A stretch of DNA of 62,728 nt, taken from contig JAFOFB010000004.1 in assembly GCA_017387505.1 (NCBI GenBank), positions 1 through 62,728 on the forward strand, in the 5' to 3' direction. The DNA is from Methanocorpusculum sp. (lineage in GTDB: Archaea > Halobacteriota > Methanomicrobia > Methanomicrobiales > Methanocorpusculaceae). The translations under genes and the position numbers were made by a program. Numbering within the stretch: the first letter of the stretch is position 1; each line of letters opens with the position of its first letter. Positions 1 through 62,728 of the stretch are shown here, piece by piece. Below the pieces are notes generated by a model, which saw only the letters and a list, made by a program, of their open reading frames with translations, was not told the origin of the DNA and ran no database searches.

Positions 1-397
1 ATTGAAACTCCGGCGGCAAGGCTCAGTAAACTTCGCCTGACCGCCTCCGTAACCCTCGAAAAACGAAGGGGCGGAGGTTTTGCCATAGTTCGAAGTCGCC
101 CATTTCGCCCTCGCGGAAAATCCGCTCAGGCTCAATCGGCTACTTGGAAAACTCGCCTACGGTCAATCCTCGAAACCTACGGAAAGCCTTCGGCTTCCCT
201 TCGGCTTTCTCGGATTCACCTCCGGCTCGCCGCGCGCTTAGAATAACCAATAAAATGCCTGCCATCTTTCACACACCAAATACAAAATACAACCCTCGTC
301 ACGTCCCTGTTATTCAGAATAATACCTGCCTCTCGCGATACCTTTATATCCTCATACTGCCTATTTATTTAAGCAGTTTCGTTAAGGAAACTCTCTC
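1..397. other. non-coding, hairpin-rich left end
   Basis: I see no convincing gene here. The first ~240 bases are GC-rich and full of short inverted repeats: CCTCCG at 45-50 pairs with CGGAGG at 73-78, and GAAAGCC at 182-188 pairs with GGCTTTC at 203-209, with a smaller AAGCC/GGCTT hairpin inside. A loosely recurring pattern (TCGCCT followed by CCTCGAA) appears near 33-60 and 153-174. From ~240 the sequence becomes AT-rich and looks like an ordinary intergenic and promoter region for the tRNA. A TATTTATTT stretch at 363-371 sits about 27-35 bases upstream of the tRNA and could be its TATA box. The one open frame (144-407) runs into the tRNA and resembles no protein I know. Confidence 0.5.
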
Positions 398-471
398 GGG
401 CCATTAGATCAGTCAGGCAGATCGACGGACTTTTAATCCGCAGGTCGGGGGTTCAAATCCCTCATGGCCCG
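398..471 (+). tRNA. tRNA-Lys (TTT)
   Basis: The acceptor stem pairs GGGCCAT (398-404) with ATGGCCC (464-470), followed by discriminator G471. The T arm carries GGTTCAAATCC. The anticodon loop reads CTTTTAA, giving anticodon TTT for lysine. The 3' CCA is not encoded and there is no intron. The gene lies just upstream of the RNA polymerase operon on the same strand. Confidence 0.95.
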
Positions 472-678
472 CTTCACACCCGGATTTTTGAAATAGCAAC
501 TCAAAAGAGAAGGCTATCTCATTTGTCTTGGGCGTGCTTTTTAAAACTCACTCCACCGGCGACCCGTTGGGTATCAAAAAACGCCGAAGAAACGCACTTT
601 TTATCGAACAAACAGCTACCAGAACAATCAGCAGCAAGACAAAAGTATCCAGAAACAAGGAATCTGATTAGGAGCTAT
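472..678 (+). promoter_or_regulatory. leader region of the RNA polymerase operon
   Basis: These 207 bases between tRNA-Lys and rpoH contain no separate gene. The rpoH frame is open back to 523, but the upstream residues do not resemble RpoH, so the region is read as leader. Weak TATA-like stretches (TTTTTAAAA near 540, TTTTTATC near 600) could drive the operon. A clear ribosome-binding site, GGAG, lies at 671-674, just before the ATG at 679. Confidence 0.4.
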
Positions 679-927
679 ATGACACGACTCAATGTATTAC
701 TTCATGAGATGGTCCCGGACCATCAGATCATGACCGGAGAAGAGGTAACAGAACTTCTGAAGACCTTCGACATCAGCGAAGACCAGCTTCCGAAGATTTA
801 CCACGACGACCCGGCTATCAAAGCCTGCGGCGGAAAACCCGGAAATGTCATTCGTATTATAAGAAAAAGCCAGACTGCAGGAGAGGCAACCTCTTACCGC
901 CTTGTCGTCAGACGGCCTAAGAAATAA
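679..927 (+). CDS. rpoH: DNA-directed RNA polymerase subunit H
   Basis: This is the small subunit H (Rpo5), homologous to the C-terminal domain of eukaryotic RPB5, which helps form the downstream DNA jaw. The 82-residue product has the typical length. It carries the family pattern VPDHQIMT near residue 12, a central Pro-Lys-Ile-Tyr turn with DDPA, and the C-terminal RITRKS-like strand (here [11 protein letters not shown]) ending in YRLVV. An open frame extends 52 codons upstream to 523, but the ATG at 679 is chosen because it has a GGAG site at the right distance and starts exactly where the family does. It is the first gene of the rpoH-B''-B'-A'-A'' operon and ends 15 bases before rpoB''. 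Confidence 0.96.
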
Positions 928-942
928 CCACGGAAGAAAATC

Positions 943-2493
943 ATGATCGACAGAAGCGTATTATCAGGCGCGTACTTCTCTCAGGAACACGTAGCCCGCC
1001 ACCAGCTTGACTCGTACAACCACTTCATCGAGCACAACCTCCAGAAAGTGGTAAACGAACAGAGAATTGTGGAAACCGAAATCGTCAACCGCGGCAAAAA
1101 CCAGGAGCCGGTCTGGGTCGAACTCGGAAACATCCGCGTAGAAAAACCAATCGTACGTGAAGCAGACGGATCCCAGAGCAAAGTCTACCCAACCGAAGCA
1201 CGTCTTAGAAACTTAACCTACGCCGCCCCGATGGTCCTTGAAATGACCCTCCACCAGGGAGACAAAGTATTCCCGGTACAGGAAACCACCATCGGACAGC
1301 TCCCGGTAATGATCGGCTCAAAAGTCTGTAACCTCTGCGGACTCTCCATCGACGAAAGAACCGAACAGGGTGAAGACCCGTGCGACCCGGGAGGATACTT
1401 CATTGTAAACGGAACTGAGCGTGTCTTAATGACCTTAGAGGACTTAGCATCCAACAAGATCATGACCGAGTACACCGAACGCTACAACGAACAGATCCAC
1501 GTAGCAAAAGTCTTCTCCCAGTTCAGAGGATACCGTGCACTCGTTGTCGTCGAGAAAAACAAAAAGAACTTACTCGACGTCTCCTTCCCGTCTGTTGCAG
1601 GACACCTCAGATTCGCAGACTTAATGCGTGCATTAGGACTTGAATCTGATGAGGAAATCGTATCCGCTGTCTCCCTTGACGAAGACATCTTAACCTACAT
1701 GATGCAGAACCTCGAAGAAAGCGAGTGTGCAACCGTAGAAGAAGGTGTCATGTACGTCGGAAAGAAACTCGCACCAAACCAGACCAAAGACTACCAGAGA
1801 AAGCGTGCAGAGTTTGTCTTAGACAGCTACCTCCTCCCGCACTTAAACTACTTAATCCCGGCAAACTTAAAACCGGGAGACGAAGGCTACGCAGAATACG
1901 CACGTGACGTCCGCGTTGCAAAAGCAGAATTCTTAGGCCGCATGGCAGAAGCCTGTTTCGACCTTGCATTAAGCAAGAGAAGAATCGACGACAAAGACCA
2001 CTACTCCAACAAGCGTTTAAAACTCGCCGGTGACTTAATGGAAGATCTCTTCCGTATCTCCTTAAACAGACTCACCCGCGACGTCAAATACCAGCTCGAG
2101 CGTGCCAGCATGCGCCACAGAGAGCTCGCCATTGGAACCGTCGTCAGAGCAGACGTCTTAACCGAGCGTTTAATCCACCCGCTCGCAACCGGAAACTGGG
2201 TTGGAGGAAGAACCGGTGTCTCGCAGCTTATGGACAGAATCGATCACATGTCTGTCATCTCTCACCTGCGCCGTGTCATCTCCCCGCTTTCCCGTTCCCA
2301 GCCGCACTTCGAAGCCCGTGATCTTCACCCGACCCAGTGGGGAAGAATCTGCCCGTCCGAAACTCCGGAAGGACCGAACTGTGGTTTAGTAAAGAACTTC
2401 GCACAGCTTGTTGAAATCAGCAAAGGAACCGACGAAGACGAAATCCTTCGCGTAATCCAGGGTATGGATATCCAGCCAATCAGGAGTGAGTAA
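943..2493 (+). CDS. rpoB2: RNA polymerase subunit B'' (N-terminal half of B)
   Basis: This is the N-terminal half of the second-largest polymerase subunit, covering protrusion, lobe and the start of the fork. In methanogens and halophiles B is split into B'' and B', and the 516-residue length fits a separate B''. The fork-region signature [15 protein letters not shown] is visible around residues 468-482, close to the C-terminus, which is the usual position of the split. The gene sits 15 bases after rpoH and 2 bases before rpoB', so the subunits are made together. The frame is intact and nothing suggests a pseudogene. Confidence 0.97.
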
Positions 2494-2495
2494 AT

Positions 2496-4409
2496 ATGGA
2501 GAAAAAAATGGCCCGTGTATTCGTTGACGGAGCATTAATCGGAAAAGTCGACGATGCAGAAGGATTCACCCGTCACTTCCGTCAGATGAGACGTTCAGGA
2601 CAGGTTTCCACTGAAGTCAACATCTCATACAAAGACTACAGTAACGAAATCGTCATCAACACCGACAGAGGACGTGCACGCAGACCGTTAATCGTCGTCG
2701 AAAACGGAGTCCCGACCGTAACTCCGGAAGATGTCGAAAACGTAAGATCCGGAGTCTATGAATTCATGGACCTTATCAAGATGGGTAAGATCGAATTCAT
2801 CGACGCAGAAGAAGAAGACGACTTATACGTCGCAGTTCAGGAAGAGGACTTAAAGCCGGAACACACCCACTTAGAAATCGACCCGTCCTTAATCCTTGGT
2901 ATCGGAGCAGCACACGTTCCATTCCCGGAGCACAACGCATCTCCGCGTGTTACCATGGGTGCAGGTATGATTAAGCAGGCATTAGGCTTTGCCCAGTCCA
3001 ACATGAAACTCCGCCCGGACACCAGAGGACACATGCTTCACTACGCACAGGTCCCGATGGTCCACACCCAGGCAGCAGAATTAGTCGGATCTGACAAGCG
3101 CCCGCAGGGACAGAACTTCTGTGTCGCAATCATCTCCTACGAAGGGTACAACATTGAAGATGCACTTATCTTCAACAAAGCATCCGTCGAGCGTGGTGTT
3201 GGACGTTCCCACTTCTTCAGAACCTACGAAGGTGAAGAGCGCAGATATCCGGGAGGACAGGTTGACAGAATTGAAAAGCTGGATGACGACATCACCGGAT
3301 CCCACGGACCTGGATCTTACGTAAACCTCGACGTTGACGGTATCATCAACCCTGAAACCATTGTCAAGGAAAAGGACGTCTTAATTGGAAAGACCTCCCC
3401 GCCGCGTTTCCTCGAAGAACCAACCGGAGAACTCTTAGCTGTTGAGAAACGCCGTGACACTTCGATTACCATGAGAAGTAACGAAACCGGTATTGTCGAT
3501 ACCGTTATCGTTACCGAGTCCGAGAACTCCTCCCGCCTCGTCAAAGTCAGAACCCGTGATCTTCGTGTACCGGAAATCGGTGACAAGTTCGCATCCAGAC
3601 ACGGACAGAAGGGTGTCTGCGGTTTAATCACCATGCAGGAAAACATGCCGTTCACCGCAGAAGGTATCTCCCCGGACTTAGTCATCAACCCGCACGCAGT
3701 CCCGTCCCGTATGACCATCGGTCACATGCTTGAGATGATTGGAGGAAAAGCAGGATCTCTTGAAGGTTCCCGTGTCAACGCAACCTCCTTCCGTAAGACC
3801 TCTGTTGAGCAGATTTTCGACTCTCCGTTCGCACGCGAACGCCTCTTAAAGGACAAGGAAATCGGAAAGGACGTCAAGAACAACACCTTAACCCGAGAAC
3901 AGGTTCTCCGCCACCAGTTAAACCAGGCAGGATTTGCACACACCGGCCGTGAAGTCATGTATGATGGTATCACCGGACGCAGATTCCACGCAGATATCTA
4001 CATTGGTGTTATCTACTACCAGAAACTGTACCACATGGTATCTACCAAGATGCACGCAAGATCCCGTGGACCGGTCCAGGTCTTAACCCGCCAACCGACC
4101 GAAGGACGTGCACGTGAAGGAGGTCTTCGTTTCGGAGAAATGGAGCGTGATGTCATGATCGGACACGGAGCAGCAATGGCTCTCAAGGAACGTCTCTTAG
4201 ACGAGTCCGATGCAGTCAAGCAGTACGTCTGTGCACGCTGCGGTATGGTTGCAATGTACGATGCAAAGCAGAAGGCAACCAGATGCCTTGCCTGCGGTGC
4301 AGAGACTGACATCTACGAAGTTGAGATGAGTTACGCATTCAAGCTCCTGCTTGATGAGATGAAGAGTATGGGTATAGCCCCGAGACTGAAACTGGAGGAT
4401 ATGGTATGA
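2496..4409 (+). CDS. rpoB1: RNA polymerase subunit B' (C-terminal half of B)
   Basis: This 637-residue protein is the C-terminal half of subunit B, with the hybrid-binding domain, wall, clamp and part of the active centre. The conserved segment [17 protein letters not shown] lies around residue 360, and the anchor region near the C-terminus holds a zinc ribbon made by CARC and CLAC pairs (about residues 578-602). A GGAGTGAG site overlapping the end of rpoB'' precedes the ATG at 2496; a second in-frame ATG five codons later is possible. The stop codon overlaps the rpoA' start as ATGA, so translation is probably coupled. Confidence 0.97.
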
Positions 4410-7084
4410 CCTCACCAAAGAGAATCGGAAAGATCGAGTTCGGTCTTCTCTCCCCGAAACAGATCCGTGACATGAGTGTCTGTAAGGTTATCTGGCCGGA
4501 CACCTATGATGACGACGGATTCCCGTACCCGAAGGGATTAATGGACCCGAGCCTTGGTGTCATTGACCCGGGACTTCGCTGTAAGACCTGCGGTCAGAAG
4601 CAGGGCGACTGTCCGGGCCACTTCGGTCACATTGACATTGCAAAGCCGGTTATCCACGTCGGATACACCCGTTTAATCAGAAAACTTCTCCGTATCACCT
4701 GCCGTGACTGTGGAAGATTTCTCCTCGACAAGGAAGAGATTGAAAAGTTCTCTGCATTAGAAGACGACCCGTACTCCGCTGAGACCATCGGCGAAAAGGA
4801 CTTTAAGAAAGAGCGTGTCTGCCCGTACTGTGGTGAACAGCAGTACAAGATTAACTTCGAAAAGCCGACCTCCTTTGTTGAAGTCATCTCCGTTGTTGAC
4901 GAGAACACCGGAAAGACCATCAAGACCGAGCAGAAGTTAACCTCCGCAGACATCCGTGAGCGTTTAGAGCGCATCACTGACGACGACCTCAGACTTCTTG
5001 GAATCGACCCGGACGTAGCAAGACCGGAGTGGGCAGTCTTAACTGTACTCCCTGTCCCGCCGGTAACTGTCCGCCCGTCCATTATCCTTGAAAACGGTCA
5101 GCGTTCTGAGGATGACTTAACCCACAAGCTTGTTGATATCATCAGAATCAACCAGCGCTTCAGAGAAAACCAGGATGCAGGTGCCCCGCAGCTCATTATT
5201 GAAGACTTATGGGAACTTCTGCAGTACCACGTAACAACCTACCTCGACAACGAAGTAGCAGGATGTCCGCCGGCAAGACACCGTTCCGGACGCCCGCTCA
5301 AGACCTTATCCCAGAGATTAAAGGGTAAGGATGGACGTTTCAGAGGATCTCTGTCCGGTAAGCGTGTCAACTTCTCTGCACGTACTGTTATCTCCCCGGA
5401 CCCGAACCTTTCCGTTGGTGAGGTTGGTGTCCCGCTCGCAATTGCAAACGAGATGTCTGTTCCGGTCAGAGTTACCAAGCAGAACATCGAAGATATCCGT
5501 GCAATGATCAGAATTGGTCCACACAGACCAACTCTTCGTGACCCGTGCGGTGCAAACTACGTAAACAGACCAGACGGCAGAAGAATCAGACTTATCGCAG
5601 GCCCAGAAGGAAACTGTGACACTGTTGCTGAGATGATTGAGCCTGGATGGAAGATTGACAGACAGCTCCGTGACGGAGATATTGTTCTGTTCAACCGTCA
5701 GCCGTCTCTGCACAGAATGTCTATCATGTCTCACAGAATCAAGGTCATGAACGGCAGAACATTCCGCTTAAACCCGGCAGTATGTCCACCGTATAACGCA
5801 GACTTTGATGGTGATGAAATGAACTTACACGTCCCGCAGACCGAAGAGGCACGTGCAGAAGCAGAGCTTCTCGTTGCGGTTCAGGAGAACATTTTATCTC
5901 CGAGATTCGGTGCACCGATTATCGGCGGTCTTCACGATCACATCTCCGGTATCTTCATCTTAACCAACCAGACCAAGTGGTACACCAAGTCTGAGTTCCT
6001 GTACCTCTTAAAGTACACCAAGATGGACAAGATGCCGGAGCCGGGCAAGATTGTCGACGGTGTTCCATACTGGAGCAACAAGCAGGCATTCTCCGTGATT
6101 CTGCCAAAAGATGTCAGCATGTTCTACAAGGCAACCTGCTGTCAGAATTGTACTCCATGTACCAAGGACTCTGAAGCAGGCTGTCCAAACGATGCATTCG
6201 TCAGAATCGTTGATGGAGAACTCTTATGCGGTACCATCGACAAGAAGTCTGTCGGAGCAATGGATGGAGCAATTCTGAACAGAATTATCCGTCTGCACGG
6301 TACCCGCAGAGCACGTGAGTACATTGATGACTTAACCAAGCTGTCGATTCGTGCAATCATGATTAACGGTTTCAGTTACGGTATCAATGATACTGACCTT
6401 GGTAAGAACGAACACAAGCAGATTCGTGATGTCTTAGATCAGGCAGAGTCCGATGCAGCACAGAAGATTTCTATCTTCGAACAGGGACACTTAGAGCCGA
6501 TGCCGGGAAGAACTCCGGAAGAAACTTTAGAGTTACAGCTCATGAGTCAGCTTGGTAAAGCTCGTGACCGTACTGGTGACATTGCATCCAGACACTTAGG
6601 TTTCGAGAACTCCTCTGTGGTTATGGCTGTATCCGGTGCCCGTGGTTCTATGCTTAACATGGCACAGATGGCAGGTTGTATTGGTCAGCAGGCAGTTCGT
6701 GGTGAGCGTCTGTCCAGAGGTTACGAGGACAGAACCCTTCCGCACTTCAAGCGCGGAGACAAGGGAGCTGGAGCACACGGTTTCGTCAGAAACTCCTACA
6801 AGTCCGGTCTTACCCCGACTGAGTTCTTCTTCCACGCAATTGGAGGTCGAGAAGGTCTTGTCGATACTGTAGTCCGTACTTCCCAGTCCGGTTACCTGCA
6901 GCGTCGTATGATTAACGCACTTCAGGATTTAAAGGTCGCATACGACGGAACTGTTAGAAGTACCGGCGGTAAGATTATCCAGTTCGTCTATGGTGAAGAC
7001 GGTACTGACCCTGCAAAGTCCGCATCCGGTCAGCCGGTTGATGTTAAGGGTATTGCCGAGTCTGTCTTAAAGGAGGAGATCTAA
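4406..7084 (+). CDS. rpoA1: RNA polymerase subunit A' (N-terminal part of the largest subunit)
   Basis: This is the N-terminal two thirds of the largest subunit, split from A'' as in other archaea. The product is 892 residues. The catalytic Mg-binding loop [12 protein letters not shown] is at about residues 464-475 with all three aspartates present. Zinc-binding groups are seen near the N-terminus ([18 protein letters not shown], about 54-71) and again as CRDC and CPYC pairs near 95-145. The bridge-helix region with [11 protein letters not shown] is close to the C-terminus. The gene overlaps rpoB' by 4 bases and is followed 1 base later by rpoA''. Confidence 0.97.
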
Positions 7085-7085
7085 G

Positions 7086-8522
7086 ATGGCAGAGAAGTCT
7101 TTAGAGGAAAAAGTCAACGCAGCACTCGAAGAGGCTGTTGTTGAAGAGCCGGTTGTTGAGGAGGTCGCAGAGAAGAAGACCCGTTCCAAGAAGGCAAAGA
7201 AGGAGGAAGAAGAGGTTCTTTCTCCGGTTGCACAGGAGATTCTTTCCTGGAACCTTCCAAAAACCCTCTTTGAGCTTGTCAGAAAGTGGGCTGAGTCAAA
7301 GACCGAAGAAGAGCTCGAGGAGCTTAACTTAGAACACCTCCACGCAAGAATCCAGCGTTTAATCGATGAGAAGATGCCGGTTTCTACCACCACTGACCTC
7401 GTCAAGATTTTAATTTCCAAGCAGGACGCAGGAAAGACTGTAACAGACGAGCAGTTCGAGGAGATTATCACTCGTATTAAGCGCGAGTTCCAGATGACCC
7501 GTGTTCAGCCGTGTGAGGCAGTCGGTATTAACGCAGCCCACTCGATTGGTGAACCAGGTACTCAGATGACCATGCGTACTTTCCACTTCGCGGGTGTCGC
7601 TGAAATTAACGTTACTCTCGGTCTGCCGCGTCTTATCGAGATTATGGACGCAAGAAAGGAGCCGTCCACTCCGACTATGACTATCTTCCTTGATGAGGAT
7701 TACCGCGAGAGCCGTGATAAGGCTCGTGAGGTTTCCTGGAAGATTGAGGCAGCACCGCTTCACGAGTTCGGAGATATCGAGACTGATATCGCTGAGATGT
7801 GTGTTCTTGTTCAGGTCAACAAGTATGTCTGTAAGAAGAGAAAGATTGCATTATCCGAGGTTCTTGCAAAGGCTCCGCAGAAGATCCGCGACAAGCGTCA
7901 CTACCGCGAGTTCGAGGTCGAGACTGATGAGGTCGAGGGTATCTTAAAGTTCATCCCGAAAAACGAGGATTCTTACCAGAATCTGTTCCAGCTCGCTGAG
8001 CATGTCAGACAGGTTATCGTTCAGGGTATTGATGATATCCGCCGTGTTGTGGTCAGAAAGGAGAACGATGAGTATATTCTCCACACTGAGGGTTCCAACT
8101 TAAAGGATGTCTTCGAAATCGAGGGTGTTGACTGTAAGAGAACCAAGACAAACAACATTGCAGAGATTACTTCTACCTTAGGTATCGAGGCCGCACGTGC
8201 TGCAACCATTGATGAAGCATATGCAACCTTAAAGGAACAGGGTATCAGTGTAGACCGCAGACACATTATGTTAGTTGCTGACATTATGTGTATGGACGGT
8301 GAAGTTAAGCAGATTGGTCGTCATGGTATTGCAGGCGAGAAAGAATCTGTTCTTTCCCGTGCAAGTTTCGAAGTTACCGTCAACCACTTACTCGATGCAG
8401 CAATCGCACACGAGTTTGATGAGCTCTCCGGTGTTACCGAGAACGTTATCGTCGGTCAGCCGATTCAGCTCGGTACCGGTGACGTTAAGCTGATGGTCAG
8501 AAGAGTTCCTCCGCAGGAGTAA
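7086..8522 (+). CDS. rpoA2: RNA polymerase subunit A'' (C-terminal part of the largest subunit)
   Basis: This 478-residue protein is the C-terminal part of the largest subunit, contributing the trigger loop and cleft. The conserved stretch with [12 protein letters not shown] and FHFAGVAE lies around residues 149-176, followed by GLPRLIEI. Near the C-terminus the jaw/clamp region has [19 protein letters not shown]. Unusual is the N-terminus: the first ~45 residues are a low-complexity run of Glu, Val, Ala and Lys, which is not part of the catalytic core. A strong AAGGAGGAG site precedes the ATG. An oligo-T run directly downstream marks the end of the operon. Confidence 0.96.
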
Positions 8523-8539
8523 CCCCTCCACTTTAACTC

Positions 8540-8547
8540 TTTTTTTT
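8540..8547 (+). terminator. oligo-T terminator after rpoA''
   Basis: Eight consecutive T residues start 18 bases after the rpoA'' stop, with no strong hairpin in front. This is the usual form of an intrinsic archaeal terminator and probably ends the polymerase operon. Confidence 0.6.
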
Positions 8548-8591
8548 AATATTCCAATTACCTTATAACGTATTGTGTAGAATATTCAGTC

Positions 8592-8993
8592 ATGAAAAAA
8601 ATAATCCCAATAATTCTGATTGTTCTTCTCTGCTGTGTCGGGTTTGCGATTTTTGCAGGCGCAAACGGTTTCTGGAAGACTCCAGACACACCAGACACTG
8701 ATGAAGATGAGTATCCGTATCCAATATCTTTTCTGAAAATAGATACAGTAGATAATCCTGACAGCTCCTTTGAGGTAATTCCATTAACTAAATCCGACCG
8801 CGAGAAGTATCCGGTTTTAATTGGAGCTCTTGAAAACGGAGATACTTATCTCAACATCCATCCAAGCGGTGAGATGACGCCTGAGGAGTATTATTCCATT
8901 TCGGGCTTTGATTGGGAGACTTACTTCTCGTTTGACGGAAAGCTGTACCATGTTGCTTTAGGTCCTATTGGTCTGGCACCTCCAATGCCTTAA
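8592..8993 (+). CDS. small secreted or membrane-anchored protein of unknown function
   Basis: I do not recognise this 133-residue protein. It starts with a short basic stretch and a long hydrophobic segment (about residues 5-25, with two adjacent Cys), which can be read as a signal peptide or N-terminal anchor. An acidic Thr/Pro/Asp linker follows (about 30-42), and then a mixed soluble domain. The gene stands alone between the rpoA'' terminator and a T-rich run before pyrG, so nothing in its context gives a role. Its translation is plausible from length and a clean signal-like N-terminus, but the call rests on sequence character only. Confidence 0.6.
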   Translation: MKKIIPIILIVLLCCVGFAIFAGANGFWKTPDTPDTDEDEYPYPISFLKIDTVDNPDSSFEVIPLTKSDREKYPVLIGALENGDTYLNIHPSGEMTPEEYYSISGFDWETYFSFDGKLYHVALGPIGLAPPMP

Positions 8994-9000
8994 CTCTCAC

Positions 9001-9006
9001 TTTTTT
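9001..9006 (+). terminator. oligo-T run after the small secreted protein
   Basis: Six T residues 8 bases after the stop codon (partly extended by the preceding CTCAC) probably end this transcript before the pyrG promoter. Confidence 0.4.
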
Positions 9007-9059
9007 CCACCTTTACAAACCTTCTCTCCCCTATCCTTAATACTGACCGAAACCAACAT

Positions 9060-9071
9060 AATAGTACTATT
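9060..9071. promoter_or_regulatory. perfect palindrome in the pyrG promoter, possible operator
   Basis: AATAGTACTATT is a perfect 12-base palindrome 23 bases before the pyrG start codon. A weak TATA-like element, CCTTAATAC at 9035-9043, would place transcription start near 9064, inside the palindrome. The inner ten bases recur in the phoU-pit promoter at 21227-21236. The role as a repressor site is inferred from position only. Confidence 0.4.
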
Positions 9072-9094
9072 CATTTCATGAAGGGGAAACACAA

Positions 9095-10678
9095 ATGAAA
9101 TATGTCGTAGTTACAGGAGGAGTAATGAGCGGACTTGGAAAAGGCATCACCGCCGCATCCATAGGACGCATCCTCATCAACAGAGGATACCACGTAACGA
9201 GCGTAAAAATTGACCCGTACCTCAACATCGATGCAGGACTCATGAACCCTGCACAGCATGGTGAAGTATTCGTCTTAAAAGACGGCGGCGAGTCCGACCT
9301 TGATCTTGGAAACTACGAGCGTTTCTTAGACATCGAACTCACCTCCGACCACAACCTAACGACTGGAAAAATCTACCAGTCCGTAATCACCAAAGAGCGC
9401 CACGGAGACTATCTTGGCGCCACTGTCCAGATTATCCCGCACATCACCGACGAAATCAAGGACAGAATCAAAAAAGCTGCCGAGACATGGACTGACAAAG
9501 AAGGAAACCACGCAGAGATTTGTATCGTCGAAGTTGGAGGGACAGTCGGCGATATCGAAAGCATGCCGTTCTTAGAAGCAGTCCGCCAGATGCGCTGGGA
9601 GTATGGAAAAGGCGACTTCGCACTTGTCCACGTCACCCTTCTTCCGGCAGACACCATGGGAGACTTAAAGACCAAACCGACTCAGCACTCGGTTAAAGCC
9701 CTTCGCGAGTTAGGTCTCGAAGCAGACGTCATTGTCGGCAGAAGCTCCTACCCAATTTCCCCTTCCACCAAGAGAAAGATTGCATCCTTCTGTGATGTTG
9801 ATACCAACTCTGTAATAAGCGCCAGAACTGCACCTGATACCTACCTTGTCCCGCTCGAACTCGAAAAGGACGGAATGGCAGATGTTCTTTTAAAACTCCT
9901 GAAATTAGGGCCTGGAGAGGCAGACAACAGTTGGTACTCGGTTGTTTCCCGCGAGTACACAAGCCGTATCTCTGTCGGTATCATCACCAAGTACGGTGTA
10001 GAAGATGTCTATATCTCAATCAAAGAGGCATTAAAGCACGCAGGACGCAAGCTCTCAACCGAAGTCGACATTCACTGGCTTGACGCAGAGCAGTACACCG
10101 AAGAAGACTTAAGAGACCTTGACGGAATTTTAATTCCGGGAGGATTTGGAAACCGCGGTGTCGAAGGCATGATTGAGGCAATCCGCTTCGCACGCGAAAA
10201 CAAAAAGCCGCTCTTTGGTATCTGCCTTGGATTCCAGCTTTGTGTTATCGAGTTCATGAGAAGCGTCGTTGGATACAAAGACGCAACCAGTGAAGAGATG
10301 GGGGAGGGAACTCACGCAATCGCCCTCCTTCCGGAACAGGAAGGTGTTGAGGACTTAGGAGGTACCATGCGCCTTGGAGACTTCAAGGTCTCAATCGCAG
10401 AAGGCAGCCGCCTTGCAGAACTCTACGGAGAAACCGAGGTTACCGAGCGTCACCGTCACAGATATGAAGTAAACCCGGCTTACATCGATGAAATCGAAGC
10501 AAAGGGTATGAAGTTTGTTGGAAGAAACGGACGCAGAATGGAAGCATTAGAGCTCGACGACCACCCGTACTTTGTTGCAACCCAGTTCCACCCGGAGTTC
10601 CGCTCCAGACCAACCAGAACATCCGCACCGTTTGTCGGATTCGTCGCAGCATGCCGCGACAGCCAGAGGAAAGAGTAA
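9095..10678 (+). CDS. pyrG: CTP synthase (glutamine-hydrolysing)
   Basis: CTP synthase converts UTP to CTP using ATP and ammonia from glutamine, the last step of pyrimidine nucleotide synthesis. The 527-residue product has the usual two-domain layout. The N-terminal amidoligase has the P-loop-like [10 protein letters not shown] (residues 7-16) and the nucleotide-binding stretch [11 protein letters not shown]. The C-terminal class I glutaminase has the nucleophile motif GICLGFQL (Cys about 377) and the HPEF catalytic His-Glu pair near residue 499. A GAAGGGG site lies before the ATG. The stop codon is 1 base before guaA, so the two nucleotide synthetases form one transcription unit. Confidence 0.97.
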
Positions 10679-10679
10679 G

Positions 10680-12206
10680 ATGGAGTCAATTCTCGTTCTC
10701 GATTTCGGCGGCCAGTACAATCAGTTAATTGCCCGTCGCGTCCGCGAAGCAAATGTCTTCTGCGAAGTAAAGCCGTGTACCGTATCTCTTGATGAGATTA
10801 AGGCAGGAAACTACTCCGGTATTATCTTTACCGGCGGTCCTGCAAGTGTTTATGCTGAAAATGCTCCGCGTGTAGATGCAGGTGTCTTTGAACTCGGTAT
10901 TCCGGTTCTTGGAATCTGTTACGGAGCTCAGCTCACTGCTTACACTCTTGGCGGTACTGTTACCTCTGCAGATACCAGAGAGTACGGCAGAACCGAGATT
11001 TCTGTCAAGCCGTCCATGATTTTCGAAGGTGTTCCGGAAAACACTACCTGCTGGATGAGCCACACCGACAGAATCACTGAAGTTCCGGCAGGATTCTCCA
11101 TCATTGCAGAAAGCCCGGTATGTCCTGTTGCCGCAATGCACAACCCTGAGCGCGGAATCTACTGTGTTCAGTTCCACCCGGAGGTTATGCACACTCCGGA
11201 AGGAACAAAGATGATTTCCAACTTCCTCTATAATGTGTGCGGATGTAAAGGCGAGTGGAAGATGTCTTCCTTCGTAAACGATACCATTGAAGAGCTTAAG
11301 GAAAAGATTGGCGACAAGAAGGTTCTCTGTGCATTATCCGGAGGAGTTGATTCTTCTGTTGCCGCCGTACTTGTCCACAAGGCAGTTGGAAAACAGCTTA
11401 CCTGTATCTTTGTCGACCACGGTCTTTTAAGAAAGAACGAGGGTGATGAGGTCGAGGAAGTTTTCAGAAAGCAGTTCGATATCAATTTAATTCGTGTCGA
11501 TGCTGAAGAGCGTTTCCTCTCTAAACTCGCAGGCGTTACCGATCCGGAGCGTAAGAGAAAGATTATCGGTGAAGAGTTCATCCGCGTCTTCGAAGAAGAG
11601 GCAAAGAAGATTGGCGCAGTCGATTTCCTTGTTCAGGGAACTATTTATCCTGATGTAATCGAGTCCGGACCTGGAAATGCCGCTGTCATCAAGAGTCACC
11701 ACAATGTCGGAGGTCTTCCGGACCACGTTGACTTTAAGGAGCTTGTTGAGCCGCTTAGAATTCTGTTCAAGGATGAAGTCAGAAGGGCAGGAACTGAACT
11801 TGGTATTCCTGACTATCTTGTCTGGCGCCAGCCGTTCCCGGGACCGGGACTTGCTATCCGTGTGATTGGCGACTTAACCAAGGAGAAGCTCGACATTCTC
11901 CGCGATGCTGATGCAATTTTCCGTGAGGAGGTCGCAAACGCAGGTCTTGACCGTGCAATCAACCAGTACTTCGCAGCCTTAACCAACATGAGAAGTGTTG
12001 GTGTCATGGGTGATGAGAGAACCTACGATTACGCAGTTGCTCTGCGTGCTGTTGAGACTACTGACTTCATGACTGCAGACTGGGCACAGATTCCGTTCCC
12101 GGTCTTAGAGAAGATTTCAAGCCGTATTATCAATGAGGTCAAACACGTCAACCGTGTTCTCTATGATATCACAAGCAAGCCGCCGGCAACTATTGAGTAT
12201 GAGTGA
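10680..12206 (+). CDS. guaA: GMP synthase (glutamine-hydrolysing), fused form
   Basis: This enzyme aminates XMP to GMP. The 508-residue protein contains both halves in one chain: an N-terminal class I glutaminase with GICYGAQL (Cys about 80) and HPEV, and an ATP pyrophosphatase domain with LSGGVDSS near residue 220, plus the C-terminal XMP-binding dimerisation part ending in KPPATIEYE. Many archaea encode these halves as two genes, so the fused form is noteworthy and resembles the bacterial arrangement. The frame is open 36 codons further upstream inside pyrG, but the family starts at [16 protein letters not shown], one base after the pyrG stop. Confidence 0.96.
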
Positions 12207-12217
12207 GGTGATTGCGG

Positions 12218-12403
12218 GTGCCCGTAATCACTCTTGAGGTCTGCAATATGACTAAGGAACAGAAGGCTGAGACTGCCCGTGTTTTCACGGAGGAGCTCTC
12301 ACGAATTACTGGTCTTCCAAAAGAGGCTATTGTTGTTCTGTTCCATGAGCTTCCCTTTGAGGATGTGGCATCCGGGGGCGTTCTGCTCTCGGATAGAAAA
12401 TAA
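12218..12403 (+). CDS. 4-oxalocrotonate tautomerase-like protein
   Basis: This is a 61-residue member of the tautomerase family, small proteins that use an N-terminal proline as catalytic base. A GTG start at 12218 is chosen because it places Pro directly after the initiator Met (PVITLEV), as the family requires, and has a GAGGTG site 8 bases upstream. An earlier TTG would bury the proline. The segment MTKEQKAETARVFTEEL and the C-terminal half with VVLFHELPFEDVASGG fit the family. It follows guaA by 11 bases and is probably co-transcribed. Its natural substrate is unknown. Confidence 0.8.
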   Translation: MPVITLEVCNMTKEQKAETARVFTEELSRITGLPKEAIVVLFHELPFEDVASGGVLLSDRK

Positions 12404-12404
12404 A

Positions 12405-12431
12405 TCTGAGATTTCCTCAGAACTTTTTTTT
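12405..12431 (+). terminator. hairpin plus T-run terminator
   Basis: TCTGAG (12405-12410) pairs with CTCAGA (12416-12421) around an ATTTC loop, followed by eight T residues at 12424-12431. It ends the pyrG-guaA-tautomerase unit before the convergent hepT gene. Confidence 0.65.
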
Positions 12432-12454
12432 AATGGATTTTAGATTCAGCAGAT

Positions 12455-12787
12455 TTACTCCTGTAAAATAGCTTCAATCTGTTTTTGCAGAATAGGAATA
12501 GTCTCCGTTGCAAGTTCCCAGAGATAGTGAGTATCTATCGAAAAGTAACTGTGAATCAGTTTATCACGAAAACCTGCCATTCCACGCCATGAAATCTCTG
12601 GATGAAGCTCGCGGAACTCCTGCGGAACATGTTTTGCGGCTTCTCCAATAATCTCAAAACTGCGTGACATGGCATTTAAGAAAATTGCATTTTCTGCTAA
12701 TGATTCATATGTGGTCTGCGCAGTTATTTCCTGGATGACTTTTGTCTGTTCCAGAATGTGTGTGAGAAAAATGGATATGTCTTTCAT
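12455..12787 (-). CDS. hepT: HepT-like HEPN toxin (DUF86 family)
   Basis: This 110-residue all-helical protein belongs to the HEPN/DUF86 group of ribonuclease toxins. The diagnostic RX4HXY motif is complete as RDKLIHSY, around residues 83-90. In characterised pairs this motif forms the RNase active site and its Tyr is the residue modified by the cognate MntA. The start codon overlaps the stop of the upstream nucleotidyltransferase gene as ATGA, the normal arrangement of the MntA-HepT (type VII) module. Activity against this cell's RNA is inferred from the family. Confidence 0.85.
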
Positions 12788-13107
12788 GCCTTTACCGGTG
12801 TACAGAGAATACTGTCTGATGCGATGAACGGTTTTAACTTCGGGTGAATGCTTCTTTCGGTCAGAAGGTCTACATTTCTTCCGAAGAGTTCATCTAAGAA
12901 ATCGCTCAGATTCAGGAAATTCATATATTTATCATATTCTGGAGAAAACGAAACTGCAAAATCAATGTCGCTTTCTGCAGTATCTTCACCGCGGGCAACC
13001 GAGCCGAATAAACAGATTCTTTCCACGCCGAACCGCTCTTCGAGTTCCGGCATCCGCTCATTAAGCGTCATCAGAACTTCAGATTTGATACTCGTGTACC
13101 CGGACAT
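12784..13107 (-). CDS. mntA: MntA-like nucleotidyltransferase antitoxin
   Basis: This 107-residue minimal nucleotidyltransferase has the family signature [16 protein letters not shown] (about residues 36-51), i.e. GSxARG followed by DxD, and a third conserved Asp in NVDLL near residue 80. Family members neutralise HepT by adding AMP groups to the Tyr of its RX4HXY motif. The gene overlaps hepT by 4 bases and is upstream of it, so antitoxin is made first. The unit faces away from the flavoprotein gene at 13213. It could be a stabilising or a defence module. Confidence 0.85.
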
Positions 13108-13212
13108 GTCGTTATAATCTAATGGGTGCTAAATGATATTAGTGTTTTGGCATGGTGACAGTCAATTCATTTTCCCCAAACTTTTTCCATCTTGCAGTCT
13201 CACTATAATTCT

Positions 13213-13701
13213 ATGTTCCGCCCAATGCGCAGGATAAAACAGCAGCTTACAGAATCCGAAACAATATCCATTCTCGAAAAAGGCACATCAGGCGTTCTTG
13301 CTCTTTTAGGAGACGATGGCTATCCGTATGCTCTTCCCATGAGTTATGCCTTTGACGGCTCTCGTCTTATCTTCCACAGCGCTTTATCCGGACACAAAAT
13401 CGATGCAATACAAAATTCCAATAAAGCCTCGTTCTGTGTTATCGAGAAAGACGAAGTAATCCCGGATGAGTACACCACATATTTTAGAAGTGTTATTGCC
13501 TTTGGAAAAATCAGAATCCTTGACCGTGACGAAGCACGCGAAGCCGCAAAAATCCTTGGAGCAAAATACCGTCCGGGCTTTGCTGATGACCTGTCCGCGA
13601 CAGTTGAGAGAAATCTCGATAAAATGTGTGTCTTTGCCCTCGAAATCGAACACATGACAGGAAAGGAAGCAATTGAACTAGTCCGTGCGAAGAGAGAGTA
13701 A
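13213..13701 (+). CDS. pyridoxamine 5'-phosphate oxidase-like flavin-binding protein (NimA-like)
   Basis: This 162-residue protein has the split-barrel FMN-binding fold of the pyridoxamine-phosphate oxidase-like family, closest in appearance to NimA/5-nitroimidazole reductase-type proteins. Typical elements are MRRIKQQLTESE at the start, GVLALLGDDGYPYALPMSY (about 26-44), the strand FHSALSGHKIDAI and a SFCVIE strand near residue 82. The ATG at 13213 is preferred over one 7 codons upstream because the family begins with MRRxxQ. The next gene starts directly after its stop. Function in an anaerobe is probably flavin-dependent reduction, but the substrate cannot be told. Confidence 0.75.
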   Translation: MFRPMRRIKQQLTESETISILEKGTSGVLALLGDDGYPYALPMSYAFDGSRLIFHSALSGHKIDAIQNSNKASFCVIEKDEVIPDEYTTYFRSVIAFGKIRILDRDEAREAAKILGAKYRPGFADDLSATVERNLDKMCVFALEIEHMTGKEAIELVRAKRE

Positions 13702-14421
13702 ATGGAACTCTCAAATCTTTTCATCCGCGAATTTAAATCCGATTGGGATAAAATCCCTAAACATTCCTTCCTGCATGACATACCAGCTGTTCGCGGGATT
13801 GATGAGTTCGCGTTTGAAAAACCGGTAACCTTCTTTGTCGGCGAAAATGGTTCCGGGAAATCCACACTTATTGAAGCCCTGGCTGTCGCGTACGGCTTTA
13901 ATGCAGAAGGTGGAACACTGAATTATAACTTCAGTACATACGCGGAAAGCCACGAGTTAGCCTCTGCTCTCCGCCTCACAAAAGGAATCCACCGCCCGCA
14001 GGCAGGATACTTTTTCCGTGCGGAAAGTTTCTTTAACGTTGCAACAGCTTCTGAAAAGTACGGGACAAAATATGGTGGAAAACGTCTGCACTCCCAGTCT
14101 CACGGGGAAAGTTTTCTTGCCTTCTTCCAGGAGTTCTCAAACAGACGCGGAATCTACATAATGGACGAACCTGAAGCCGCTTTGTCTCCGCAAAGACAAC
14201 TTACTCTTCTCTTGATAATCACAGAAATGGCAAAGAACGGCTCGCAGTTTATAATCGCAACCCATTCTCCGATTCTCTTAGGGCTTCCGGAGGCTTCCAT
14301 ATTTTCATTTTCTAATGGTGCGGTCTCTCCTGTTTCATACGAAGAGACCGAAAGCTACCAGATAACAAAGATGTTTTTCGAAAACAGAGACAGGCTGTTT
14401 GAAGAGCTGTTTGAGGATTAA
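13702..14421 (+). CDS. ABC-type/SMC-like stand-alone ATPase
   Basis: This 239-residue protein is a cytosolic AAA_21-type ATPase of the ABC superfamily. Walker A is GENGSGKST (about residues 47-55), a degenerate signature SHGES lies near 133, Walker B is IYIMDEPEAAL near 150 and a switch histidine is in ATHSPIL near 190. There is no membrane domain and no nuclease domain. It starts immediately at the base after the stop of the flavin-binding protein, so the two are co-translated, yet no known pathway joins them. It converges with lhr, overlapping it by 4 bases. The biological role is unknown. Confidence 0.75.
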   Translation: MELSNLFIREFKSDWDKIPKHSFLHDIPAVRGIDEFAFEKPVTFFVGENGSGKSTLIEALAVAYGFNAEGGTLNYNFSTYAESHELASALRLTKGIHRPQAGYFFRAESFFNVATASEKYGTKYGGKRLHSQSHGESFLAFFQEFSNRRGIYIMDEPEAALSPQRQLTLLLIITEMAKNGSQFIIATHSPILLGLPEASIFSFSNGAVSPVSYEETESYQITKMFFENRDRLFEELFED

Positions 14422-17126
14422 CCCCAATACTGATGTGTCTGCACAAATCTTCGCTCAGCCTTCAAAATCTCGCGGTAGAAGTTATCTCCCTTCGCAAATG
14501 TAGCTAAGATACGAGCCGCAGAATCAGGCCCTACTCCTCTGCCGGACAAAGCAATCACAGCATCCATACCGCTTGAGAGAACCATGTTTGCATTTTTCAT
14601 CATGCGTTTTTCTGCTTCCTTTTCTTCTGTTGTCAGCGTCTTTTTCTTTAGAGCCAGAAACATTGGCTCTTCATACGGCTTTAGAACAGCAATAAGTCTC
14701 GCACCGCAGACAGGACAGACGGGCTGTTCTGCAACTCTTCCTGTTTTTGTTCTCGACTTCCACTTTCTACAGTGCATACAGGCAAGTACAACATCCTGCT
14801 CAGCGATTCTGTGTTTCACAGATTCGATAATTGCCTGGTCTTCTCCGGGTGGAGTTACCATATCACGCTCTGAGAACAAGCCCTGAGCACCAATTACAGA
14901 AAGGCGGCTTGTTCTCGTCTCCATCTCATGGTTTTTGAGGCGGCGCACAATCTCTTTTGCTCCTTCCACATCCATGTTTGAGAAGAACAGCTCGCGGAAT
15001 GCCTCGCGCTCGACAATCGTTCCGTCGAATAATTCTAAGAGACGGTTCATACTGATTTTCTCGTAGTCCGCATCCGCATCTATTGCCCCGAACTTCTTTG
15101 CCGCCTGAACAAGACGCCATTTGTAAAGAGACGTCTTCTTTAATGCAAGCTGCAGGATTCCTTCAACATGCTCCGGCTCTAAAGTGTGGAAAACCTCTTC
15201 GACATCAGGGGCTGCCAGATGTTTTGGAAGTCTTAGATAAAAGCGGTAGGCATTCGTCTCAATTCCGACAGCCGAACCATAGCGTGCTGAGATTAGAATC
15301 GATAAAACTCTTCCAATCGCCTCATTTACCTTGTGTCCTGCACAGAGATTTACAACAACTCCCTCATCTGCATCCTCTAAGACAATGAGTTTGTCTGTTG
15401 CTGTAATCGAGCGGTTCTTCTTCATCTCATCGAGAGTTTTCTGCGCGAAGGTAACAGAACGCTCGTCAGACCTGTAACTTGCAAAGTCCTGAGTACGCCG
15501 AAGAGCTCCAACTTCCATGGCCACGGTGAATGGGACTGGAATCTGCTCTCCTTCCCAGGATGGAAGTTCTCCTTTAGCATTCTTTGCAGGCTCGACCATT
15601 ACCTTGTTTTCCTCAAGCTCCAATACACGCCAGACCTGACCGCGGGCAACAAAGACAGCTCCAGAACTAATCCAGCTGATAACAAATGATTCGTCAAGAG
15701 TTCCAACAGGTTTTCTTGAGATGACATCGAAGATGACACACTTTTTCTCATCCGCTATCATTGAGAGGTTAAGCGAGAGGTACTTGCGTGCTCTGGCTTT
15801 TGTAATCACCATGCCGTCTTCGGTGCGGATTAAGTAGTGCTTTTCCATCTGGGCTATTACATCGCGTATAAGCTCTCCGGCGTTTTCGAAGCAGTAACAG
15901 CGCTCAAAAATCTTTTCGATATTTTCGATTGAAATTTCGCCGCGTTCAACAGCGAGGGCTGATATCTGGTTCGCGATGACATCAGCCGGATTGATGTGCG
16001 GTCTTACATTTTCCGGGCGGTTTTCGGTTGCTAGGCGGACAACAACCATTGATTCTAAAATATCATCAAACCCGGTGGCTAAAATCATGCCTTTGGATGC
16101 TGCACCTATTCTGTGTCCTGCGCGTCCCGTTCTCTGCATTAAGCGTGCAACTTCACGCGGCGAGTTGAACTGTACGACATGGTCGATTTGACCAATGTCG
16201 ATTCCAAGTTCCATAGAACTCGTACAAATCATTCCGCGTGTTTGCCCGTTTCTGAAACGGTCTTCTGCATCCACTCGAACTTCACGCGATAGAGAGCCGT
16301 GATGCACATCAATGTCTTCGCGGGACACAAGAGCATTGCCAATGGCTTCTGCAACACTTCGTGTGTTTGTGAAAACAAGAGATGATGTGTGGGAGTCGAT
16401 GCACTTCTCGATAAGTTTTACCTGCTCGCCAAACCCTTCTCCTGCGAAGCGGACTGAGAGGTCAAGGGTTTTTGCAACAGGCACAGCAACGACCTGGCAT
16501 GGACGCTTTCCGCAGAGGAACTTTCCGACAAGCTCAGGATTTCCAACGGTTGCTGAGATTCCGATTCTCTGGAAGTCTCCGGCGAGCTCAACAATTCTCT
16601 CCAAAGCAACTGAGAGCTGGCATCCGCGTTTGGATGCGGCAAGTTCGTGGATTTCGTCAACGATAACGTATCGAACGCCTGCGAGGTGTTTTCGAAGCAC
16701 CTTGCCCATGAACATCGCCTGAATACTTTCCGGAGTTGTAATCAGAAGGTCTGGAGGGTTTGTTGCCTGTTTTCGCCGGTCGTTCTGTGTTGTGTCTCCG
16801 TGTCGTACAGAGATTTTAATTCCAAGTTCCTTTCCCCACCACTCAAGGCGGTTCATCATGTCGCGGTTGAGAGAGCGAAGCGGTGTGATGTAGAGTGCGG
16901 TAAAGCCTTTGGGGTGTGCTTTACTGAGCATGTTGTGAAAGACCGGAAGAAGCGCGCTTTCGGTCTTTCCGCTTCCGGTTGGCGCGATTAATATCGCGTT
17001 TCCGCCTTTAATCAGCTCAGGGATGGCCCTAAGCTGAATCTCTGAGAAGTCATCGAAGCCGCGCTTTTCAAGGACGGCCTGGAGTTTTGGATGCAGAGTA
17101 TTCCTTAGTTCTTCTACCGCGTTCAT
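14418..17126 (-). CDS. lhr: Lhr-type DEAD/DEAH helicase
   Basis: This 902-residue superfamily 2 helicase is of the large helicase-related (Lhr core) type, implicated in DNA repair and RNA processing. The Q-motif region FSEIQLRAIP, Walker A APTGSGKTESALLP (about 47-60), DEIH box (about 156) and SATVGNP motif III are present. Motif VI reads QRTGRAGHR near residue 335. The winged-helix and Lhr-specific domains follow, and near the C-terminus CMHC and CPVC pairs form a zinc-binding site. Its start overlaps the end of the phosphoesterase gene upstream, a pairing that recurs in archaea. Confidence 0.93.
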   Translation of the reverse strand: MNAVEELRNTLHPKLQAVLEKRGFDDFSEIQLRAIPELIKGGNAILIAPTGSGKTESALLPVFHNMLSKAHPKGFTALYITPLRSLNRDMMNRLEWWGKELGIKISVRHGDTTQNDRRKQATNPPDLLITTPESIQAMFMGKVLRKHLAGVRYVIVDEIHELAASKRGCQLSVALERIVELAGDFQRIGISATVGNPELVGKFLCGKRPCQVVAVPVAKTLDLSVRFAGEGFGEQVKLIEKCIDSHTSSLVFTNTRSVAEAIGNALVSREDIDVHHGSLSREVRVDAEDRFRNGQTRGMICTSSMELGIDIGQIDHVVQFNSPREVARLMQRTGRAGHRIGAASKGMILATGFDDILESMVVVRLATENRPENVRPHINPADVIANQISALAVERGEISIENIEKIFERCYCFENAGELIRDVIAQMEKHYLIRTEDGMVITKARARKYLSLNLSMIADEKKCVIFDVISRKPVGTLDESFVISWISSGAVFVARGQVWRVLELEENKVMVEPAKNAKGELPSWEGEQIPVPFTVAMEVGALRRTQDFASYRSDERSVTFAQKTLDEMKKNRSITATDKLIVLEDADEGVVVNLCAGHKVNEAIGRVLSILISARYGSAVGIETNAYRFYLRLPKHLAAPDVEEVFHTLEPEHVEGILQLALKKTSLYKWRLVQAAKKFGAIDADADYEKISMNRLLELFDGTIVEREAFRELFFSNMDVEGAKEIVRRLKNHEMETRTSRLSVIGAQGLFSERDMVTPPGEDQAIIESVKHRIAEQDVVLACMHCRKWKSRTKTGRVAEQPVCPVCGARLIAVLKPYEEPMFLALKKKTLTTEEKEAEKRMMKNANMVLSSGMDAVIALSGRGVGPDSAARILATFAKGDNFYREILKAERRFVQTHQYWG

Positions 17127-17881
17127 TTTGCCTCCAGAGGGTCTGGTCTAAGTTCTGTAAACGGGGCTACATATGTTCCGTCCTTCAAAAATACCTCTCC
17201 TGTTTCAGGGCGGATTGCTTTTGCAATCGGAGATACTTTACTTCCCGGAATCAGACGGACGTCCATTCCTCCTGCGAGCTCATAGAATGCAGGAACTAAG
17301 AGCACACGTGTTGGAGATTCTGTCTGGACCTCGGTCCATGCTTTTGTATCAACTTCGGCAAGCAGGTATCCAGGAGTGCCCCTTAGAGCACAGCCCACAT
17401 CATCATACAGGTTTACTACAGGGTGGTGGTGTCCGCAGACGATTAAGTGCCCGAAGAGTGATTCGTCTGGAATCATATGTCCGTGGAAATAACCTGTCCC
17501 GTCAATTACAGCGCCTGAGGCAGGCAGAAGTTCATCCTGCATCAGGTAATGTTCAAGTCCTGTGTCATGATTTCCGGGTGCCAGGCGGAATTCAGTTTCC
17601 CGGCGGATGGTTTTTAGAATCTGCGGCATCTCGGCTTTTTCCTGCCGTGTAACATATGGAATCATGTGCTTTAAGTCGCCTAAGACCACAAGATAATCCG
17701 GGTCACTTTCCTCGATGATTTCCATAAGCCGCTCAAGCCGAAGAGCGCTTCGGCTCTCGAAGTGAAGCCCTTTTCTGTGGAGGTCTGCTTCTACTCCAAA
17801 GTGCGGGTCAGCTATAGCTAAGACTTTTTCACGCCTCTCGATTGCAACGGCAGGACCTGTCGGGTAAAATTCCGGTTCCAT
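17123..17881 (-). CDS. Lhr-associated metallophosphoesterase
   Basis: This 252-residue calcineurin-like phosphoesterase has the ordered metal-ligand motifs ADPHFG (about residue 24), VVLGDLKH (about 65), APGNHD (about 98) and CGHHHP (about 150). It matches the archaeal COG1407 group, usually encoded next to an Lhr helicase. Here it overlaps lhr by 4 bases (ATGA) and follows the OB-fold gene by 1 base, so the three proteins are made together. By analogy it is a nuclease or phosphatase acting on nucleic acid ends together with the helicase. That role is inferred from context. Confidence 0.88.
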   Translation of the reverse strand: MEPEFYPTGPAVAIERREKVLAIADPHFGVEADLHRKGLHFESRSALRLERLMEIIEESDPDYLVVLGDLKHMIPYVTRQEKAEMPQILKTIRRETEFRLAPGNHDTGLEHYLMQDELLPASGAVIDGTGYFHGHMIPDESLFGHLIVCGHHHPVVNLYDDVGCALRGTPGYLLAEVDTKAWTEVQTESPTRVLLVPAFYELAGGMDVRLIPGSKVSPIAKAIRPETGEVFLKDGTYVAPFTELRPDPLEAK

Positions 17882-17882
17882 G

Positions 17883-18584
17883 TCAGGCGAGTTTTATGAA
17901 TTCAGGTTTCGGGGCGTAACATTCGCCTTCTTCCATTAAGCGGGCAATTGTTTCGACTGCCTGCTGTTTTGTCATTCCGCGTTCCTGCATTGCTTCGAGT
18001 ACTTTTTCGCGCTCTGCTCTCTTTCCTTCGTAGAGCGATTCGATAATCGAGAGAACCTCTTCGTCTGATATTGTCTGTTTCTTTTCGGCAGGCTTTGCGG
18101 AGGATACAGCATTGATTAAGTTGGAGCGGAATTCTTCTCTTTCCTCTTCGTCTCCGCGCAACAGACGTTCTGCGGCATCTTTTGCGGTCTCTAAAATCCA
18201 GCTGTTTCTTGCATCACGTGATACTGGTTTTATGACGGTTGCAGATATTTCTGCGGCTGCTGCTTTGCCTGACATTCTGGTTCTGATTGTCCCAAACACG
18301 TAAACAAAGGATGGGATATCAAGTGTCTCTGCTGTTTCAAAGAGTTCGTCTGCTCTAGGGTCAATATTTACAACGCAGATTCCAGTTGGATCACTCATTC
18401 TAAGAGACACTATTTTGTCCCCTGATGAAACCGTTTCGATTAATGTTCCAATATATGCAGTCTCTTTCGAGAATATTCCAAAAGGAGTTCTGCACCGTCC
18501 GTTTGCCCCGTTTACAGGAGATGCTTGGGCCATTTCCCATGCAAAGAGCTGTGATGCCGGGAGAATATTTGCGGACGAGTTCAT
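17883..18584 (-). CDS. RPA-associated OB-fold protein (COG3390-like)
   Basis: This 233-residue protein has an OB-fold half (about residues 35-130, including AYIGTLIETV and DPTGICVVNI) like nucleic-acid-binding subunits of replication protein A, and a helical C-terminal half with an EEEREE acidic patch and a winged-helix-like end (residues ~185-230). It resembles the archaeal RPA-associated family COG3390, whose members partner with the large RPA subunit. Here, however, it sits directly upstream of the phosphoesterase and lhr rather than an rpa gene. This suggests it feeds single-stranded DNA or RNA to that machinery. Family assignment is good; the partner is inferred. Confidence 0.75.
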   Translation of the reverse strand: MNSSANILPASQLFAWEMAQASPVNGANGRCRTPFGIFSKETAYIGTLIETVSSGDKIVSLRMSDPTGICVVNIDPRADELFETAETLDIPSFVYVFGTIRTRMSGKAAAAEISATVIKPVSRDARNSWILETAKDAAERLLRGDEEEREEFRSNLINAVSSAKPAEKKQTISDEEVLSIIESLYEGKRAEREKVLEAMQERGMTKQQAVETIARLMEEGECYAPKPEFIKLA

Positions 18585-18622
18585 GAATAATTATTAGTCA
18601 GAGAATAGTATGAAGTTGATGG

Positions 18623-19312
18623 TTATGAGTAACCTGTTTTAGACAGAGCCTCAAGTGTTCCTTTCAGTGAGCCGTCTCCGACAACCACTGGTTCAACTCC
18701 TCTCTTACGCATTGCTTCTGCTGTAATTTCACCTATTGCAAGCGGCAAAATATCTTTATCCATTTCTATTACTGACGACTTAAACGAGTATGCACTTGTA
18801 AAAAGAACTGCATCACAACCGCTTATATCAAGTATTGTGTTTGTTGGATTCAGGGAATAAATCCGATACTCGTATGCGATTCCTCCTGCGTCCTCGATTG
18901 AGTTAATCAGGTTTGGATTTGGAACTGAAGCTCTTGGAAGAGCCACTGATTTTCCATAAATCCAGTCGCCCAGGTGCGATACATAATCTCTTGAGTAAAA
19001 TGACGGCAAAGTCTCTGCGGCAATTCCGAAACTGTGCAGGACTTCTGCTGTCTTTGGTCCAATTGCTGTTACTCTGCATGTCTTTGCAATATCGCGTGAC
19101 AAAAGCGGAGCACATACTTCTGCAGGGTATGCACTCGTGAAAAATATCGCATCGAACTGCTTGTCGTTTGCTGCGAGTACAAACTGCTGAACAGCATTCG
19201 AATGAAGCTCTGCTGCCAGTGGGGAGATGATTTTTACTTCATGACCGAATTCTGCAAAAAGTCTTTTGTCATCTCCTGACTTTTCGGCAACACGGGTTAG
19301 AGCTATTCGCAT
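18623..19312 (-). CDS. hemD: uroporphyrinogen-III synthase
   Basis: HemD closes hydroxymethylbilane to uroporphyrinogen III, precursor of siroheme, cobalamin and the methanogen nickel cofactor F430. The 229-residue product has the low-conservation but recognisable HemD pattern: N-terminal MRIALTRV, FDAIFFTSAYP near residue 54, AIGPKTAEVL near 82, a second DAVLFTSAYSFKS near 155 and AIGEITAEAMRKRGVEP near 185. The two Rossmann-like lobes are of equal size. It stands between pit and the OB-fold gene without other tetrapyrrole genes, so the rest of the pathway must be elsewhere. Confidence 0.88.
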   Translation of the reverse strand: MRIALTRVAEKSGDDKRLFAEFGHEVKIISPLAAELHSNAVQQFVLAANDKQFDAIFFTSAYPAEVCAPLLSRDIAKTCRVTAIGPKTAEVLHSFGIAAETLPSFYSRDYVSHLGDWIYGKSVALPRASVPNPNLINSIEDAGGIAYEYRIYSLNPTNTILDISGCDAVLFTSAYSFKSSVIEMDKDILPLAIGEITAEAMRKRGVEPVVVGDGSLKGTLEALSKTGYS

Positions 19313-19362
19313 GTATTATGATTCGCGTTTGCAGATTATAAGGGTTCAGAAAAAAAGTGGGT

Positions 19363-20562
19363 TTAGAATCCGAAGATTAAGGAGAGGATAAAGTATGCGA
19401 CAAAAGATACTGCGCCTGCACACGGGATTGTGATAATCCAGGCTGTAACCATCTGACGGACATTTCTCCAGTTGACTGCTCCAACACCGCGGGTAACCCC
19501 TGTTCCCATAACAGTTCCTGCTGCACAGTGGGTAGTAGATACAGGAACGCCGAACATTGTCATGAATGATAGAACTGCACCGCCTGAAACTGCGGCAGAG
19601 AATCCCTGATACGGCATAATGCGGGTGATACCTGAACCAAGCTTCTTGATAACTTTCCATCCGCCGGAAAGGATACCAAGGGTGATTGCAAGAGCAGAGG
19701 TTAAGATAACCCATAGCGGAAGTTCTGCATCCGCCCCGCACACACCTGCGGAGACGAGGATTGCGAAGATGATACCCATTGCATTCTGTGCATCGTTTCC
19801 GCCAAGACTCATTGCCTGGAATCCTGATCCGAGAATCTGTGCTCTCTGGAACCATTTGTTAAGTTTTGTCGGGTGTTTTGATAAGCGTTCTAAGATGCGG
19901 GTTAAGATGCTTGTGAAGAGGAATGAGACAATAAGACCAAGAATTGGTGAGACACAGATGAAGAGAATGATTGCAAGAAGTCCTGAGAACTTGAAGCCTA
20001 CGGTAATCATTGCGATTGGAACCGAGACTACTGCACCAACAATTCCACCTAAGATGAAGAAGGTGCGAACTTTATCTTTTGCAAGGAGTGCTAAGAGTGA
20101 GCAGATTATAGCTCCGGCAGCAAAACCGATTACAAGAATTTTCACCATTCCAAAAAACATCTCGGAAGTCGGCCAGTAGATATATGCAAAACCTCCGGCG
20201 GCAAGTCCTGCACCAAGTAAACCTCCGACAAGAGAGTGGGAAGAGGAGACAGGAATTCCATAGTTGGAGCAGATGTTTACCCAGAGGACCGCACCGCAGA
20301 GACCAATGAATAAAAGAACAGGTGTGAAGATTTCGGGGTTTACAATTCCTTTTCCAATCGTTTTTGCAACAGCTGTTGAGAACACAAACGGTCCTGCAAA
20401 ACAACAGATAGATGCGATGATAATCGCCTTGCGCGGGGATAGCGCATGTGTTGCAACGACTGTTGCAATAGTATTTGCCGCATCGTTTCTTCCGTTTGAG
20501 AAGTTGAATGCGAGAGCGATTAGAACTCCGGCAATAACTAATATTGTTGAGATTACGTCCAT
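19363..20562 (-). CDS. pitA: inorganic phosphate transporter, Pit family
   Basis: This 399-residue integral membrane protein belongs to the PiT family, which imports phosphate or metal-phosphate with a cation gradient. Both signature repeats are present: FSNGRNDAANTIATVV near residue 22, and the second GGNDAQNAMGIIFAIL near residue 258, in the inverted-repeat arrangement of the family. About ten hydrophobic segments are visible. The upstream gene encodes its usual PhoU-like partner, 2 bases away on the same strand. An alternative substrate such as sulfate cannot be excluded from sequence alone. Confidence 0.92.
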   Translation of the reverse strand: MDVISTILVIAGVLIALAFNFSNGRNDAANTIATVVATHALSPRKAIIIASICCFAGPFVFSTAVAKTIGKGIVNPEIFTPVLLFIGLCGAVLWVNICSNYGIPVSSSHSLVGGLLGAGLAAGGFAYIYWPTSEMFFGMVKILVIGFAAGAIICSLLALLAKDKVRTFFILGGIVGAVVSVPIAMITVGFKFSGLLAIILFICVSPILGLIVSFLFTSILTRILERLSKHPTKLNKWFQRAQILGSGFQAMSLGGNDAQNAMGIIFAILVSAGVCGADAELPLWVILTSALAITLGILSGGWKVIKKLGSGITRIMPYQGFSAAVSGGAVLSFMTMFGVPVSTTHCAAGTVMGTGVTRGVGAVNWRNVRQMVTAWIITIPCAGAVSFVAYFILSLIFGF

Positions 20563-20564
20563 AA

Positions 20565-21197
20565 TTATGAGTGACGGATAAGGATTGCAGTTAAGACGCT
20601 TGCAACTTCTTCACATTTGTCTGCGGCAGTTTCAAAGTGTTCGTAGATGTCTTTGAACTTGATAATCTCAATCGGGTCGGTGGATTTGAAGAGATTCTTT
20701 AATGCAGAGGTTAAGAGTTCGTCTGCTACATTTTCGAGGCGGTTAATCTCAATGCATGCGCCTTTGAGGACTTCAGGTTCTTTTATGGATGAGCGAAGGC
20801 ATTTGACACCGGTTCTGATTTCGTGTGCTGCCTGGTGGAGGCACTTTGCGAAGTCAAGCATGAAGTGGTCAGGGTTTTTGATGTCGTAGGTTAAAAGAAG
20901 GCGTGCTCCTTCGTCGATGAAGTCAACAACATCATCAAGGGAGGTTACAAGGCGGGAAATCTCTTCCGGCTCAAGCGGGGTGATGAATGTTCTGTTCAGC
21001 TCGTCGAATGCCTTGTGTGCAGTGGCATCTCCTTTGTGCTCAACATCTTTTAATGCGCGGTATTTTGCTTCGACGTTGTTGTAGTTTTCAAAGAGATCGA
21101 CAAGCTTTGCGGATGCATCGCATGCAATTTCGGCCTGCTCTTCAAACAGGTCGAAAAAGATTGTGTCCTGCGGTGTGAAAAGGTCTTTTAAACTCAT
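20565..21197 (-). CDS. PhoU-like Pit accessory protein (DUF47)
   Basis: This 210-residue all-helical protein is the DUF47/PhoU-like partner normally encoded with Pit transporters and thought to regulate them. Typical features are the N-terminal FTPQDTIFFDLFEEQAE, the acidic helix EISRLVTSLDDVVDFIDEGA near residue 80 and the repeat-like KFKDIYEHFETAADKCE near the C-terminus, carrying metal-binding Glu and Asp residues. The start at 21197 is preferred over one 6 codons upstream because it matches the family and has an AAGGTT site before it. It is the first gene of the phoU-pit unit, under a promoter with a palindromic site. Confidence 0.87.
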   Translation of the reverse strand: MSLKDLFTPQDTIFFDLFEEQAEIACDASAKLVDLFENYNNVEAKYRALKDVEHKGDATAHKAFDELNRTFITPLEPEEISRLVTSLDDVVDFIDEGARLLLTYDIKNPDHFMLDFAKCLHQAAHEIRTGVKCLRSSIKEPEVLKGACIEINRLENVADELLTSALKNLFKSTDPIEIIKFKDIYEHFETAADKCEEVASVLTAILIRHS

Positions 21198-21226
21198 TAT
21201 TGAACCTTGTATCATATCTTTGTCTG

Positions 21227-21236
21227 ATAGTACTAT
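21227..21236. promoter_or_regulatory. palindrome in the phoU-pit promoter, possible operator
   Basis: ATAGTACTAT is a perfect palindrome 30 bases upstream of the phoU start. On the minus strand a TATA-like TTTATAG at 21248-21254 would start transcription near 21226, at the edge of the palindrome. The same ten bases lie over the predicted start of pyrG. A repressor binding here would block polymerase loading; this is inference. Confidence 0.4.
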
Positions 21237-21351
21237 GAAGATTTCTTCTATAAACTATAGAGAATATGTAGATTATATTGTGTGTGTCCTCTGGTTTGAA
21301 TGACTGGGTTTATCTTTTCAGACGACATAAGTTACTGTAGAGATTGTTCTT

Positions 21352-22563
21352 ATGTTCTTAATTGGAGAAGCACTCGTTGGTGATGGAGCAGAACTTGCTC
21401 ACATCGACCTTATGATCGGCGACAAGAACGGACCGGTCGGAAGCGCATTTGCAAACGGATTAACCCAGCTTTCTGCAGGACACACCCCGCTTCTTGGTGT
21501 TATCCGCCCGAACCTTCTGCCAAAGCCGGCAGTCCTTATTGTTCCGAAAGTAACCTTAAAGCACGGCGAGCAGGTTACCCAGATTTTCGGCCCGGCACAG
21601 GCAGCAGTTTCCAAAGCAATCGCAGACGCTCTTGAAGACGGTGTCTTTGACGGTATCGACATCGAGGAAAACGTTATTGTTGCAAGCGTTTTCATTGACC
21701 CGTCCGCAAAAGACTTCAACAAGCTCTACCGCTTCAACTACGGAGCTACCCGCCTTGCACTTTCCCGTGCACTCGACAAGTTCCCGGATGCAGCAACCGT
21801 CTTAAAGGAGAAGGACAGAGCAGCACACGGTGTTATGGGATTCAAGGTACACAGACTCTGGAACCCGCCGTACCTGCAGGTCGCTATGGATTTAGTCGAC
21901 ATGAGACAGGTCGAGCGTGTTTTAACCAGCGTTCCGCAGAACGACCATGTTATCTTCGAGGCAGGAACTCCGCTCATCAAGCAGTTCGGTCTCTCTGTTA
22001 TCGGTGAGATCAGAAAGATTCGCCCGAACTGTTTCATTGTTGCAGATTTAAAGACCTTAGACACTGGAAACCTCGAGGCACGTATGGTTTCCAATGCAGG
22101 TGGAGATGCAGCAGTTGTTTCCGGTCTTGCACCAATTGAGACTATTGCAGCATTCATTAAGGAAGCAAAGAAGTGCGGTATCTATGCAATCATTGATATG
22201 CTCAATGTTGAAGAGCCGGCAAAGCTCATCGAGAAGCTTGGCGAGATGGGCGGCAAGGCACTTCTTCCGCAGTATGTTGAGATGCACCGCGCAATCGATA
22301 AGGAAGCATCCGGTGAGTACAGCTGGGGAGACATCCTTAAGATTAAGGAAGTCGGTCAGAAGTACGGCGCAAAGATTCTCGTCGCAACTGCAGGCGGTAT
22401 CAGACAGCCGGTTGTTAAGAAGGCAATCGCTGCAGGCGCAGACATTGTTGTTGTCGGCCGTGCAATCACTGCAAGCAAAGACATCAAGAACGCTGCAGAG
22501 AGTTTCCTCGCAGAGCTGGACTCCGAAGAGATTGACCAGTTCCGCGTTATGACTGATTTCTGA
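21352..22563 (+). CDS. fae-hps: bifunctional formaldehyde-activating enzyme / hexulose-6-phosphate synthase
   Basis: This 403-residue fusion joins Fae (about residues 1-160) to 3-hexulose-6-phosphate synthase (about 170-403). The Fae half binds formaldehyde to tetrahydromethanopterin and shows the family stretches GEALVGDGAELAHIDLMIG and HTPLLGVIRPNL, with a His in each. The Hps half is a decarboxylase-like barrel with FIVADLKTLD near residue 230 and VATAGGIRQP near 345. In methanogens the fusion makes pentose phosphates by running the RuMP route backwards and recaptures the formaldehyde released. It has its own upstream region, divergent from phoU-pit, and ends in a hairpin terminator. Confidence 0.96.
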   Translation: MFLIGEALVGDGAELAHIDLMIGDKNGPVGSAFANGLTQLSAGHTPLLGVIRPNLLPKPAVLIVPKVTLKHGEQVTQIFGPAQAAVSKAIADALEDGVFDGIDIEENVIVASVFIDPSAKDFNKLYRFNYGATRLALSRALDKFPDAATVLKEKDRAAHGVMGFKVHRLWNPPYLQVAMDLVDMRQVERVLTSVPQNDHVIFEAGTPLIKQFGLSVIGEIRKIRPNCFIVADLKTLDTGNLEARMVSNAGGDAAVVSGLAPIETIAAFIKEAKKCGIYAIIDMLNVEEPAKLIEKLGEMGGKALLPQYVEMHRAIDKEASGEYSWGDILKIKEVGQKYGAKILVATAGGIRQPVVKKAIAAGADIVVVGRAITASKDIKNAAESFLAELDSEEIDQFRVMTDF

Positions 22564-22567
22564 GACG

Positions 22568-22602
22568 AGAGATTTTCATCTCTTGTTTTTCTTTCTTTTT
22601 TT
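22568..22602 (+). terminator. hairpin plus T-rich terminator after fae-hps
   Basis: AGAGAT (22568-22573) pairs with ATCTCT (22578-22583) around a TTTC loop. Two T-rich runs follow up to 22602. It separates fae-hps from the next gene, whose ATG is at 22670. Confidence 0.65.
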
Positions 22603-22669
22603 GTTCCTCTTAGTGAGTGGTGTCATTTCAACATCACTTATATATTCTATTAATGTCATAACAGTAACT

Positions 22670-22984
22670 ATGATTACCCCTTCGGATTTGAGAAAGGAGA
22701 TTGAGGAACGTCTGAAATCCTACCTCTCCCGTGACAAATCAGGAATCAGAAAGGCGCTCTTAGGACTTATCGTAAAAATGAAAACGGTAACCGTTCCAGA
22801 GATTCACGCAACACTTTCTGCGGCTTTTGAGGTGAGCATCCACTCCGTTGCATCAATGGTTGGAACCATCGCCTCAAAGTTCGGCATTCTCTCCATGAAG
22901 AAAGCAAAGGACGGGGACTTAGCCGTATATGAATTAAAGCCCCAGTATGCCGAACTCGTTGAGCGGGTAATATCCTCCGCATAA
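22670..22984 (+). CDS. DUF2551-like small winged-helix protein
   Basis: This 104-residue protein looks like the methanogen family DUF2551. It has a basic N-terminal helix (LRKEIEERLKSYLSRDKSG), then a winged-helix-like segment in which VTVPEIHATLSAAFEVSIHS reads as a recognition-helix region, and a C-terminal strand YELKPQYAELVE. A DNA-binding or regulatory role is likely from the fold, but no target is known. The ATG at 22670 is used; the hydrophobic extension back to 22583 lies over the fae-hps terminator and is not credible. It is followed 14 bases later by the small Cys protein and the archease-rtcB genes. Confidence 0.65.
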   Translation: MITPSDLRKEIEERLKSYLSRDKSGIRKALLGLIVKMKTVTVPEIHATLSAAFEVSIHSVASMVGTIASKFGILSMKKAKDGDLAVYELKPQYAELVERVISSA

Positions 22985-22998
22985 TTTTTTTTGATACT

Positions 22999-23283
22999 AT
23001 GGATTTTGAAGGTATGGACTGTTCTGCAAATTATATGATTCCGGTCTCCCCGGATGTTATCGCATACATGGACGAAAGAGGCGGGGATTTTAGAATCAGC
23101 ACCTCCTGCAGCGGTCCTGTAATGATGTCTGTTTCTGTAAAACCGCCAAAATCGAGCGATATTGCAATAAAGGCCGGAGATCATACAATCTACATCTCAC
23201 GCTATCAGCTCGACTGGATTTCAGAAATAACCATGGAAATGGTGCCCCGCTTCTTCTTCTCTCACGACGAGTATGCCCTTTGA
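22999..23283 (+). CDS. small conserved-looking protein with a CSGP motif
   Basis: I cannot name this 94-residue protein. It has two Cys-containing spots, GMDCSA near residue 7 and STSCSGPVMMSV near 36-46, followed by an amphipathic strand pattern DIAIKAGDHTIYISRYQLD. The CSGP placement and following strands faintly recall A-type Fe-S carrier (HesB-like) proteins, which have a CGGP-like turn, but the C-terminal CxC of that family is absent. Its 3' end overlaps archease by 11 bases, so it is translated with archease and RtcB. That linkage suggests a role around RNA ligation or metal supply, which is speculation. Confidence 0.6.
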   Translation: MDFEGMDCSANYMIPVSPDVIAYMDERGGDFRISTSCSGPVMMSVSVKPPKSSDIAIKAGDHTIYISRYQLDWISEITMEMVPRFFFSHDEYAL

Positions 23284-23686
23284 AGAACTCGAACACACAG
23301 CTGACGTGAAGATGCGAATCTCCGCACCCGATTTTTTATCTCTTCTCGCTGAAAGCGGAGATGCAATGTCTTCAGTGCTTTTCGGAGACTTCGAAAAAGA
23401 GCCTGAGAATATGACTGTTGAAATCGAAGCAGAAGGAGCAGACACATCAGAACTCACAGTAAACTTCCTCTCCGAACTGCTGTTTTTAACCGAAGTTGAG
23501 TATCTAGTTCCAATGTCTTACTCGCTGAAACAGGACGGAAACAAAGTCTTTGGAACAGTATCAGGAATCGAGTTCGACAGAACAAAACACTCTGGCGGCA
23601 TCTGCGTAAAAGGCATCTCATACTCAGGCCTCTCTCTTGAAAAAACATCTGCCGGTCTTGAACTTACAATCATATTTGATATCTGA
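23273..23686 (+). CDS. archease, RtcB cofactor protein
   Basis: Archease is a small protein that helps RtcB become guanylylated and turn over. The 137-residue product shows the family hallmarks: N-terminal FEELEHTADVKMRI with the conserved His and Asp, central TSELTVNFLSELLFLTEVE near residue 61, and the C-terminal KGISYSGLSLEKT. The acidic metal-binding residues of the family are present. It overlaps the preceding small gene and ends 5 bases before rtcB, the classic archease-rtcB pairing. Confidence 0.93.
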   Translation: MPFEELEHTADVKMRISAPDFLSLLAESGDAMSSVLFGDFEKEPENMTVEIEAEGADTSELTVNFLSELLFLTEVEYLVPMSYSLKQDGNKVFGTVSGIEFDRTKHSGGICVKGISYSGLSLEKTSAGLELTIIFDI

Positions 23687-23691
23687 TAACA

Positions 23692-25125
23692 ATGCACGAA
23701 AAAATCAAACGAATCAATAATACCGAATGGGAAATCCTGAAAGGATTTGTAGAAAACATGCGTGTATCCGGACGGTTTTTCCTATCCGACCTGCTTGCAG
23801 AAGGAATTGAAGACGGAGCATTAACCCAGCTTGCAAATGTCGCATGCCTTCCGGGAATCATTCGCCACTCATACGGAATGCCAGACATCCACTGGGGATA
23901 CGGATTTCCAATCGGAGGCGTTGCAGCATTTGATGAAACTGAAGGCATTATCTCTCCGGGCGGTGTCGGCTTTGACATCAACTGCGGTGTCCGAATGATA
24001 ACAACTCCCCTGACAGAAGCCGACTTAACCGACAAACAGGGCTTAATCGAAGAACTCTTCGAAGCAGTACCAACAGGAGTTGGGGCAAAAAGTCCAATCC
24101 GTCTCTCGCAGAATGACTTAACACTCATGCTCGAAGAAGGCGCACGTCACGCAGTAGAACTCGGCTACGGATGCGAAGCAGACGTTGGAAGATGTGAGGA
24201 AAACGGAGCCATGGAGGGGGCTGATGTCTCTGCCGTAAGCAAAAAAGCCCGCCAGAGAGGAGTTCCTCAGATGGGAACACTAGGCTCTGGAAACCACTTC
24301 TTAGAGCTACAGACCGCAGAAGAAATCATGGACGAAGAAACTGCAAAAACCTTCGGTGTCAAAGAAGGGCAGCTCTGCGTCATGATTCACTGCGGATCCC
24401 GCGGACTTGGACACCAGGTATGTACCGACCACTTAAAAGTCCTCGAAGAAGCCGTAAAGAAGTACGGAATCGAACTGCCGGACAGACAGCTTGCCTGTGC
24501 TCCGCTCGACTCTCCTGAAGGTCTTTCATACTTTGGAGGAATGGCTGCATCAGCCAACTATGCATGGGCAAACCGTCAGGTAATTACCCACATCGTCCGC
24601 GAAATCTTTGTCAAACGCTTCGAAATCGACTACGAAGAGATGCCGTTAATCTATGATGTAGCGCACAACGTTGCAAAATGGGAAGAGCATGACGTGGATG
24701 GAGTACGCAGGAAGGTCTGCGTCCACAGAAAAGGAGCAACCAGAGCATTCGGTCCTGGAAGATCAGAAATTCCGCACGAGTTCCGTTTAGCAGGCCAGCC
24801 GGTTATTATCCCTGGAAGTATGGGAACATCATCATACTTACTTGCAGGAACTGATGGTGCTATGTCTCAGACATTCGGCAGTACCTGTCATGGGGCAGGA
24901 CGTGTAAAGAGCAGATCATCTGCAAAGAAATCCTTAACAGGCGACGCCGTTGCCGCAGAGCTTTTGAAGGACGGAATCTACGTCCGCGCTCCAAATCCGG
25001 CGGCAATCGCAGAGGAAGCTCCGGATGTGTACAAACCGAGCAGTGAAGTTGTAAAGACTGTATCTGATGCGAAAATCTCAAAGATTGCCGTACGCCTCCG
25101 CCCGCTTGGAGTTATCAAAGGATAA
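23692..25125 (+). CDS. rtcB: RNA-splicing ligase RtcB
   Basis: RtcB joins 2',3'-cyclic phosphate and 5'-OH RNA ends, completing tRNA splicing in archaea. The 477-residue protein has no intein. Conserved metal- and GTP-site segments are clear: GGVGFDINCGVRM near residues 90-102, GTLGSGNHFLE near 195, MIHCGSRGLGHQ near 232, a VAHNVAKWEEH segment near 324 and the guanylylation-region HGAGRVKSRSSAKK near 403. It is encoded 5 bases after archease, its activator. The 5' end of the unit includes the DUF2551-like and CSGP genes. Confidence 0.97.
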   Translation: MHEKIKRINNTEWEILKGFVENMRVSGRFFLSDLLAEGIEDGALTQLANVACLPGIIRHSYGMPDIHWGYGFPIGGVAAFDETEGIISPGGVGFDINCGVRMITTPLTEADLTDKQGLIEELFEAVPTGVGAKSPIRLSQNDLTLMLEEGARHAVELGYGCEADVGRCEENGAMEGADVSAVSKKARQRGVPQMGTLGSGNHFLELQTAEEIMDEETAKTFGVKEGQLCVMIHCGSRGLGHQVCTDHLKVLEEAVKKYGIELPDRQLACAPLDSPEGLSYFGGMAASANYAWANRQVITHIVREIFVKRFEIDYEEMPLIYDVAHNVAKWEEHDVDGVRRKVCVHRKGATRAFGPGRSEIPHEFRLAGQPVIIPGSMGTSSYLLAGTDGAMSQTFGSTCHGAGRVKSRSSAKKSLTGDAVAAELLKDGIYVRAPNPAAIAEEAPDVYKPSSEVVKTVSDAKISKIAVRLRPLGVIKG

Positions 25126-25168
25126 CGTCTGATAAGAGAGAAGAACAAAGATAATACAGAGTTTAGTC

Positions 25169-25741
25169 ATGAGTAAGATTGCAGTATTCTGGGACAGTTC
25201 GATGATGTTCCACCGTATGGTAGAAGACGCCGCAGGACCGGTTGAGGCGGTAACTCCGCTTATCTTATCCGCTCCATTCTTCCGCGGAAAATTCAGCGGC
25301 ATTATTGTTCCAACCGGCTTTGGAAACACAAGCTACTCGAAAATGCTCCCTGCCCTTCGTGCATGTGCAGGAAGAATTGAGGACTACCTCGAAGACGGCG
25401 GAAAGATGCTCGTTTTCGGTGCGGCTGATGCAAATCCTGCACGCTACGACTGGCTTCCGGTAAAGACTGAGTATCACTATGAGTTCATGGAGCACGAACT
25501 CGAAGTCACAGATTCCACAGCATCATTACTCCTTGACGGCTATGACACCTCCAACTTCGCATGTGACGGATGGTTCGAAGAGTTCGAAGGAACACCTGTT
25601 GCTGTTTCGAAGAAAACAGGAAAGCCTGTCTTAGTCGAGTGCAAAGTTGGCGACGGCACATTATATCTTGCAAGCACTCATGAATACCCAAGCGCTTCAT
25701 TCTTAAAAGAGTTCGCAAAAGGAGACGAAGTCTCCTTCTAA
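25169..25741 (+). CDS. conserved-looking protein with an amidotransferase-like fold, unknown function
   Basis: I do not recognise this 190-residue protein with confidence. The pattern of short strands and glycine turns (KIAVFWDSS at the start, SGIIVPTGFGN near residue 50, RIEDYLEDGGKMLVFGAAD near 75-93) resembles the flavodoxin-like or class I glutaminase-like fold used by BPL_N/ThuA-type proteins, but no nucleophile elbow Cys is visible. It has no signal peptide or membrane segment. It follows rtcB by 43 bases and its stop overlaps the convergent membrane-protein gene. Confidence 0.55.
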   Translation: MSKIAVFWDSSMMFHRMVEDAAGPVEAVTPLILSAPFFRGKFSGIIVPTGFGNTSYSKMLPALRACAGRIEDYLEDGGKMLVFGAADANPARYDWLPVKTEYHYEFMEHELEVTDSTASLLLDGYDTSNFACDGWFEEFEGTPVAVSKKTGKPVLVECKVGDGTLYLASTHEYPSASFLKEFAKGDEVSF

Positions 25742-26637
25742 ATATCCTCAGTCTGAAGATATTTTACACTTTTTCCGTGCAGGGCAAACTCCTTTTTCAC
25801 ATCATCTGCATTAGCTTCTCTTATTTCAAGCGGAATGTGCTGAATCGTCTGTGCTGCTTCAAGCCTGTATCTCTTGACAACCCGCGGGTATATCTTGGAA
25901 CTGTTCTCAGCAACTCTTACAACAGCTGTAATGTCCTCCTTAAGCACTGACACAAACCACTGCCCTACAAGATTTCTGTAATACACCTTAAGTGTCAGAA
26001 CCGGGAATGCAGTCTGATTTCCGCGTTCGGCATCAGGTACAATATCGCCATTTTCAAGAAGTCTGTATCCAAATGCAGGGTACACAAGTTCAAGACCTTC
26101 ATTATTTTCATCCGTTCCTTTCTCATAGAGTGATACAGCTCCACTCTTCTCCTCGCCTGCTGTAAGATATGCAGAAGCCGGAGGCACAAGCCCGAAGTTT
26201 TTCAGCAGATTCATCGAACCTTCCAGGTCCGGATATGACACCGAGATAAACGGTTGGACTGAGAAGGCAGTCTCTGTTCCAACGTTTGCAATTTTGTACT
26301 CGAGCCTAAGTGTTCTTGTGTACTCGGTCTCTGACTCCTCAAAGTCCGAAAAGTTCCGGGAGATAATTGCAGGGATTACATATGGCTGTTTATCGAGCAG
26401 GAACTGCTTTCTCGAGTACGTAACCTGGCGGTGGGTGTATCCTGCATAAATTATCGTCACCAGAACAAGAAGTGCTGTGGCGCCGAATGTTAAAAGATTT
26501 GCATAATCAGTATTCAAAGCCTTTGCCCACTCTGAAATCGGCGTCTTTGACAAAAAGAAATTATCGACAAAAAGACCTGCAGTAAATCCTGCAAGAATGG
26601 ATGCGGCGGTAAGAACAGCGCGGCGAAGAGTATTCAT
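25738..26637 (-). CDS. membrane protein of unknown function
   Basis: This 299-residue protein has two N-terminal hydrophobic segments (about residues 8-30 and 48-68, the second containing LLTFGATALLVLVTIIYAGY) and a large soluble domain rich in beta-strand pattern. The soluble part would face the cytoplasm or the outside depending on topology, which I cannot settle. It resembles the many two-TM anchored proteins of unknown function in which a short tail after the second helix reads YTHRQVTYSRKQF. It converges with the gene at 25169 and is followed upstream by two tRNAs. Confidence 0.55.
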   Translation of the reverse strand: MNTLRRAVLTAASILAGFTAGLFVDNFFLSKTPISEWAKALNTDYANLLTFGATALLVLVTIIYAGYTHRQVTYSRKQFLLDKQPYVIPAIISRNFSDFEESETEYTRTLRLEYKIANVGTETAFSVQPFISVSYPDLEGSMNLLKNFGLVPPASAYLTAGEEKSGAVSLYEKGTDENNEGLELVYPAFGYRLLENGDIVPDAERGNQTAFPVLTLKVYYRNLVGQWFVSVLKEDITAVVRVAENSSKIYPRVVKRYRLEAAQTIQHIPLEIREANADDVKKEFALHGKSVKYLQTEDI

Positions 26638-26704
26638 TCGGAAAAATTAGGTGCCGGAAAATAAAGTGCTGAAGATTGCGGCAGTTTTTAAGAAAAGTGG
26701 TAAG

Positions 26705-26776
26705 TGGATCCGAGGAGATTCGAACTCCTGACCTTCGCCGTGTGAAGGCGACGTCATACCACTAGACCACGAATCC
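26705..26776 (-). tRNA. tRNA-Val (CAC)
   Basis: On the minus strand the acceptor stem pairs GGATTCG with CGGATCC (one T-G wobble), with discriminator A. The anticodon stem TCGCC/GGCGA encloses TTCACAC, giving anticodon CAC for valine. The T loop carries GTTCGAATC. CCA is not encoded. It lies 17 bases after tRNA-Gly and probably shares its transcript. Confidence 0.95.
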
Positions 26777-26793
26777 AAGAAACAAAAGAAAAG

Positions 26794-26864
26794 TGCACCG
26801 ACCGGGATTCGAACCCGGGCTATTGGCTTGGAAGGCCAAAGTCATGCCTCTAGACCATCAGTGC
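26794..26864 (-). tRNA. tRNA-Gly (TCC)
   Basis: On the minus strand the acceptor stem pairs GCACTGA with TCGGTGC (one wobble), with discriminator A. The anticodon stem TTGGC/GCCAA encloses CTTCCAA, giving anticodon TCC for glycine. The T loop carries GTTCGAATC and no CCA is encoded. A TATA-like GTATTTATGC on the minus strand at 26915-26924 may serve this gene and tRNA-Val. Confidence 0.95.
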
Positions 26865-26959
26865 CTGTGCTGCTTCGCACGTGTGTGCTTTGCGTTACAT
26901 AGGTTGACTTGTGAGCATAAATACTTTCCGAAATAATTTCGGGAAAAAGATGTTTGAGA

Positions 26960-27871
26960 TCAGTATCCTCTAATCTCTTCCCTGACCTTCTCGAGGTTCT
27001 CAATACGCTTCTCTAAGGACGGATGAGTGGAAAAGAGCTCCAGAATGGACTCTCCTGAGATTGCCGGGATGATAAAGAACGAGTTTGTTCCAGAGACTTC
27101 TCTCTTCTCACGTCTTGGTGCTGCATCCACAGCTCCGCTGATTTTATTAAGCGCGCGGATAAGTGCATCCGGGTCTCTTGTAATGTATGCAGAGCCTCTG
27201 TCTGCAGAGAACTCACGGTAGCGGGAGATTGCCTGCGTTACAAGAATTCCAATGATGTAGACAACAAAGCTCACAGCCATTAATGCGACGTAAGCAATCA
27301 TACCGCCTCCGTTTTCATTGTCGTTTCCTCCAAAGAGCGCAATGAAGAATGAATTGTTCAGAATAATCTCAGCAATCATGACTGCGAAGCTTCCAATTGT
27401 CATTGTGAGCATATCGCGGTTCTTGATGTGAGAGAGTTCGTGTGCTAAGACTGCTTCAAGCTCCTCATCAGTTAAGAGATAGCGAATCTTTGGAGTTACT
27501 GCAACAAGTGCACTTCTCGGGCTTCTTCCGGTTGCGAATGCGTTTGGAATGTTTGCCATTGCGCGGTGTTCGATGATTCCAACACGCGGCATTGGAAGGC
27601 CTGCTTCATCAGCTAAGCGGCGAACCATGTTGTAGAGCTTCGGCTCTTCATCCCCTGATACAACCCGCACCTTCATGGTCATCTGAACCATTTTGTCCGA
27701 GAAGAAGAACTGGACAAAGGCGGAGATGAAGACAAATCCGATAATCATATAGAACCATGTGCCAGAGAGGAATCTCGAGGCGACGGCAATAATTGCCACG
27801 TAGAGGGCGAGCATGATCATCCAGGCAACAACCTGACGTCCAACTAACCCCCAATCACGTTTCCAAATCAT
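26960..27871 (-). CDS. htpX: HtpX-like membrane zinc protease (M48)
   Basis: HtpX is a membrane-bound metalloprotease for quality control of membrane proteins. The 303-residue product has two N-terminal transmembrane segments (about 12-32 and 38-58), the catalytic zinc motif HELSHIKNRD near residues 145-154 (HExxH with His, Glu, His all present), two more hydrophobic segments near 160-215 and the third ligand region REFSADRGSAY near 220-230. Size and layout match archaeal HtpX. It is divergent from argH and stands alone, downstream of which lie two tRNAs on the same strand. Confidence 0.93.
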   Translation of the reverse strand: MIWKRDWGLVGRQVVAWMIMLALYVAIIAVASRFLSGTWFYMIIGFVFISAFVQFFFSDKMVQMTMKVRVVSGDEEPKLYNMVRRLADEAGLPMPRVGIIEHRAMANIPNAFATGRSPRSALVAVTPKIRYLLTDEELEAVLAHELSHIKNRDMLTMTIGSFAVMIAEIILNNSFFIALFGGNDNENGGGMIAYVALMAVSFVVYIIGILVTQAISRYREFSADRGSAYITRDPDALIRALNKISGAVDAAPRREKREVSGTNSFFIIPAISGESILELFSTHPSLEKRIENLEKVREEIRGY

Positions 27872-27940
27872 ATTGTTCTTATATGTTAGCGGGTGAGAAT
27901 ATTAGGTTTCCTTGAGATGTATGTGTGCCATACCTGCCCC

Positions 27941-27948
27941 TTTATACT
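27941..27948 (+). promoter_or_regulatory. TATA box of the argH-gatD-gatE unit
   Basis: TTTATACT lies 37 bases before the argH start, preceded by a purine-poor CCCC. Transcription would begin near 27970, giving a short leader that contains the AGGTTAGAG ribosome-binding region. Confidence 0.55.
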
Positions 27949-27984
27949 TCTTCACACCAAATAAGTACAACAGGTTAGAGATAT

Positions 27985-29457
27985 ATGGCAAAAGACCAGA
28001 TACGAAACGGCAGACTGGAAGGCAACCGCTCTGAAGACTGCGAAATCTACCTCGCATCTATGGACGCGGACCGTGAAATCGCCGAGTGCGACATCAGAGT
28101 TGACATGGCACACGTCTTAATGCTTGTTCAGCAGAACTTAATCGACAAAGACGCCGCCAAAAAAATCCTTGTCGCCCTCAAAGGCTACATGGAAAACGGA
28201 CTCCCGGAAAACGCATTCGACCCTGCACGTGAAGACATCCACGCAGGAATCGAAGCACAGTTAATGGAAGACGTTGGAGCAGACGCCGGAGGACGCATGC
28301 ACCTTGGAAGAAGCAGAAACGACGAAGTCGCAACCTGCCTTCGCATGAGAACGCGTCAGTACATCTTAGATGCACTCTCCGGAATCTTCGAGCTCCGCCG
28401 GGCATTAATCACCCGTGCCGAAGAACACACAACAACTATCATGCCTGGTTTCACCCACTTACAGCATGCACAGCCAACCACTCTCGCCCACTATCTTTTA
28501 GCCTACGAAAACCTCTTCGCCCGTGATGCAGGACGTCTCTTTGACGCCTATTCAAGGGTAAACCGTTCCCCGCTTGGTTCTGCAGCATTTGCAGGAACCG
28601 GCTTCCCGCTTGACAGAGAACTTACAGCATCCTACCTTGGATTCACCTCTCCAATGGAGAACAGCATGGACGGTGTCGCCTCCCGCGACTTCATTGTTGA
28701 AACGATCTCCGCATTTGCAATTCTTATGACCAACATCAGCCGCATCTGTGAAGAGCTGATTCTCTGGTCATCCGCATTTGTCAAATTCGTAAACTTAAAC
28801 GACGCCTTCTGCTCTACAAGCAGTATCATGCCGCAGAAGAAAAACCCTGACACCTTAGAGATTATGCGTGCAAAGTCCGCCGCTGTCACAGGAGAGCTCA
28901 TGACCTCTCTTATGCTCATCAAATCCCTTCCAATGAGCTATAACAGAGATTTACAGGACTTAAACCCGCACCTCTGGCGTGCCTGTCATGAGACTGTGTC
29001 CTCTCTCCCTCTCCTTGCAGAAATCATCGAGACCGCAGAGTTTGACACCGCCGCCATGAAAAAGAGCGCAAAGGCTGGAAACACAGGAGCCACTGAAGTC
29101 GCAGACTATCTCGTTCGCGAATTCAACATCCCGTTCCGCGCCGCTCACAACATAGTCGGACGTGCTGTAAAACTTGGCTCGTTTGACTTAGCTGTCGTTG
29201 ATGATGCCGCAAAAGAACTTGCAGGCCTCTCACTTGTTGAGCGCGGCTTAACTCAGGAGGCAATCGACCGCGCACAGAATCCAAAGGAAATTGTCCGTTC
29301 CAAAAAGACACTCGGTTCTCCAAACCCGCGCCTTGTCAAAAAGGCTGTCCAGGTCGCAGACGTAAAGCTTGTACAGGATGAAGTCACAGGAGACATCCTC
29401 CGCGACCAGTTAGAGGACGCAGACAACAGAATGAAACACGCAATCGAGGAATTATAA
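27985..29457 (+). CDS. argH: argininosuccinate lyase
   Basis: ArgH splits argininosuccinate into arginine and fumarate, the last step of arginine synthesis. The 490-residue product has the fumarase/aspartase superfamily signature SSIMPQKKNPD near residues 279-289, the HLGRSRNDEVAT motif near 103 and FTHLQHAQPTTLAHY near 155. All the catalytic region is intact. No other arginine gene is nearby; instead argH is joined to gatD, whose ATG follows the argH stop with no gap, so the coupling is between an amino acid gene and tRNA amidation. Confidence 0.96.
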   Translation: MAKDQIRNGRLEGNRSEDCEIYLASMDADREIAECDIRVDMAHVLMLVQQNLIDKDAAKKILVALKGYMENGLPENAFDPAREDIHAGIEAQLMEDVGADAGGRMHLGRSRNDEVATCLRMRTRQYILDALSGIFELRRALITRAEEHTTTIMPGFTHLQHAQPTTLAHYLLAYENLFARDAGRLFDAYSRVNRSPLGSAAFAGTGFPLDRELTASYLGFTSPMENSMDGVASRDFIVETISAFAILMTNISRICEELILWSSAFVKFVNLNDAFCSTSSIMPQKKNPDTLEIMRAKSAAVTGELMTSLMLIKSLPMSYNRDLQDLNPHLWRACHETVSSLPLLAEIIETAEFDTAAMKKSAKAGNTGATEVADYLVREFNIPFRAAHNIVGRAVKLGSFDLAVVDDAAKELAGLSLVERGLTQEAIDRAQNPKEIVRSKKTLGSPNPRLVKKAVQVADVKLVQDEVTGDILRDQLEDADNRMKHAIEEL

Positions 29458-30690
29458 ATGACGTTTAATAACAGTGACCCAGTCACCGTATCCTTCGCCG
29501 GCCTTGATATGGAAGGAATCTACATCAACGCATCCGGCGAAAATGCAGTTGTCAAACTGAAAAGCGGATACAACATCTGCGTTCCAAAATCTGCAGTAAC
29601 TCCGCGTGATGGAGCAGAAGCTCCGTCAAAGCCGGCTGCAGTCCCGCTCGAGCAGAACGAAAAGCTCCCGCTTCTCTCAATTATCTCAACCGGTGGAACC
29701 ATTGCCAGTACTGTGGATTACAGAACAGGTGCAGTATCTTCCAAGTTCACCGCAGAAGACATCCTCCGCAGTATCCCGGAGCTCGCAGAGATTGCACGCT
29801 ACAGAACCCTTCAGCCGTACAACATCTTATCCGAGAACATGAACCCTGAGATGTGGCAGGAGCTTGCCCGCACAATCTACAACGAGATTCTTGCAGGCTC
29901 TAAGGGAATCATTGTAACTCACGGAACCGACACCATGCTCTACAGTGCAGCAGCAGTTTCCTTCATGCTCGACACTACAGTACCTGTTATCTTCGTTGGA
30001 GCACAGAGAAGTGCAGACCGCCCGTCGTCAGATAACGCAATCAACGCAATCTGCTCAGCACAGACCGGCGTCTCCGAGCTTGGAGAGGTTGTTGTCTGTA
30101 TGCACTCCACATCAAGCGACACATCCTGCTCCCTTCACAGAGCAACAAGAGTTCGCAAGAACCACACCTCCCGCCGTGACGCATTCCAGAGCATCGGACG
30201 CGACGCTGTTGGAACTGTAAGCTATCCGGATGGAAAAGTTGTACTCGCAGACGACGCAGTAAAACGCGGAGAGAACTCTCTTGTTCTCAAAGCAGAGCTT
30301 GAACCGGCCTGCGGTCTTTTGACCTACTACCCGGGCATGAACCCTGCTGTCCTTGATGCATTCAAGGGATACAAAGGACTTGTCATCGCAGGAACCGGAC
30401 TTGGACACACTGGAACAGACTGCATCGAAAAGATTGCAGCCCTCACTGCCGCAGGCACCACTGTTGTCATGACCTCTCAGTGTATGGCAGGTTCTGTATG
30501 TGACCGCGTCTACGAGACAGGACGTTACCTCCTTGATGCAGGGGTAATTGAGGCTGGAAACATGCTTCCTGAAGTCGCATTAGTCAAACTCATGTGGGTT
30601 TTAGCAAACGCTGAAGCAAAAGACGTCAAGCGTCTTATGCAGACCAATCTCAAAGGAGAATTAGATGTTGATATCAGAGGTGAGAACTGA
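29458..30690 (+). CDS. gatD: glutamyl-tRNA(Gln) amidotransferase subunit D
   Basis: GatD is the asparaginase-like subunit of the archaea-specific GatDE enzyme; it releases ammonia that GatE uses to turn Glu-tRNA(Gln) into Gln-tRNA(Gln). The 410-residue product has an N-terminal small beta-barrel region (about 1-65) and the L-asparaginase core with both threonine motifs, STGGTIAST near residue 79 and VTHGTDTMLYSAAA near 152-165. The ATG follows the argH stop directly and the stop overlaps the gatE start (TGATG). Its presence implies the organism lacks a direct GlnRS route. Confidence 0.96.
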   Translation: MTFNNSDPVTVSFAGLDMEGIYINASGENAVVKLKSGYNICVPKSAVTPRDGAEAPSKPAAVPLEQNEKLPLLSIISTGGTIASTVDYRTGAVSSKFTAEDILRSIPELAEIARYRTLQPYNILSENMNPEMWQELARTIYNEILAGSKGIIVTHGTDTMLYSAAAVSFMLDTTVPVIFVGAQRSADRPSSDNAINAICSAQTGVSELGEVVVCMHSTSSDTSCSLHRATRVRKNHTSRRDAFQSIGRDAVGTVSYPDGKVVLADDAVKRGENSLVLKAELEPACGLLTYYPGMNPAVLDAFKGYKGLVIAGTGLGHTGTDCIEKIAALTAAGTTVVMTSQCMAGSVCDRVYETGRYLLDAGVIEAGNMLPEVALVKLMWVLANAEAKDVKRLMQTNLKGELDVDIRGEN

Positions 30691-32516
30691 TGGATTATGA
30701 AGCACTTGGCTTAAAGGCTGGAATTGAGATTCACCAGCAGCTCAACACCAAAGAAAAGCTGTTCTGCCACTCTCCAACCGTCATCCGCGACTCTGACGAA
30801 CACTTTGGTGTTGTTCAGAGATACCTGCGTGTTGCAACGTCTGAAATGGGAGATGTTGACCGTGCCGCACAGGAAGAGACCATGCAGCACAGACTCTTCA
30901 CCTACTACACCTACGACACTACAGGACTTGTCGAGATTGATGAAGAGCCGCCGGCACCGTTAAACCGCGAAGCATTAGATATCGTCTTAACTATCGCTAA
31001 GATGTTTGACATGACTCCGCTTCCTGAAATCCACACCATGCGCAAGATGATTGTGGATGGTTCTGCAACCTCCGGTTTCCAGAGAACTGCACTTGTCGCA
31101 CTCAATGGAAAGATTGCAGACACCTGCAGAATCGAGACTGTTGCAGTCGAGGAAGAGGCATGTCAGAGAGTTGAAGACACAATCTTTTCTGTTGACCGTC
31201 TTGGAATCCCGTTAATCGAGATTACAACTGCTCCGTGCATGAAGACTCCGGAAGAGGTTCACGATGTTGCTCAGTACATTGGAATGACTCTTCGTTCTAC
31301 CGGTCGTGTAAAGCGCGGTCTTGGAACCATCCGTCAGGATGTCAACGTCTCAATCGCTGACGGTGCACGTGTTGAGATTAAGGGTGTTCAGGAGCTTGAC
31401 TTAATCGCTGAAGTCGTCCGCCGCGAGGTTCAGCGTCAGTTATCCCTTCTTGCAATCCGCGACGAGCTTTTAGCACGCAATGCACTCGTAAACGGTGAAG
31501 TCTATGATGTAACAAAGGTCTTTGCAGAGACCAAGTCCAATGTCTTAAAGAAGGCAAAGTGCATCCTTGGAACTGTTCTCCACGGATTCGCAGGACTTGT
31601 TGGAACTGAAATCCAGCCTGGAAGACGTCTTGGTTCTGAGATGTCAGACTATGCAAAGAAGTGCGGTGTCGGAGGTCTGTTCCACACTGATGAGCTTCCG
31701 GCATATGGTGTTACCGAGGAAGAGGTACACATCTTAAAGGAGACCTTAGGCGCAGGGGAACAGGATGCAGTCATTATTGTTGCGGCAACTGAGCAGAAGT
31801 GCAGATGCGCAATGAAGATGATTATCCGCCGTGCAAAGATGGCATTCGACGGTGTCCCGGAGGAGACCAGAAAGATGCTTGAGGGTGGATCTACCGCATA
31901 CATGCGCCCTCTTCCGGGAGCTGCCCGTATGTACCCGGAGACTGATGTTTTACCGGTTCCGGTCTCAGACGAGTACTTCGAAGCAATCAGGATGCTTGAG
32001 CTTTTAACCGACAAGGTCAAGCGCTTCGCATCCGAGTATGGTATGGATGACGGTATGGCACGCCAGATGGCATACTCTGAACAGCTTCCTCTCTTCGAGC
32101 GCGCAGTTGCTGAAGGCATCCGTCCTGTGTTTGCGGCAAGAACTATTCTTGCATCCTTAAAGGAGGCAAACCGCGCAGACGGTGCAGGTATCATCTCTGA
32201 TGATGCAGTAATCGGCGTAATGAAGGCTGTTGAGGCCGGAAACGCGGCAAAAGAGGCTATCATTGATATTCTTACTGCATGCGCGAAGGGCTTAAGTGTT
32301 AAAGATGCTATCGCCAAGGTTGCTCCTGCATTCTCACGCGATGAGCTTCAGGAACTTGCCCGCGGCATTGTGTCTGAGAGAGTGGATTTCATCAAAGAAC
32401 GCGGCAAAGCGGCTTTAGGGCCAGTTATGGGCGTAGTTATGAAGGAAGTCAGAGGCAGAATTGACGGTAAGGTTGTCTCTGAGGTCTTAAATGACGAGCT
32501 CAACCGCATCATGTAA
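30690..32516 (+). CDS. gatE: glutamyl-tRNA(Gln) amidotransferase subunit E
   Basis: GatE is the kinase/amidotransferase subunit, related to GatB but with an inserted AspRS-like domain. The 608-residue length fits GatE rather than GatB (~475). The start GLKAGIEIHQQLNTKEKLFC is diagnostic, and the Mg/ATP site segments EEPPAPLNR and SVDRLGIPLIEITTAP (about 167-182) are present. A C-terminal YqeY-like helical tail runs from about 460. It overlaps gatD by 1 base. A 62-base gap with a fresh ribosome-binding site separates it from the small basic protein that follows. Confidence 0.96.
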   Translation: MDYEALGLKAGIEIHQQLNTKEKLFCHSPTVIRDSDEHFGVVQRYLRVATSEMGDVDRAAQEETMQHRLFTYYTYDTTGLVEIDEEPPAPLNREALDIVLTIAKMFDMTPLPEIHTMRKMIVDGSATSGFQRTALVALNGKIADTCRIETVAVEEEACQRVEDTIFSVDRLGIPLIEITTAPCMKTPEEVHDVAQYIGMTLRSTGRVKRGLGTIRQDVNVSIADGARVEIKGVQELDLIAEVVRREVQRQLSLLAIRDELLARNALVNGEVYDVTKVFAETKSNVLKKAKCILGTVLHGFAGLVGTEIQPGRRLGSEMSDYAKKCGVGGLFHTDELPAYGVTEEEVHILKETLGAGEQDAVIIVAATEQKCRCAMKMIIRRAKMAFDGVPEETRKMLEGGSTAYMRPLPGAARMYPETDVLPVPVSDEYFEAIRMLELLTDKVKRFASEYGMDDGMARQMAYSEQLPLFERAVAEGIRPVFAARTILASLKEANRADGAGIISDDAVIGVMKAVEAGNAAKEAIIDILTACAKGLSVKDAIAKVAPAFSRDELQELARGIVSERVDFIKERGKAALGPVMGVVMKEVRGRIDGKVVSEVLNDELNRIM

Positions 32517-32577
32517 TTGGTGATGTCTAAGAGATATGTTTAAGTGAGTAGGAAACCAACAAATTTAGGAGTTCAAT

Positions 32578-32850
32578 ATGGGAAAGACAGGAAGTGTTAC
32601 CTGGCACCAGATTAAGGGTGTCAATGGACAGATTCGCCTCGTCCCGCAGAAAGAGGGAGAGGTCAAGAAACCAGGACCGAATCAGAGATTTAAGAGAGCA
32701 AGCATTGTCTCCAAGATTGAGGCACGCATGGCAAACTCCCAGCAGCAGGGACGCGGACGCGGACCAAAGATTGCTGATCAGAGACTCCGCCGCAGAATCC
32801 GCCGCTCCAAGAAGTCCATGATGGGCGCAAAAGCAAAGTCCAAGCGTTAA
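32578..32850 (+). CDS. small very basic protein of a methanogen family (possibly DUF5350)
   Basis: This 90-residue protein is extremely basic: the second half is dominated by Arg, Lys and Gln, with DQRLRRRIRRSKKS near residues 64-77. The N-terminal part, TGSVTWHQIKGVNGQIRLVP followed by PGPNQRFKRAS, looks like a compact beta element. It does not match a ribosomal protein I know. It recalls the euryarchaeal family DUF5350, but I cannot confirm that. A strong TAGGAG site precedes the ATG, and a hairpin terminator follows, so it looks like a well-expressed independent gene. Composition suggests RNA or ribosome binding. Confidence 0.75.
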   Translation: MGKTGSVTWHQIKGVNGQIRLVPQKEGEVKKPGPNQRFKRASIVSKIEARMANSQQQGRGRGPKIADQRLRRRIRRSKKSMMGAKAKSKR

Positions 32851-33267
32851 TCTTCACTTTATTGGAATGGCACAATAAGGCATGGAGTCATCCATGCTCA
32901 ATTAATTTTTCCTCGCCCGTGATTTCGGGTTTTCTGTATTTTGTTTTGTGAAGAGGTTTTCCTTTTTCGAGTATTTTTCTGATTAGATATTTTTCTGCAG
33001 CGATGCATACTTGAAGTAATATTTTATGGCGCGCAGTTGAAGTTAGTGGGTTGTGTGTGTATATTGCAGTCACAAATAAGTCTTGCAATGTTCTTTTTCT
33101 ATCTCAAAAGAGATTTCTTAAATCATATGTTGCGGGTGTGGTTCTGATTTTGGAATATTTTGACATTATTTGTGTTGTTTCAAAATTCTGGCGTTTTATT
33201 GTTCATAATATCATTTTTGGATTTATTCTATAAGATAAGTGACTGATATTTTCGATTAGGAGTGTAG
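32851..33267. other. AT-rich gene-free gap before the surface-protein pair
   Basis: These 417 bases hold the terminator of the upstream gene and no convincing coding region. The stretch from about 33000 is markedly AT-rich, with many T runs and TTTT-containing words, unlike the rest of the window. Short open frames exist on both strands (for example 32888-33088 minus), but they lack ribosome-binding sites or family resemblance. A TATA-like TTCTATAAG near 33227-33235 and a TAGGAG site just before 33268 serve the dockerin protein. Confidence 0.5.
32880..32910 (+). terminator. hairpin plus T-run terminator after the small basic gene
   Basis: GCATGGA (32880-32886) pairs perfectly with TCCATGC (32891-32897) around GTCA, and a run of five T ends at 32910. 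A second small CCCG/CGGG hairpin with T-rich tail follows at 32916-32934. Confidence 0.65.
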
Positions 33268-35196
33268 ATGTCTTTGATGTTTCGGAAATCTGATATCTTA
33301 AAGACGGTTGTTTGTCTTGCTTTGATTATTGTATTGTTCTCTGCGCCTGTTTGGGCTGATGCCGTGTCTGATTTTACTTCTTTGGAGCAGGCTGTAAATG
33401 AAGGAGGAACACAGACCATTTTGATAAGTGGAGATATTGAGATGGGCTATCTTTCTATTCCCAAAGGTGCAGATATAACTCTGAAGCCGGAAGGAAAATC
33501 TGTCACACTTTCATTTAACACTCCTCCAAGTGTAAATGAACAGATAAAGTCTGAATGCATCTATGTACGCCAAAACAGTAATCTCACCCTATCAGGAAAT
33601 ACAGGATATACACTAACGATTAAAGGTTCTGAAATCTCAGGACCTCTTATTGCCAACATTGGAAAACTCACTCTTGAATCAGGAGCAGTTATAACATGTC
33701 ACACCTCAACATCAACATCAGCGGGAGTGAAAAATAAAGGCGTCTTCATCATGAACGGGGGTGAGATATCTCACATGTCAGGAAAATTAGGCGGTGCAGT
33801 ATCAGTGATTGATGGTGGTTCATTTATCATGAATTCCGGTATCATCACAAAAAATATCGCAAATAACGGAGCGGGTATTTATCTTTCTGATGGTTCTGTT
33901 TCTATAAATGGTGGAAGTGTTTCTCAAAATAATGGATATGATATTGAAGTTGTTGGAAGAAATCCACTTACATCCTCAATTTCGATTTCAGGGGAGGCAG
34001 TTATATCCTCAATTCATTTCCAAAATGGAAATCTAGTCCCGGTAATCCAGGCAGATTCTAAATTCTCTGGAGAAGTCAAAGACATAAGTTATGAAAACTA
34101 TGTCCCAAAAACAAAAGCTGTAGATTTCCAATCATCTAAAGCAGCACAGAATCTCCAAAACAAATTCCATATCGCAGACAAAGACTACTGTCTTGTACCA
34201 TCAGGAAATTACCTGATTATTGAATCCGCTCCTGACTTTCAATTTGCTATTGATAATCCAACAAATATCATCATCCCAAAATATCCGATAAAAATCCCTG
34301 TCTCACTTGAAGTGACAAACGGAAAAGTCAGCATGATAGTTGTCACATTAACACTCTCTGATTATAGCGGAAATCAAGTTCAAAGCATGTCCTATGATTA
34401 TAATCTCAAAGATGGTGTTAAATTTGATGTAATCAGAAAAGAAGGAAACACTCTAACGCTCTCAACAGGAACAGACATCACACAAAGTATTGAAGACCTA
34501 CTTACTCTCACCATATCAGATGCTGACCTGGCGCCTGGAGAATATACTGTAACTCTGGAAATTGAAAGCTCAGTCTCGAATACAGAAGACTACACAAAAT
34601 ACCCAACGCAAACTCTCAAAACCACAGTAAATGTTGTCCCGCTTATCTTAGCCGAAACAGCAAACACCAACGGAGCAGACAAATTAGGTACACCTGTCTG
34701 GTCATTCAAGCAGAAAGCCTCAGTCACATATGTCATATCACCATTCGACGCATCTTTAGAAAAGAAATGGCCTGCTGTATCAAGACATGCATCTCCAGAC
34801 TACAGTAACACCGCATCAGAACTGACAGAAGTCAAAGTTTACAAATCAACAGCCGCCTATGATTCCGCAAACCAAAAATCAAATCAGTGGATTGAGGCTT
34901 CAAGCACAGTCAGCAAAAATACTGACGGCACAATTAAATTCAACCTCGCAACCTCAGATTCAGATGCAAAGTGTTTCAAAATAGTATTCACCGGACGAAA
35001 AGTAGGTGACGTAGTTGAAGGAACAGGAGACATAGACAACGTAAACCTATATGATGTGGACATGATTCTCCACGCGGTTGTTGAACCTGAACTCTACATC
35101 AAGCCCGAATGGAGACTTTATGCTGACACTGATTCAGATGGCAAAATCATGTTAGCCGATGCAATGAACGCCTTTAACTTCATCAAAGGATACTAA
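33268..35196 (+). CDS. secreted beta-helix surface protein with C-terminal dockerin
   Basis: This 642-residue exported protein begins with a signal peptide (hydrophobic core about 12-28, likely cut after VWA). Residues ~95-235 show short repeats of the type NKGVFIMNGGEIS, GGSFIMNSGIIT and DGSVSINGGSVS, which indicate a right-handed beta-helix like that of polymorphic adhesins. Two beta-sandwich regions follow. The C-terminal ~58 residues form a dockerin: a degenerate first calcium loop (GDIDNVNLYDVDMILHAV, about 586-603) and a canonical second one (DTDSDGKIMLADAMNAFNFI, about 620-639) with Asp at positions 1, 3, 5 and 12. The next gene encodes a cohesin-like partner 2 bases away. It should be held at the cell surface. 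Confidence 0.8.
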   Translation: MSLMFRKSDILKTVVCLALIIVLFSAPVWADAVSDFTSLEQAVNEGGTQTILISGDIEMGYLSIPKGADITLKPEGKSVTLSFNTPPSVNEQIKSECIYVRQNSNLTLSGNTGYTLTIKGSEISGPLIANIGKLTLESGAVITCHTSTSTSAGVKNKGVFIMNGGEISHMSGKLGGAVSVIDGGSFIMNSGIITKNIANNGAGIYLSDGSVSINGGSVSQNNGYDIEVVGRNPLTSSISISGEAVISSIHFQNGNLVPVIQADSKFSGEVKDISYENYVPKTKAVDFQSSKAAQNLQNKFHIADKDYCLVPSGNYLIIESAPDFQFAIDNPTNIIIPKYPIKIPVSLEVTNGKVSMIVVTLTLSDYSGNQVQSMSYDYNLKDGVKFDVIRKEGNTLTLSTGTDITQSIEDLLTLTISDADLAPGEYTVTLEIESSVSNTEDYTKYPTQTLKTTVNVVPLILAETANTNGADKLGTPVWSFKQKASVTYVISPFDASLEKKWPAVSRHASPDYSNTASELTEVKVYKSTAAYDSANQKSNQWIEASSTVSKNTDGTIKFNLATSDSDAKCFKIVFTGRKVGDVVEGTGDIDNVNLYDVDMILHAVVEPELYIKPEWRLYADTDSDGKIMLADAMNAFNFIKGY

Positions 35197-35198
35197 GC

Positions 35199-35846
35199 AT
35201 GAAACTAAAAATCATATCACTTATCCTTCTCTTATCTCTTCTCCCGTGCGGAGTCCAGGCAGGCTCGTTTGTGATTGACACAGCAGGAATCTCTGCAGAG
35301 GCTGGCGAGACTGTACAGGTTCCGGTCAAAGTCTTCGGGGCTGATGATTTATCAGGCTATCAGCTTCTGATAAACACAGGAAAATCACCGTCTGCTAAAA
35401 TATCAGTCAATGCAGAATCCGCCTCGGACATAACTTACTCTGATGACACAGGGATTCTCATCTGGGCCGGGGCAATGAGAGGAGAAACAATAAACGGAGA
35501 TAAGACACTATTTCTGCTCGATGTAACTTTGAATACCAAATCTCCTGCAACCTTATCTGTATCAGTCACTCAGACATTTGAAGAAACAGTCCCTGCAGTG
35601 CAGGTAAAAAATTATGCAGGATATGAAGCAGTCTTAAAGATTGGAGAAAACATCGGGGGCGGAAAAGATGTATCTTCTGATGTCCCTTTAAATGAAAATA
35701 CACAAAGACCTGTGGATAAAGAAACTCCCAAACACCCTTCAACTCCATCGAAAACAGAAAACGGAATTTCGATTCCTTATTGGATTCTGATTGTTCTTGC
35801 ATCAACAGCACTTGCGGCTATTATAATTATTACAAAAAAGAGATGA
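35199..35846 (+). CDS. membrane-anchored protein with a cohesin-like domain
   Basis: This 215-residue protein has a signal peptide (about 1-21), a beta-sandwich domain (about 23-150), a Pro/Thr/Lys linker (about 160-188), and a C-terminal transmembrane helix ending in a KKR stop-transfer tail. The domain starts with ISAEAGETVQVPVKVFGADD, the typical opening of cohesins, followed by LSGYQLLINTG and a glycine-rich DTGILIWAGAMRGE strand. With the dockerin-bearing protein encoded 2 bases upstream, it is best read as the docking receptor. The cohesin call is based on pattern, not on a search. Carbohydrate degradation is not implied; no enzyme is encoded beside it. Confidence 0.75.
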   Translation: MKLKIISLILLLSLLPCGVQAGSFVIDTAGISAEAGETVQVPVKVFGADDLSGYQLLINTGKSPSAKISVNAESASDITYSDDTGILIWAGAMRGETINGDKTLFLLDVTLNTKSPATLSVSVTQTFEETVPAVQVKNYAGYEAVLKIGENIGGGKDVSSDVPLNENTQRPVDKETPKHPSTPSKTENGISIPYWILIVLASTALAAIIIITKKR

Positions 35847-35858
35847 ATTAAATCAGCC

Positions 35859-36251
35859 TTATTCAAGCTTTTCACGTGCAGCAATTCCGTGTATTACCTT
35901 TAATGCATCGCAGGCATCTTCAAGTTCCGGCATAGGGCATCCAACAGAACCCTTGAATCCTGTATAACCATACACTGCATTTAATGCAGCCTCGAGTGCT
36001 TCAACACCCTCATCATGCGCAATACGCCTCAGGAAGTAGAGAACCGCTTCATCTCCTCCCGACTGGTGAAACACACGACCGTTGCGCATTCCAGCATACA
36101 TCTTAAAGACCACTTTGTTGTATACATCCGAACTGCCAATAATTCCGGATAATTTTGCTGAAGCTTTATCTGCATCAATCTCTCCGTTGAATACCAGTCT
36201 TGAGACCAGGTATAACTTTTCATATTCGGCTTCGTTCGGCTGACTTGTCAT
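35859..36251 (-). CDS. hypothetical cytosolic protein
   Basis: I do not recognise this 130-residue protein. It is predicted to be mostly helical and soluble, with no signal peptide, and contains conserved-looking glycine segments such as VYGYTGFKGSVGC near residue 92 and a GRVFHQSGGDEAV stretch near 58. The gene converges with the cohesin gene and is divergent from the HAD hydrolase. Coding potential is supported by length and codon use similar to neighbours. No pathway can be proposed from context. Confidence 0.6.
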   Translation of the reverse strand: MTSQPNEAEYEKLYLVSRLVFNGEIDADKASAKLSGIIGSSDVYNKVVFKMYAGMRNGRVFHQSGGDEAVLYFLRRIAHDEGVEALEAALNAVYGYTGFKGSVGCPMPELEDACDALKVIHGIAAREKLE

Positions 36252-36336
36252 GATGAGTAATATTGTCGTCTCAGATTATAATTACAGCGGGTCTAACTTC
36301 GACATGTCTAAATTGTCTCAGGAAGAATCTATAAGT

Positions 36337-37035
36337 ATGCAGACACTCCTCTCCTCCCCCTATCAGGCAGTTCTCTTCGACATGGATAATACGCTGTTTG
36401 ATTTCATCGCCTGCATGGAGCGCGGAAGTGCCGCGGCTGTTGAGTACCTTGGGGTTGGAACAGCAGAGGAGCTTTTCAGTTACTACCTTAGATGGAAGTA
36501 TCATGTAGAAGACCACATGAATCTTCAGGACTTCATGATTGCGCACGACTGTTTCTCGGTCGAAAAGTACTTCGCAGCTCAGGAAGCCTACGAGACAGCA
36601 AAACACACCAATCTTCAGCCGTATGACGGAGTAAAAGAGCTTCTATCATCCTTAAAGGATGCCGGATACAAACTTGGAGTGGTAACAGATGCCTATACCT
36701 ACGGGGCAGAAAAAAGACTTGAAGTAGCAGGCATAAAGGAGTTTTTCGACGTTGTAGTATGTTATGATATGACCGGCTACAAAAAGCCTCACCATGCCCC
36801 ATTCGAGTGTGCCTTATCATTTCTTGAATGCCGGGCACACGATGCAGTATTTGTCGGAGATTCTGTCAGACGCGATATTGAACCGGCCTTAGCTGTTGGA
36901 TTGACTCCTGTTTATGCAAAATACGGTGATAGAAACTTCTTCGAGGAAAAATACGGTCTCCAGATTCCTGCAAAAACACTTGTCGCAGAAAAGCCGCAGG
37001 ATATTTTAACTATTCTTCAGACGCCGATGCTGTAA
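36337..37035 (+). CDS. HAD-superfamily hydrolase
   Basis: This 232-residue phosphatase-type HAD protein has all four family motifs: LFDMDNTLFD (about residues 10-19, nucleophile Asp), VVTDAY near 113, YKKPHHAPF near 149 and FVGDSVRRDIEPA near 172. A helical cap domain of the subfamily I type lies between the first two motifs. The frame is open back to 36250, but that start overlaps the divergent gene and adds residues foreign to the family. Members act on phosphoglycolate, phosphoserine or sugar phosphates; the substrate here cannot be told. Confidence 0.83.
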   Translation: MQTLLSSPYQAVLFDMDNTLFDFIACMERGSAAAVEYLGVGTAEELFSYYLRWKYHVEDHMNLQDFMIAHDCFSVEKYFAAQEAYETAKHTNLQPYDGVKELLSSLKDAGYKLGVVTDAYTYGAEKRLEVAGIKEFFDVVVCYDMTGYKKPHHAPFECALSFLECRAHDAVFVGDSVRRDIEPALAVGLTPVYAKYGDRNFFEEKYGLQIPAKTLVAEKPQDILTILQTPML

Positions 37036-37038
37036 AAA

Positions 37039-38028
37039 TCAGAGGGCCGGATAGGTAATTCCATCCGTCTCAAAGTTTGTTCCAAAGCGTTTGTTAAACT
37101 CTAAAAGCACACTTTCAGGTGTTAAATCGAACTTGATTCCAGGATATTCCATCTTAAACAGAGCAACAGCCGCCGCACAGCTTCTTGGACCGTAAGTTAA
37201 GTCGTTTCTGATAATCCAGACCTTATTATTCTCGACTGCTGATACGCTGTCAAATCCTCTTCTGTTCTTAATCTCATTCAGGACAGCATCTGCGTTATCC
37301 ATGCTGTTTACGAGTTTTACAATAATTTCCGGACTGGATGTTACAACCCACTCATCCGAGAGCTTCTTTGCTCCGGCATCTTTCATAATGTTCTGCCCAA
37401 ATGTCCATGAGATGAGCTGCCCCATTCCTGTATCAGTGCCCTGTCCGTACCATGCGGTGTAGCTTTCCGCATAGACTGTATAGTGGGTTGAAGCAAGCAT
37501 AGATGCAGAGCGAACCTCATCCATCACTTCATTATAGTACTCGGCAATCTCTGCCGCCTGCTTCTGTTTTCCCACGAGTTTTCCAATCTCCATGATGTCT
37601 GATGCCATGGTCTCAGGCTTTGTGCAGTCCACATAAACAACCGGAATGTTTGCAGCGGCCAGGACCTCGGCATTTTTGGGTTTCGAATCGGAGTATGCCA
37701 GAACAACATCTGCACCTATCGAGATTAGATACTCAACATCCGGCTCATTCCATGCTCCGATAATTTTTGAATTCGGATAGAGCTTTACCTGACCTGCATT
37801 ATTTGCGATAGACTTTGAGATTCCAACAACTCTGTCGGCTTCTCCTAAAAGATACAATACTTCACCTGCATTGGAGTTCAGCAGAACGATATTTTCAACG
37901 TCCCTGAAAATCTCTGTAGTAGTCCCGTCAGTATTGGTAATTGAGATATCGCCAGCCTCCGGGGCAACACAGCCTGCTGTCATAATGATTAGTACGACAG
38001 CTATGACTGTCCAGAATAATTTCTTCAT
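37039..38028 (-). CDS. ABC transporter substrate-binding lipoprotein (iron/cobalamin type)
   Basis: This 329-residue protein is the periplasmic-binding component of a class III metal-chelate importer, similar to BtuF/FepB. It starts with a signal sequence ending in a lipobox-like MTAGC (Cys near residue 19), then IVLLNSNAGEVLYLLGEADRV, IIGAWNEPDVEYLISIGADV and DVVLAYSD, which are typical of the two-lobe helical-backbone fold. The start at 38028 is chosen since the extra 18 upstream residues are poorly hydrophobic and lie in the ATPase gene. It is the last gene of the permease-ATPase-binding protein unit. Whether it binds haem, cobalamin, siderophore or a tungstate-like ion is open. Confidence 0.87.
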   Translation of the reverse strand: MKKLFWTVIAVVLIIMTAGCVAPEAGDISITNTDGTTTEIFRDVENIVLLNSNAGEVLYLLGEADRVVGISKSIANNAGQVKLYPNSKIIGAWNEPDVEYLISIGADVVLAYSDSKPKNAEVLAAANIPVVYVDCTKPETMASDIMEIGKLVGKQKQAAEIAEYYNEVMDEVRSASMLASTHYTVYAESYTAWYGQGTDTGMGQLISWTFGQNIMKDAGAKKLSDEWVVTSSPEIIVKLVNSMDNADAVLNEIKNRRGFDSVSAVENNKVWIIRNDLTYGPRSCAAAVALFKMEYPGIKFDLTPESVLLEFNKRFGTNFETDGITYPAL

Positions 38029-38029
38029 A

Positions 38030-38800
38030 CTAATATGATGGTTCGTATGATAGAATAAACCTTCCCGTCTCCTTCTCCACAACTTCGGATTCTACTCCAT
38101 AAACGTCTCTGACAGCTTCTGCTGTGAGCACATCCTCAGGTTTTCCATTTGCATAGATTGCCCCGTCCTTTAAGAGAACAACATGGTCTGCATAGCGAAG
38201 TGCTAAGTTAAGGTCATGGAGGGCAACAATCATTCCTGAGTTGTTTTTGTGGACTACATCCTGCATAACAGCTAATGTCTCTAACTGATGACGAAGATCG
38301 AGTGAACTTGTCGGCTCGTCGAATAGGAAAAACTCAGGGTTCTGGGCAAGAGCTCTGGCAATGAAAACCCTCTGACGCTGACCTCCTGATAGTTCGTTTA
38401 CAAAGCGGTCTGCCAGTTCTTCAATGTGCATTGTAGATAAAGCTGCATCAACTGCCTCCAAATCCTCATCAGATACAGACCAGCTCATGTAAGGCCTGCG
38501 CCCTATTAATACCGTATCAAGAACAGATGTAAAGGATGTGTAATGGAAGTACTGCGGAACATATCCTATCATCTTTGCACGTTCAGCCTTCGAAACAGTT
38601 GTAATGTCTGTGTCGTTTACAAGGATTCTTCCACCCTTCATTGGCAGAATATCTGCGATTGTCTTAATCAGAGTGGATTTCCCTGAACCATTCGGACCAA
38701 GAAGAGCAGTGACTTTTCCAGACTCTGTTGTAAAACTTACATCCTCGAAGACAACATGCTGTCCGTACTTCTGCGTCAGATGCTCAACAGAGATTTTCAT
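38030..38800 (-). CDS. ABC transporter ATP-binding protein (FecE/BtuD type)
   Basis: This 256-residue ATPase energises the importer. Walker A is LLGPNGSGKSTLIK (about residues 33-46), the signature is NELSGGQRQRV (about 139-149) and Walker B is FFLFDEPTSSLD near 160, with the switch His in VALHDLNLA. The iron-chelate/B12 subfamily is indicated by the D-loop and overall length. Its start overlaps the permease gene by 4 bases and its stop lies 1 base before the binding-protein start. Confidence 0.92.
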   Translation of the reverse strand: MKISVEHLTQKYGQHVVFEDVSFTTESGKVTALLGPNGSGKSTLIKTIADILPMKGGRILVNDTDITTVSKAERAKMIGYVPQYFHYTSFTSVLDTVLIGRRPYMSWSVSDEDLEAVDAALSTMHIEELADRFVNELSGGQRQRVFIARALAQNPEFFLFDEPTSSLDLRHQLETLAVMQDVVHKNNSGMIVALHDLNLALRYADHVVLLKDGAIYANGKPEDVLTAEAVRDVYGVESEVVEKETGRFILSYEPSY

Positions 38801-39857
38801 GAGAGATACCTCCCGTGTCCTCTGGTGATTAAGAAGAGGAAGAAAATACCTCCAAGTACGTACATGATAACTCCAACCGGAATTTCAACCGGTGCTAAGA
38901 TGACGCGGGCAACGGTGTCAGAAACAAGGAGAATAAGAGCTCCCATTAATGCGGATGCCGGAAGAAGATATCTGTAGTCGTTTCCAATAAGCATCCGGCA
39001 GATGTGCGGAGCCATGAGGCCTACAAAACCAATGATTCCGGTAAATGCAAGACATGCGGATGCGGCAAAACTCACAATTAAGAGGCCTGTGATTCTAAAC
39101 CGGTCAACATTGATTCCTAAGTTTCTTGCAACATCATCTCCGCTTGATAAAGTGTTTAAGTCCCATGCTCTGCGTTCAATGAGTAAGAAGCAGATGAGAA
39201 CAACCGGCGTTAAGATGAAGATGGTCTGCCAGGTAGCTCCCCACATACCTCCCATCATCCAGGTTACAATCTCACGAAGAGCATCATCGTTTGATACATA
39301 TTTGAGAGCTAAATCTGGTGTGCGCGGGATATGAAGTAGACCAGAACCACACTGAGCCATCCAAACAGGAATGCAGAGAGAATAAGCATCAGGGATTTTG
39401 TGGTGAACTCGAATCCGAGAAATACAACAGAGCCTGCAAAAAATGCTCCAAAAACGGCAGGTCCTAAAACAATCATCAGTGCAGCACCAAATGATGCGGC
39501 AGATGAAAGTCCAAGGGTGAATGGTGATACAAGAGGGTTTCGAAGAAGCCCTTGCATCACAGCCCCGGCTGCGGCTAAAGCAACACCGGTTAATACAGCA
39601 AGAAGGATACGCGGCATTCTAAAGTTTAGAATGATATCTGCCGTACCATCAGGAGAGTTGATAAGTCCCGGGAAAAGCGCGTTCACTAATGATGCCATGA
39701 CTTCTGTCGGCGGAATAAACACAGAACCGATTCCAAGAGCCAGAATCATCGAAAGAACAAGTAAAACAGCGAGAATAATTATCACAGACATCTTACGTCT
39801 GCTGACTTCGTGATACTTTCCTGCTGTTTTATTCATATTTTGTGCGGGACTTGACAT
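38797..39857 (-). pseudogene. FecCD-type ABC permease, frameshifted
   Basis: The permease is present as two overlapping fragments on the minus strand. The N-terminal fragment (39857-39309, 182 residues, five or so membrane spans) runs to VVLVYFISR and then meets a stop; the C-terminal fragment (39360-38797) resumes at RTPDLALKYVSNDD with the rest of the permease, including GIIGFVGLMAPHICRM. Joining the two gives a normal length of about 345 residues if one base is restored near 39320-39331 (the CCCGCGC stretch on the minus strand). There is no slippery heptamer to suggest programmed frameshifting. It is either a sequencing or assembly error or a recent inactivating mutation of the importer. 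Confidence 0.8.
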
Positions 39858-39981
39858 GTGTTAGTAGTAATTGGATTTTGAAGGATTTAAAACAGACAGT
39901 ATGAATTATTTTCAAAAGCGTAAAACTCAGGGGTTTCAGTCAGCACCATTAATCATCTTCCACACCAAATGATACAGTATA

Positions 39982-40986
39982 ATGTCTGTCGCACTCTTAA
40001 CAAATGCGCAGGAAAAAGCGGCATACCGTGAATATGAAGCCGCAGAAAACCTCTTCCGCGAATATCTTAAGGATAACGAAACCGATGTATCTGCATGGGC
40101 TGACCTTGGATATGTTCTTTTAAAACAGCAGAAACTCTACGAATCTGGAGATGCATATGCCGCTGCATATGATTTAGAGCCGGAGAATCCAAAATACATC
40201 AACCTGCTTGGAGATGCATTGGCTGAGCTTCACCAGTTCGAAGAAGCAAAGCTTCTCTTCGAAAAGGCTTCCAAAATCTCAGGCAATCCGCGCTGTAACA
40301 TTCGTGTTGGTGATATGCTTGGCAAGATGGGAAAGTATGACGAAGCACTTGTCCTCTACTCTCTTCTTGCCGCAGACAACCCGGAAGACCCTGTTTTCCA
40401 GCACAGAATGGTTAAGGTCTATGAAGCCTTAGGCCGTCCTGCTGATGCCGCATCAGCTCTTGCACGCGAGATGGAACTGCGCGAAAAAATTGTTCAGTCA
40501 AATCCGGGTGCCAAAGATTGGCTTATGTATGCCGATACAAAGGCACGCTTATCTCTCTGGGCGGATGCTGAATATGCACTCCGTAAGTCTCTTGAGTTAG
40601 AAGAGACTGCTGAGACTCATTTAAGAATCGGTGCTGTCCTTGTTATGCAGAAAAAGACAGAGGAAGGTCTGCTCGAGTTTGCAAAGGCTGCTGCTTTCGA
40701 TTCCGAGGACTTTGCATTCCTTATGATGCAGGCAGATGTCTTAACCCGTCTGGAACTTTTCGAAGAGTCGATTCACTACTACAGCAAAGCCCTGGAGCTT
40801 AGAAGCGTCCACGCTGATGCATGGGCAGGTATTGCTTATGATCTCCTGAAGATGGGACAGATTGAGGAAGCAAAGGCATTCTTCGAGATGGCAAAAGCTT
40901 CGTCTTCTGTCAGAGAACTTCCGTGGGCAGATAAGCTTCACAAGAGCGAGAAGACAAACGCACTTGATGCCGCATTAAAGGAATAA
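39982..40986 (+). CDS. tetratricopeptide repeat protein
   Basis: This 334-residue soluble protein is built from about eight TPR units of ~34 residues (for example DVSAWADLGYVLLKQQKLYE near residue 36 and AWAGIAYDLLKMGQIEEAKA near 280). TPR proteins act as docking scaffolds for complexes. It has no signal peptide, so it is cytosolic. It is followed 2 bases later by larB, which points to joint expression, though no known link exists between this TPR protein and LarB. Promoter upstream is divergent from the ABC importer. Confidence 0.85.
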   Translation: MSVALLTNAQEKAAYREYEAAENLFREYLKDNETDVSAWADLGYVLLKQQKLYESGDAYAAAYDLEPENPKYINLLGDALAELHQFEEAKLLFEKASKISGNPRCNIRVGDMLGKMGKYDEALVLYSLLAADNPEDPVFQHRMVKVYEALGRPADAASALAREMELREKIVQSNPGAKDWLMYADTKARLSLWADAEYALRKSLELEETAETHLRIGAVLVMQKKTEEGLLEFAKAAAFDSEDFAFLMMQADVLTRLELFEESIHYYSKALELRSVHADAWAGIAYDLLKMGQIEEAKAFFEMAKASSSVRELPWADKLHKSEKTNALDAALKE

Positions 40987-40988
40987 TT

Positions 40989-41762
40989 ATGGACAAAGCA
41001 GATATTCTCCGCGCAGTAGCAGATGGAAGCCTCTCTGTAGAAGAGGCTGAATCTCTTCTATCGAAACCGGCTGTTTCAAAGGTAGGAGACGTTGCAAATC
41101 TCGATCTTGAGCGTGCTTCAAGATGCGGGATGCCGGAGATTGTTTTAGCCGAAGGAAAGGATACTGATTCTCTTGTGCAGATTATGCACAACTTTGTAAA
41201 TGCCGCAGGACGATGTGTTGCATCACGTATCACAGCAGAGCAGACCAAAGCTGTCTGTGCGGCACTTCCGGACGGAGTGGAAGCAGAGTTTCGTGAGGCT
41301 GGAAATATTCTGATTTTAACTGACGGCACAGTTCCAAAACCGTCTGGAGGAAAGGTGGCTGTGCTTACTGCTGGAACATCTGATATCCGTGTCGCAGAAG
41401 AAGCCCGGGCAATCGCCGAGGAGATGGGTGCAGAGGTTGTTACAGCCTACGATGTCGGAGTTGCCGGAATTCACAGGCTTTTCCCGGCACTTGAGAAGGT
41501 TTCAGGTGCTGATGTTTATGTTGTCTGTGCAGGAAGAGAAGGAACACTTCCCTCAGTTGTCGCAGGATTAGTTGACAAACCTGTAATTGGAGTTCCGGTC
41601 TCTACCGGATATGGTTACATGGGTCATGGTCAGGCGGCTCTGGCATCAATGCTTCAGTCATGTGCGGTGATTACTGTTGTAAATATTGATGCAGGATTTA
41701 CCGCCGGGGCGTTTGCGGCTAGAACTGCTGCTTTAATTGCAGAAGCGAGGAATACAAAATGA
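40989..41762 (+). CDS. larB: pyridinium-3,5-biscarboxylic acid mononucleotide synthase
   Basis: LarB carboxylates and hydrolyses nicotinic acid adenine dinucleotide, the first step toward the nickel pincer cofactor of lactate racemase-type enzymes. The 257-residue protein belongs to the LarB/AIR carboxylase-like family: [17 protein letters not shown] near residues 121-137, [12 protein letters not shown] near 155 and [13 protein letters not shown] near 197. The N-terminal helix pair ([20 protein letters not shown]) is typical. larC and larE are not seen in this window. Its stop overlaps the nadM start (ATGA), linking production of the dinucleotide to its use. Confidence 0.9.
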
Positions 41763-42268
41763 AGCGCGGACTCTATGTCGGAAGATTTCAGCCGTTCCAT
41801 AACGGTCACAAGGCAGTAATCGACGGACTTTGCGAAGAGGTTGACGAGTTAATTATTGGTATTGGAAGTGCTCAGATGAGTCATGACCTTCGCCATCCTT
41901 TCACTGCAGGCGAGCGTGTTTTGATGATTCGGCGTGCCTTATCTGATGCAAAGATTCCGCTCTACATTATCCCGCTTGAGGATATCAAGAGAAATGCTCT
42001 CTGGGTATCTCATGTCAGGTCAATGGTTCCGCCATTTGATGCGGTCTATACATCAAATCCGCTTGTAATCCGTCTCTTTGAGGAGGCTGGAATTCCTGTT
42101 GAGTCTCCGCCTATGTATCAGAGAGAGTCTCTTTCCGGAACAGCTATCAGACAGAAAATGCTTGATGGAGGCGACTGGAAAAAGTATATCCCGAAAGCAG
42201 CGGCAGAGGTTATTGAATCTGTCGGCGGCGTAGAGAGACTTTGCGACATCGCAAAGACTGATGAATAA
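41759..42268 (+). CDS. nadM: nicotinamide-nucleotide adenylyltransferase (archaeal NadM)
   Basis: This 169-residue enzyme joins ATP with nicotinamide or nicotinic acid mononucleotide to make NAD or its deamido form. It begins with the nucleotidyltransferase motif [16 protein letters not shown] (HxGH-like HNGH), has [22 protein letters not shown] near residue 32-53 and [13 protein letters not shown] near 123, all typical of archaeal NadM. It overlaps larB by 4 bases. Followed by a T-rich stretch (42272-42279), then the superoxide reductase promoter. Confidence 0.94.
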
Positions 42269-42300
42269 TTCTCTTTTTTCACTGTTACCTCTATACGAAT

Positions 42301-42312
42301 CTATTTATTTTA
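42301..42312 (+). promoter_or_regulatory. TATA region of the superoxide reductase gene
   Basis: CTATTTATTTTA lies 20-31 bases before the ATG at 42332. Transcription would start close to the start codon, giving a very short or absent leader with AAGTAAGG as the only upstream purine-rich run. Confidence 0.5.
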
Positions 42313-42331
42313 CCCTCTCCTAAAGTAAGGT

Positions 42332-42709
42332 ATGGCAAAATCACACAAGGCATACAAATGTGAAGCATGCGGAAACATCGTCTTTGTCTTAAACGCAGCA
42401 GCACCGGAAATCGAATGCTGCGGAGCAGAGATGGTCGAGCTCGTCCCAAACACCACTGATGCAGCAGTCGAAAAGCACGTTCCGGCAGTCGAAAAGACCG
42501 CAGACGGATTCAAGATTACTGTTGGCTCTGTTCCCCACCCTATGGACGCAGACCACTACATCCAGTGGATTACCTTCGTTGCAGACGATGGAATTACCTA
42601 CCGCAAGTTCTTAGCTCCGGGAGAGGCTCCGGAAATGATTATCAAGACTGACGCCGCAGGCGGAAAAGCATACGAATACTGCAATAAACACGGACTCTGG
42701 GCAACCTAG
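42332..42709 (+). CDS. desulfoferrodoxin (superoxide reductase)
   Basis: This 125-residue protein reduces superoxide to peroxide, a defence of anaerobes. It is the two-iron type: an N-terminal desulforedoxin-like iron site from KCEACGN and ECCGAEM (CxxC and CC), and the catalytic site from VPHPMDADHYIQW (His residues) and YCNKHGLW (Cys-His). The Glu-Lys of HVPAVEK near residue 50 matches the conserved active-site loop. It has its own TATA element and ends in a run of seven T. No other oxygen-defence gene is adjacent. Confidence 0.93.
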   Translation: MAKSHKAYKCEACGNIVFVLNAAAPEIECCGAEMVELVPNTTDAAVEKHVPAVEKTADGFKITVGSVPHPMDADHYIQWITFVADDGITYRKFLAPGEAPEMIIKTDAAGGKAYEYCNKHGLWAT

Positions 42710-42715
42710 TAATCC

Positions 42716-42722
42716 TTTTTTT
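42716..42722 (+). terminator. oligo-T terminator after superoxide reductase
   Basis: Seven T residues begin 7 bases after the stop. No stable hairpin precedes them. Confidence 0.5.
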
Positions 42723-42759
42723 CATCACTCTTTAATTCTCCAACAGCAAATAATTGGAT

Positions 42760-43638
42760 ATGATTTTTTCTGACGTACTGCGCGGAATCTGTATGGCTGT
42801 AGCCGACAGTGTTCCTGGAGTATCAGGCGGAACTATAGCCTTTCTTTTAGGGTTTTACGAGAAGTTTGTAACATCAGTAAATGACTTTCTCTTAGGTCCT
42901 CTGGAAAATAAGATTGCATCTTTACCGTTTTTGATTAAGCTTGGATGCGGATGGGCCGGAGGTTTTGTTGTCTGTGCGATGCTTCTCTCCGAACTCTTTG
43001 ATGTCTATATCTATGAACTGAGTTCATTATTCCTGGGTCTCACTCTTCTTGCGATTCCAATAGTTATCGCCGAGGAAAAAGAGGCTTTGAGAGGTAAATA
43101 CCAGTGGATTATATTTACAATACTTGGTGCGGCACTTGTCCCTCTAATGGTTCATCTGAATTCATCATTCGGTGCTGTTGATTTAACTGCCTTGAATCCT
43201 TCCCTGGCTCTTCTTCTCTTCATTGCAGGAGCTTTGGCTGTGTCTGTTATGATTATTCCAGGAATTTCCGGATCAACACTTCTCTTAATCTTCGGGCTGT
43301 ATGTTCCGCTGATTTCCGCGGTCTCTTCTGTTGTACATCTTGAGTTTGCGTATATTCCGTCTCTTTGTATATTCGGTGTCGGTGCTGTTCTTGGTCTGGC
43401 TCTTTGTACAAAGGTCATTCGTGTATGTTATGCAAGATTTAGACCGCAGCTTATGTATCTTGTTGTTGGTCTTCTGATTGGTTCACTTTATGCAATCTCC
43501 AAAGGTGCAGAGACGCTTTCCAAGCCTCTTCCGGCATTAGGCCTTGAGACGTTTAGTGTTGTCTTCTTTATTCTCGGTATTCTGATTATGGTTCTTCTTC
43601 ACTGGTTGAAGAGAAGAGCTCAGCAGAAGACTGAATAA
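42760..43638 (+). CDS. DUF368 membrane protein, likely polyprenyl-phosphate translocase
   Basis: This 292-residue polytopic membrane protein belongs to DUF368. Two related motifs, DSVPGVSGGTIAFLLGFYEK near residue 14 and MIIPGISGSTLLLIFGLY near 165, show the internal duplication of the family. In bacteria DUF368 proteins (PopT) return undecaprenyl phosphate across the membrane. In an archaeon the carrier would be dolichyl or a similar polyprenyl phosphate used in glycosylation, which is an inference. The ATG at 42760 is taken; an in-frame TTG lies 2 codons upstream. It stands alone between SOR and thrS. Confidence 0.85.
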   Translation: MIFSDVLRGICMAVADSVPGVSGGTIAFLLGFYEKFVTSVNDFLLGPLENKIASLPFLIKLGCGWAGGFVVCAMLLSELFDVYIYELSSLFLGLTLLAIPIVIAEEKEALRGKYQWIIFTILGAALVPLMVHLNSSFGAVDLTALNPSLALLLFIAGALAVSVMIIPGISGSTLLLIFGLYVPLISAVSSVVHLEFAYIPSLCIFGVGAVLGLALCTKVIRVCYARFRPQLMYLVVGLLIGSLYAISKGAETLSKPLPALGLETFSVVFFILGILIMVLLHWLKRRAQQKTE

Positions 43639-43686
43639 TCTCTTTTTGAAGGATATCTCAAACGAAATGAATATCCTTCAGCAATC

Positions 43687-43699
43687 ATAAATATATAAG
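43687..43699 (+). promoter_or_regulatory. TATA box of thrS
   Basis: ATAAATATATAAG is a very good archaeal TATA element 56-68 bases before the thrS ATG. Transcription would start around 43720, leaving a ~35-base leader that contains an AAGGAG ribosome-binding site. Confidence 0.65.
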
Positions 43700-43754
43700 A
43701 ATCTCTGAGCTTACAGCATCGACCTTCCGATGCACAGAAGGAGCAATATCGCAC

Positions 43755-45515
43755 ATGAAAGTCATATACAGCGACGGAAAAACCGGCGAGTGTCCAAAAG
43801 AGGAAGAACTCAATGTCATTCGCCATACTGCAGCCCACATCTTAGCCCAGGCCGTAAAGCATCTTTACCCGCATGCGGCATTCGCATACGGTCCGGCAAC
43901 AGAAAAGGGATTCTACTATGATGTTGATTTAGGCGATGTCAAACTCTCCGATACTGACCTTCCGGCAATCGAAGCAGAAATGCGCAAGATTGTCAAGGCA
44001 AACCTTCCGCTCAAGCCGTTCATTCTCCCGCGTGATGAAGCACTCAAATTCATGGAGGAGAGAAACGAGCCGTACAAGGTTGAGCACATTGGTGATTTAG
44101 ACGAGAGCGAGCCGCTTAGTTTCTTCGAGCAGGGCGATTATGTTGATATGTGCCTTGGCCCGCACTTAACCTCCACCCAGTCCTTAAAGGCATTCAAGCT
44201 CACCGGACTTTCCGGAGCATACTGGAAGAACGACAGCAAGAACAAGATGCTGACCAGAATCAATGGTACTGCATTCCCGTCCGCAAAGGAACTTGAAGAG
44301 TTCTTAAAGCTCCAGGAAGAGGCCGAGCGCCGCGACCACAGAAAGATTGGAAAGGACATGAAGCTGTTCATGTTCGAGGATGTTGCACCGGGATTCCCGT
44401 TCTTTATGCCGAATGGTATGATTGTCAGAAACTCTCTTCTCGAGTACTGGCGCGATCTCCACCAGGCAAACGGATATCAGGAAATCAACACTCCGCTTAT
44501 CATGAACCGTTGTCTCTGGGAAACCAGCGGTCACTGGGATCACTACAAGGACAATATGTATGCAACCTGCATCGATGAGGAAGACTTCTGCATTAAGCCG
44601 ATGAACTGTCCGGGCAGTGTTTTAATCTACGCAAGCGAGCCGCACAGCTACAGAGAGCTTCCAATGCGCCTTGCAGAACTTGGAACTGTCCACCGTCACG
44701 AGCTTAAAGGTACTCTGCACGGTTTGTTCCGTGTCAGATCCTTCACTCAGGATGATGCACATATCTTCATGAGACGCGACCAGATTGCAGAGGAAATCGC
44801 ACGCGTTGTAAACCTCATTGATACTGTTTACTCCAAGTTCGGTTTCGAGTACTTCCTTGAGCTCTCCACAAGACCTGAAGACAGCATGGGTTCTGATGAG
44901 GACTGGGAAGCAGCAACCAACGGTCTGAAGAATGCTCTCGAGACCTTAAACCTCCCGTACACCATTAACGAAGGTGACGGTGCATTCTACGGTCCGAAGA
45001 TTGACTTCCACTTAAGAGACTGTCTTGGAAGAACCTGGCAGTGCGGTACTATCCAGCTCGACTTCCAGATGCCGATTAACTTCGACTTAACCTATGTCGA
45101 TGAGAACGACGAGAGACCAAGACCGATTATGATTCACCGCGTCTGCTTCGGTTCTATCGAGCGTTTTATTGGTATCTTAACTGAGCACTTCGCCGGAAGA
45201 TTCCCTGTCTGGCTTGCTCCGATGCAGGCAAAGGTTCTTCAGGTCTCTCAGAAGAGTGCTGAGTATGCAGAGAAGGTTTACCAGATGTTAAAGGACGCAA
45301 AGGTTCGTGTCGAGCTTGACAACAGAAACGAGAAGATTGGATACATGATTCGTCAGGCTCAGTACACCGAGCGTGTTCCGTATATGATTATCATCGGTGA
45401 GAAAGAGGTCGAGACTGGAACTGTTTCTGTTAGAACCCGTGACAGCAAGACTGTAACTATGACCGCTGAAGAGTTCGTCGAGAAGATTACCTCAGAGATT
45501 CGCGAGAGAGCATAA
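43755..45515 (+). CDS. thrS: threonyl-tRNA synthetase, bacterial type without TGS domain
   Basis: ThrRS charges tRNA-Thr. The 586-residue enzyme is of the bacterial/eukaryotic kind: after a short N-terminus it has the N2 editing domain with IRHTAAHILAQAVKHLYP (about residues 22-39) and GDYVDMCLGPHL (about 125-136), and then the class II core with MNCPGSVLIY and VHRHELKGTLHGLFRVRSFT, and the anticodon-binding domain at the end. Most archaeal ThrRS instead carry a D-Tyr-deacylase-like editing domain. The usual N-terminal TGS domain of bacterial ThrRS is missing; the ATG at 43755 fits the promoter and ribosome-binding site. Acquisition from bacteria is likely. Confidence 0.95.
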   Translation: MKVIYSDGKTGECPKEEELNVIRHTAAHILAQAVKHLYPHAAFAYGPATEKGFYYDVDLGDVKLSDTDLPAIEAEMRKIVKANLPLKPFILPRDEALKFMEERNEPYKVEHIGDLDESEPLSFFEQGDYVDMCLGPHLTSTQSLKAFKLTGLSGAYWKNDSKNKMLTRINGTAFPSAKELEEFLKLQEEAERRDHRKIGKDMKLFMFEDVAPGFPFFMPNGMIVRNSLLEYWRDLHQANGYQEINTPLIMNRCLWETSGHWDHYKDNMYATCIDEEDFCIKPMNCPGSVLIYASEPHSYRELPMRLAELGTVHRHELKGTLHGLFRVRSFTQDDAHIFMRRDQIAEEIARVVNLIDTVYSKFGFEYFLELSTRPEDSMGSDEDWEAATNGLKNALETLNLPYTINEGDGAFYGPKIDFHLRDCLGRTWQCGTIQLDFQMPINFDLTYVDENDERPRPIMIHRVCFGSIERFIGILTEHFAGRFPVWLAPMQAKVLQVSQKSAEYAEKVYQMLKDAKVRVELDNRNEKIGYMIRQAQYTERVPYMIIIGEKEVETGTVSVRTRDSKTVTMTAEEFVEKITSEIRERA

Positions 45516-45535
45516 GGCCCTCTCTGCTTTTTTTT
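45505..45535 (+). terminator. hairpin plus T-run terminator of thrS
   Basis: AGAGAG (45505-45510, inside the last codons of thrS) can pair with CTCTCT (45520-45525), followed by eight T residues at 45528-45535. The 135-base gap that follows holds the gatC leader with an ATACTA/TAGTAT inverted repeat at 45591-45605 and no gene. Confidence 0.55.
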
Positions 45536-45670
45536 ACACGCATATCTACGCGTGACCCATACTAATCACCCACATACTCAACAGTATTCTATACTATTAT
45601 AGTATCTCATGTCGTCAGGTTTATCACGCGGAAGAATTAAACGTGTACACCATAACTTCGAATCAGACCT

Positions 45671-45940
45671 ATGATAACTGAAGAAGACGTAATCCAGATT
45701 GCCGGTCTTGCAGACTTAAGCGTCCCGCAGAGTGAGCTTACTGCATTTACCGGTTCATTCAACTCAATCTTAGAATACTTCGACATCTTAGACACCTTAG
45801 AAATTGAAGGTTCCTTAGAGAGAACTCTCTTCAACGTCTTCCGCGAGGATGAAGTAACCGAATCTCTCCCGCAGGAAGATGCCTTAAAGAACTCTCACAA
45901 CCCTGAAGACGGATACATCCGTGCACCAAAGGTGGTCTAA
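45671..45940 (+). CDS. gatC: aspartyl/glutamyl-tRNA amidotransferase subunit C
   Basis: GatC is the small linker subunit that stabilises GatA with GatB. The 89-residue product shows the family pattern ITEEDVIQIAGLADLSVPQ, then SFNSILEYFDILDTLE and the C-terminal REDEVTESLPQEDAL. The end, DGYIRAPKVV, is typical. It is the first gene of gatC-gatA-gatB; gatA begins at the base after its stop. In an organism that also has GatDE, the GatCAB enzyme most likely converts Asp-tRNA(Asn) to Asn-tRNA(Asn). Confidence 0.92.
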   Translation: MITEEDVIQIAGLADLSVPQSELTAFTGSFNSILEYFDILDTLEIEGSLERTLFNVFREDEVTESLPQEDALKNSHNPEDGYIRAPKVV

Positions 45941-47221
45941 ATGGCAGATATATACAACGCATTCTTAAGCGAAGCAGAAATCGCAGGCGAGGGCGATGGA
46001 ATCTTAAAAGGAGTACGTGTCGCAGTAAAAGACAACATCTCCACAAAAGACATCGAAACCACCTGTGCATCCAAAATCCTCAAAGGCTACATCCCGCCGT
46101 ACGATGCACACGCCGTCACCCTCCTGAAACAGGCAGGAGCCGTCATTGCCGGAAAGACCAACATGGACGAGTTCGGAATGGGTTCTACAACCGAAAACAG
46201 TGCATTTGGAGCAGCATTAAACCCGAGAGACACAACCCGTGTTACCGGCGGCTCTTCCGGAGGCAGTGCAGCAGCAGTTGCCGGAGGACTTGTACCCCTG
46301 GCTCTTGGATCTGATACCGGAGGTTCTATCAGATGTCCTGCAGCATGGTGTGGAATCGTTGGATTAAAACCATCCTACGGACGCGTCAGCCGTTTCGGAT
46401 TAATCGCATACGCAAACTCATTCGAACAGATCGGCCCGATGGCAAACAACGTCACAGACACTGCAAAACTCTTCAGTGTCATCGCAGGCCATGATGTAAG
46501 AGACTCCACCTCAGTTAACAAACCATATGACTTCGCAGGTCTCAAGGCAGACATCGCAGGAAAAACAATCGGTATTCCAAAAGAATACTTCGGTGAAGGT
46601 GTTGACGAGGCAGTTTCCGAGACCGTCAAAAACGCAATCGCAAAACTCGAAGAACTTGGAGCAAAGACCGTTGAGGTATCTCTTCCGTCCATGAAGTATG
46701 CCTTAGCAGCATATTACGTCACCTGCACCTGTGAAGCATCCTCCAACTTAGACCGCTTCGACGGCGTCAGATACGGAGAGATTGCCCCGGACACCAACAT
46801 GCCGTGGCATGATGCATACACCAAAGTCAGAACCGCAGGATTCGGAGACGAAGTCCGCAGAAGAATCATCCTTGGAACATTTGCACTCTCTGCCGGATAC
46901 TACGGAAAATACTACGTCAAAGCACGCCACGCAAGACAGCAGATTGCAAAAGACTTCGCAAAGGCATTAACCCAGTGCGACTTACTCGCAGGACCAACCA
47001 TGCCAAACGTCGCACCAAAACTTGGCGAATTAACCAAAGATCCGCTCCAGATGTATCAGGCAGATATCTTAACAGTCCCTGCCAACATCGCAGGAATTCC
47101 TGCCATCTCTGTACCGTGCGGTACCGCACACAACATGCCGGTTGGTCTTCAGATTATGGGAAGAATGTACGACGAAGAGACTGTCTTAAACGCAGCACTC
47201 GCATATGAGGAGGCATGCTGA
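45941..47221 (+). CDS. gatA: aspartyl/glutamyl-tRNA amidotransferase subunit A
   Basis: GatA is the amidase subunit that releases ammonia from glutamine. The 426-residue protein carries the amidase Ser-cisSer-Lys triad: Lys in VAVKDNI near residue 28, and the serines in GGSSGGSAAAVAGG near 103-116 and DTGGSIRCPAAW near 127. It is somewhat shorter at its N-terminus than bacterial GatA, as is common in archaea. It is directly joined to gatC and its stop precedes the gatB start by only 1 base. Confidence 0.95.
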   Translation: MADIYNAFLSEAEIAGEGDGILKGVRVAVKDNISTKDIETTCASKILKGYIPPYDAHAVTLLKQAGAVIAGKTNMDEFGMGSTTENSAFGAALNPRDTTRVTGGSSGGSAAAVAGGLVPLALGSDTGGSIRCPAAWCGIVGLKPSYGRVSRFGLIAYANSFEQIGPMANNVTDTAKLFSVIAGHDVRDSTSVNKPYDFAGLKADIAGKTIGIPKEYFGEGVDEAVSETVKNAIAKLEELGAKTVEVSLPSMKYALAAYYVTCTCEASSNLDRFDGVRYGEIAPDTNMPWHDAYTKVRTAGFGDEVRRRIILGTFALSAGYYGKYYVKARHARQQIAKDFAKALTQCDLLAGPTMPNVAPKLGELTKDPLQMYQADILTVPANIAGIPAISVPCGTAHNMPVGLQIMGRMYDEETVLNAALAYEEAC

Positions 47222-47222
47222 A

Positions 47223-48653
47223 ATGTCCGAAGAATTCCAGGTAATTATCGGTCTTGAGGTCCACTGTCAGCTCAACACCAAATCCAAGCTCTTCTGCGGA
47301 TGTTCCGCAGACTTTAGAGCCGATGCACCAAACACCCACGTCTGCCCTGTCTGTTTAGGTCTTCCGGGAGCACTTCCGGTCTTAAACAAGAAAGCAGTCG
47401 AGTACGCATTAAAGGTTGCAAAAGCATTAAACTGCACAATCCCTGAAGAAGGCGAATTCTGCAGAAAGAACTATTTCTACCCGGACTTAGTCAAAGCATA
47501 CCAGATCACAATGGGTGATGACCCGCTTGCAATCGGCGGATACATCGAAATCGAAGACGATGCAGGAAACCCGAAGGTTGTAAACTTAACCAGAATCCAC
47601 GTCGAAGAAGACCCGGGAAGACTTGTACACATGGGTAACAAAGAACGCGGATACTACACTCTTGTCGATTACAACAGATCCGGAATCCCGTTAATCGAAA
47701 TGGTTACCGAACCTGAGATGTCCTCTCCAAAGGAAGCCCGCCGTCTCTTAAACAAACTCAGAGCCACCCTCGAATACTTAGACGTCTTCGACCCGGAAAA
47801 GGAAGGATCCTTACGTGTTGATGCAAACATCTCCATCAAAGGACACGAACGTGTCGAGATCAAAAACATCACCTCCTACAAAGGTGTAGAGAAAGCATTA
47901 ACCTTCGAAATTACCCGTCAGAAGAACTTAATCCGCAGAGGAGGAAGAATCGTACGTGAGACCCGTCACTTCCAGGAAGGAAAGGGAACCACCACCTCTG
48001 CACGTTCAAAGGAAACCGCAAACGACTACCGTTACTTCCCTGAACCGGATTTACCGGTCATCCGTGTCGCAGACTGGGTAAAAGACATCGAACTTCCGGA
48101 ACTCCCGGACGCACGCCGTGACAGATTCATGTCCCAGTACGGTATTGCGGTAAACCACGCAAGAACCTTAACCGGCGACTTAAAGCTCGCAGAGTTCTAC
48201 GAAGCAATCGCAGAAGTTGGAGCTGCCCTTGCCGCATCCTGGACTGCCGATATCTTAATGGGAGAACTCAACTACCGTGACATGCATGTCTCTGAAGTCG
48301 CAGGACACGCAGACCAGTTTGCAGAACTCATCACTCTTGTCCGTGACAAGAAGATCACCGACAAAGCAGGTGTCGAGGTTCTCCGTGTCTGGCTTGATGC
48401 ACTCCACAACGAAGCAAAGAGCGAAGCACCGTCAGCAATTGTCGAAAGACTTGGTCTTGCCCGTGAATCAGGTGAGAGCTTCCGCGGAATTGTAGAAGCA
48501 ATCCTCGAGAAGAATCCGCAGGCAATCGAAGACCACAAAGCAGGAAAGAAGGGAGCCTTAAACTTCATCGTCGGACAGGTTATGAAGGAAACCAAAGGCA
48601 AGTCCGACCCGCGTGAAATCCACGCAATGATTTCAGAGATTCTCGGAGAGTAA
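47223..48653 (+). CDS. gatB: aspartyl/glutamyl-tRNA amidotransferase subunit B
   Basis: GatB activates the side-chain carboxylate on the misacylated tRNA with ATP and accepts ammonia through a channel from GatA. The 476-residue product starts with IGLEVHCQLNTKSKLFCGC, includes LPVLNKKAVEYALKVAKAL, the zinc-binding Cys pairs and DYNRSGIPLIEMVTEPEM near residue 150-167, and ends with the YqeY-like tail (KETKGKSDPREIHAMI). The frame is open 6 codons upstream inside gatA, but the ATG at 47223 matches the family start and has a GAGGAGG-like site. It is followed by topA after 6 bases. Confidence 0.95.
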   Translation: MSEEFQVIIGLEVHCQLNTKSKLFCGCSADFRADAPNTHVCPVCLGLPGALPVLNKKAVEYALKVAKALNCTIPEEGEFCRKNYFYPDLVKAYQITMGDDPLAIGGYIEIEDDAGNPKVVNLTRIHVEEDPGRLVHMGNKERGYYTLVDYNRSGIPLIEMVTEPEMSSPKEARRLLNKLRATLEYLDVFDPEKEGSLRVDANISIKGHERVEIKNITSYKGVEKALTFEITRQKNLIRRGGRIVRETRHFQEGKGTTTSARSKETANDYRYFPEPDLPVIRVADWVKDIELPELPDARRDRFMSQYGIAVNHARTLTGDLKLAEFYEAIAEVGAALAASWTADILMGELNYRDMHVSEVAGHADQFAELITLVRDKKITDKAGVEVLRVWLDALHNEAKSEAPSAIVERLGLARESGESFRGIVEAILEKNPQAIEDHKAGKKGALNFIVGQVMKETKGKSDPREIHAMISEILGE

Positions 48654-48659
48654 ACCTCA

Positions 48660-51452
48660 ATGCACCTGATAATTGCCGAAAAGAACATCGTTGCCGAGCG
48701 GATTGCCGCCTTCCTTTCCGGACCCGGAAAGGTACAGGTAAAACGTGACGGAAACGTTGTTCAGTACTTCGTCAATGACTGTGTTGTCATGGGTCTTCGC
48801 GGACACGTAGTTGAAGTTGACTTCGTTGAAGGATACAAAAACTGGAAAAGCGAAGAACACCCGCCGCGCTCTTTAATCAGTGCCGGAATCGAGAAGAAGC
48901 CGACCGAAAAGAAACTCGTCTCAATGATGCAGAGAGAGGCCAGGAAGGCGAGCCGCGTCACAATCGCGACGGACTTTGATACCGAAGGAGAGCTCATCGG
49001 AAAGGAAGCCTTTGAGCTTATCCGTGCAGTCAACAAGACTGTACCAATCGACAGAGCCCGTTTCTCTGCAATCACCAAAGATGAAATCTTAGCATCCATC
49101 CGGGATGCTCAGAGTCTGGACATGAACCTGGCAGCAGCCGGTGAATCCCGTCAGGTCATTGACCTTGTATGGGGTGCATCGATTACCCGTTTCCTCACAA
49201 TCGCCGCACACCGCGGAGCAGAAGGCATTCTCTCTGTCGGACGTGTTCAAAGCCCGACTCTTTCGATGATTGTTGACCGCGAAAAAGAGATTGAAGCATT
49301 CGTTCCTGAAAAATACTGGATGCTTTCTCTGACAGCCCAGAAAGGCCGTGATGTAATCGAAGCCCGCCATATCCATGGAAGATTCACCGACCGTGCAGAA
49401 GCAGAGGCAGCATACAATGCAACAAAAGCCCCGCTCACGGTTACAGATATCACAACAGGACACAAGACAGACAAAGCTCCAACCCCGCTTGATACAACAG
49501 CATTAATCGTTGGAGCAGGACGTCTTGGAATCTCTGCGGCATCAGCCATGAACAGAGCCGAAGAGCTCTACATGCGCGGATTTATCTCATATCCGAGAAC
49601 CGACAACACCACATATCCAAAGAGCCTGAACGTATCCGAACAGCTTCAGCTCTTCGCAGGCGGAATCTTCAAAAAAGAGGTAGCCTTCGTTAAGGAAAAT
49701 CTCCGCTCCGCTCCAACAAGAGGCAGAAAAGAGACAACTGACCACCCGCCGATTTATCCGACAGGACTTGCAACACCGGAGGACATCCCAGACACCGTAA
49801 CCTGGAAACTCTACGAATTTGTTGTCCGCAGATTCTTTGCAACCCTCTGCCGTGACTCCGAGTGGGAAACCATGAAGGTAAACCTTGCAGCATCCGCCGA
49901 ACCGTACACTGTAACAGGCGGAAGACTTCTTGTCCCGGGATGGAGAGGAGTTTATCCGTACAGCAAGGCTGAAGAAAACATTCTCCCTGTCTTTGCGAAG
50001 GGTGAAACCTTAACCTTAACAGGTAAGGACATGGCAGAAAAGGAGACCAACCCTCCGGCACGCTACACGCAGATCCGTCTCATCCAGAGAATGGAGGAGT
50101 TAGGTCTTGGTACCAAGTCCACCCGCCACGAGGTCATCAGCAAACTTGCCGGACGCAAATACATCGAAGGAAACCCTATGAAGCCGACAGTTATCGGACG
50201 TGCGGTAATCGAATCTCTTCAGCAGTATGCTGAGACGATTACCAAACCAACGATGACAAAGACTCTCGAAGAGTCCATGGGTGAGATTGCCGCAGGTAAG
50301 AAAACCATGGCCGCTGTTCTCGACGAGTCCAAGGAGATGCTTTCATCAATCTTCGATGAACTCGAAAGAAACGAAGAGGAAATCGGAACCGAGATTATGA
50401 ACCGTTCCCGCGAGGAACAGTTAATCGGCCCGTGCCCGGTATGCGGAAAACAGCTTGTCATAAAACGTGTTGGAAGCTCTCAGTTCATCGGATGCTCAGG
50501 ATATCCTGACTGCTCCTTCAATGCAGGAATCCCTCCTGCAGTATGGGGCAGTGCCGTAAAGACTGCTGATGTCTGTCCGATTCATGGCGTAAACCATGTT
50601 CAGCTCTTAAGAAAGGGAGCTCCGCCATGGAAGTTCGGCTGTCCGGTCTGTTCTCACATACAGACCAACGCAGACCTCTTCCGCCAGATGAACGGAATGA
50701 CCGAGGAGAAGCTTTCCAAACTCCATGCGGCCCACATCTACACAACAAACGATCTGCTCTCACACACTGCAGAAGAACTCTCTGCAAAACTTCTCATAAG
50801 CAAAGCCGATGCAGAAAAGCTTAGAGCAGAAGGTGAAGAGGTCATGTCTCTTCTAAGAAACCGCGCTGCTCTTCGAAAGTTCGTCTCTCCAAGAATTCCT
50901 GTAAAACGCGGAAGAGGAGCTGGAAAGGTCTGCAAGGCACTCTACGCAGAAGGTGTCAACTGCCTTGATGATCTTGCAGTATGTACCCCGTCTAAGTTAA
51001 AGAAGGCATTCTTAAGCGAGGAGGAAGCATCCGCATTAATCGCAGAAGCAAAGGATTCTGTGAACATGGTCTGGATGAAGGAAGCAGGAATCCCGACTGT
51101 CACTTTAAAGAAGTACGCAGCCGCAGGACTTGCTGACCCGAATAAGTTCATATCTGCCCACCCGGCAGGTATTGCTTTAATCTCTGGAGTGTCTGTGACA
51201 ACAGTCTGTTCCCATCAGGCAAAAGTCGCAGAGGCCTCAGGGGTAAAAGCTCCAGAAAAACTCTCCAAGCCTCAGTTCGAAAAGGGCGTTTCCTCCCTTG
51301 CAGGAAAAGCAGATGCTGATGTTTTAGCAGTTCTTGCATTAGCCGGAGCATGGAGCGCGGAAAGTATTGCAGAAGCTGATGTAAAGGCTCTTTCTGCTTC
51401 AACAGGTGTTGATTCGAAAGTAATCACCAAACTGCAGAAGGTAAAACGGTGA
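48660..51452 (+). CDS. topA: DNA topoisomerase I (type IA) with HhH-repeat tail
   Basis: This 930-residue enzyme relaxes negatively supercoiled DNA. The N-terminal Toprim domain (MHLIIAEKNIVAERIAAFL) has the acidic DFDTEGE motif near residue 105, and the active-site Tyr is in FISYPRTDNTTYP near residue 305. Two C4 zinc fingers follow (CPVC...CSGYPDC near 595-620, and VCPIHG...CPVC near 638-665). Residues ~680-930 form an unusual tail of about four helix-hairpin-helix-like repeats (for example IYTTNDLLSHTAEELSAKLL and VNCLDDLAVCTPSKLKKAFL), as in RadA and topoisomerase V. It follows gatB by 6 bases and precedes trmJ. Confidence 0.93.
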   Translation: MHLIIAEKNIVAERIAAFLSGPGKVQVKRDGNVVQYFVNDCVVMGLRGHVVEVDFVEGYKNWKSEEHPPRSLISAGIEKKPTEKKLVSMMQREARKASRVTIATDFDTEGELIGKEAFELIRAVNKTVPIDRARFSAITKDEILASIRDAQSLDMNLAAAGESRQVIDLVWGASITRFLTIAAHRGAEGILSVGRVQSPTLSMIVDREKEIEAFVPEKYWMLSLTAQKGRDVIEARHIHGRFTDRAEAEAAYNATKAPLTVTDITTGHKTDKAPTPLDTTALIVGAGRLGISAASAMNRAEELYMRGFISYPRTDNTTYPKSLNVSEQLQLFAGGIFKKEVAFVKENLRSAPTRGRKETTDHPPIYPTGLATPEDIPDTVTWKLYEFVVRRFFATLCRDSEWETMKVNLAASAEPYTVTGGRLLVPGWRGVYPYSKAEENILPVFAKGETLTLTGKDMAEKETNPPARYTQIRLIQRMEELGLGTKSTRHEVISKLAGRKYIEGNPMKPTVIGRAVIESLQQYAETITKPTMTKTLEESMGEIAAGKKTMAAVLDESKEMLSSIFDELERNEEEIGTEIMNRSREEQLIGPCPVCGKQLVIKRVGSSQFIGCSGYPDCSFNAGIPPAVWGSAVKTADVCPIHGVNHVQLLRKGAPPWKFGCPVCSHIQTNADLFRQMNGMTEEKLSKLHAAHIYTTNDLLSHTAEELSAKLLISKADAEKLRAEGEEVMSLLRNRAALRKFVSPRIPVKRGRGAGKVCKALYAEGVNCLDDLAVCTPSKLKKAFLSEEEASALIAEAKDSVNMVWMKEAGIPTVTLKKYAAAGLADPNKFISAHPAGIALISGVSVTTVCSHQAKVAEASGVKAPEKLSKPQFEKGVSSLAGKADADVLAVLALAGAWSAESIAEADVKALSASTGVDSKVITKLQKVKR

Positions 51453-51458
51453 TAAATA

Positions 51459-52211
51459 ATGCCGCAGATTGATATTGTCTTAGTTGAACCTCTCTATGAA
51501 GGAAACATTGGCTTTGCCGCCCGTGTTATGAAGAATTTCGGATTCAAGAACATGGTTCTTGTAAATCCGCCTGAGTTGACCGTCGAAGCACGTGCACGCG
51601 CATCTCACGCAAAGGACGTGCTTGACAACGCAGAGTACCTCTCTCTCGAAGAGGTTTTCGAGAGAAGCACTCTTTGTATTGCAACAACCGGAGGTCTTTC
51701 AAAGTCTGTATCACATCCGATGAGAATGCCGTACTATGCAGTTTCCGAACTTCGCGAGATGATTGGAGACATTGACGGCAGAATCTCTATTCTCTTTGGA
51801 CGTGAAAACTGGGGTCTCAACAACGAGGAAATCGCACAGTGTGATATTGTCTGTACTGTTCCAACAAGCGAGGAGTACCCAATCTTAAACATCTCCCATG
51901 CGATTGGAATCGTTTGCTACGAGTTAGCCCACCTCCAGAGAGGCGAGTACATGCTTGCATCCAAGCAGGAGATGGACTCTCTTTACAAGCACATCGGCGA
52001 GTTCTTAGAGCTTGCAGGACACCAGATTGAAAAGAGAGGTCCTACTCTTCTTCTTGCAAAGCGCATCTTTGGAAGAACCAAACTCACAGTTCGTGAGGTC
52101 AGTACAATGCACGGAGTTCTTCGCCGTGCCGAGCGTAAAATGAAGCTCGCAGACGAAGAACTTCCTGAGTATCCTGAGATGGATGCTGTATTCGAAGACG
52201 AAGAGGAATAA
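51459..52211 (+). CDS. trmJ: TrmJ-like tRNA 2'-O-methyltransferase
   Basis: This 250-residue SPOUT enzyme methylates the 2'-O of tRNA position 32 in the TrmJ family. The family order is clear: VLVEPLYEGNIGFAARVMKN near residue 7, ILFGRENWGLNNEEI near 109-123 and YPILNISHAIGIVCYEL near 140-156, the knot region binding S-adenosylmethionine. The C-terminal helices contain LLAKRIFGRTKLTVRE, typical of the dimerisation extension. It starts 6 bases after topA. A T-run follows its stop and an A-run beyond it ends the convergent gene. Confidence 0.92.
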   Translation: MPQIDIVLVEPLYEGNIGFAARVMKNFGFKNMVLVNPPELTVEARARASHAKDVLDNAEYLSLEEVFERSTLCIATTGGLSKSVSHPMRMPYYAVSELREMIGDIDGRISILFGRENWGLNNEEIAQCDIVCTVPTSEEYPILNISHAIGIVCYELAHLQRGEYMLASKQEMDSLYKHIGEFLELAGHQIEKRGPTLLLAKRIFGRTKLTVREVSTMHGVLRRAERKMKLADEELPEYPEMDAVFEDEEE

Positions 52212-52220
52212 CCCTCTAAC

Positions 52221-52243
52221 TTTTTTCTAAAAATAAAAAAAAA
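52221..52243. terminator. bidirectional terminator between trmJ and the secreted protein
   Basis: Six T residues (52221-52226) end the plus-strand transcript, and an A run (52235-52243, read as T on the minus strand) ends the minus-strand gene whose stop is at 52246. Confidence 0.55.
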
Positions 52244-52245
52244 GA

Positions 52246-52788
52246 TTACGACTTAAAGAAGCCGATACCTTTTGCCATATCCTTAACATTTGTAAATGTC
52301 TTGATATCCGAACTGCTGATAACAAACGTAAGCGTTGGAATCACACATCCGAAGCTGTGAGGCCTAATCCAGTATGAGTTGTCCTGATTGTCCAGTGCGG
52401 CATTTCTAACCTTTAATACCGCATAATCTCCGTCAACGTATGAGAATGAAACATCCTGCACACTCTCATATCCTGCTTCAGGATACCCAAGAATACCTAA
52501 AATCCGCTTCTTTAAATCCTGCTTTCCGAACAGATACACAAGGAAAGAAATCCAGGGTTCAATCTGATACCGGACTGTAATCTCTGCGTCTGAGTTCTTC
52601 ATCACATACTCAACAGAACTCACATACAGATATCCGAAACGATTCTCACCGTTTGGAAGAGCAACCTGCTTTTCGACAGATGAATCTGCGCTCGACAAAA
52701 ACGGGAGAGTGAATTCAGAAACTCCTGCTGCCGGTACTACTAGAAACATACAGATAACAGCAGCGCAGAGAAGCCGATATAACTTCAT
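52246..52788 (-). CDS. secreted protein of unknown function
   Basis: This 180-residue protein starts with a signal peptide (hydrophobic core about 6-22, AAG cleavage-like end) and continues as a beta-rich domain of alternating polar and hydrophobic residues. It has no anchor at the C-terminus and only one Cys in the mature part, so it is probably an extracytoplasmic or surface protein. I do not recognise a family. It is the last gene of a minus-strand block beginning at PAN but is separated from adenine deaminase by 39 bases with a TATA-like AT-rich run. Confidence 0.6.
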   Translation of the reverse strand: MKLYRLLCAAVICMFLVVPAAGVSEFTLPFLSSADSSVEKQVALPNGENRFGYLYVSSVEYVMKNSDAEITVRYQIEPWISFLVYLFGKQDLKKRILGILGYPEAGYESVQDVSFSYVDGDYAVLKVRNAALDNQDNSYWIRPHSFGCVIPTLTFVISSSDIKTFTNVKDMAKGIGFFKS

Positions 52789-52827
52789 TATTGTTTTCCT
52801 ATTTGTTGTTAAGATAAATATACTTTC

Positions 52828-54426
52828 TCAACACTTAATGTCTGTATCACTGAACGAATCTCCGTCAAACAGTCCGCGCGGTGTAATTTTGAGGTGGGGC
52901 ACAACTGTCAAAGCCATAAATGATAAAGACATGAAGGCTTTTTTATCTGCGCCTGTTTTTTCGAGAGCTTCGTTTAACACACTCATCTCTTCCAATACCT
53001 CTTCATACGGCTTGAAAGTCATAAGACCTCCTGCCGGAAGAGAAAGAACAGTTGTCTCATCTCCAAGAACAACAGCCATGCCTCCGCCTGCTTCAGACAC
53101 AGCCTTTACTGCTGAAATAATCTCAGAGTCGGACGCTCCTGCCGCGATGATGTTGTGGGCATCGTGTGAAACAGACGTCGCAATAGCTCCCTGTTTAATG
53201 TTTAGTCCCTTAATCAGACCAACACCGAATCCCTCTCCTCTGTATCTGTCAACGCAGACAATCTTCTGGATTCCATCATCTCCTGCCCTGCCTTTTCCGC
53301 ACTCGGTGATAATCTCGCCTGGGATTGTCTCGATTACCTTAAGCATTCCAGAAGGCAGCTTCATCTCCTCCTCGGTCGGGATTGTGCAGACAAACTTTGG
53401 GAACGTTATTTCCTGAGCCTTGACATCTCCTTTCTTTGATACGGCAATACCATTCTTGTACACGCGCGATACTTTAAAGGTCTCGCCTTCCTCTAAGATA
53501 CAGAAGTCTGCACAGCGTCCCGGTGCAATAATTCCGCGGTCAGAAAGGTTGTAGTAATCAGCGGCAGAAAGCGTTGCAAGTCTTAAAGCGAGTTCGAGCG
53601 GCATTCCTGCAGAAACTGCAGCACGAATACAATTATCAATCGAACCGTCTTCTGCAATAATGTCAACTTGGCGGTCGTCAGTTGCAAAACAGCAGCGGGA
53701 AGCTGTTGCGAAATTTACAACAGGAGTTAATGCAGCAACATTCTTTGCTGCATCTCCATCCCTTAGGAAGATGAACTGACCGAGCAGAAGTTTTTCTTCT
53801 GCCTCCTCTGCTGTTGTACACTCATGGTCGCTTAAAATTCCGCATGATACATAATCGCATAAAGACTCTCCGGAAAGCCCCGGGGCATGTCCGTCGATTC
53901 TCTTGAAAAGAGAAAGCTTTGCAGAAACTTCAGCATCTTTGAAAAGAACCCCTGGTACATTCATCATCTCGCCAAGTCCTAAGACCTTCTCGTGATTTAC
54001 ATAACGTTTAAGATCCTCATAAGATACAACAGCACCTCCGACATCTGCCGGAGTTGCCGGAACACATGACGGAACCATGAAGAAGATATCTGCCGGAGAG
54101 TTTTCGGCATCCGATATCATGAAATCGATTCCGGCAGTGCCTGCAACATTGGCTATTTCGTGAGGATCGGCGATAACGGTCGTTACACCGTGCTGTAAAA
54201 CAAGTCTTCCAAACTCTGCAGGAGTTAAAAGAGAACTTTCAATGTGTACGTGTGAATCAATAAGTCCGGGGATTACACGAGCCCCTTCGAGATCGAAAAC
54301 AAGATGGCCTGAAAGCGACCCGGGCTTTCCTACAGCCTTGATTTTTCCTTTTTCAACAGAGAAAGAAGAGGGTATCCATGTACAGGATACCGGATTATAG
54401 AGAAGAGCATTATCAAATATTCTCAT
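52828..54426 (-). CDS. ade: adenine deaminase
   Basis: Adenine deaminase converts adenine to hypoxanthine in purine salvage. The 532-residue amidohydrolase has the metal-binding motif PGLIDSHVHIESS near residues 53-65, GVTTVIADPHEIANV near 80-94, LSDHECTTAEEA near 199 with the third ligand, and FATDDRQVD near 248. The C-terminal domain includes the SVSHDAHNI segment that carries catalytic residues in this family. Its start overlaps the preceding small membrane-protein gene by 4 bases (ATGA). Confidence 0.94.
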   Translation of the reverse strand: MRIFDNALLYNPVSCTWIPSSFSVEKGKIKAVGKPGSLSGHLVFDLEGARVIPGLIDSHVHIESSLLTPAEFGRLVLQHGVTTVIADPHEIANVAGTAGIDFMISDAENSPADIFFMVPSCVPATPADVGGAVVSYEDLKRYVNHEKVLGLGEMMNVPGVLFKDAEVSAKLSLFKRIDGHAPGLSGESLCDYVSCGILSDHECTTAEEAEEKLLLGQFIFLRDGDAAKNVAALTPVVNFATASRCCFATDDRQVDIIAEDGSIDNCIRAAVSAGMPLELALRLATLSAADYYNLSDRGIIAPGRCADFCILEEGETFKVSRVYKNGIAVSKKGDVKAQEITFPKFVCTIPTEEEMKLPSGMLKVIETIPGEIITECGKGRAGDDGIQKIVCVDRYRGEGFGVGLIKGLNIKQGAIATSVSHDAHNIIAAGASDSEIISAVKAVSEAGGGMAVVLGDETTVLSLPAGGLMTFKPYEEVLEEMSVLNEALEKTGADKKAFMSLSFMALTVVPHLKITPRGLFDGDSFSDTDIKC

Positions 54427-54839
54427 GCTATCTGAATTGTTCGGATGTACCCGGCAAGACGCTTTGGATTTTCTTCAAAGGTTGAGATGTAGATGAAAAT
54501 CTTGTACTCGCCTGATTCAAGTTCTACCGGACACTCTGATAATGTATTTCCTTTGGTGAGTGTCTCAACAAACGAGAAGGTGTTTCCTATCTGTGTTGAA
54601 GAAAACATTCCATCCTGGTGGAATATATTGTACTGAACCCAGACCTTTTCCGGCTCATCTCCTGTGTAGGAGATTGTTGTCTTTAAGATACCGTCATCAT
54701 AAACCGGTGTATCTGCATCAACTCCTGAACCTCCAGAGAAGAGAATCAGAATAATGATAAGTCCTGCAAGAAGAACAACAAGTCCTCCAATCAAGACATT
54801 TCGCGGGTTTATAGGGTCACGGTCAAGAAAGTCTTTCAT
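54423..54839 (-). CDS. small membrane-anchored protein of unknown function
   Basis: This 138-residue protein has one N-terminal transmembrane helix (about residues 14-34, VLIGGLVVLLAGLIIILILF) after a short charged tail, and an extracytoplasmic beta-sandwich-like domain of about 95 residues with two aromatic-rich strands. It lies between the small beta-barrel-like gene and adenine deaminase, overlapping ade by 4 bases. I do not recognise the family. Topology suggests the domain faces outside. Confidence 0.6.
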   Translation of the reverse strand: MKDFLDRDPINPRNVLIGGLVVLLAGLIIILILFSGGSGVDADTPVYDDGILKTTISYTGDEPEKVWVQYNIFHQDGMFSSTQIGNTFSFVETLTKGNTLSECPVELESGEYKIFIYISTFEENPKRLAGYIRTIQIA

Positions 54840-54841
54840 GA

Positions 54842-55018
54842 TTACTCGACACGCTCAACGATTACACGAACTTTATCGCCGCTCTTTAAACCGTGTCCCT
54901 TTGGAACATCAACATTGAACCAGAGGTTTCCCTGCTGAGACATCAGGCAGTCCTTTTCCCCTTCGATATCCGCAACAAACTCAAGCTCTGAAACAATTTC
55001 TGCGATTTTATCAGCCAT
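54842..55018 (-). CDS. small beta-barrel-like protein, 58 residues
   Basis: Read on the minus strand this frame starts ATG at 55018 and ends TAA at 54842. The 58-residue product begins MADKIAEIVSELEFVADIEG, contains LWFNVDVPKGHGLKSGDKV and ends VRVIVERVE. The strand-rich pattern and the GDKVRV ending recall small TRAM- or OB-like nucleic-acid or translation-associated barrels, but this is only a fold-level impression. It stands 66 bases after the pyrophosphatase gene and 2 bases before the next gene, and codon use matches its neighbours. Short length and the lack of a known family limit certainty. Confidence 0.7.
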   Translation of the reverse strand: MADKIAEIVSELEFVADIEGEKDCLMSQQGNLWFNVDVPKGHGLKSGDKVRVIVERVE

Positions 55019-55084
55019 GAGTAAATATAAGGTAACTTTAGAATATTAAGGTTTGGAAACCCTTTGAGAGCGGATTAAAAAAAG

Positions 55085-56707
55085 TTAGAGGTTGGAGGCT
55101 AATATGTGCCCGAATTTTGGAACGAAGTCCTTCTTTCTGGAAACCACTCCCGGAAGGTGCATTGGAGAATCCCAGTGAAGAGCAGATGCTAATAGCTTAT
55201 CCTCTGCTACAGCAAACATATCAGAGCCCATCTCTGAAACACTGGTATAAAGGGCGATATACATATCCGGTGCGTGCGGTTCGTTCAGTTTTTCATGGAG
55301 TGCTTCGTAAATCTCATCCTTTCTTGCTGCGGCATACTCATAGGACGGGACTAATACCTGTGCGATTATAACACGCTTTGCAGAAAGAGTGAGCTCTTTG
55401 GTATCACGGTCCAAGAGAACAGACTGTGTCATTCCGGCCAGAGCCATTCCTTCGGAGATTAACTCCTCTGCATACTCCTCTGCATCCACTTCCGCATGAG
55501 CAGAGAGGTAGGCTACCATATCCACATCATTTCTGGTTGTGGTCGACATCTTAAGTCCTAAAGTATCGGATAAGATTCCGGAAAGGAGAACGCCTGCGAT
55601 TTCTTTGGATGGAGTAACACCTGCTTCACGGAATCTTCTGGCAATGATGGTAGACGTTGAACCGACAGGCTCCATGTCGAAGCGGATTGGCTTTAAAGTG
55701 GTCATTGCCCCTAAGCGGTGGTGGTCGATAATCTCAATGATGTCTGCGGTTTCGATTCCCTGAACAGCCTGTCCGTATTCGTTGTGGTCTAAGAGAATGA
55801 CTGCCTTTGCAGCATCCTCCATTAACGTGTTTCTGGAAATTGTTCCAAGCAGTTTTCCGTCTGCATCAACAACACAGGCCGCGCGGTACTTTGCGTTTGA
55901 TACAACCTGCTGGACGTATTCGATTGTATCCTCCATTCTAACACGCGGAACATCTGTTGACATAATTCTTTCTGCAGGCAGAGTTAAGTGGATGAGGTTT
56001 GCAACACCGAATGCGTCTGCATCCGTTGAGATTACTGTGACCCCGCGTGCCTCTGCTGATGCTAAAAGACGTTCTCCAACCGGTGCAGAGTCTGCAATAA
56101 TAATTGCTGCAATTCCGGCAGATACGAGAGCTAACTGTGTCGGCTCGTCATCTCCAACAATTGCGATATCTTTCTCGGTGATACGTGAAAGAATAACGTG
56201 CAGTGCATCAATTGAGATGTAGACTGAACCTTCCAGGACATCATGCTTCTTGACGCGGATTTCTCCGTGCAGAATTCTGGTCAGAGTTTCGACCGGAATC
56301 GGAGAGACAGCAAGAGTATCCATCTTGGTGTTTGATACATATGCACGTGCTAGACCGTGTTCACTCACAAGTCCTAAGAGCTTTCCTGATTCATCAATGA
56401 TTGGAAGGTTTCTCATGTCCTTCTCGTCCATCATGTGGATGACATCAATCGTCGGAGTAGAGCCTAGAGCTTTTTCCTGGTGGATTCTGGATAAATCTGA
56501 TACTGACGGTTCGACGTTTAATACGAGTGCCGGCTCATCAACACCGAATTTGGATAAAGCATAGCGTGACTCTGCATTCAGTTTGCCGCAGCATGCCGGA
56601 ATATAGTTTCCCTGTCCGTTTCTGTTTAGAAGGTCTGCGTATCCTATTGCACTGCAGATTGAATCAGTATCAGGATGCCGGTGTCCGATAATGTAGGTTT
56701 TCTTCAT
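55085..56707 (-). CDS. ppaC: CBS/DRTGG-type manganese inorganic pyrophosphatase
   Basis: This 540-residue enzyme hydrolyses pyrophosphate and belongs to family II with regulatory insertion. The DHH-type motifs are GHRHPDTDSICSAIGYAD near residue 8-25, DHNEYGQ near 308 and DHHRLGAM near 330, plus SDTLGL near 390. Between the first two motifs lie CBS domain, DRTGG domain and a second CBS domain (about residues 70-295), which bind adenine nucleotides and regulate the enzyme. The C-terminal DHHA2 domain is present. It follows the RHH gene by 8 bases in the PAN-associated block. Confidence 0.93.
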   Translation of the reverse strand: MKKTYIIGHRHPDTDSICSAIGYADLLNRNGQGNYIPACCGKLNAESRYALSKFGVDEPALVLNVEPSVSDLSRIHQEKALGSTPTIDVIHMMDEKDMRNLPIIDESGKLLGLVSEHGLARAYVSNTKMDTLAVSPIPVETLTRILHGEIRVKKHDVLEGSVYISIDALHVILSRITEKDIAIVGDDEPTQLALVSAGIAAIIIADSAPVGERLLASAEARGVTVISTDADAFGVANLIHLTLPAERIMSTDVPRVRMEDTIEYVQQVVSNAKYRAACVVDADGKLLGTISRNTLMEDAAKAVILLDHNEYGQAVQGIETADIIEIIDHHRLGAMTTLKPIRFDMEPVGSTSTIIARRFREAGVTPSKEIAGVLLSGILSDTLGLKMSTTTRNDVDMVAYLSAHAEVDAEEYAEELISEGMALAGMTQSVLLDRDTKELTLSAKRVIIAQVLVPSYEYAAARKDEIYEALHEKLNEPHAPDMYIALYTSVSEMGSDMFAVAEDKLLASALHWDSPMHLPGVVSRKKDFVPKFGHILASNL

Positions 56708-56715
56708 GGTTTCAC

Positions 56716-57036
56716 TTATTTGAACAAACCGCGTCTGGTTGTTTTCTTTTCTGCGTTTTTCAGGCTCATGTTTAGGAGATGATGCATGGAGCGGACTTCC
56801 TTTCTTAAATCGTCAAGACCGCTTGTGATGGAATCGATATTTTTCTGCATACGCGCCTCCTTTTTGTAGTCACGGTCGCGGATTGGTTCGACGATTCCTT
56901 CCTCTGCTGCAAGGTCTAAACCATGCTCGATTAAGAGAAGTACAGCTTCATTTCTATCGAGTTCCTGTTTCTTTGCAAACTGGTCAATCCTCTCTGAGAG
57001 TACAGAGTCCAGTGTGAATGAAAGTCGGAGAGCCAT
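56716..57036 (-). CDS. ribbon-helix-helix type regulator with coiled tail
   Basis: This 106-residue protein starts with a ribbon-helix-helix-like region: the strand LRLSFTLDSVLSERIDQ followed by two helices (KKQELDRNEAVLLLIEHGL). A charged helix (KNIDSITSGLDDLRKEVRS) then forms a likely coiled coil, ending in KKTTRRGLFK. It is probably a DNA-binding regulator related to CopG/MetJ-type proteins. It lies directly upstream of the pyrophosphatase gene and 48 bases after the gene at 57085-57504. Targets cannot be predicted from the sequence. Confidence 0.7.
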   Translation of the reverse strand: MALRLSFTLDSVLSERIDQFAKKQELDRNEAVLLLIEHGLDLAAEEGIVEPIRDRDYKKEARMQKNIDSITSGLDDLRKEVRSMHHLLNMSLKNAEKKTTRRGLFK

Positions 57037-57084
57037 AATGTACTTATCTGTTTGTTTTTTATGATAATGTAATTTGTGTGGAAA

Positions 57085-57504
57085 TTACGGGCATTCCCGT
57101 TCTGTTCCCCACACGGTAAAAGAGAGAATTGTTCCGGCAGGTGTGTCTACTCCGATTGGAACTTTGCAGGACTCGCCGTTTTCGGTTACCGCAAATCTGA
57201 ATGAGTGTTCCCATGTATCGCTTAACTGTACAGAGCGTTCCTCGTAGACTTTGCCTGCAAGTTCGCGGGTTAAGTATACACCATGCTCAACATCTTCGAT
57301 TAGTGAGACTGCAGTATACCGCATTAAGTACCAGCGGATTTCACTTAGAAGAGATAAAGCACTGGATACTGTTGATACGTTTATGCGTACTCCGTACCTG
57401 ATGTCTTCGGGGTGGTAAAAACGAAGAATGTGACGGCTCGTTTCCGAGTCCGTCAGTGTCTGATAGAGATTAACTCCCTGTTTTGCGATACAGACAACCT
57501 GCAT
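57085..57504 (-). CDS. PAN-linked archaeal protein (possibly DUF5804)
   Basis: This 139-residue protein follows pan by only 1 base on the minus strand. Features such as LYQTLTDSETSRHILRFY near residue 13, the stretch VSTVSSALSLLSEIRWYLMRY (about 44-64) and a V-x-LTRELA segment recall the small archaeal family DUF5804 seen in halophiles and methanogens, often beside proteasomal ATPase genes; I recall this only roughly. It has no membrane segment. The C-terminal part is beta-rich, ending in a Cys. A function connected with proteolysis is suggested by position only. Confidence 0.6.
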   Translation of the reverse strand: MQVVCIAKQGVNLYQTLTDSETSRHILRFYHPEDIRYGVRINVSTVSSALSLLSEIRWYLMRYTAVSLIEDVEHGVYLTRELAGKVYEERSVQLSDTWEHSFRFAVTENGESCKVPIGVDTPAGTILSFTVWGTERECP

Positions 57505-57505
57505 T

Positions 57506-58756
57506 TTAGAGATACATTACATCACGCCAGGACTCATCCTTTTCTGAGTGGCGTACTTTTCTGATTGCCGCAAGGAAGTCTTCTGCGGTAATCTTGTCGC
57601 TGTCGTTTCTAATGGCAAGCATACCTGCTTCACGGCAGATTGCTTCGATTTCAGCTCCGGTTAATCCGTCGCTTAAGGTTACAAGCTCGCGGTAGTTGAT
57701 GTTCTCGAGAGCTCCTGCTTCTTCCATCTTTCTTGTGTGGACGTGGAAGATCTGCTGTCTTGCCTCAGCATCAGGTGCCGGGATTTTGATTAAGCGGTCG
57801 AAGCGTCCCGGACGAAGCAGTGCTGCATCGAGCATGTCAGGTCTGTTTGTTGCAGCGATGATTCTGATGTTTCCTCTGTTGTTGAAGCCGTCCATTTCTG
57901 CGAGTAACTGCATTAAGGTTCTCTGGACTTCAGCAGAACCTGATGTTCCGTCGTTGGTTCTCATGCTTCCGACAGCGTCGATTTCGTCGATGAATACAAC
58001 AACACCGTTGTTCTCTTCGGCAAGTTCTCTTGCCATACTGAAGAGGTCGCGTACAAGCTGTGCTCCTTCTCCGATGTATTTGTGGACAAGTTCAGAGCCT
58101 GCAAGTCTTAAGAACGGAACACCTGCATTGTGCGCAACTGCTTTTGCGATTAATGTCTTACCGGTTCCAGGCGGTCCGTAGAGAAGAACTCCCTTTGGCG
58201 GGACAACTCCAAACTTCTCGAATGCCTCAGGTTTTGTAAGCGGGTACTCGACAGCTTCACGGACTTCTACGATTTCGTCCTTGAGACCTCCAATGTCATC
58301 GAAGGATGTCTCTGGCTTTTCTTCGACTTCCATGACTTTGACACGGACATCTACTGAGTCGCCCATGATTTCTACAATGGATAAGGTGTTATTTACAGCA
58401 ACTTTGGTTCCGCTTTTGATTCTGTCGTAGACTGCGGCTGTTGTCTGGGTAACGTATTCCTGATTATTTCCCATCTGGCGGAGATAAACTTCGTTGTTGC
58501 TGAGTTTTTCGAGGACTACTGCAACGAAGAGGGGGAGACGCTTGAGCTGATTATTTTCCTTTTTCAGCTGGGTGTTATCCATGCGGAGTTTGTTATTTTC
58601 GACCCTTAAAGTGTCATTTTCCTTTCGCTCTGCACGAATGATTTTCTGGAGGGTCTCGGTTTCACGCCTGAGAAACTGGAGTTCATCCCTCTCATTTGTG
58701 ATGTCCGGATTTACCCCCTCGACAAAGGGTGCATCCGGCTCGATATTTCCGGTCAT
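57506..58756 (-). CDS. pan: proteasome-activating nucleotidase
   Basis: PAN is the hexameric AAA ATPase that unfolds substrates and feeds them to the 20S proteasome. The 416-residue product has an N-terminal coiled coil (about 20-70, NDTLRVENNKLRMDNTQL), an OB ring domain, Walker A LYGPPGTGKTLIAKA near residues 193-207, Walker B VVFIDEIDAVGSM near 252 and the pore/arginine region RPGRFDRLIKIPAP. It ends with VMYL, the HbYX-type tail (here MYL) that opens the proteasome gate. It is first in a minus-strand unit, divergent from the methanogenesis marker 9 gene. Confidence 0.96.
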   Translation of the reverse strand: MTGNIEPDAPFVEGVNPDITNERDELQFLRRETETLQKIIRAERKENDTLRVENNKLRMDNTQLKKENNQLKRLPLFVAVVLEKLSNNEVYLRQMGNNQEYVTQTTAAVYDRIKSGTKVAVNNTLSIVEIMGDSVDVRVKVMEVEEKPETSFDDIGGLKDEIVEVREAVEYPLTKPEAFEKFGVVPPKGVLLYGPPGTGKTLIAKAVAHNAGVPFLRLAGSELVHKYIGEGAQLVRDLFSMARELAEENNGVVVFIDEIDAVGSMRTNDGTSGSAEVQRTLMQLLAEMDGFNNRGNIRIIAATNRPDMLDAALLRPGRFDRLIKIPAPDAEARQQIFHVHTRKMEEAGALENINYRELVTLSDGLTGAEIEAICREAGMLAIRNDSDKITAEDFLAAIRKVRHSEKDESWRDVMYL

Positions 58757-58808
58757 AGAATAATGTTTGCTCTCATAGTTTAATTACTCCACTGTTGGGG
58801 CATGCCAC

Positions 58809-58820
58809 CCAATATAATAA
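58809..58820 (+). promoter_or_regulatory. TATA-like region of the mmp9 unit
   Basis: AATATAATAATA lies about 31-42 bases before the mmp9 ATG at 58851 in the divergent region shared with pan. A second AT-rich word, ATACATATATC, is closer to the start. Either could be the TATA element. Confidence 0.4.
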
Positions 58821-58850
58821 TACTCTATACAGCATACATATATCATTCAA

Positions 58851-59948
58851 ATGGCAGGAAACAGCAGGTTCATATCACTTCTTGGAAAGCAGCTCAAAAC
58901 ACCAATTGTCCTCTCCTCGATGGCAGGAATCACCGATGCCGCATATGTAATCGAGAGAGCAGAACACGCAGGTGTTGCATTTATCGGAGGATACAGTATT
59001 GATGAGGCCTCAAGAAAAGCCTCAAAGGAAATCGAAGCATGCGGAAGAAAAGAGTTCGAAGCATCCTTTGATGATATCTCAACCGAACTTGCAATGCTTG
59101 AGGATGCAGGAGTTGTTTCAGGTCTGAACCTGAGAGGATGTACAAAAGAGGCATTCTTAGAGGCCGCATCTATCTTTGGAAAGGATGTAATCTACGAGAT
59201 TGATGCTCACTGCAGACAGCCGGCGATGGTCGATGCCGGATGCGGAGAAGCACTCTTAAAGGATACTGCCCGCCTCTGTGAAATTGTATCAGCCTTAGCT
59301 GAAGCAGGATACACTGTTTCTGTCAAGATTAGAGCAGGCATCACTGACGATAAAGCCTTAGCCAAATCACTCTGGAAGGCAGGGGCAAAGATTCTCCATG
59401 TTGACTTAATGGACTTTGGAGCATCCAAACTCAGACAGATTAGAAACAGCTGTCCGCTCGTAATCATCGCAAACAATGGTGTTGAATCTCCAGACTCAAT
59501 GATGGAGTACTTCTCCCATGGTGCAGACTTAGTTTCCCTCGCCCGCCGTGCAGAGCCTGCAGTTCTTACCCTCCTTGACCGCTACATCAGAGCCATCGCT
59601 GACGAAGTCGGATGGTACAATGCTCCAAAACAGCTCTGCCGCGGAGGAGACTACAGATCCCTTGCCTTCTGCTGTATGCCAATCAAGCAGTGTGCTCTTC
59701 TTCCGACTTTAAACACAATCGGACTCGAGTATGGAGCATACACCCAGCTTAAAGAAGAAGCTGTTGCCGGAACTCCGCTTGCTGAAGGAAGTCACACCTG
59801 CTTTGGAAGCCTTGCTTTCTGCTGTAAATCTTCTACTCCATGTATGTTCCGCGACATGACCTTAAAGTCTGTCAAGCTTCCGAAGAATGAATATATGAAG
59901 CTGAAGCGTGAACTTTCCGAAGCAATCATGGACGAAATTTTCGGGTGA
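58851..59948 (+). CDS. methanogenesis marker protein 9 (DUS-like)
   Basis: This 365-residue protein combines an N-terminal barrel similar to dihydrouridine synthases (KTPIVLSSMAGITDAAYVIE near residue 17, VSVKIRAGITDDKALAKS near 161-178) with a C-terminal Cys-rich domain carrying LAFCCMPIKQCALLP near 270 and a repeated LAFCCKSSTPC near 322-333. That combination is characteristic of methanogenesis marker protein 9, a protein confined to methanogens whose reaction is unknown. The paired CC motifs suggest an iron-sulfur or metal site. It is followed by a CitG-like gene after 3 bases. Confidence 0.9.
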   Translation: MAGNSRFISLLGKQLKTPIVLSSMAGITDAAYVIERAEHAGVAFIGGYSIDEASRKASKEIEACGRKEFEASFDDISTELAMLEDAGVVSGLNLRGCTKEAFLEAASIFGKDVIYEIDAHCRQPAMVDAGCGEALLKDTARLCEIVSALAEAGYTVSVKIRAGITDDKALAKSLWKAGAKILHVDLMDFGASKLRQIRNSCPLVIIANNGVESPDSMMEYFSHGADLVSLARRAEPAVLTLLDRYIRAIADEVGWYNAPKQLCRGGDYRSLAFCCMPIKQCALLPTLNTIGLEYGAYTQLKEEAVAGTPLAEGSHTCFGSLAFCCKSSTPCMFRDMTLKSVKLPKNEYMKLKRELSEAIMDEIFG

Positions 59949-59951
59949 ATT

Positions 59952-60764
59952 ATGCTTAGTGCAGAAAACGCCGCAGAACTTGCCGAGTTTGCTATGCTTC
60001 TTGAGGTTTGCGCAAAACGCAAACCAGGAAACATTGACCGCGAGCATGATTATGATGATACACGTTTAGAGCATTTCCTAAACTCCGCAGTCAAAGCCAG
60101 AAAGATTTTCCAGAACATTCACGGCATGGCTTTAGGAGAGGCTATGTACGAGGCAGTCCGCTTAACAAATGGTCACAACGGAGGAAACACTCACTTTGGA
60201 GCGTTCATTCTTCTCCTGCCTCTCTTAAAAGGAAAAGGAATTGAAGGAGCATGCCGTGTTGTAAAAGAAACAACAGTCGAGGATGCAGTTTTGTTCTACA
60301 AAGCATTCGGACTTACTGCTGTACGTGTTTCCGAGACCTCGGATATGGATATCAACGACCCCGAGTCGCTGAACCGTTTAAGAGAAGACGGCATGACGAT
60401 GTATAACGTCATGGAGTTTTCAGCAGAAAACGACATGGTTGCCCGCGAGTGGACAAACGGCTTTGCCTTAACCCGCGAAATGGCAGACCTCTTAAAATCG
60501 TCTGATGGCGGAAGCTCTGCTATCCCTGCCGCTTTCCTCGACATGCTTTCCCGCCACTTAGATACTTTCGTTATCAAGAAGTTCGGACCGGCAACAGCTG
60601 AAGAGCTTAGAAACTCTGCAATGATGGCGAAAAACGGTCTGCTGTCAGAGGAGATGCTTGATGCATGGTGTATCTTTGAGGGAATAAACCCGGGCTCTCT
60701 TGCAGATATCTGTATTGCCGGAATCTTTGTGGCACTCATCGAGGGATGGGAATGGGATTACTAA
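59952..60764 (+). CDS. CitG-like triphosphoribosyl-dephospho-CoA synthase family protein
   Basis: This 270-residue all-helical protein belongs to the CitG/MdcB family. The conserved CAKRKPGNIDREHDYDDTRLE stretch (about residues 19-39) and THFGAFILLLPLLKG near 80-94 are diagnostic. CitG makes the prosthetic group of citrate lyase, but methanogens lack that lyase, and homologues occur in clusters for tetrahydromethanopterin-linked C1 metabolism. It thus probably performs a related phosphoribosyl transfer, which is an inference. It overlaps the next gene by 19 bases. Confidence 0.85.
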   Translation: MLSAENAAELAEFAMLLEVCAKRKPGNIDREHDYDDTRLEHFLNSAVKARKIFQNIHGMALGEAMYEAVRLTNGHNGGNTHFGAFILLLPLLKGKGIEGACRVVKETTVEDAVLFYKAFGLTAVRVSETSDMDINDPESLNRLREDGMTMYNVMEFSAENDMVAREWTNGFALTREMADLLKSSDGGSSAIPAAFLDMLSRHLDTFVIKKFGPATAEELRNSAMMAKNGLLSEEMLDAWCIFEGINPGSLADICIAGIFVALIEGWEWDY

Positions 60765-61306
60765 GCCACGGAATCAACGAGATTATCGCTGTAACTAAGG
60801 ATAATGCTGCACCTATCGGCATTATCCAAAGAGAAGGACAATGTCCTAAGATGATTCTCTTTAAAGGTTCAAAGACCGAAGAGAACATCAGAAAATACGG
60901 ATGGGTTACTGCAAACTTTGTCTCCCGTGCATCTCTTTATGCCCGCTATGCTTTTTCTGATGTTGAGCCGTCAGAACTTACAGCAGAAGGTGATATGCAG
61001 CGTTTATCTGAAGCTGACGCATGGATTGGATTCAAAGCCCTGGTCACACATGAGACAGAGCAGACCTATATGATTGATTTAACACCTGTCTTAGAGTGTG
61101 TCATATCTCCTGGAATCCGCAGGGTAAACCGCGGGTTCGATGCAGTAATTGATGCAACAGTTCATGCAACACGCTATGTGTTTAATCATTCTGAGGATTT
61201 GAAGCAGAAGATTTTGTATGACTTCGAGTTAATCAGAAAGTGCGGCGGCGGTGATGAGCTTTACGCAAAGAAGATTTTAGCAGAAGTCTGTAATATTTCT
61301 GAATAA
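60746..61306 (+). CDS. DUF447 family protein
   Basis: This 186-residue protein shows the DUF447 pattern: HGINEIIAVTKDNAAPIGII near residue 7-26, GWVTANFVSRASLYARYAF near 51 and a second half with RRVNRGFDAVIDATVHATRY near residue 125. The fold is expected to resemble flavin-binding split-barrels. The start may be 60746 or the in-frame ATG at 60752. It overlaps the CitG-like gene by 19 bases, so both are co-translated. Homologues accompany H4MPT-dependent genes; the reaction is unknown. A run of seven T closes the unit. Confidence 0.85.
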   Translation: MGMGLLSHGINEIIAVTKDNAAPIGIIQREGQCPKMILFKGSKTEENIRKYGWVTANFVSRASLYARYAFSDVEPSELTAEGDMQRLSEADAWIGFKALVTHETEQTYMIDLTPVLECVISPGIRRVNRGFDAVIDATVHATRYVFNHSEDLKQKILYDFELIRKCGGGDELYAKKILAEVCNISE

Positions 61307-61307
61307 C

Positions 61308-61314
61308 TTTTTTT
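61308..61314 (+). terminator. oligo-T terminator after DUF447 gene
   Basis: Seven T residues lie directly after the stop codon and probably end the mmp9-citG-DUF447 transcript. Confidence 0.55.
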
Positions 61315-61383
61315 ATACCGCACAGCTGGCAACCCGAAGTCCTTATCCCCATCCACATCATATAGTTACAACAAGGAGGAAGT

Positions 61384-62590
61384 GTGGAAGAACTCGAAGT
61401 AATCGACAGAGCCGAACAATGGGCAGGCTTCTTAAAAAAGAAGTGTAATGCCCAGCTCAATAAAATCTCGCGTGAATTTCCAAGCACCCGCTCTCTGGAA
61501 ATAGGCTACGACGTCCTCGAAAAATACGGTAAGACTGGAACGATTCTGGCAGATGACCTGCTCGAACACCCCGGAAAAACCTTAAATGATATCAAAGACG
61601 CAATACGTGCCGCTCACTTAATCTCTGGAAAAGATATCGAAGGAAACGACATCTCGGATGAAATCATAAACAAAACAAACATCAGATTCATCCACCTTCC
61701 AAGAAAAACACTCGTTCGCGATATCAGGTCAGAACACATCAACAAATTCATCAGTGTGGATGGAATCATCCGCCGTGCAACTGAAGTTCGTCCAAGACTT
61801 GTTGTTGGAGCATTCCGCTGTGCAAATGGTCACATCACAAAAAAAGCACAGGAGTATGGAAGCTACAGCGAACCTGACATGTGCGGAAACGCTGAGTGTA
61901 CACAGAAAAAACTAGAGCTCATACAAAGTCTTTCGACTTTTATTGACTCGCAGAAACTCCGTGTACAGGAAACTCCGGAAGGACTTCGCGGCGGAGAACA
62001 GCCGCAGACAATCGATATCGACTGTGTTGATGATATCTGCGGAACAGTAACCCCGGGAGACCGTGTAATCATCAACGGAATCTTAAGGAGTGTTCAGCGT
62101 GTCCAGAACGGACAGAAGAGTACTGTCTTTGACTTATACATCGAATGTAACTCCATCGAAATCTCTGTTAAAGAGTTCGAAGAAGTAAACATCACAGAAG
62201 AGGACGAAGCAGCCATTATTGAGATGGCAAAGGATCCTGGAATTTATGGAAAAATCGCCCGCTCAATTGCTCCGACCATCTACGGAAACGAGGATGTCAA
62301 AGAAGCAATCGCTCTTCAGCTCTTTGGCGGAATCGCAAAAGAGATGCCTGATGGAAGCAGTCTTAGAGGCGATATCCACATGCTCCTGGTTGGTGACCCG
62401 GGTATTGCAAAATCCCAGATTCTAAGGTACGTTATCAAACTTGCCCCGCGTGGAGTGTACACATCCGGAAAGTCCGCATCATCTGCCGGTCTTACAGCTG
62501 CCGCTGTTAAAGACGACTTAGGAGACGGCAGATGGACTCTTGAAGCAGGAGCTTTAGTTCTCGCGGACAAAGGAATGGCTGCGGTTGATC
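61384..62590 (+). CDS. mcm: MCM replicative helicase, truncated by chimera
   Basis: MCM is the archaeal replicative DNA helicase. The start is a GTG at 61384 behind an AAGGAGG site. About 402 residues are present of an expected ~690: the N-terminal domain, a zinc site from CANGH and CGNAEC (about residues 142-178), the OB domain and the first part of the AAA domain with Walker [10 protein letters not shown] near residue 337. The frame continues normally to [10 protein letters not shown], where the family reads GMAAVDEFDKM (Walker B), and there breaks off at GATC 62587-62590. The following bases belong to another gene and organism. Confidence 0.92.
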
Positions 62591-62728
62591 TTTGAGTGCC
62601 TGTTCCATACGCAGTCTGCCTTCGGTGCGGAAGGGGAGCGTAACGATACCCACTGTGAGGATACCCTTACCCTTGGCGGCCTTGGCAATCACGGGAGCAG
62701 CACCCGTACCTGTACCACCTCCCATACC
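62588..62728 (-). CDS. ftsZ: bacterial-type ftsZ fragment, foreign sequence
   Basis: Read on the minus strand from the edge, this fragment encodes [19 protein letters not shown] and continues with [11 protein letters not shown] and [13 protein letters not shown], the tubulin-signature region of cell-division protein FtsZ. The glycine-rich GGGTGTG GTP-binding loop is complete. The sequence resembles bacterial, perhaps Bacteroidota, FtsZ rather than archaeal ones, and codons end in G or C more often than in the rest of the window. Both ends are cut: the 5' side by the window edge and the 3' side by the junction with mcm. It should not be treated as part of this genome. Confidence 0.8.

Follow-up and report, generated by a model that had tools for sequence, protein, structure and literature searches.

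A divergent dockerin gene next to a cohesin membrane-anchor gene in Methanocorpusculum: a candidate split surface adhesin

How gut methanogens attach to hydrogen-producing partners or surfaces is a question on which two neighbouring genes of a Methanocorpusculum assembly may bear. They are located in the 62,728-nt stretch analysed here (the window), which is one entire contig; the assembly has 24 contigs totalling 1,425,001 bases and is 83.5% complete. A first-pass annotation of this DNA had read the two genes as a dockerin-bearing protein and its membrane-anchored cohesin partner, and the question is whether they could constitute the two halves of one surface structure. The answer favoured here, with a probability of roughly 0.75, is that the pair encodes a split surface adhesin whose head a calcium-dependent cohesin–dockerin joint would secure to the membrane.

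Organization of the two genes

ORF1 and ORF2 lie on the same strand, separated by a gap of 2 bases (35197-35198), and at this distance they are probably co-expressed. Their features are as follows, AF2 denoting the structure models.

33268..35196, + strand: ORF1, predicted secreted beta-helix, X-module and dockerin protein (642 aa, ATG start, TAA stop)
33268..33360, + strand: ORF1 predicted signal peptide (aa 1 to about 31, this end being assumed; hydropathy maximum at residue 10)
33361..34239, + strand: ORF1 predicted right-handed beta-helix, the presumed adhesive head (aa 32-324; repeat pattern)
34240..34650, + strand: ORF1 X1 beta-sandwich (aa 325-461)
34651..34980, + strand: ORF1 X2 region, between X1 and the dockerin (aa 462-571; low-confidence AF2)
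34981..35193, + strand: divergent dockerin of ORF1 (aa 572-642; profile comparisons and alignment)
35125..35160, + strand: canonical calcium loop in dockerin repeat 2 of ORF1 (D620 to D631; sequence)
35199..35846, + strand: ORF2, cohesin membrane-anchor protein (215 aa, ATG start)
35199..35261, + strand: ORF2 predicted signal peptide (aa 1 to about 21, this end being assumed; hydropathy; AF2 helix 2-13)
35262..35648, + strand: ORF2 cohesin domain (aa 22-150; PF00963 sub-threshold, other profiles)
35649..35771, + strand: ORF2 linker (aa 151-191; unstructured in AF2, poorly conserved)
35772..35843, + strand: ORF2 predicted C-terminal transmembrane anchor with basic tail (aa 192-215; hydropathy, AF2)

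It was verified by hydropathy that ORF1 carries an N-terminal hydrophobic stretch and that, after residue 40, its best 19-residue mean is only 1.25, while ORF2 has hydrophobic stretches at both the N-terminus and the C-terminus, the latter peaking at 2.39 at residue 194. In the AF2 model of ORF2, residues 194-214 form a helix and residues 149-191 have a pLDDT below 50, without secondary structure. The earlier description of ORF2 as a signal peptide, a cohesin, a linker and a transmembrane anchor starting 2 bases after ORF1 was borne out by the profiles, the hydropathy and the AF2 model.

The companion description of ORF1 as a secreted beta-helix protein stood in part. Its N-terminal signal-like stretch was recovered, and the beta-helix was found in weaker form, as a repeat pattern together with a match to PF20585 ('pectate lyase-like adhesive domain') in the ortholog of genome G002 only, where it reached 24.0 bits against a cut-off of 24.3; Pfam gave no PF20585 match in ORF1 itself or in the G018 ortholog. 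The ORF1 head is thus rated as probably a beta-helix and, on the same basis, the repeats and the borderline match in one of three orthologs, as probably adhesive. The G018 ortholog matched, below the Pfam threshold, Wzt_C and an EF-hand, the latter lying at 543-553, not in the dockerin. No carbohydrate-active enzyme domain was recognized by Pfam in ORF1, in ORF2 or in the four flanking genes tested (a DUF5350 gene, a 130-aa gene without match, a HAD hydrolase and a periplasmic binding protein), in agreement with what had been claimed for the locus.

The X1 beta-sandwich allows for a different architecture, in which X1 would be a highly divergent cohesin, ORF1 would act as an adaptor whose copies chain head to tail, each dockerin inserting into the X1 of the following copy, and ORF2 would anchor no more than the first unit of a surface filament. 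When X1 was considered as a second true cohesin, profile comparison gave little sequence support, and we regard such a filament as quite improbable.

Identity of the dockerin and cohesin domains

The split-adhesin reading depends on whether the two interacting domains are what they appear to be. The claim that ORF1 ends in a duplicated dockerin, with one loop degenerate and one canonical, was confirmed by alignment and profiles. Both repeats align with canonical dockerins, and two tandem F-hand repeats are therefore present. The loop of repeat 2 is a complete D-x-D-x-D-G-x-I-x-x-x-D, the canonical 12-residue EF-hand loop, and in loop 1 the first and last Asp persist, with the intervening ligands gone and a 4-residue insertion. 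The classical form, with calcium ligands in both loops, does not describe this domain, in which loop 2 alone is complete, and because loop 1 is degenerate the ORF1 tail is named here a divergent and not a classical dockerin. The residues D49, D51, D53 and D60 (dockerin numbering) are invariant across three orthologs. The degenerate state of loop 1 and the complete state of loop 2 are likewise common to all three and therefore represent a lineage trait and not recent damage.

General-purpose searches recognized little of this. PF00404 gave no match on ORF1 at E up to 10, with the Pfam filters discarding most matches above about 0.1, and PF00963 matched ORF2 below threshold (E 0.033, 14.8 bits against a cut-off of 24.1). 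NCBIfam returned nothing for ORF1 or ORF2, and a scan of the own genome with both Pfam models at E 0.001 gave no match anywhere. Searches of the PDB by phmmer yielded no dockerin match with the single ORF1 protein and no match at all with the single ORF2 protein, and the AF2 model of the X-dockerin half of ORF1 left the dockerin unmodelled. A verdict based on Pfam and NCBIfam alone, which would dismiss the pair, was overturned by more sensitive profile tests. The profile search that the first-pass annotation had suggested was negative with Pfam, where the dockerin was missed and the cohesin remained sub-threshold, and positive with tailored profiles, which gave one match each. Dockerin profile A7, built without window-type rows, had ORF1 as its sole match in the own genome (9.8e-4, with E up to 10), and cohesin profile A8, also without window-type rows, had ORF2 as its sole own-genome match (E 4.8e-6).

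Profile–profile comparison by hhalign gave 88% for the three window-type dockerins against nine other dockerins and 94% for the three window-type cohesins against eight others, with a crossed control for the dockerin/cohesin comparisons at 0.6%. Against the PDB, the ortholog-only dockerin profile had six matches up to E 10, four of which were dockerins (best E 0.01), and the ortholog-only cohesin profile had five, including three cohesins (best E 0.025); among solved structures, the closest in sequence to the 8-row cohesin profile A3 was the A. fulgidus cohesin 2xdh (E 2.8e-4). Chance resemblance was rejected on the single whole-genome matches of the profiles without window-type rows and on the crossed control. 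By profile homology, the ORF1 tail is a divergent dockerin and ORF2 carries a cohesin domain.

These results bear directly on a reading in which the ORF1 tail would be a dockerin-derived, calcium-stabilised C-terminal cap without partner and ORF2 an ordinary Ig-like surface protein, the two sharing nothing beyond a surface-protein operon. The degenerate loop 1 and the unmet Pfam cut-offs would fit such a cap, as would the fold comparison of the cohesin model, in which unrelated beta-sandwich rows come near in Z, beta-sandwich folds being common. However, the top 26 Foldseek rows for the cohesin model all came from cohesin or cohesin-dockerin entries, the profile tests with their crossed control argue against the cap, and so does the fact that the dockerin and the cohesin are the best-conserved domains of the pair. 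We consider this reading improbable. The split adhesin remains preferred, and it also accords with the genome-wide searches: the search for further dockerin-bearing proteins, proposed earlier, matched only ORF1, and the pair was found to be self-contained, as had been claimed, with one cohesin and one dockerin in the 83.5% complete assembly.

Conservation, neighbourhood and distribution

Two Methanocorpusculum MAGs from the goat gut retain the pair: G018 (RGIG2143, goat colon) and G002 (RGIG1678, goat cecum). Their ORF1 orthologs share 67.6% and 51.3% identity with ORF1, respectively (tblastn), and ORF2 orthologs are also present. Against G018, dN/dS was 0.26 for ORF1 and 0.19 for ORF2, and against G002 the synonymous sites were saturated or nearly so. 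The dockerin is the most conserved region of ORF1 (83% in G018, 69% in G002) and the cohesin the best-conserved domain of ORF2 (86% and 65%), followed by the ORF2 membrane helix (83% and 58%). Residues 461-571 of ORF1, comprising X2, retained 68% and 57% identity, and both the ORF1 head (67% and 48%) and the ORF2 linker (46% and 17%) drift. At the sequence level, the conservation of dockerin and cohesin fits, without proving, a mutual interaction between them.

The surroundings of the pair were compared in the same genomes. In G018, the pair is flanked by genes that, read from their translations, we take to be hisG, hisA and hisB, and by the 130-aa and HAD genes. On the left side of the pair G002 is like G018, and on the right side the window is like G018. 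The left side of the window presents a DUF5350 gene (Pfam) and what are presumably asparaginase/GatE-like genes, again read from translations; since it differs from G018 and G002, a rearrangement or misassembly must lie just upstream of ORF1. Synteny with both genomes breaks in an AT-rich gap (32860-33267, G+C 0.33) upstream of ORF1, and the G+C of ORF1 itself (0.394) is the lowest among the window's listed ORFs of at least 90 aa (mean 0.467, SD 0.031). The right-flank 130-aa gene occurs in 16 of 25 genus genomes, mostly without the pair beside it in the loci fetched. When this gene was used as an empty-site marker, no clean insertion site was shown, because in G002 the pair and the 130-aa gene lie on different contigs.

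Within the genus, dockerins matched 4 of 25 genomes and cohesins the same four, with profiles seeded in those very genomes; for the cohesin, 20 of the other 21 were listed without match, and G006 gave none in a separate search. With the Pfam models only, dockerins were found in three genus genomes (among 23 listed) and cohesins in two (among 22 listed), all falling among the same four. Other dockerin–cohesin clusters occur in three of the genus genomes (G018, G008 and G002). In G018:C4, a row is formed by the end of a dockerin gene, a pair of cohesin genes and the gene for a dockerin protein of 1566 aa with GLUG repeats. In G008:C120, there are two dockerin genes (one with a GLUG match), a cohesin-anchor gene and, beside the latter, a gene for a 258-aa protein (L010, 1466-2239) related to X1 of ORF1 by profile (E 1.9e-5). 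In G002:C55, two cohesin genes are followed by a 3487-aa dockerin protein, and a 2851-aa protein with the same dockerin is encoded elsewhere on the contig. These two giant open frames (L084, 35438-45898, and L085, 55127-63679) end in dockerins of identical type, as if distinct cargos shared one plug.

Across the order, cohesin profile A3 gave 24 matches at 22 loci in 20 of 199 Methanomicrobiales genomes. A dockerin gene was directly adjacent on the same strand in 19 of the 22 loci, a count made with a dockerin profile iterated on the same loci, in related species whose loci are not independent. It stood upstream in 18 loci, 16 by profile re-scan and two (L052 and L053, absent from the cohesin re-scan) by manual reading, and downstream in one, G002:C55. 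In the other three, one gene intervened (G036), the dockerin lay in the same ORF with none other in 13 kb (G055), or the cohesin gene was at a contig edge (G195). Of the 20 carrier genomes, 18 have between 1 and 16 PF00404 places and two, G000 and G151, have none; because such places are few in genomes of about 1.4-3.2 Mb, adjacency by chance would be rare. At E 0.01, 102 of the 199 genomes had PF00404 dockerins, 95 of them above the cut-off, and 51 had PF00963 cohesins, 41 of them above it. The suggestion that the pair would be a distinct new use in a methanogen is not supported in view of these frequencies, the usual adjacency and the archaeal pair with demonstrated binding (PMC9705933). Attachment to partner cells or protozoa, proposed in the same annotation, is kept as a conjecture.

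Five genomes (G090, G126, G169, G170 and G183) have from 19 to at least 30 dockerin places each, far above their own cohesin matches; among the PF00963 matches listed, G090 has 5, G126 1 and G169 2, and G170 and G183 are absent there. In other families of the order, large dockerin proteins adjoin cohesin-plus-dockerin proteins. The large protein is a subtilase with a cohesin match below threshold in L051 (7048-12414 and 3230-7063), and the cohesin-plus-dockerin neighbour matches a macroglobulin-type thioester (TED) domain in L044 (3074-6874) and L045 (2958-6779).

The distribution is relevant to whether both domains could be real without being each other's main partners. The ORF1 dockerin would then bind cohesins of other cells, or ORF2 would take up dockerins of partners, and the proteins would act as a linker between cells. 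Several dockerin and cohesin genes coexist in some related genomes, where cross-pairing is possible, and in ANME archaea it has been suggested that dockerin/cohesin pairing attaches proteins to the outer layer and possibly mediates interactions with bacteria (Chadwick et al., PMC9012536). On the other hand, the own assembly has one cohesin and one dockerin, adjacent and conserved together, and adjacency is usual in the examined loci across the order, which fits pairs acting within one cell. A linker between cells is considered unlikely on these grounds.

Proposed function and relation to known systems

In the split-adhesin reading, ORF1 would be exported and comprise a head that is probably a beta-helix, a stalk of beta-sandwich type and the C-terminal dockerin. 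ORF2 would also be exported but kept in the membrane by its C-terminal helix, displaying the cohesin outside the cell on a flexible linker. The dockerin of ORF1, its second loop occupied by calcium, would plug into the ORF2 cohesin, and the ORF1 head would in this way be tethered non-covalently at the cell surface. A broader generalization is also conceivable, though we hold it only tentatively and think it somewhat doubtful: that a dockerin gene beside a cohesin gene serves Methanomicrobiales as a general-purpose cassette for split, exchangeable surface proteins, composed of a head chain, a membrane-socket chain and a calcium-dependent plug, of which the window would be the minimal form, some gut relatives having further distinct pairs. 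If this were true, adhesive heads could be released, exchanged or shared by a cell living in the hindgut of herbivores.

The principle of such pairs in archaea is already known, from A. fulgidus and ANME. In A. fulgidus, the dockerin of ORF2375 (aa 432-506) binds the cohesin of ORF2376 (aa 29-162) with calcium present, although display on cells succeeded in just one of the two orientations (PMC9705933). Judging from the ORF numbers and domain positions given there, that pair resembles the window pair in having neighbouring ORF numbers, the dockerin on one protein and the cohesin on the other, and a non-cellulosomal character. The window pair differs in its divergent dockerin with a degenerate loop 1, its probable beta-helix cargo and the predicted status of its binding. 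The ANME systems are also similar in that their modules are archaeal and non-cellulosomal, and they have been proposed to fix proteins at the surface and possibly to bring cells into contact (PMC9012536 and PMC5244752). However, the table of PMC5244752, which covers dockerin and cohesin counts across ANME and methanogen genomes, gives domain counts in the tens and above, and scaffoldin-like proteins with up to five cohesins are described in PMC9012536, whereas in the window's assembly one domain of each kind was found. The ANME authors ask for experiments on which dockerins and cohesins bind each other (PMC9012536). The adjacent dockerin and cohesin genes found across the order suggest a route to matching cohesins with dockerins by sequence, and the pair described here is small and testable, consisting of two soluble domains, one predicted interaction and calcium as a switch.

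The clostridial cellulosome uses the same two interacting domain families; a cellulosome was rejected, as neither a multi-cohesin scaffoldin nor a dockerin-bearing enzyme is found in the assembly (83.5% complete). A parallel in cargo is offered by the adhesins of gut methanogens of other genera, which combine a right-handed beta-helix, a beta-sandwich and a membrane anchor (PMC11532034), like the parts predicted for this pair. Those adhesins typically have all three parts in one chain, whereas the chain here would be split at the cohesin–dockerin joint, with the anchor sitting on the partner protein and the beta-helix called by pattern and by the borderline PF20585 match of the G002 ortholog only. 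The main text of PMC11532034 has 0 occurrences of cohesin or dockerin, and that of PMC10035134, on host-associated Methanocorpusculum, has 0 occurrences each of adhesins, adhesion, dockerins and cohesins. A search of the open-access literature returned no paper that, going by its listing, concerns dockerin proteins in Methanocorpusculum. Against this open-access literature, a Methanocorpusculum pair reduced to head and anchor, its dockerin half degenerate, is new, although the kind is known.

Similar architectures were found within the order itself. In the loci L038-L042 and others, as in the window, a dockerin gene directly precedes a cohesin gene whose product begins with a hydrophobic stretch and ends in a tail resembling an anchor. 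In L038, L040, L041 and L042, the tails of the cohesin proteins contain an SPGFG motif, presumably PGF-CTERM. The cargo and the dockerins of these loci differ from those of the window, and at least the L038 dockerin is recognised by Pfam, at 25.8 bits against a cut-off of 22.9.
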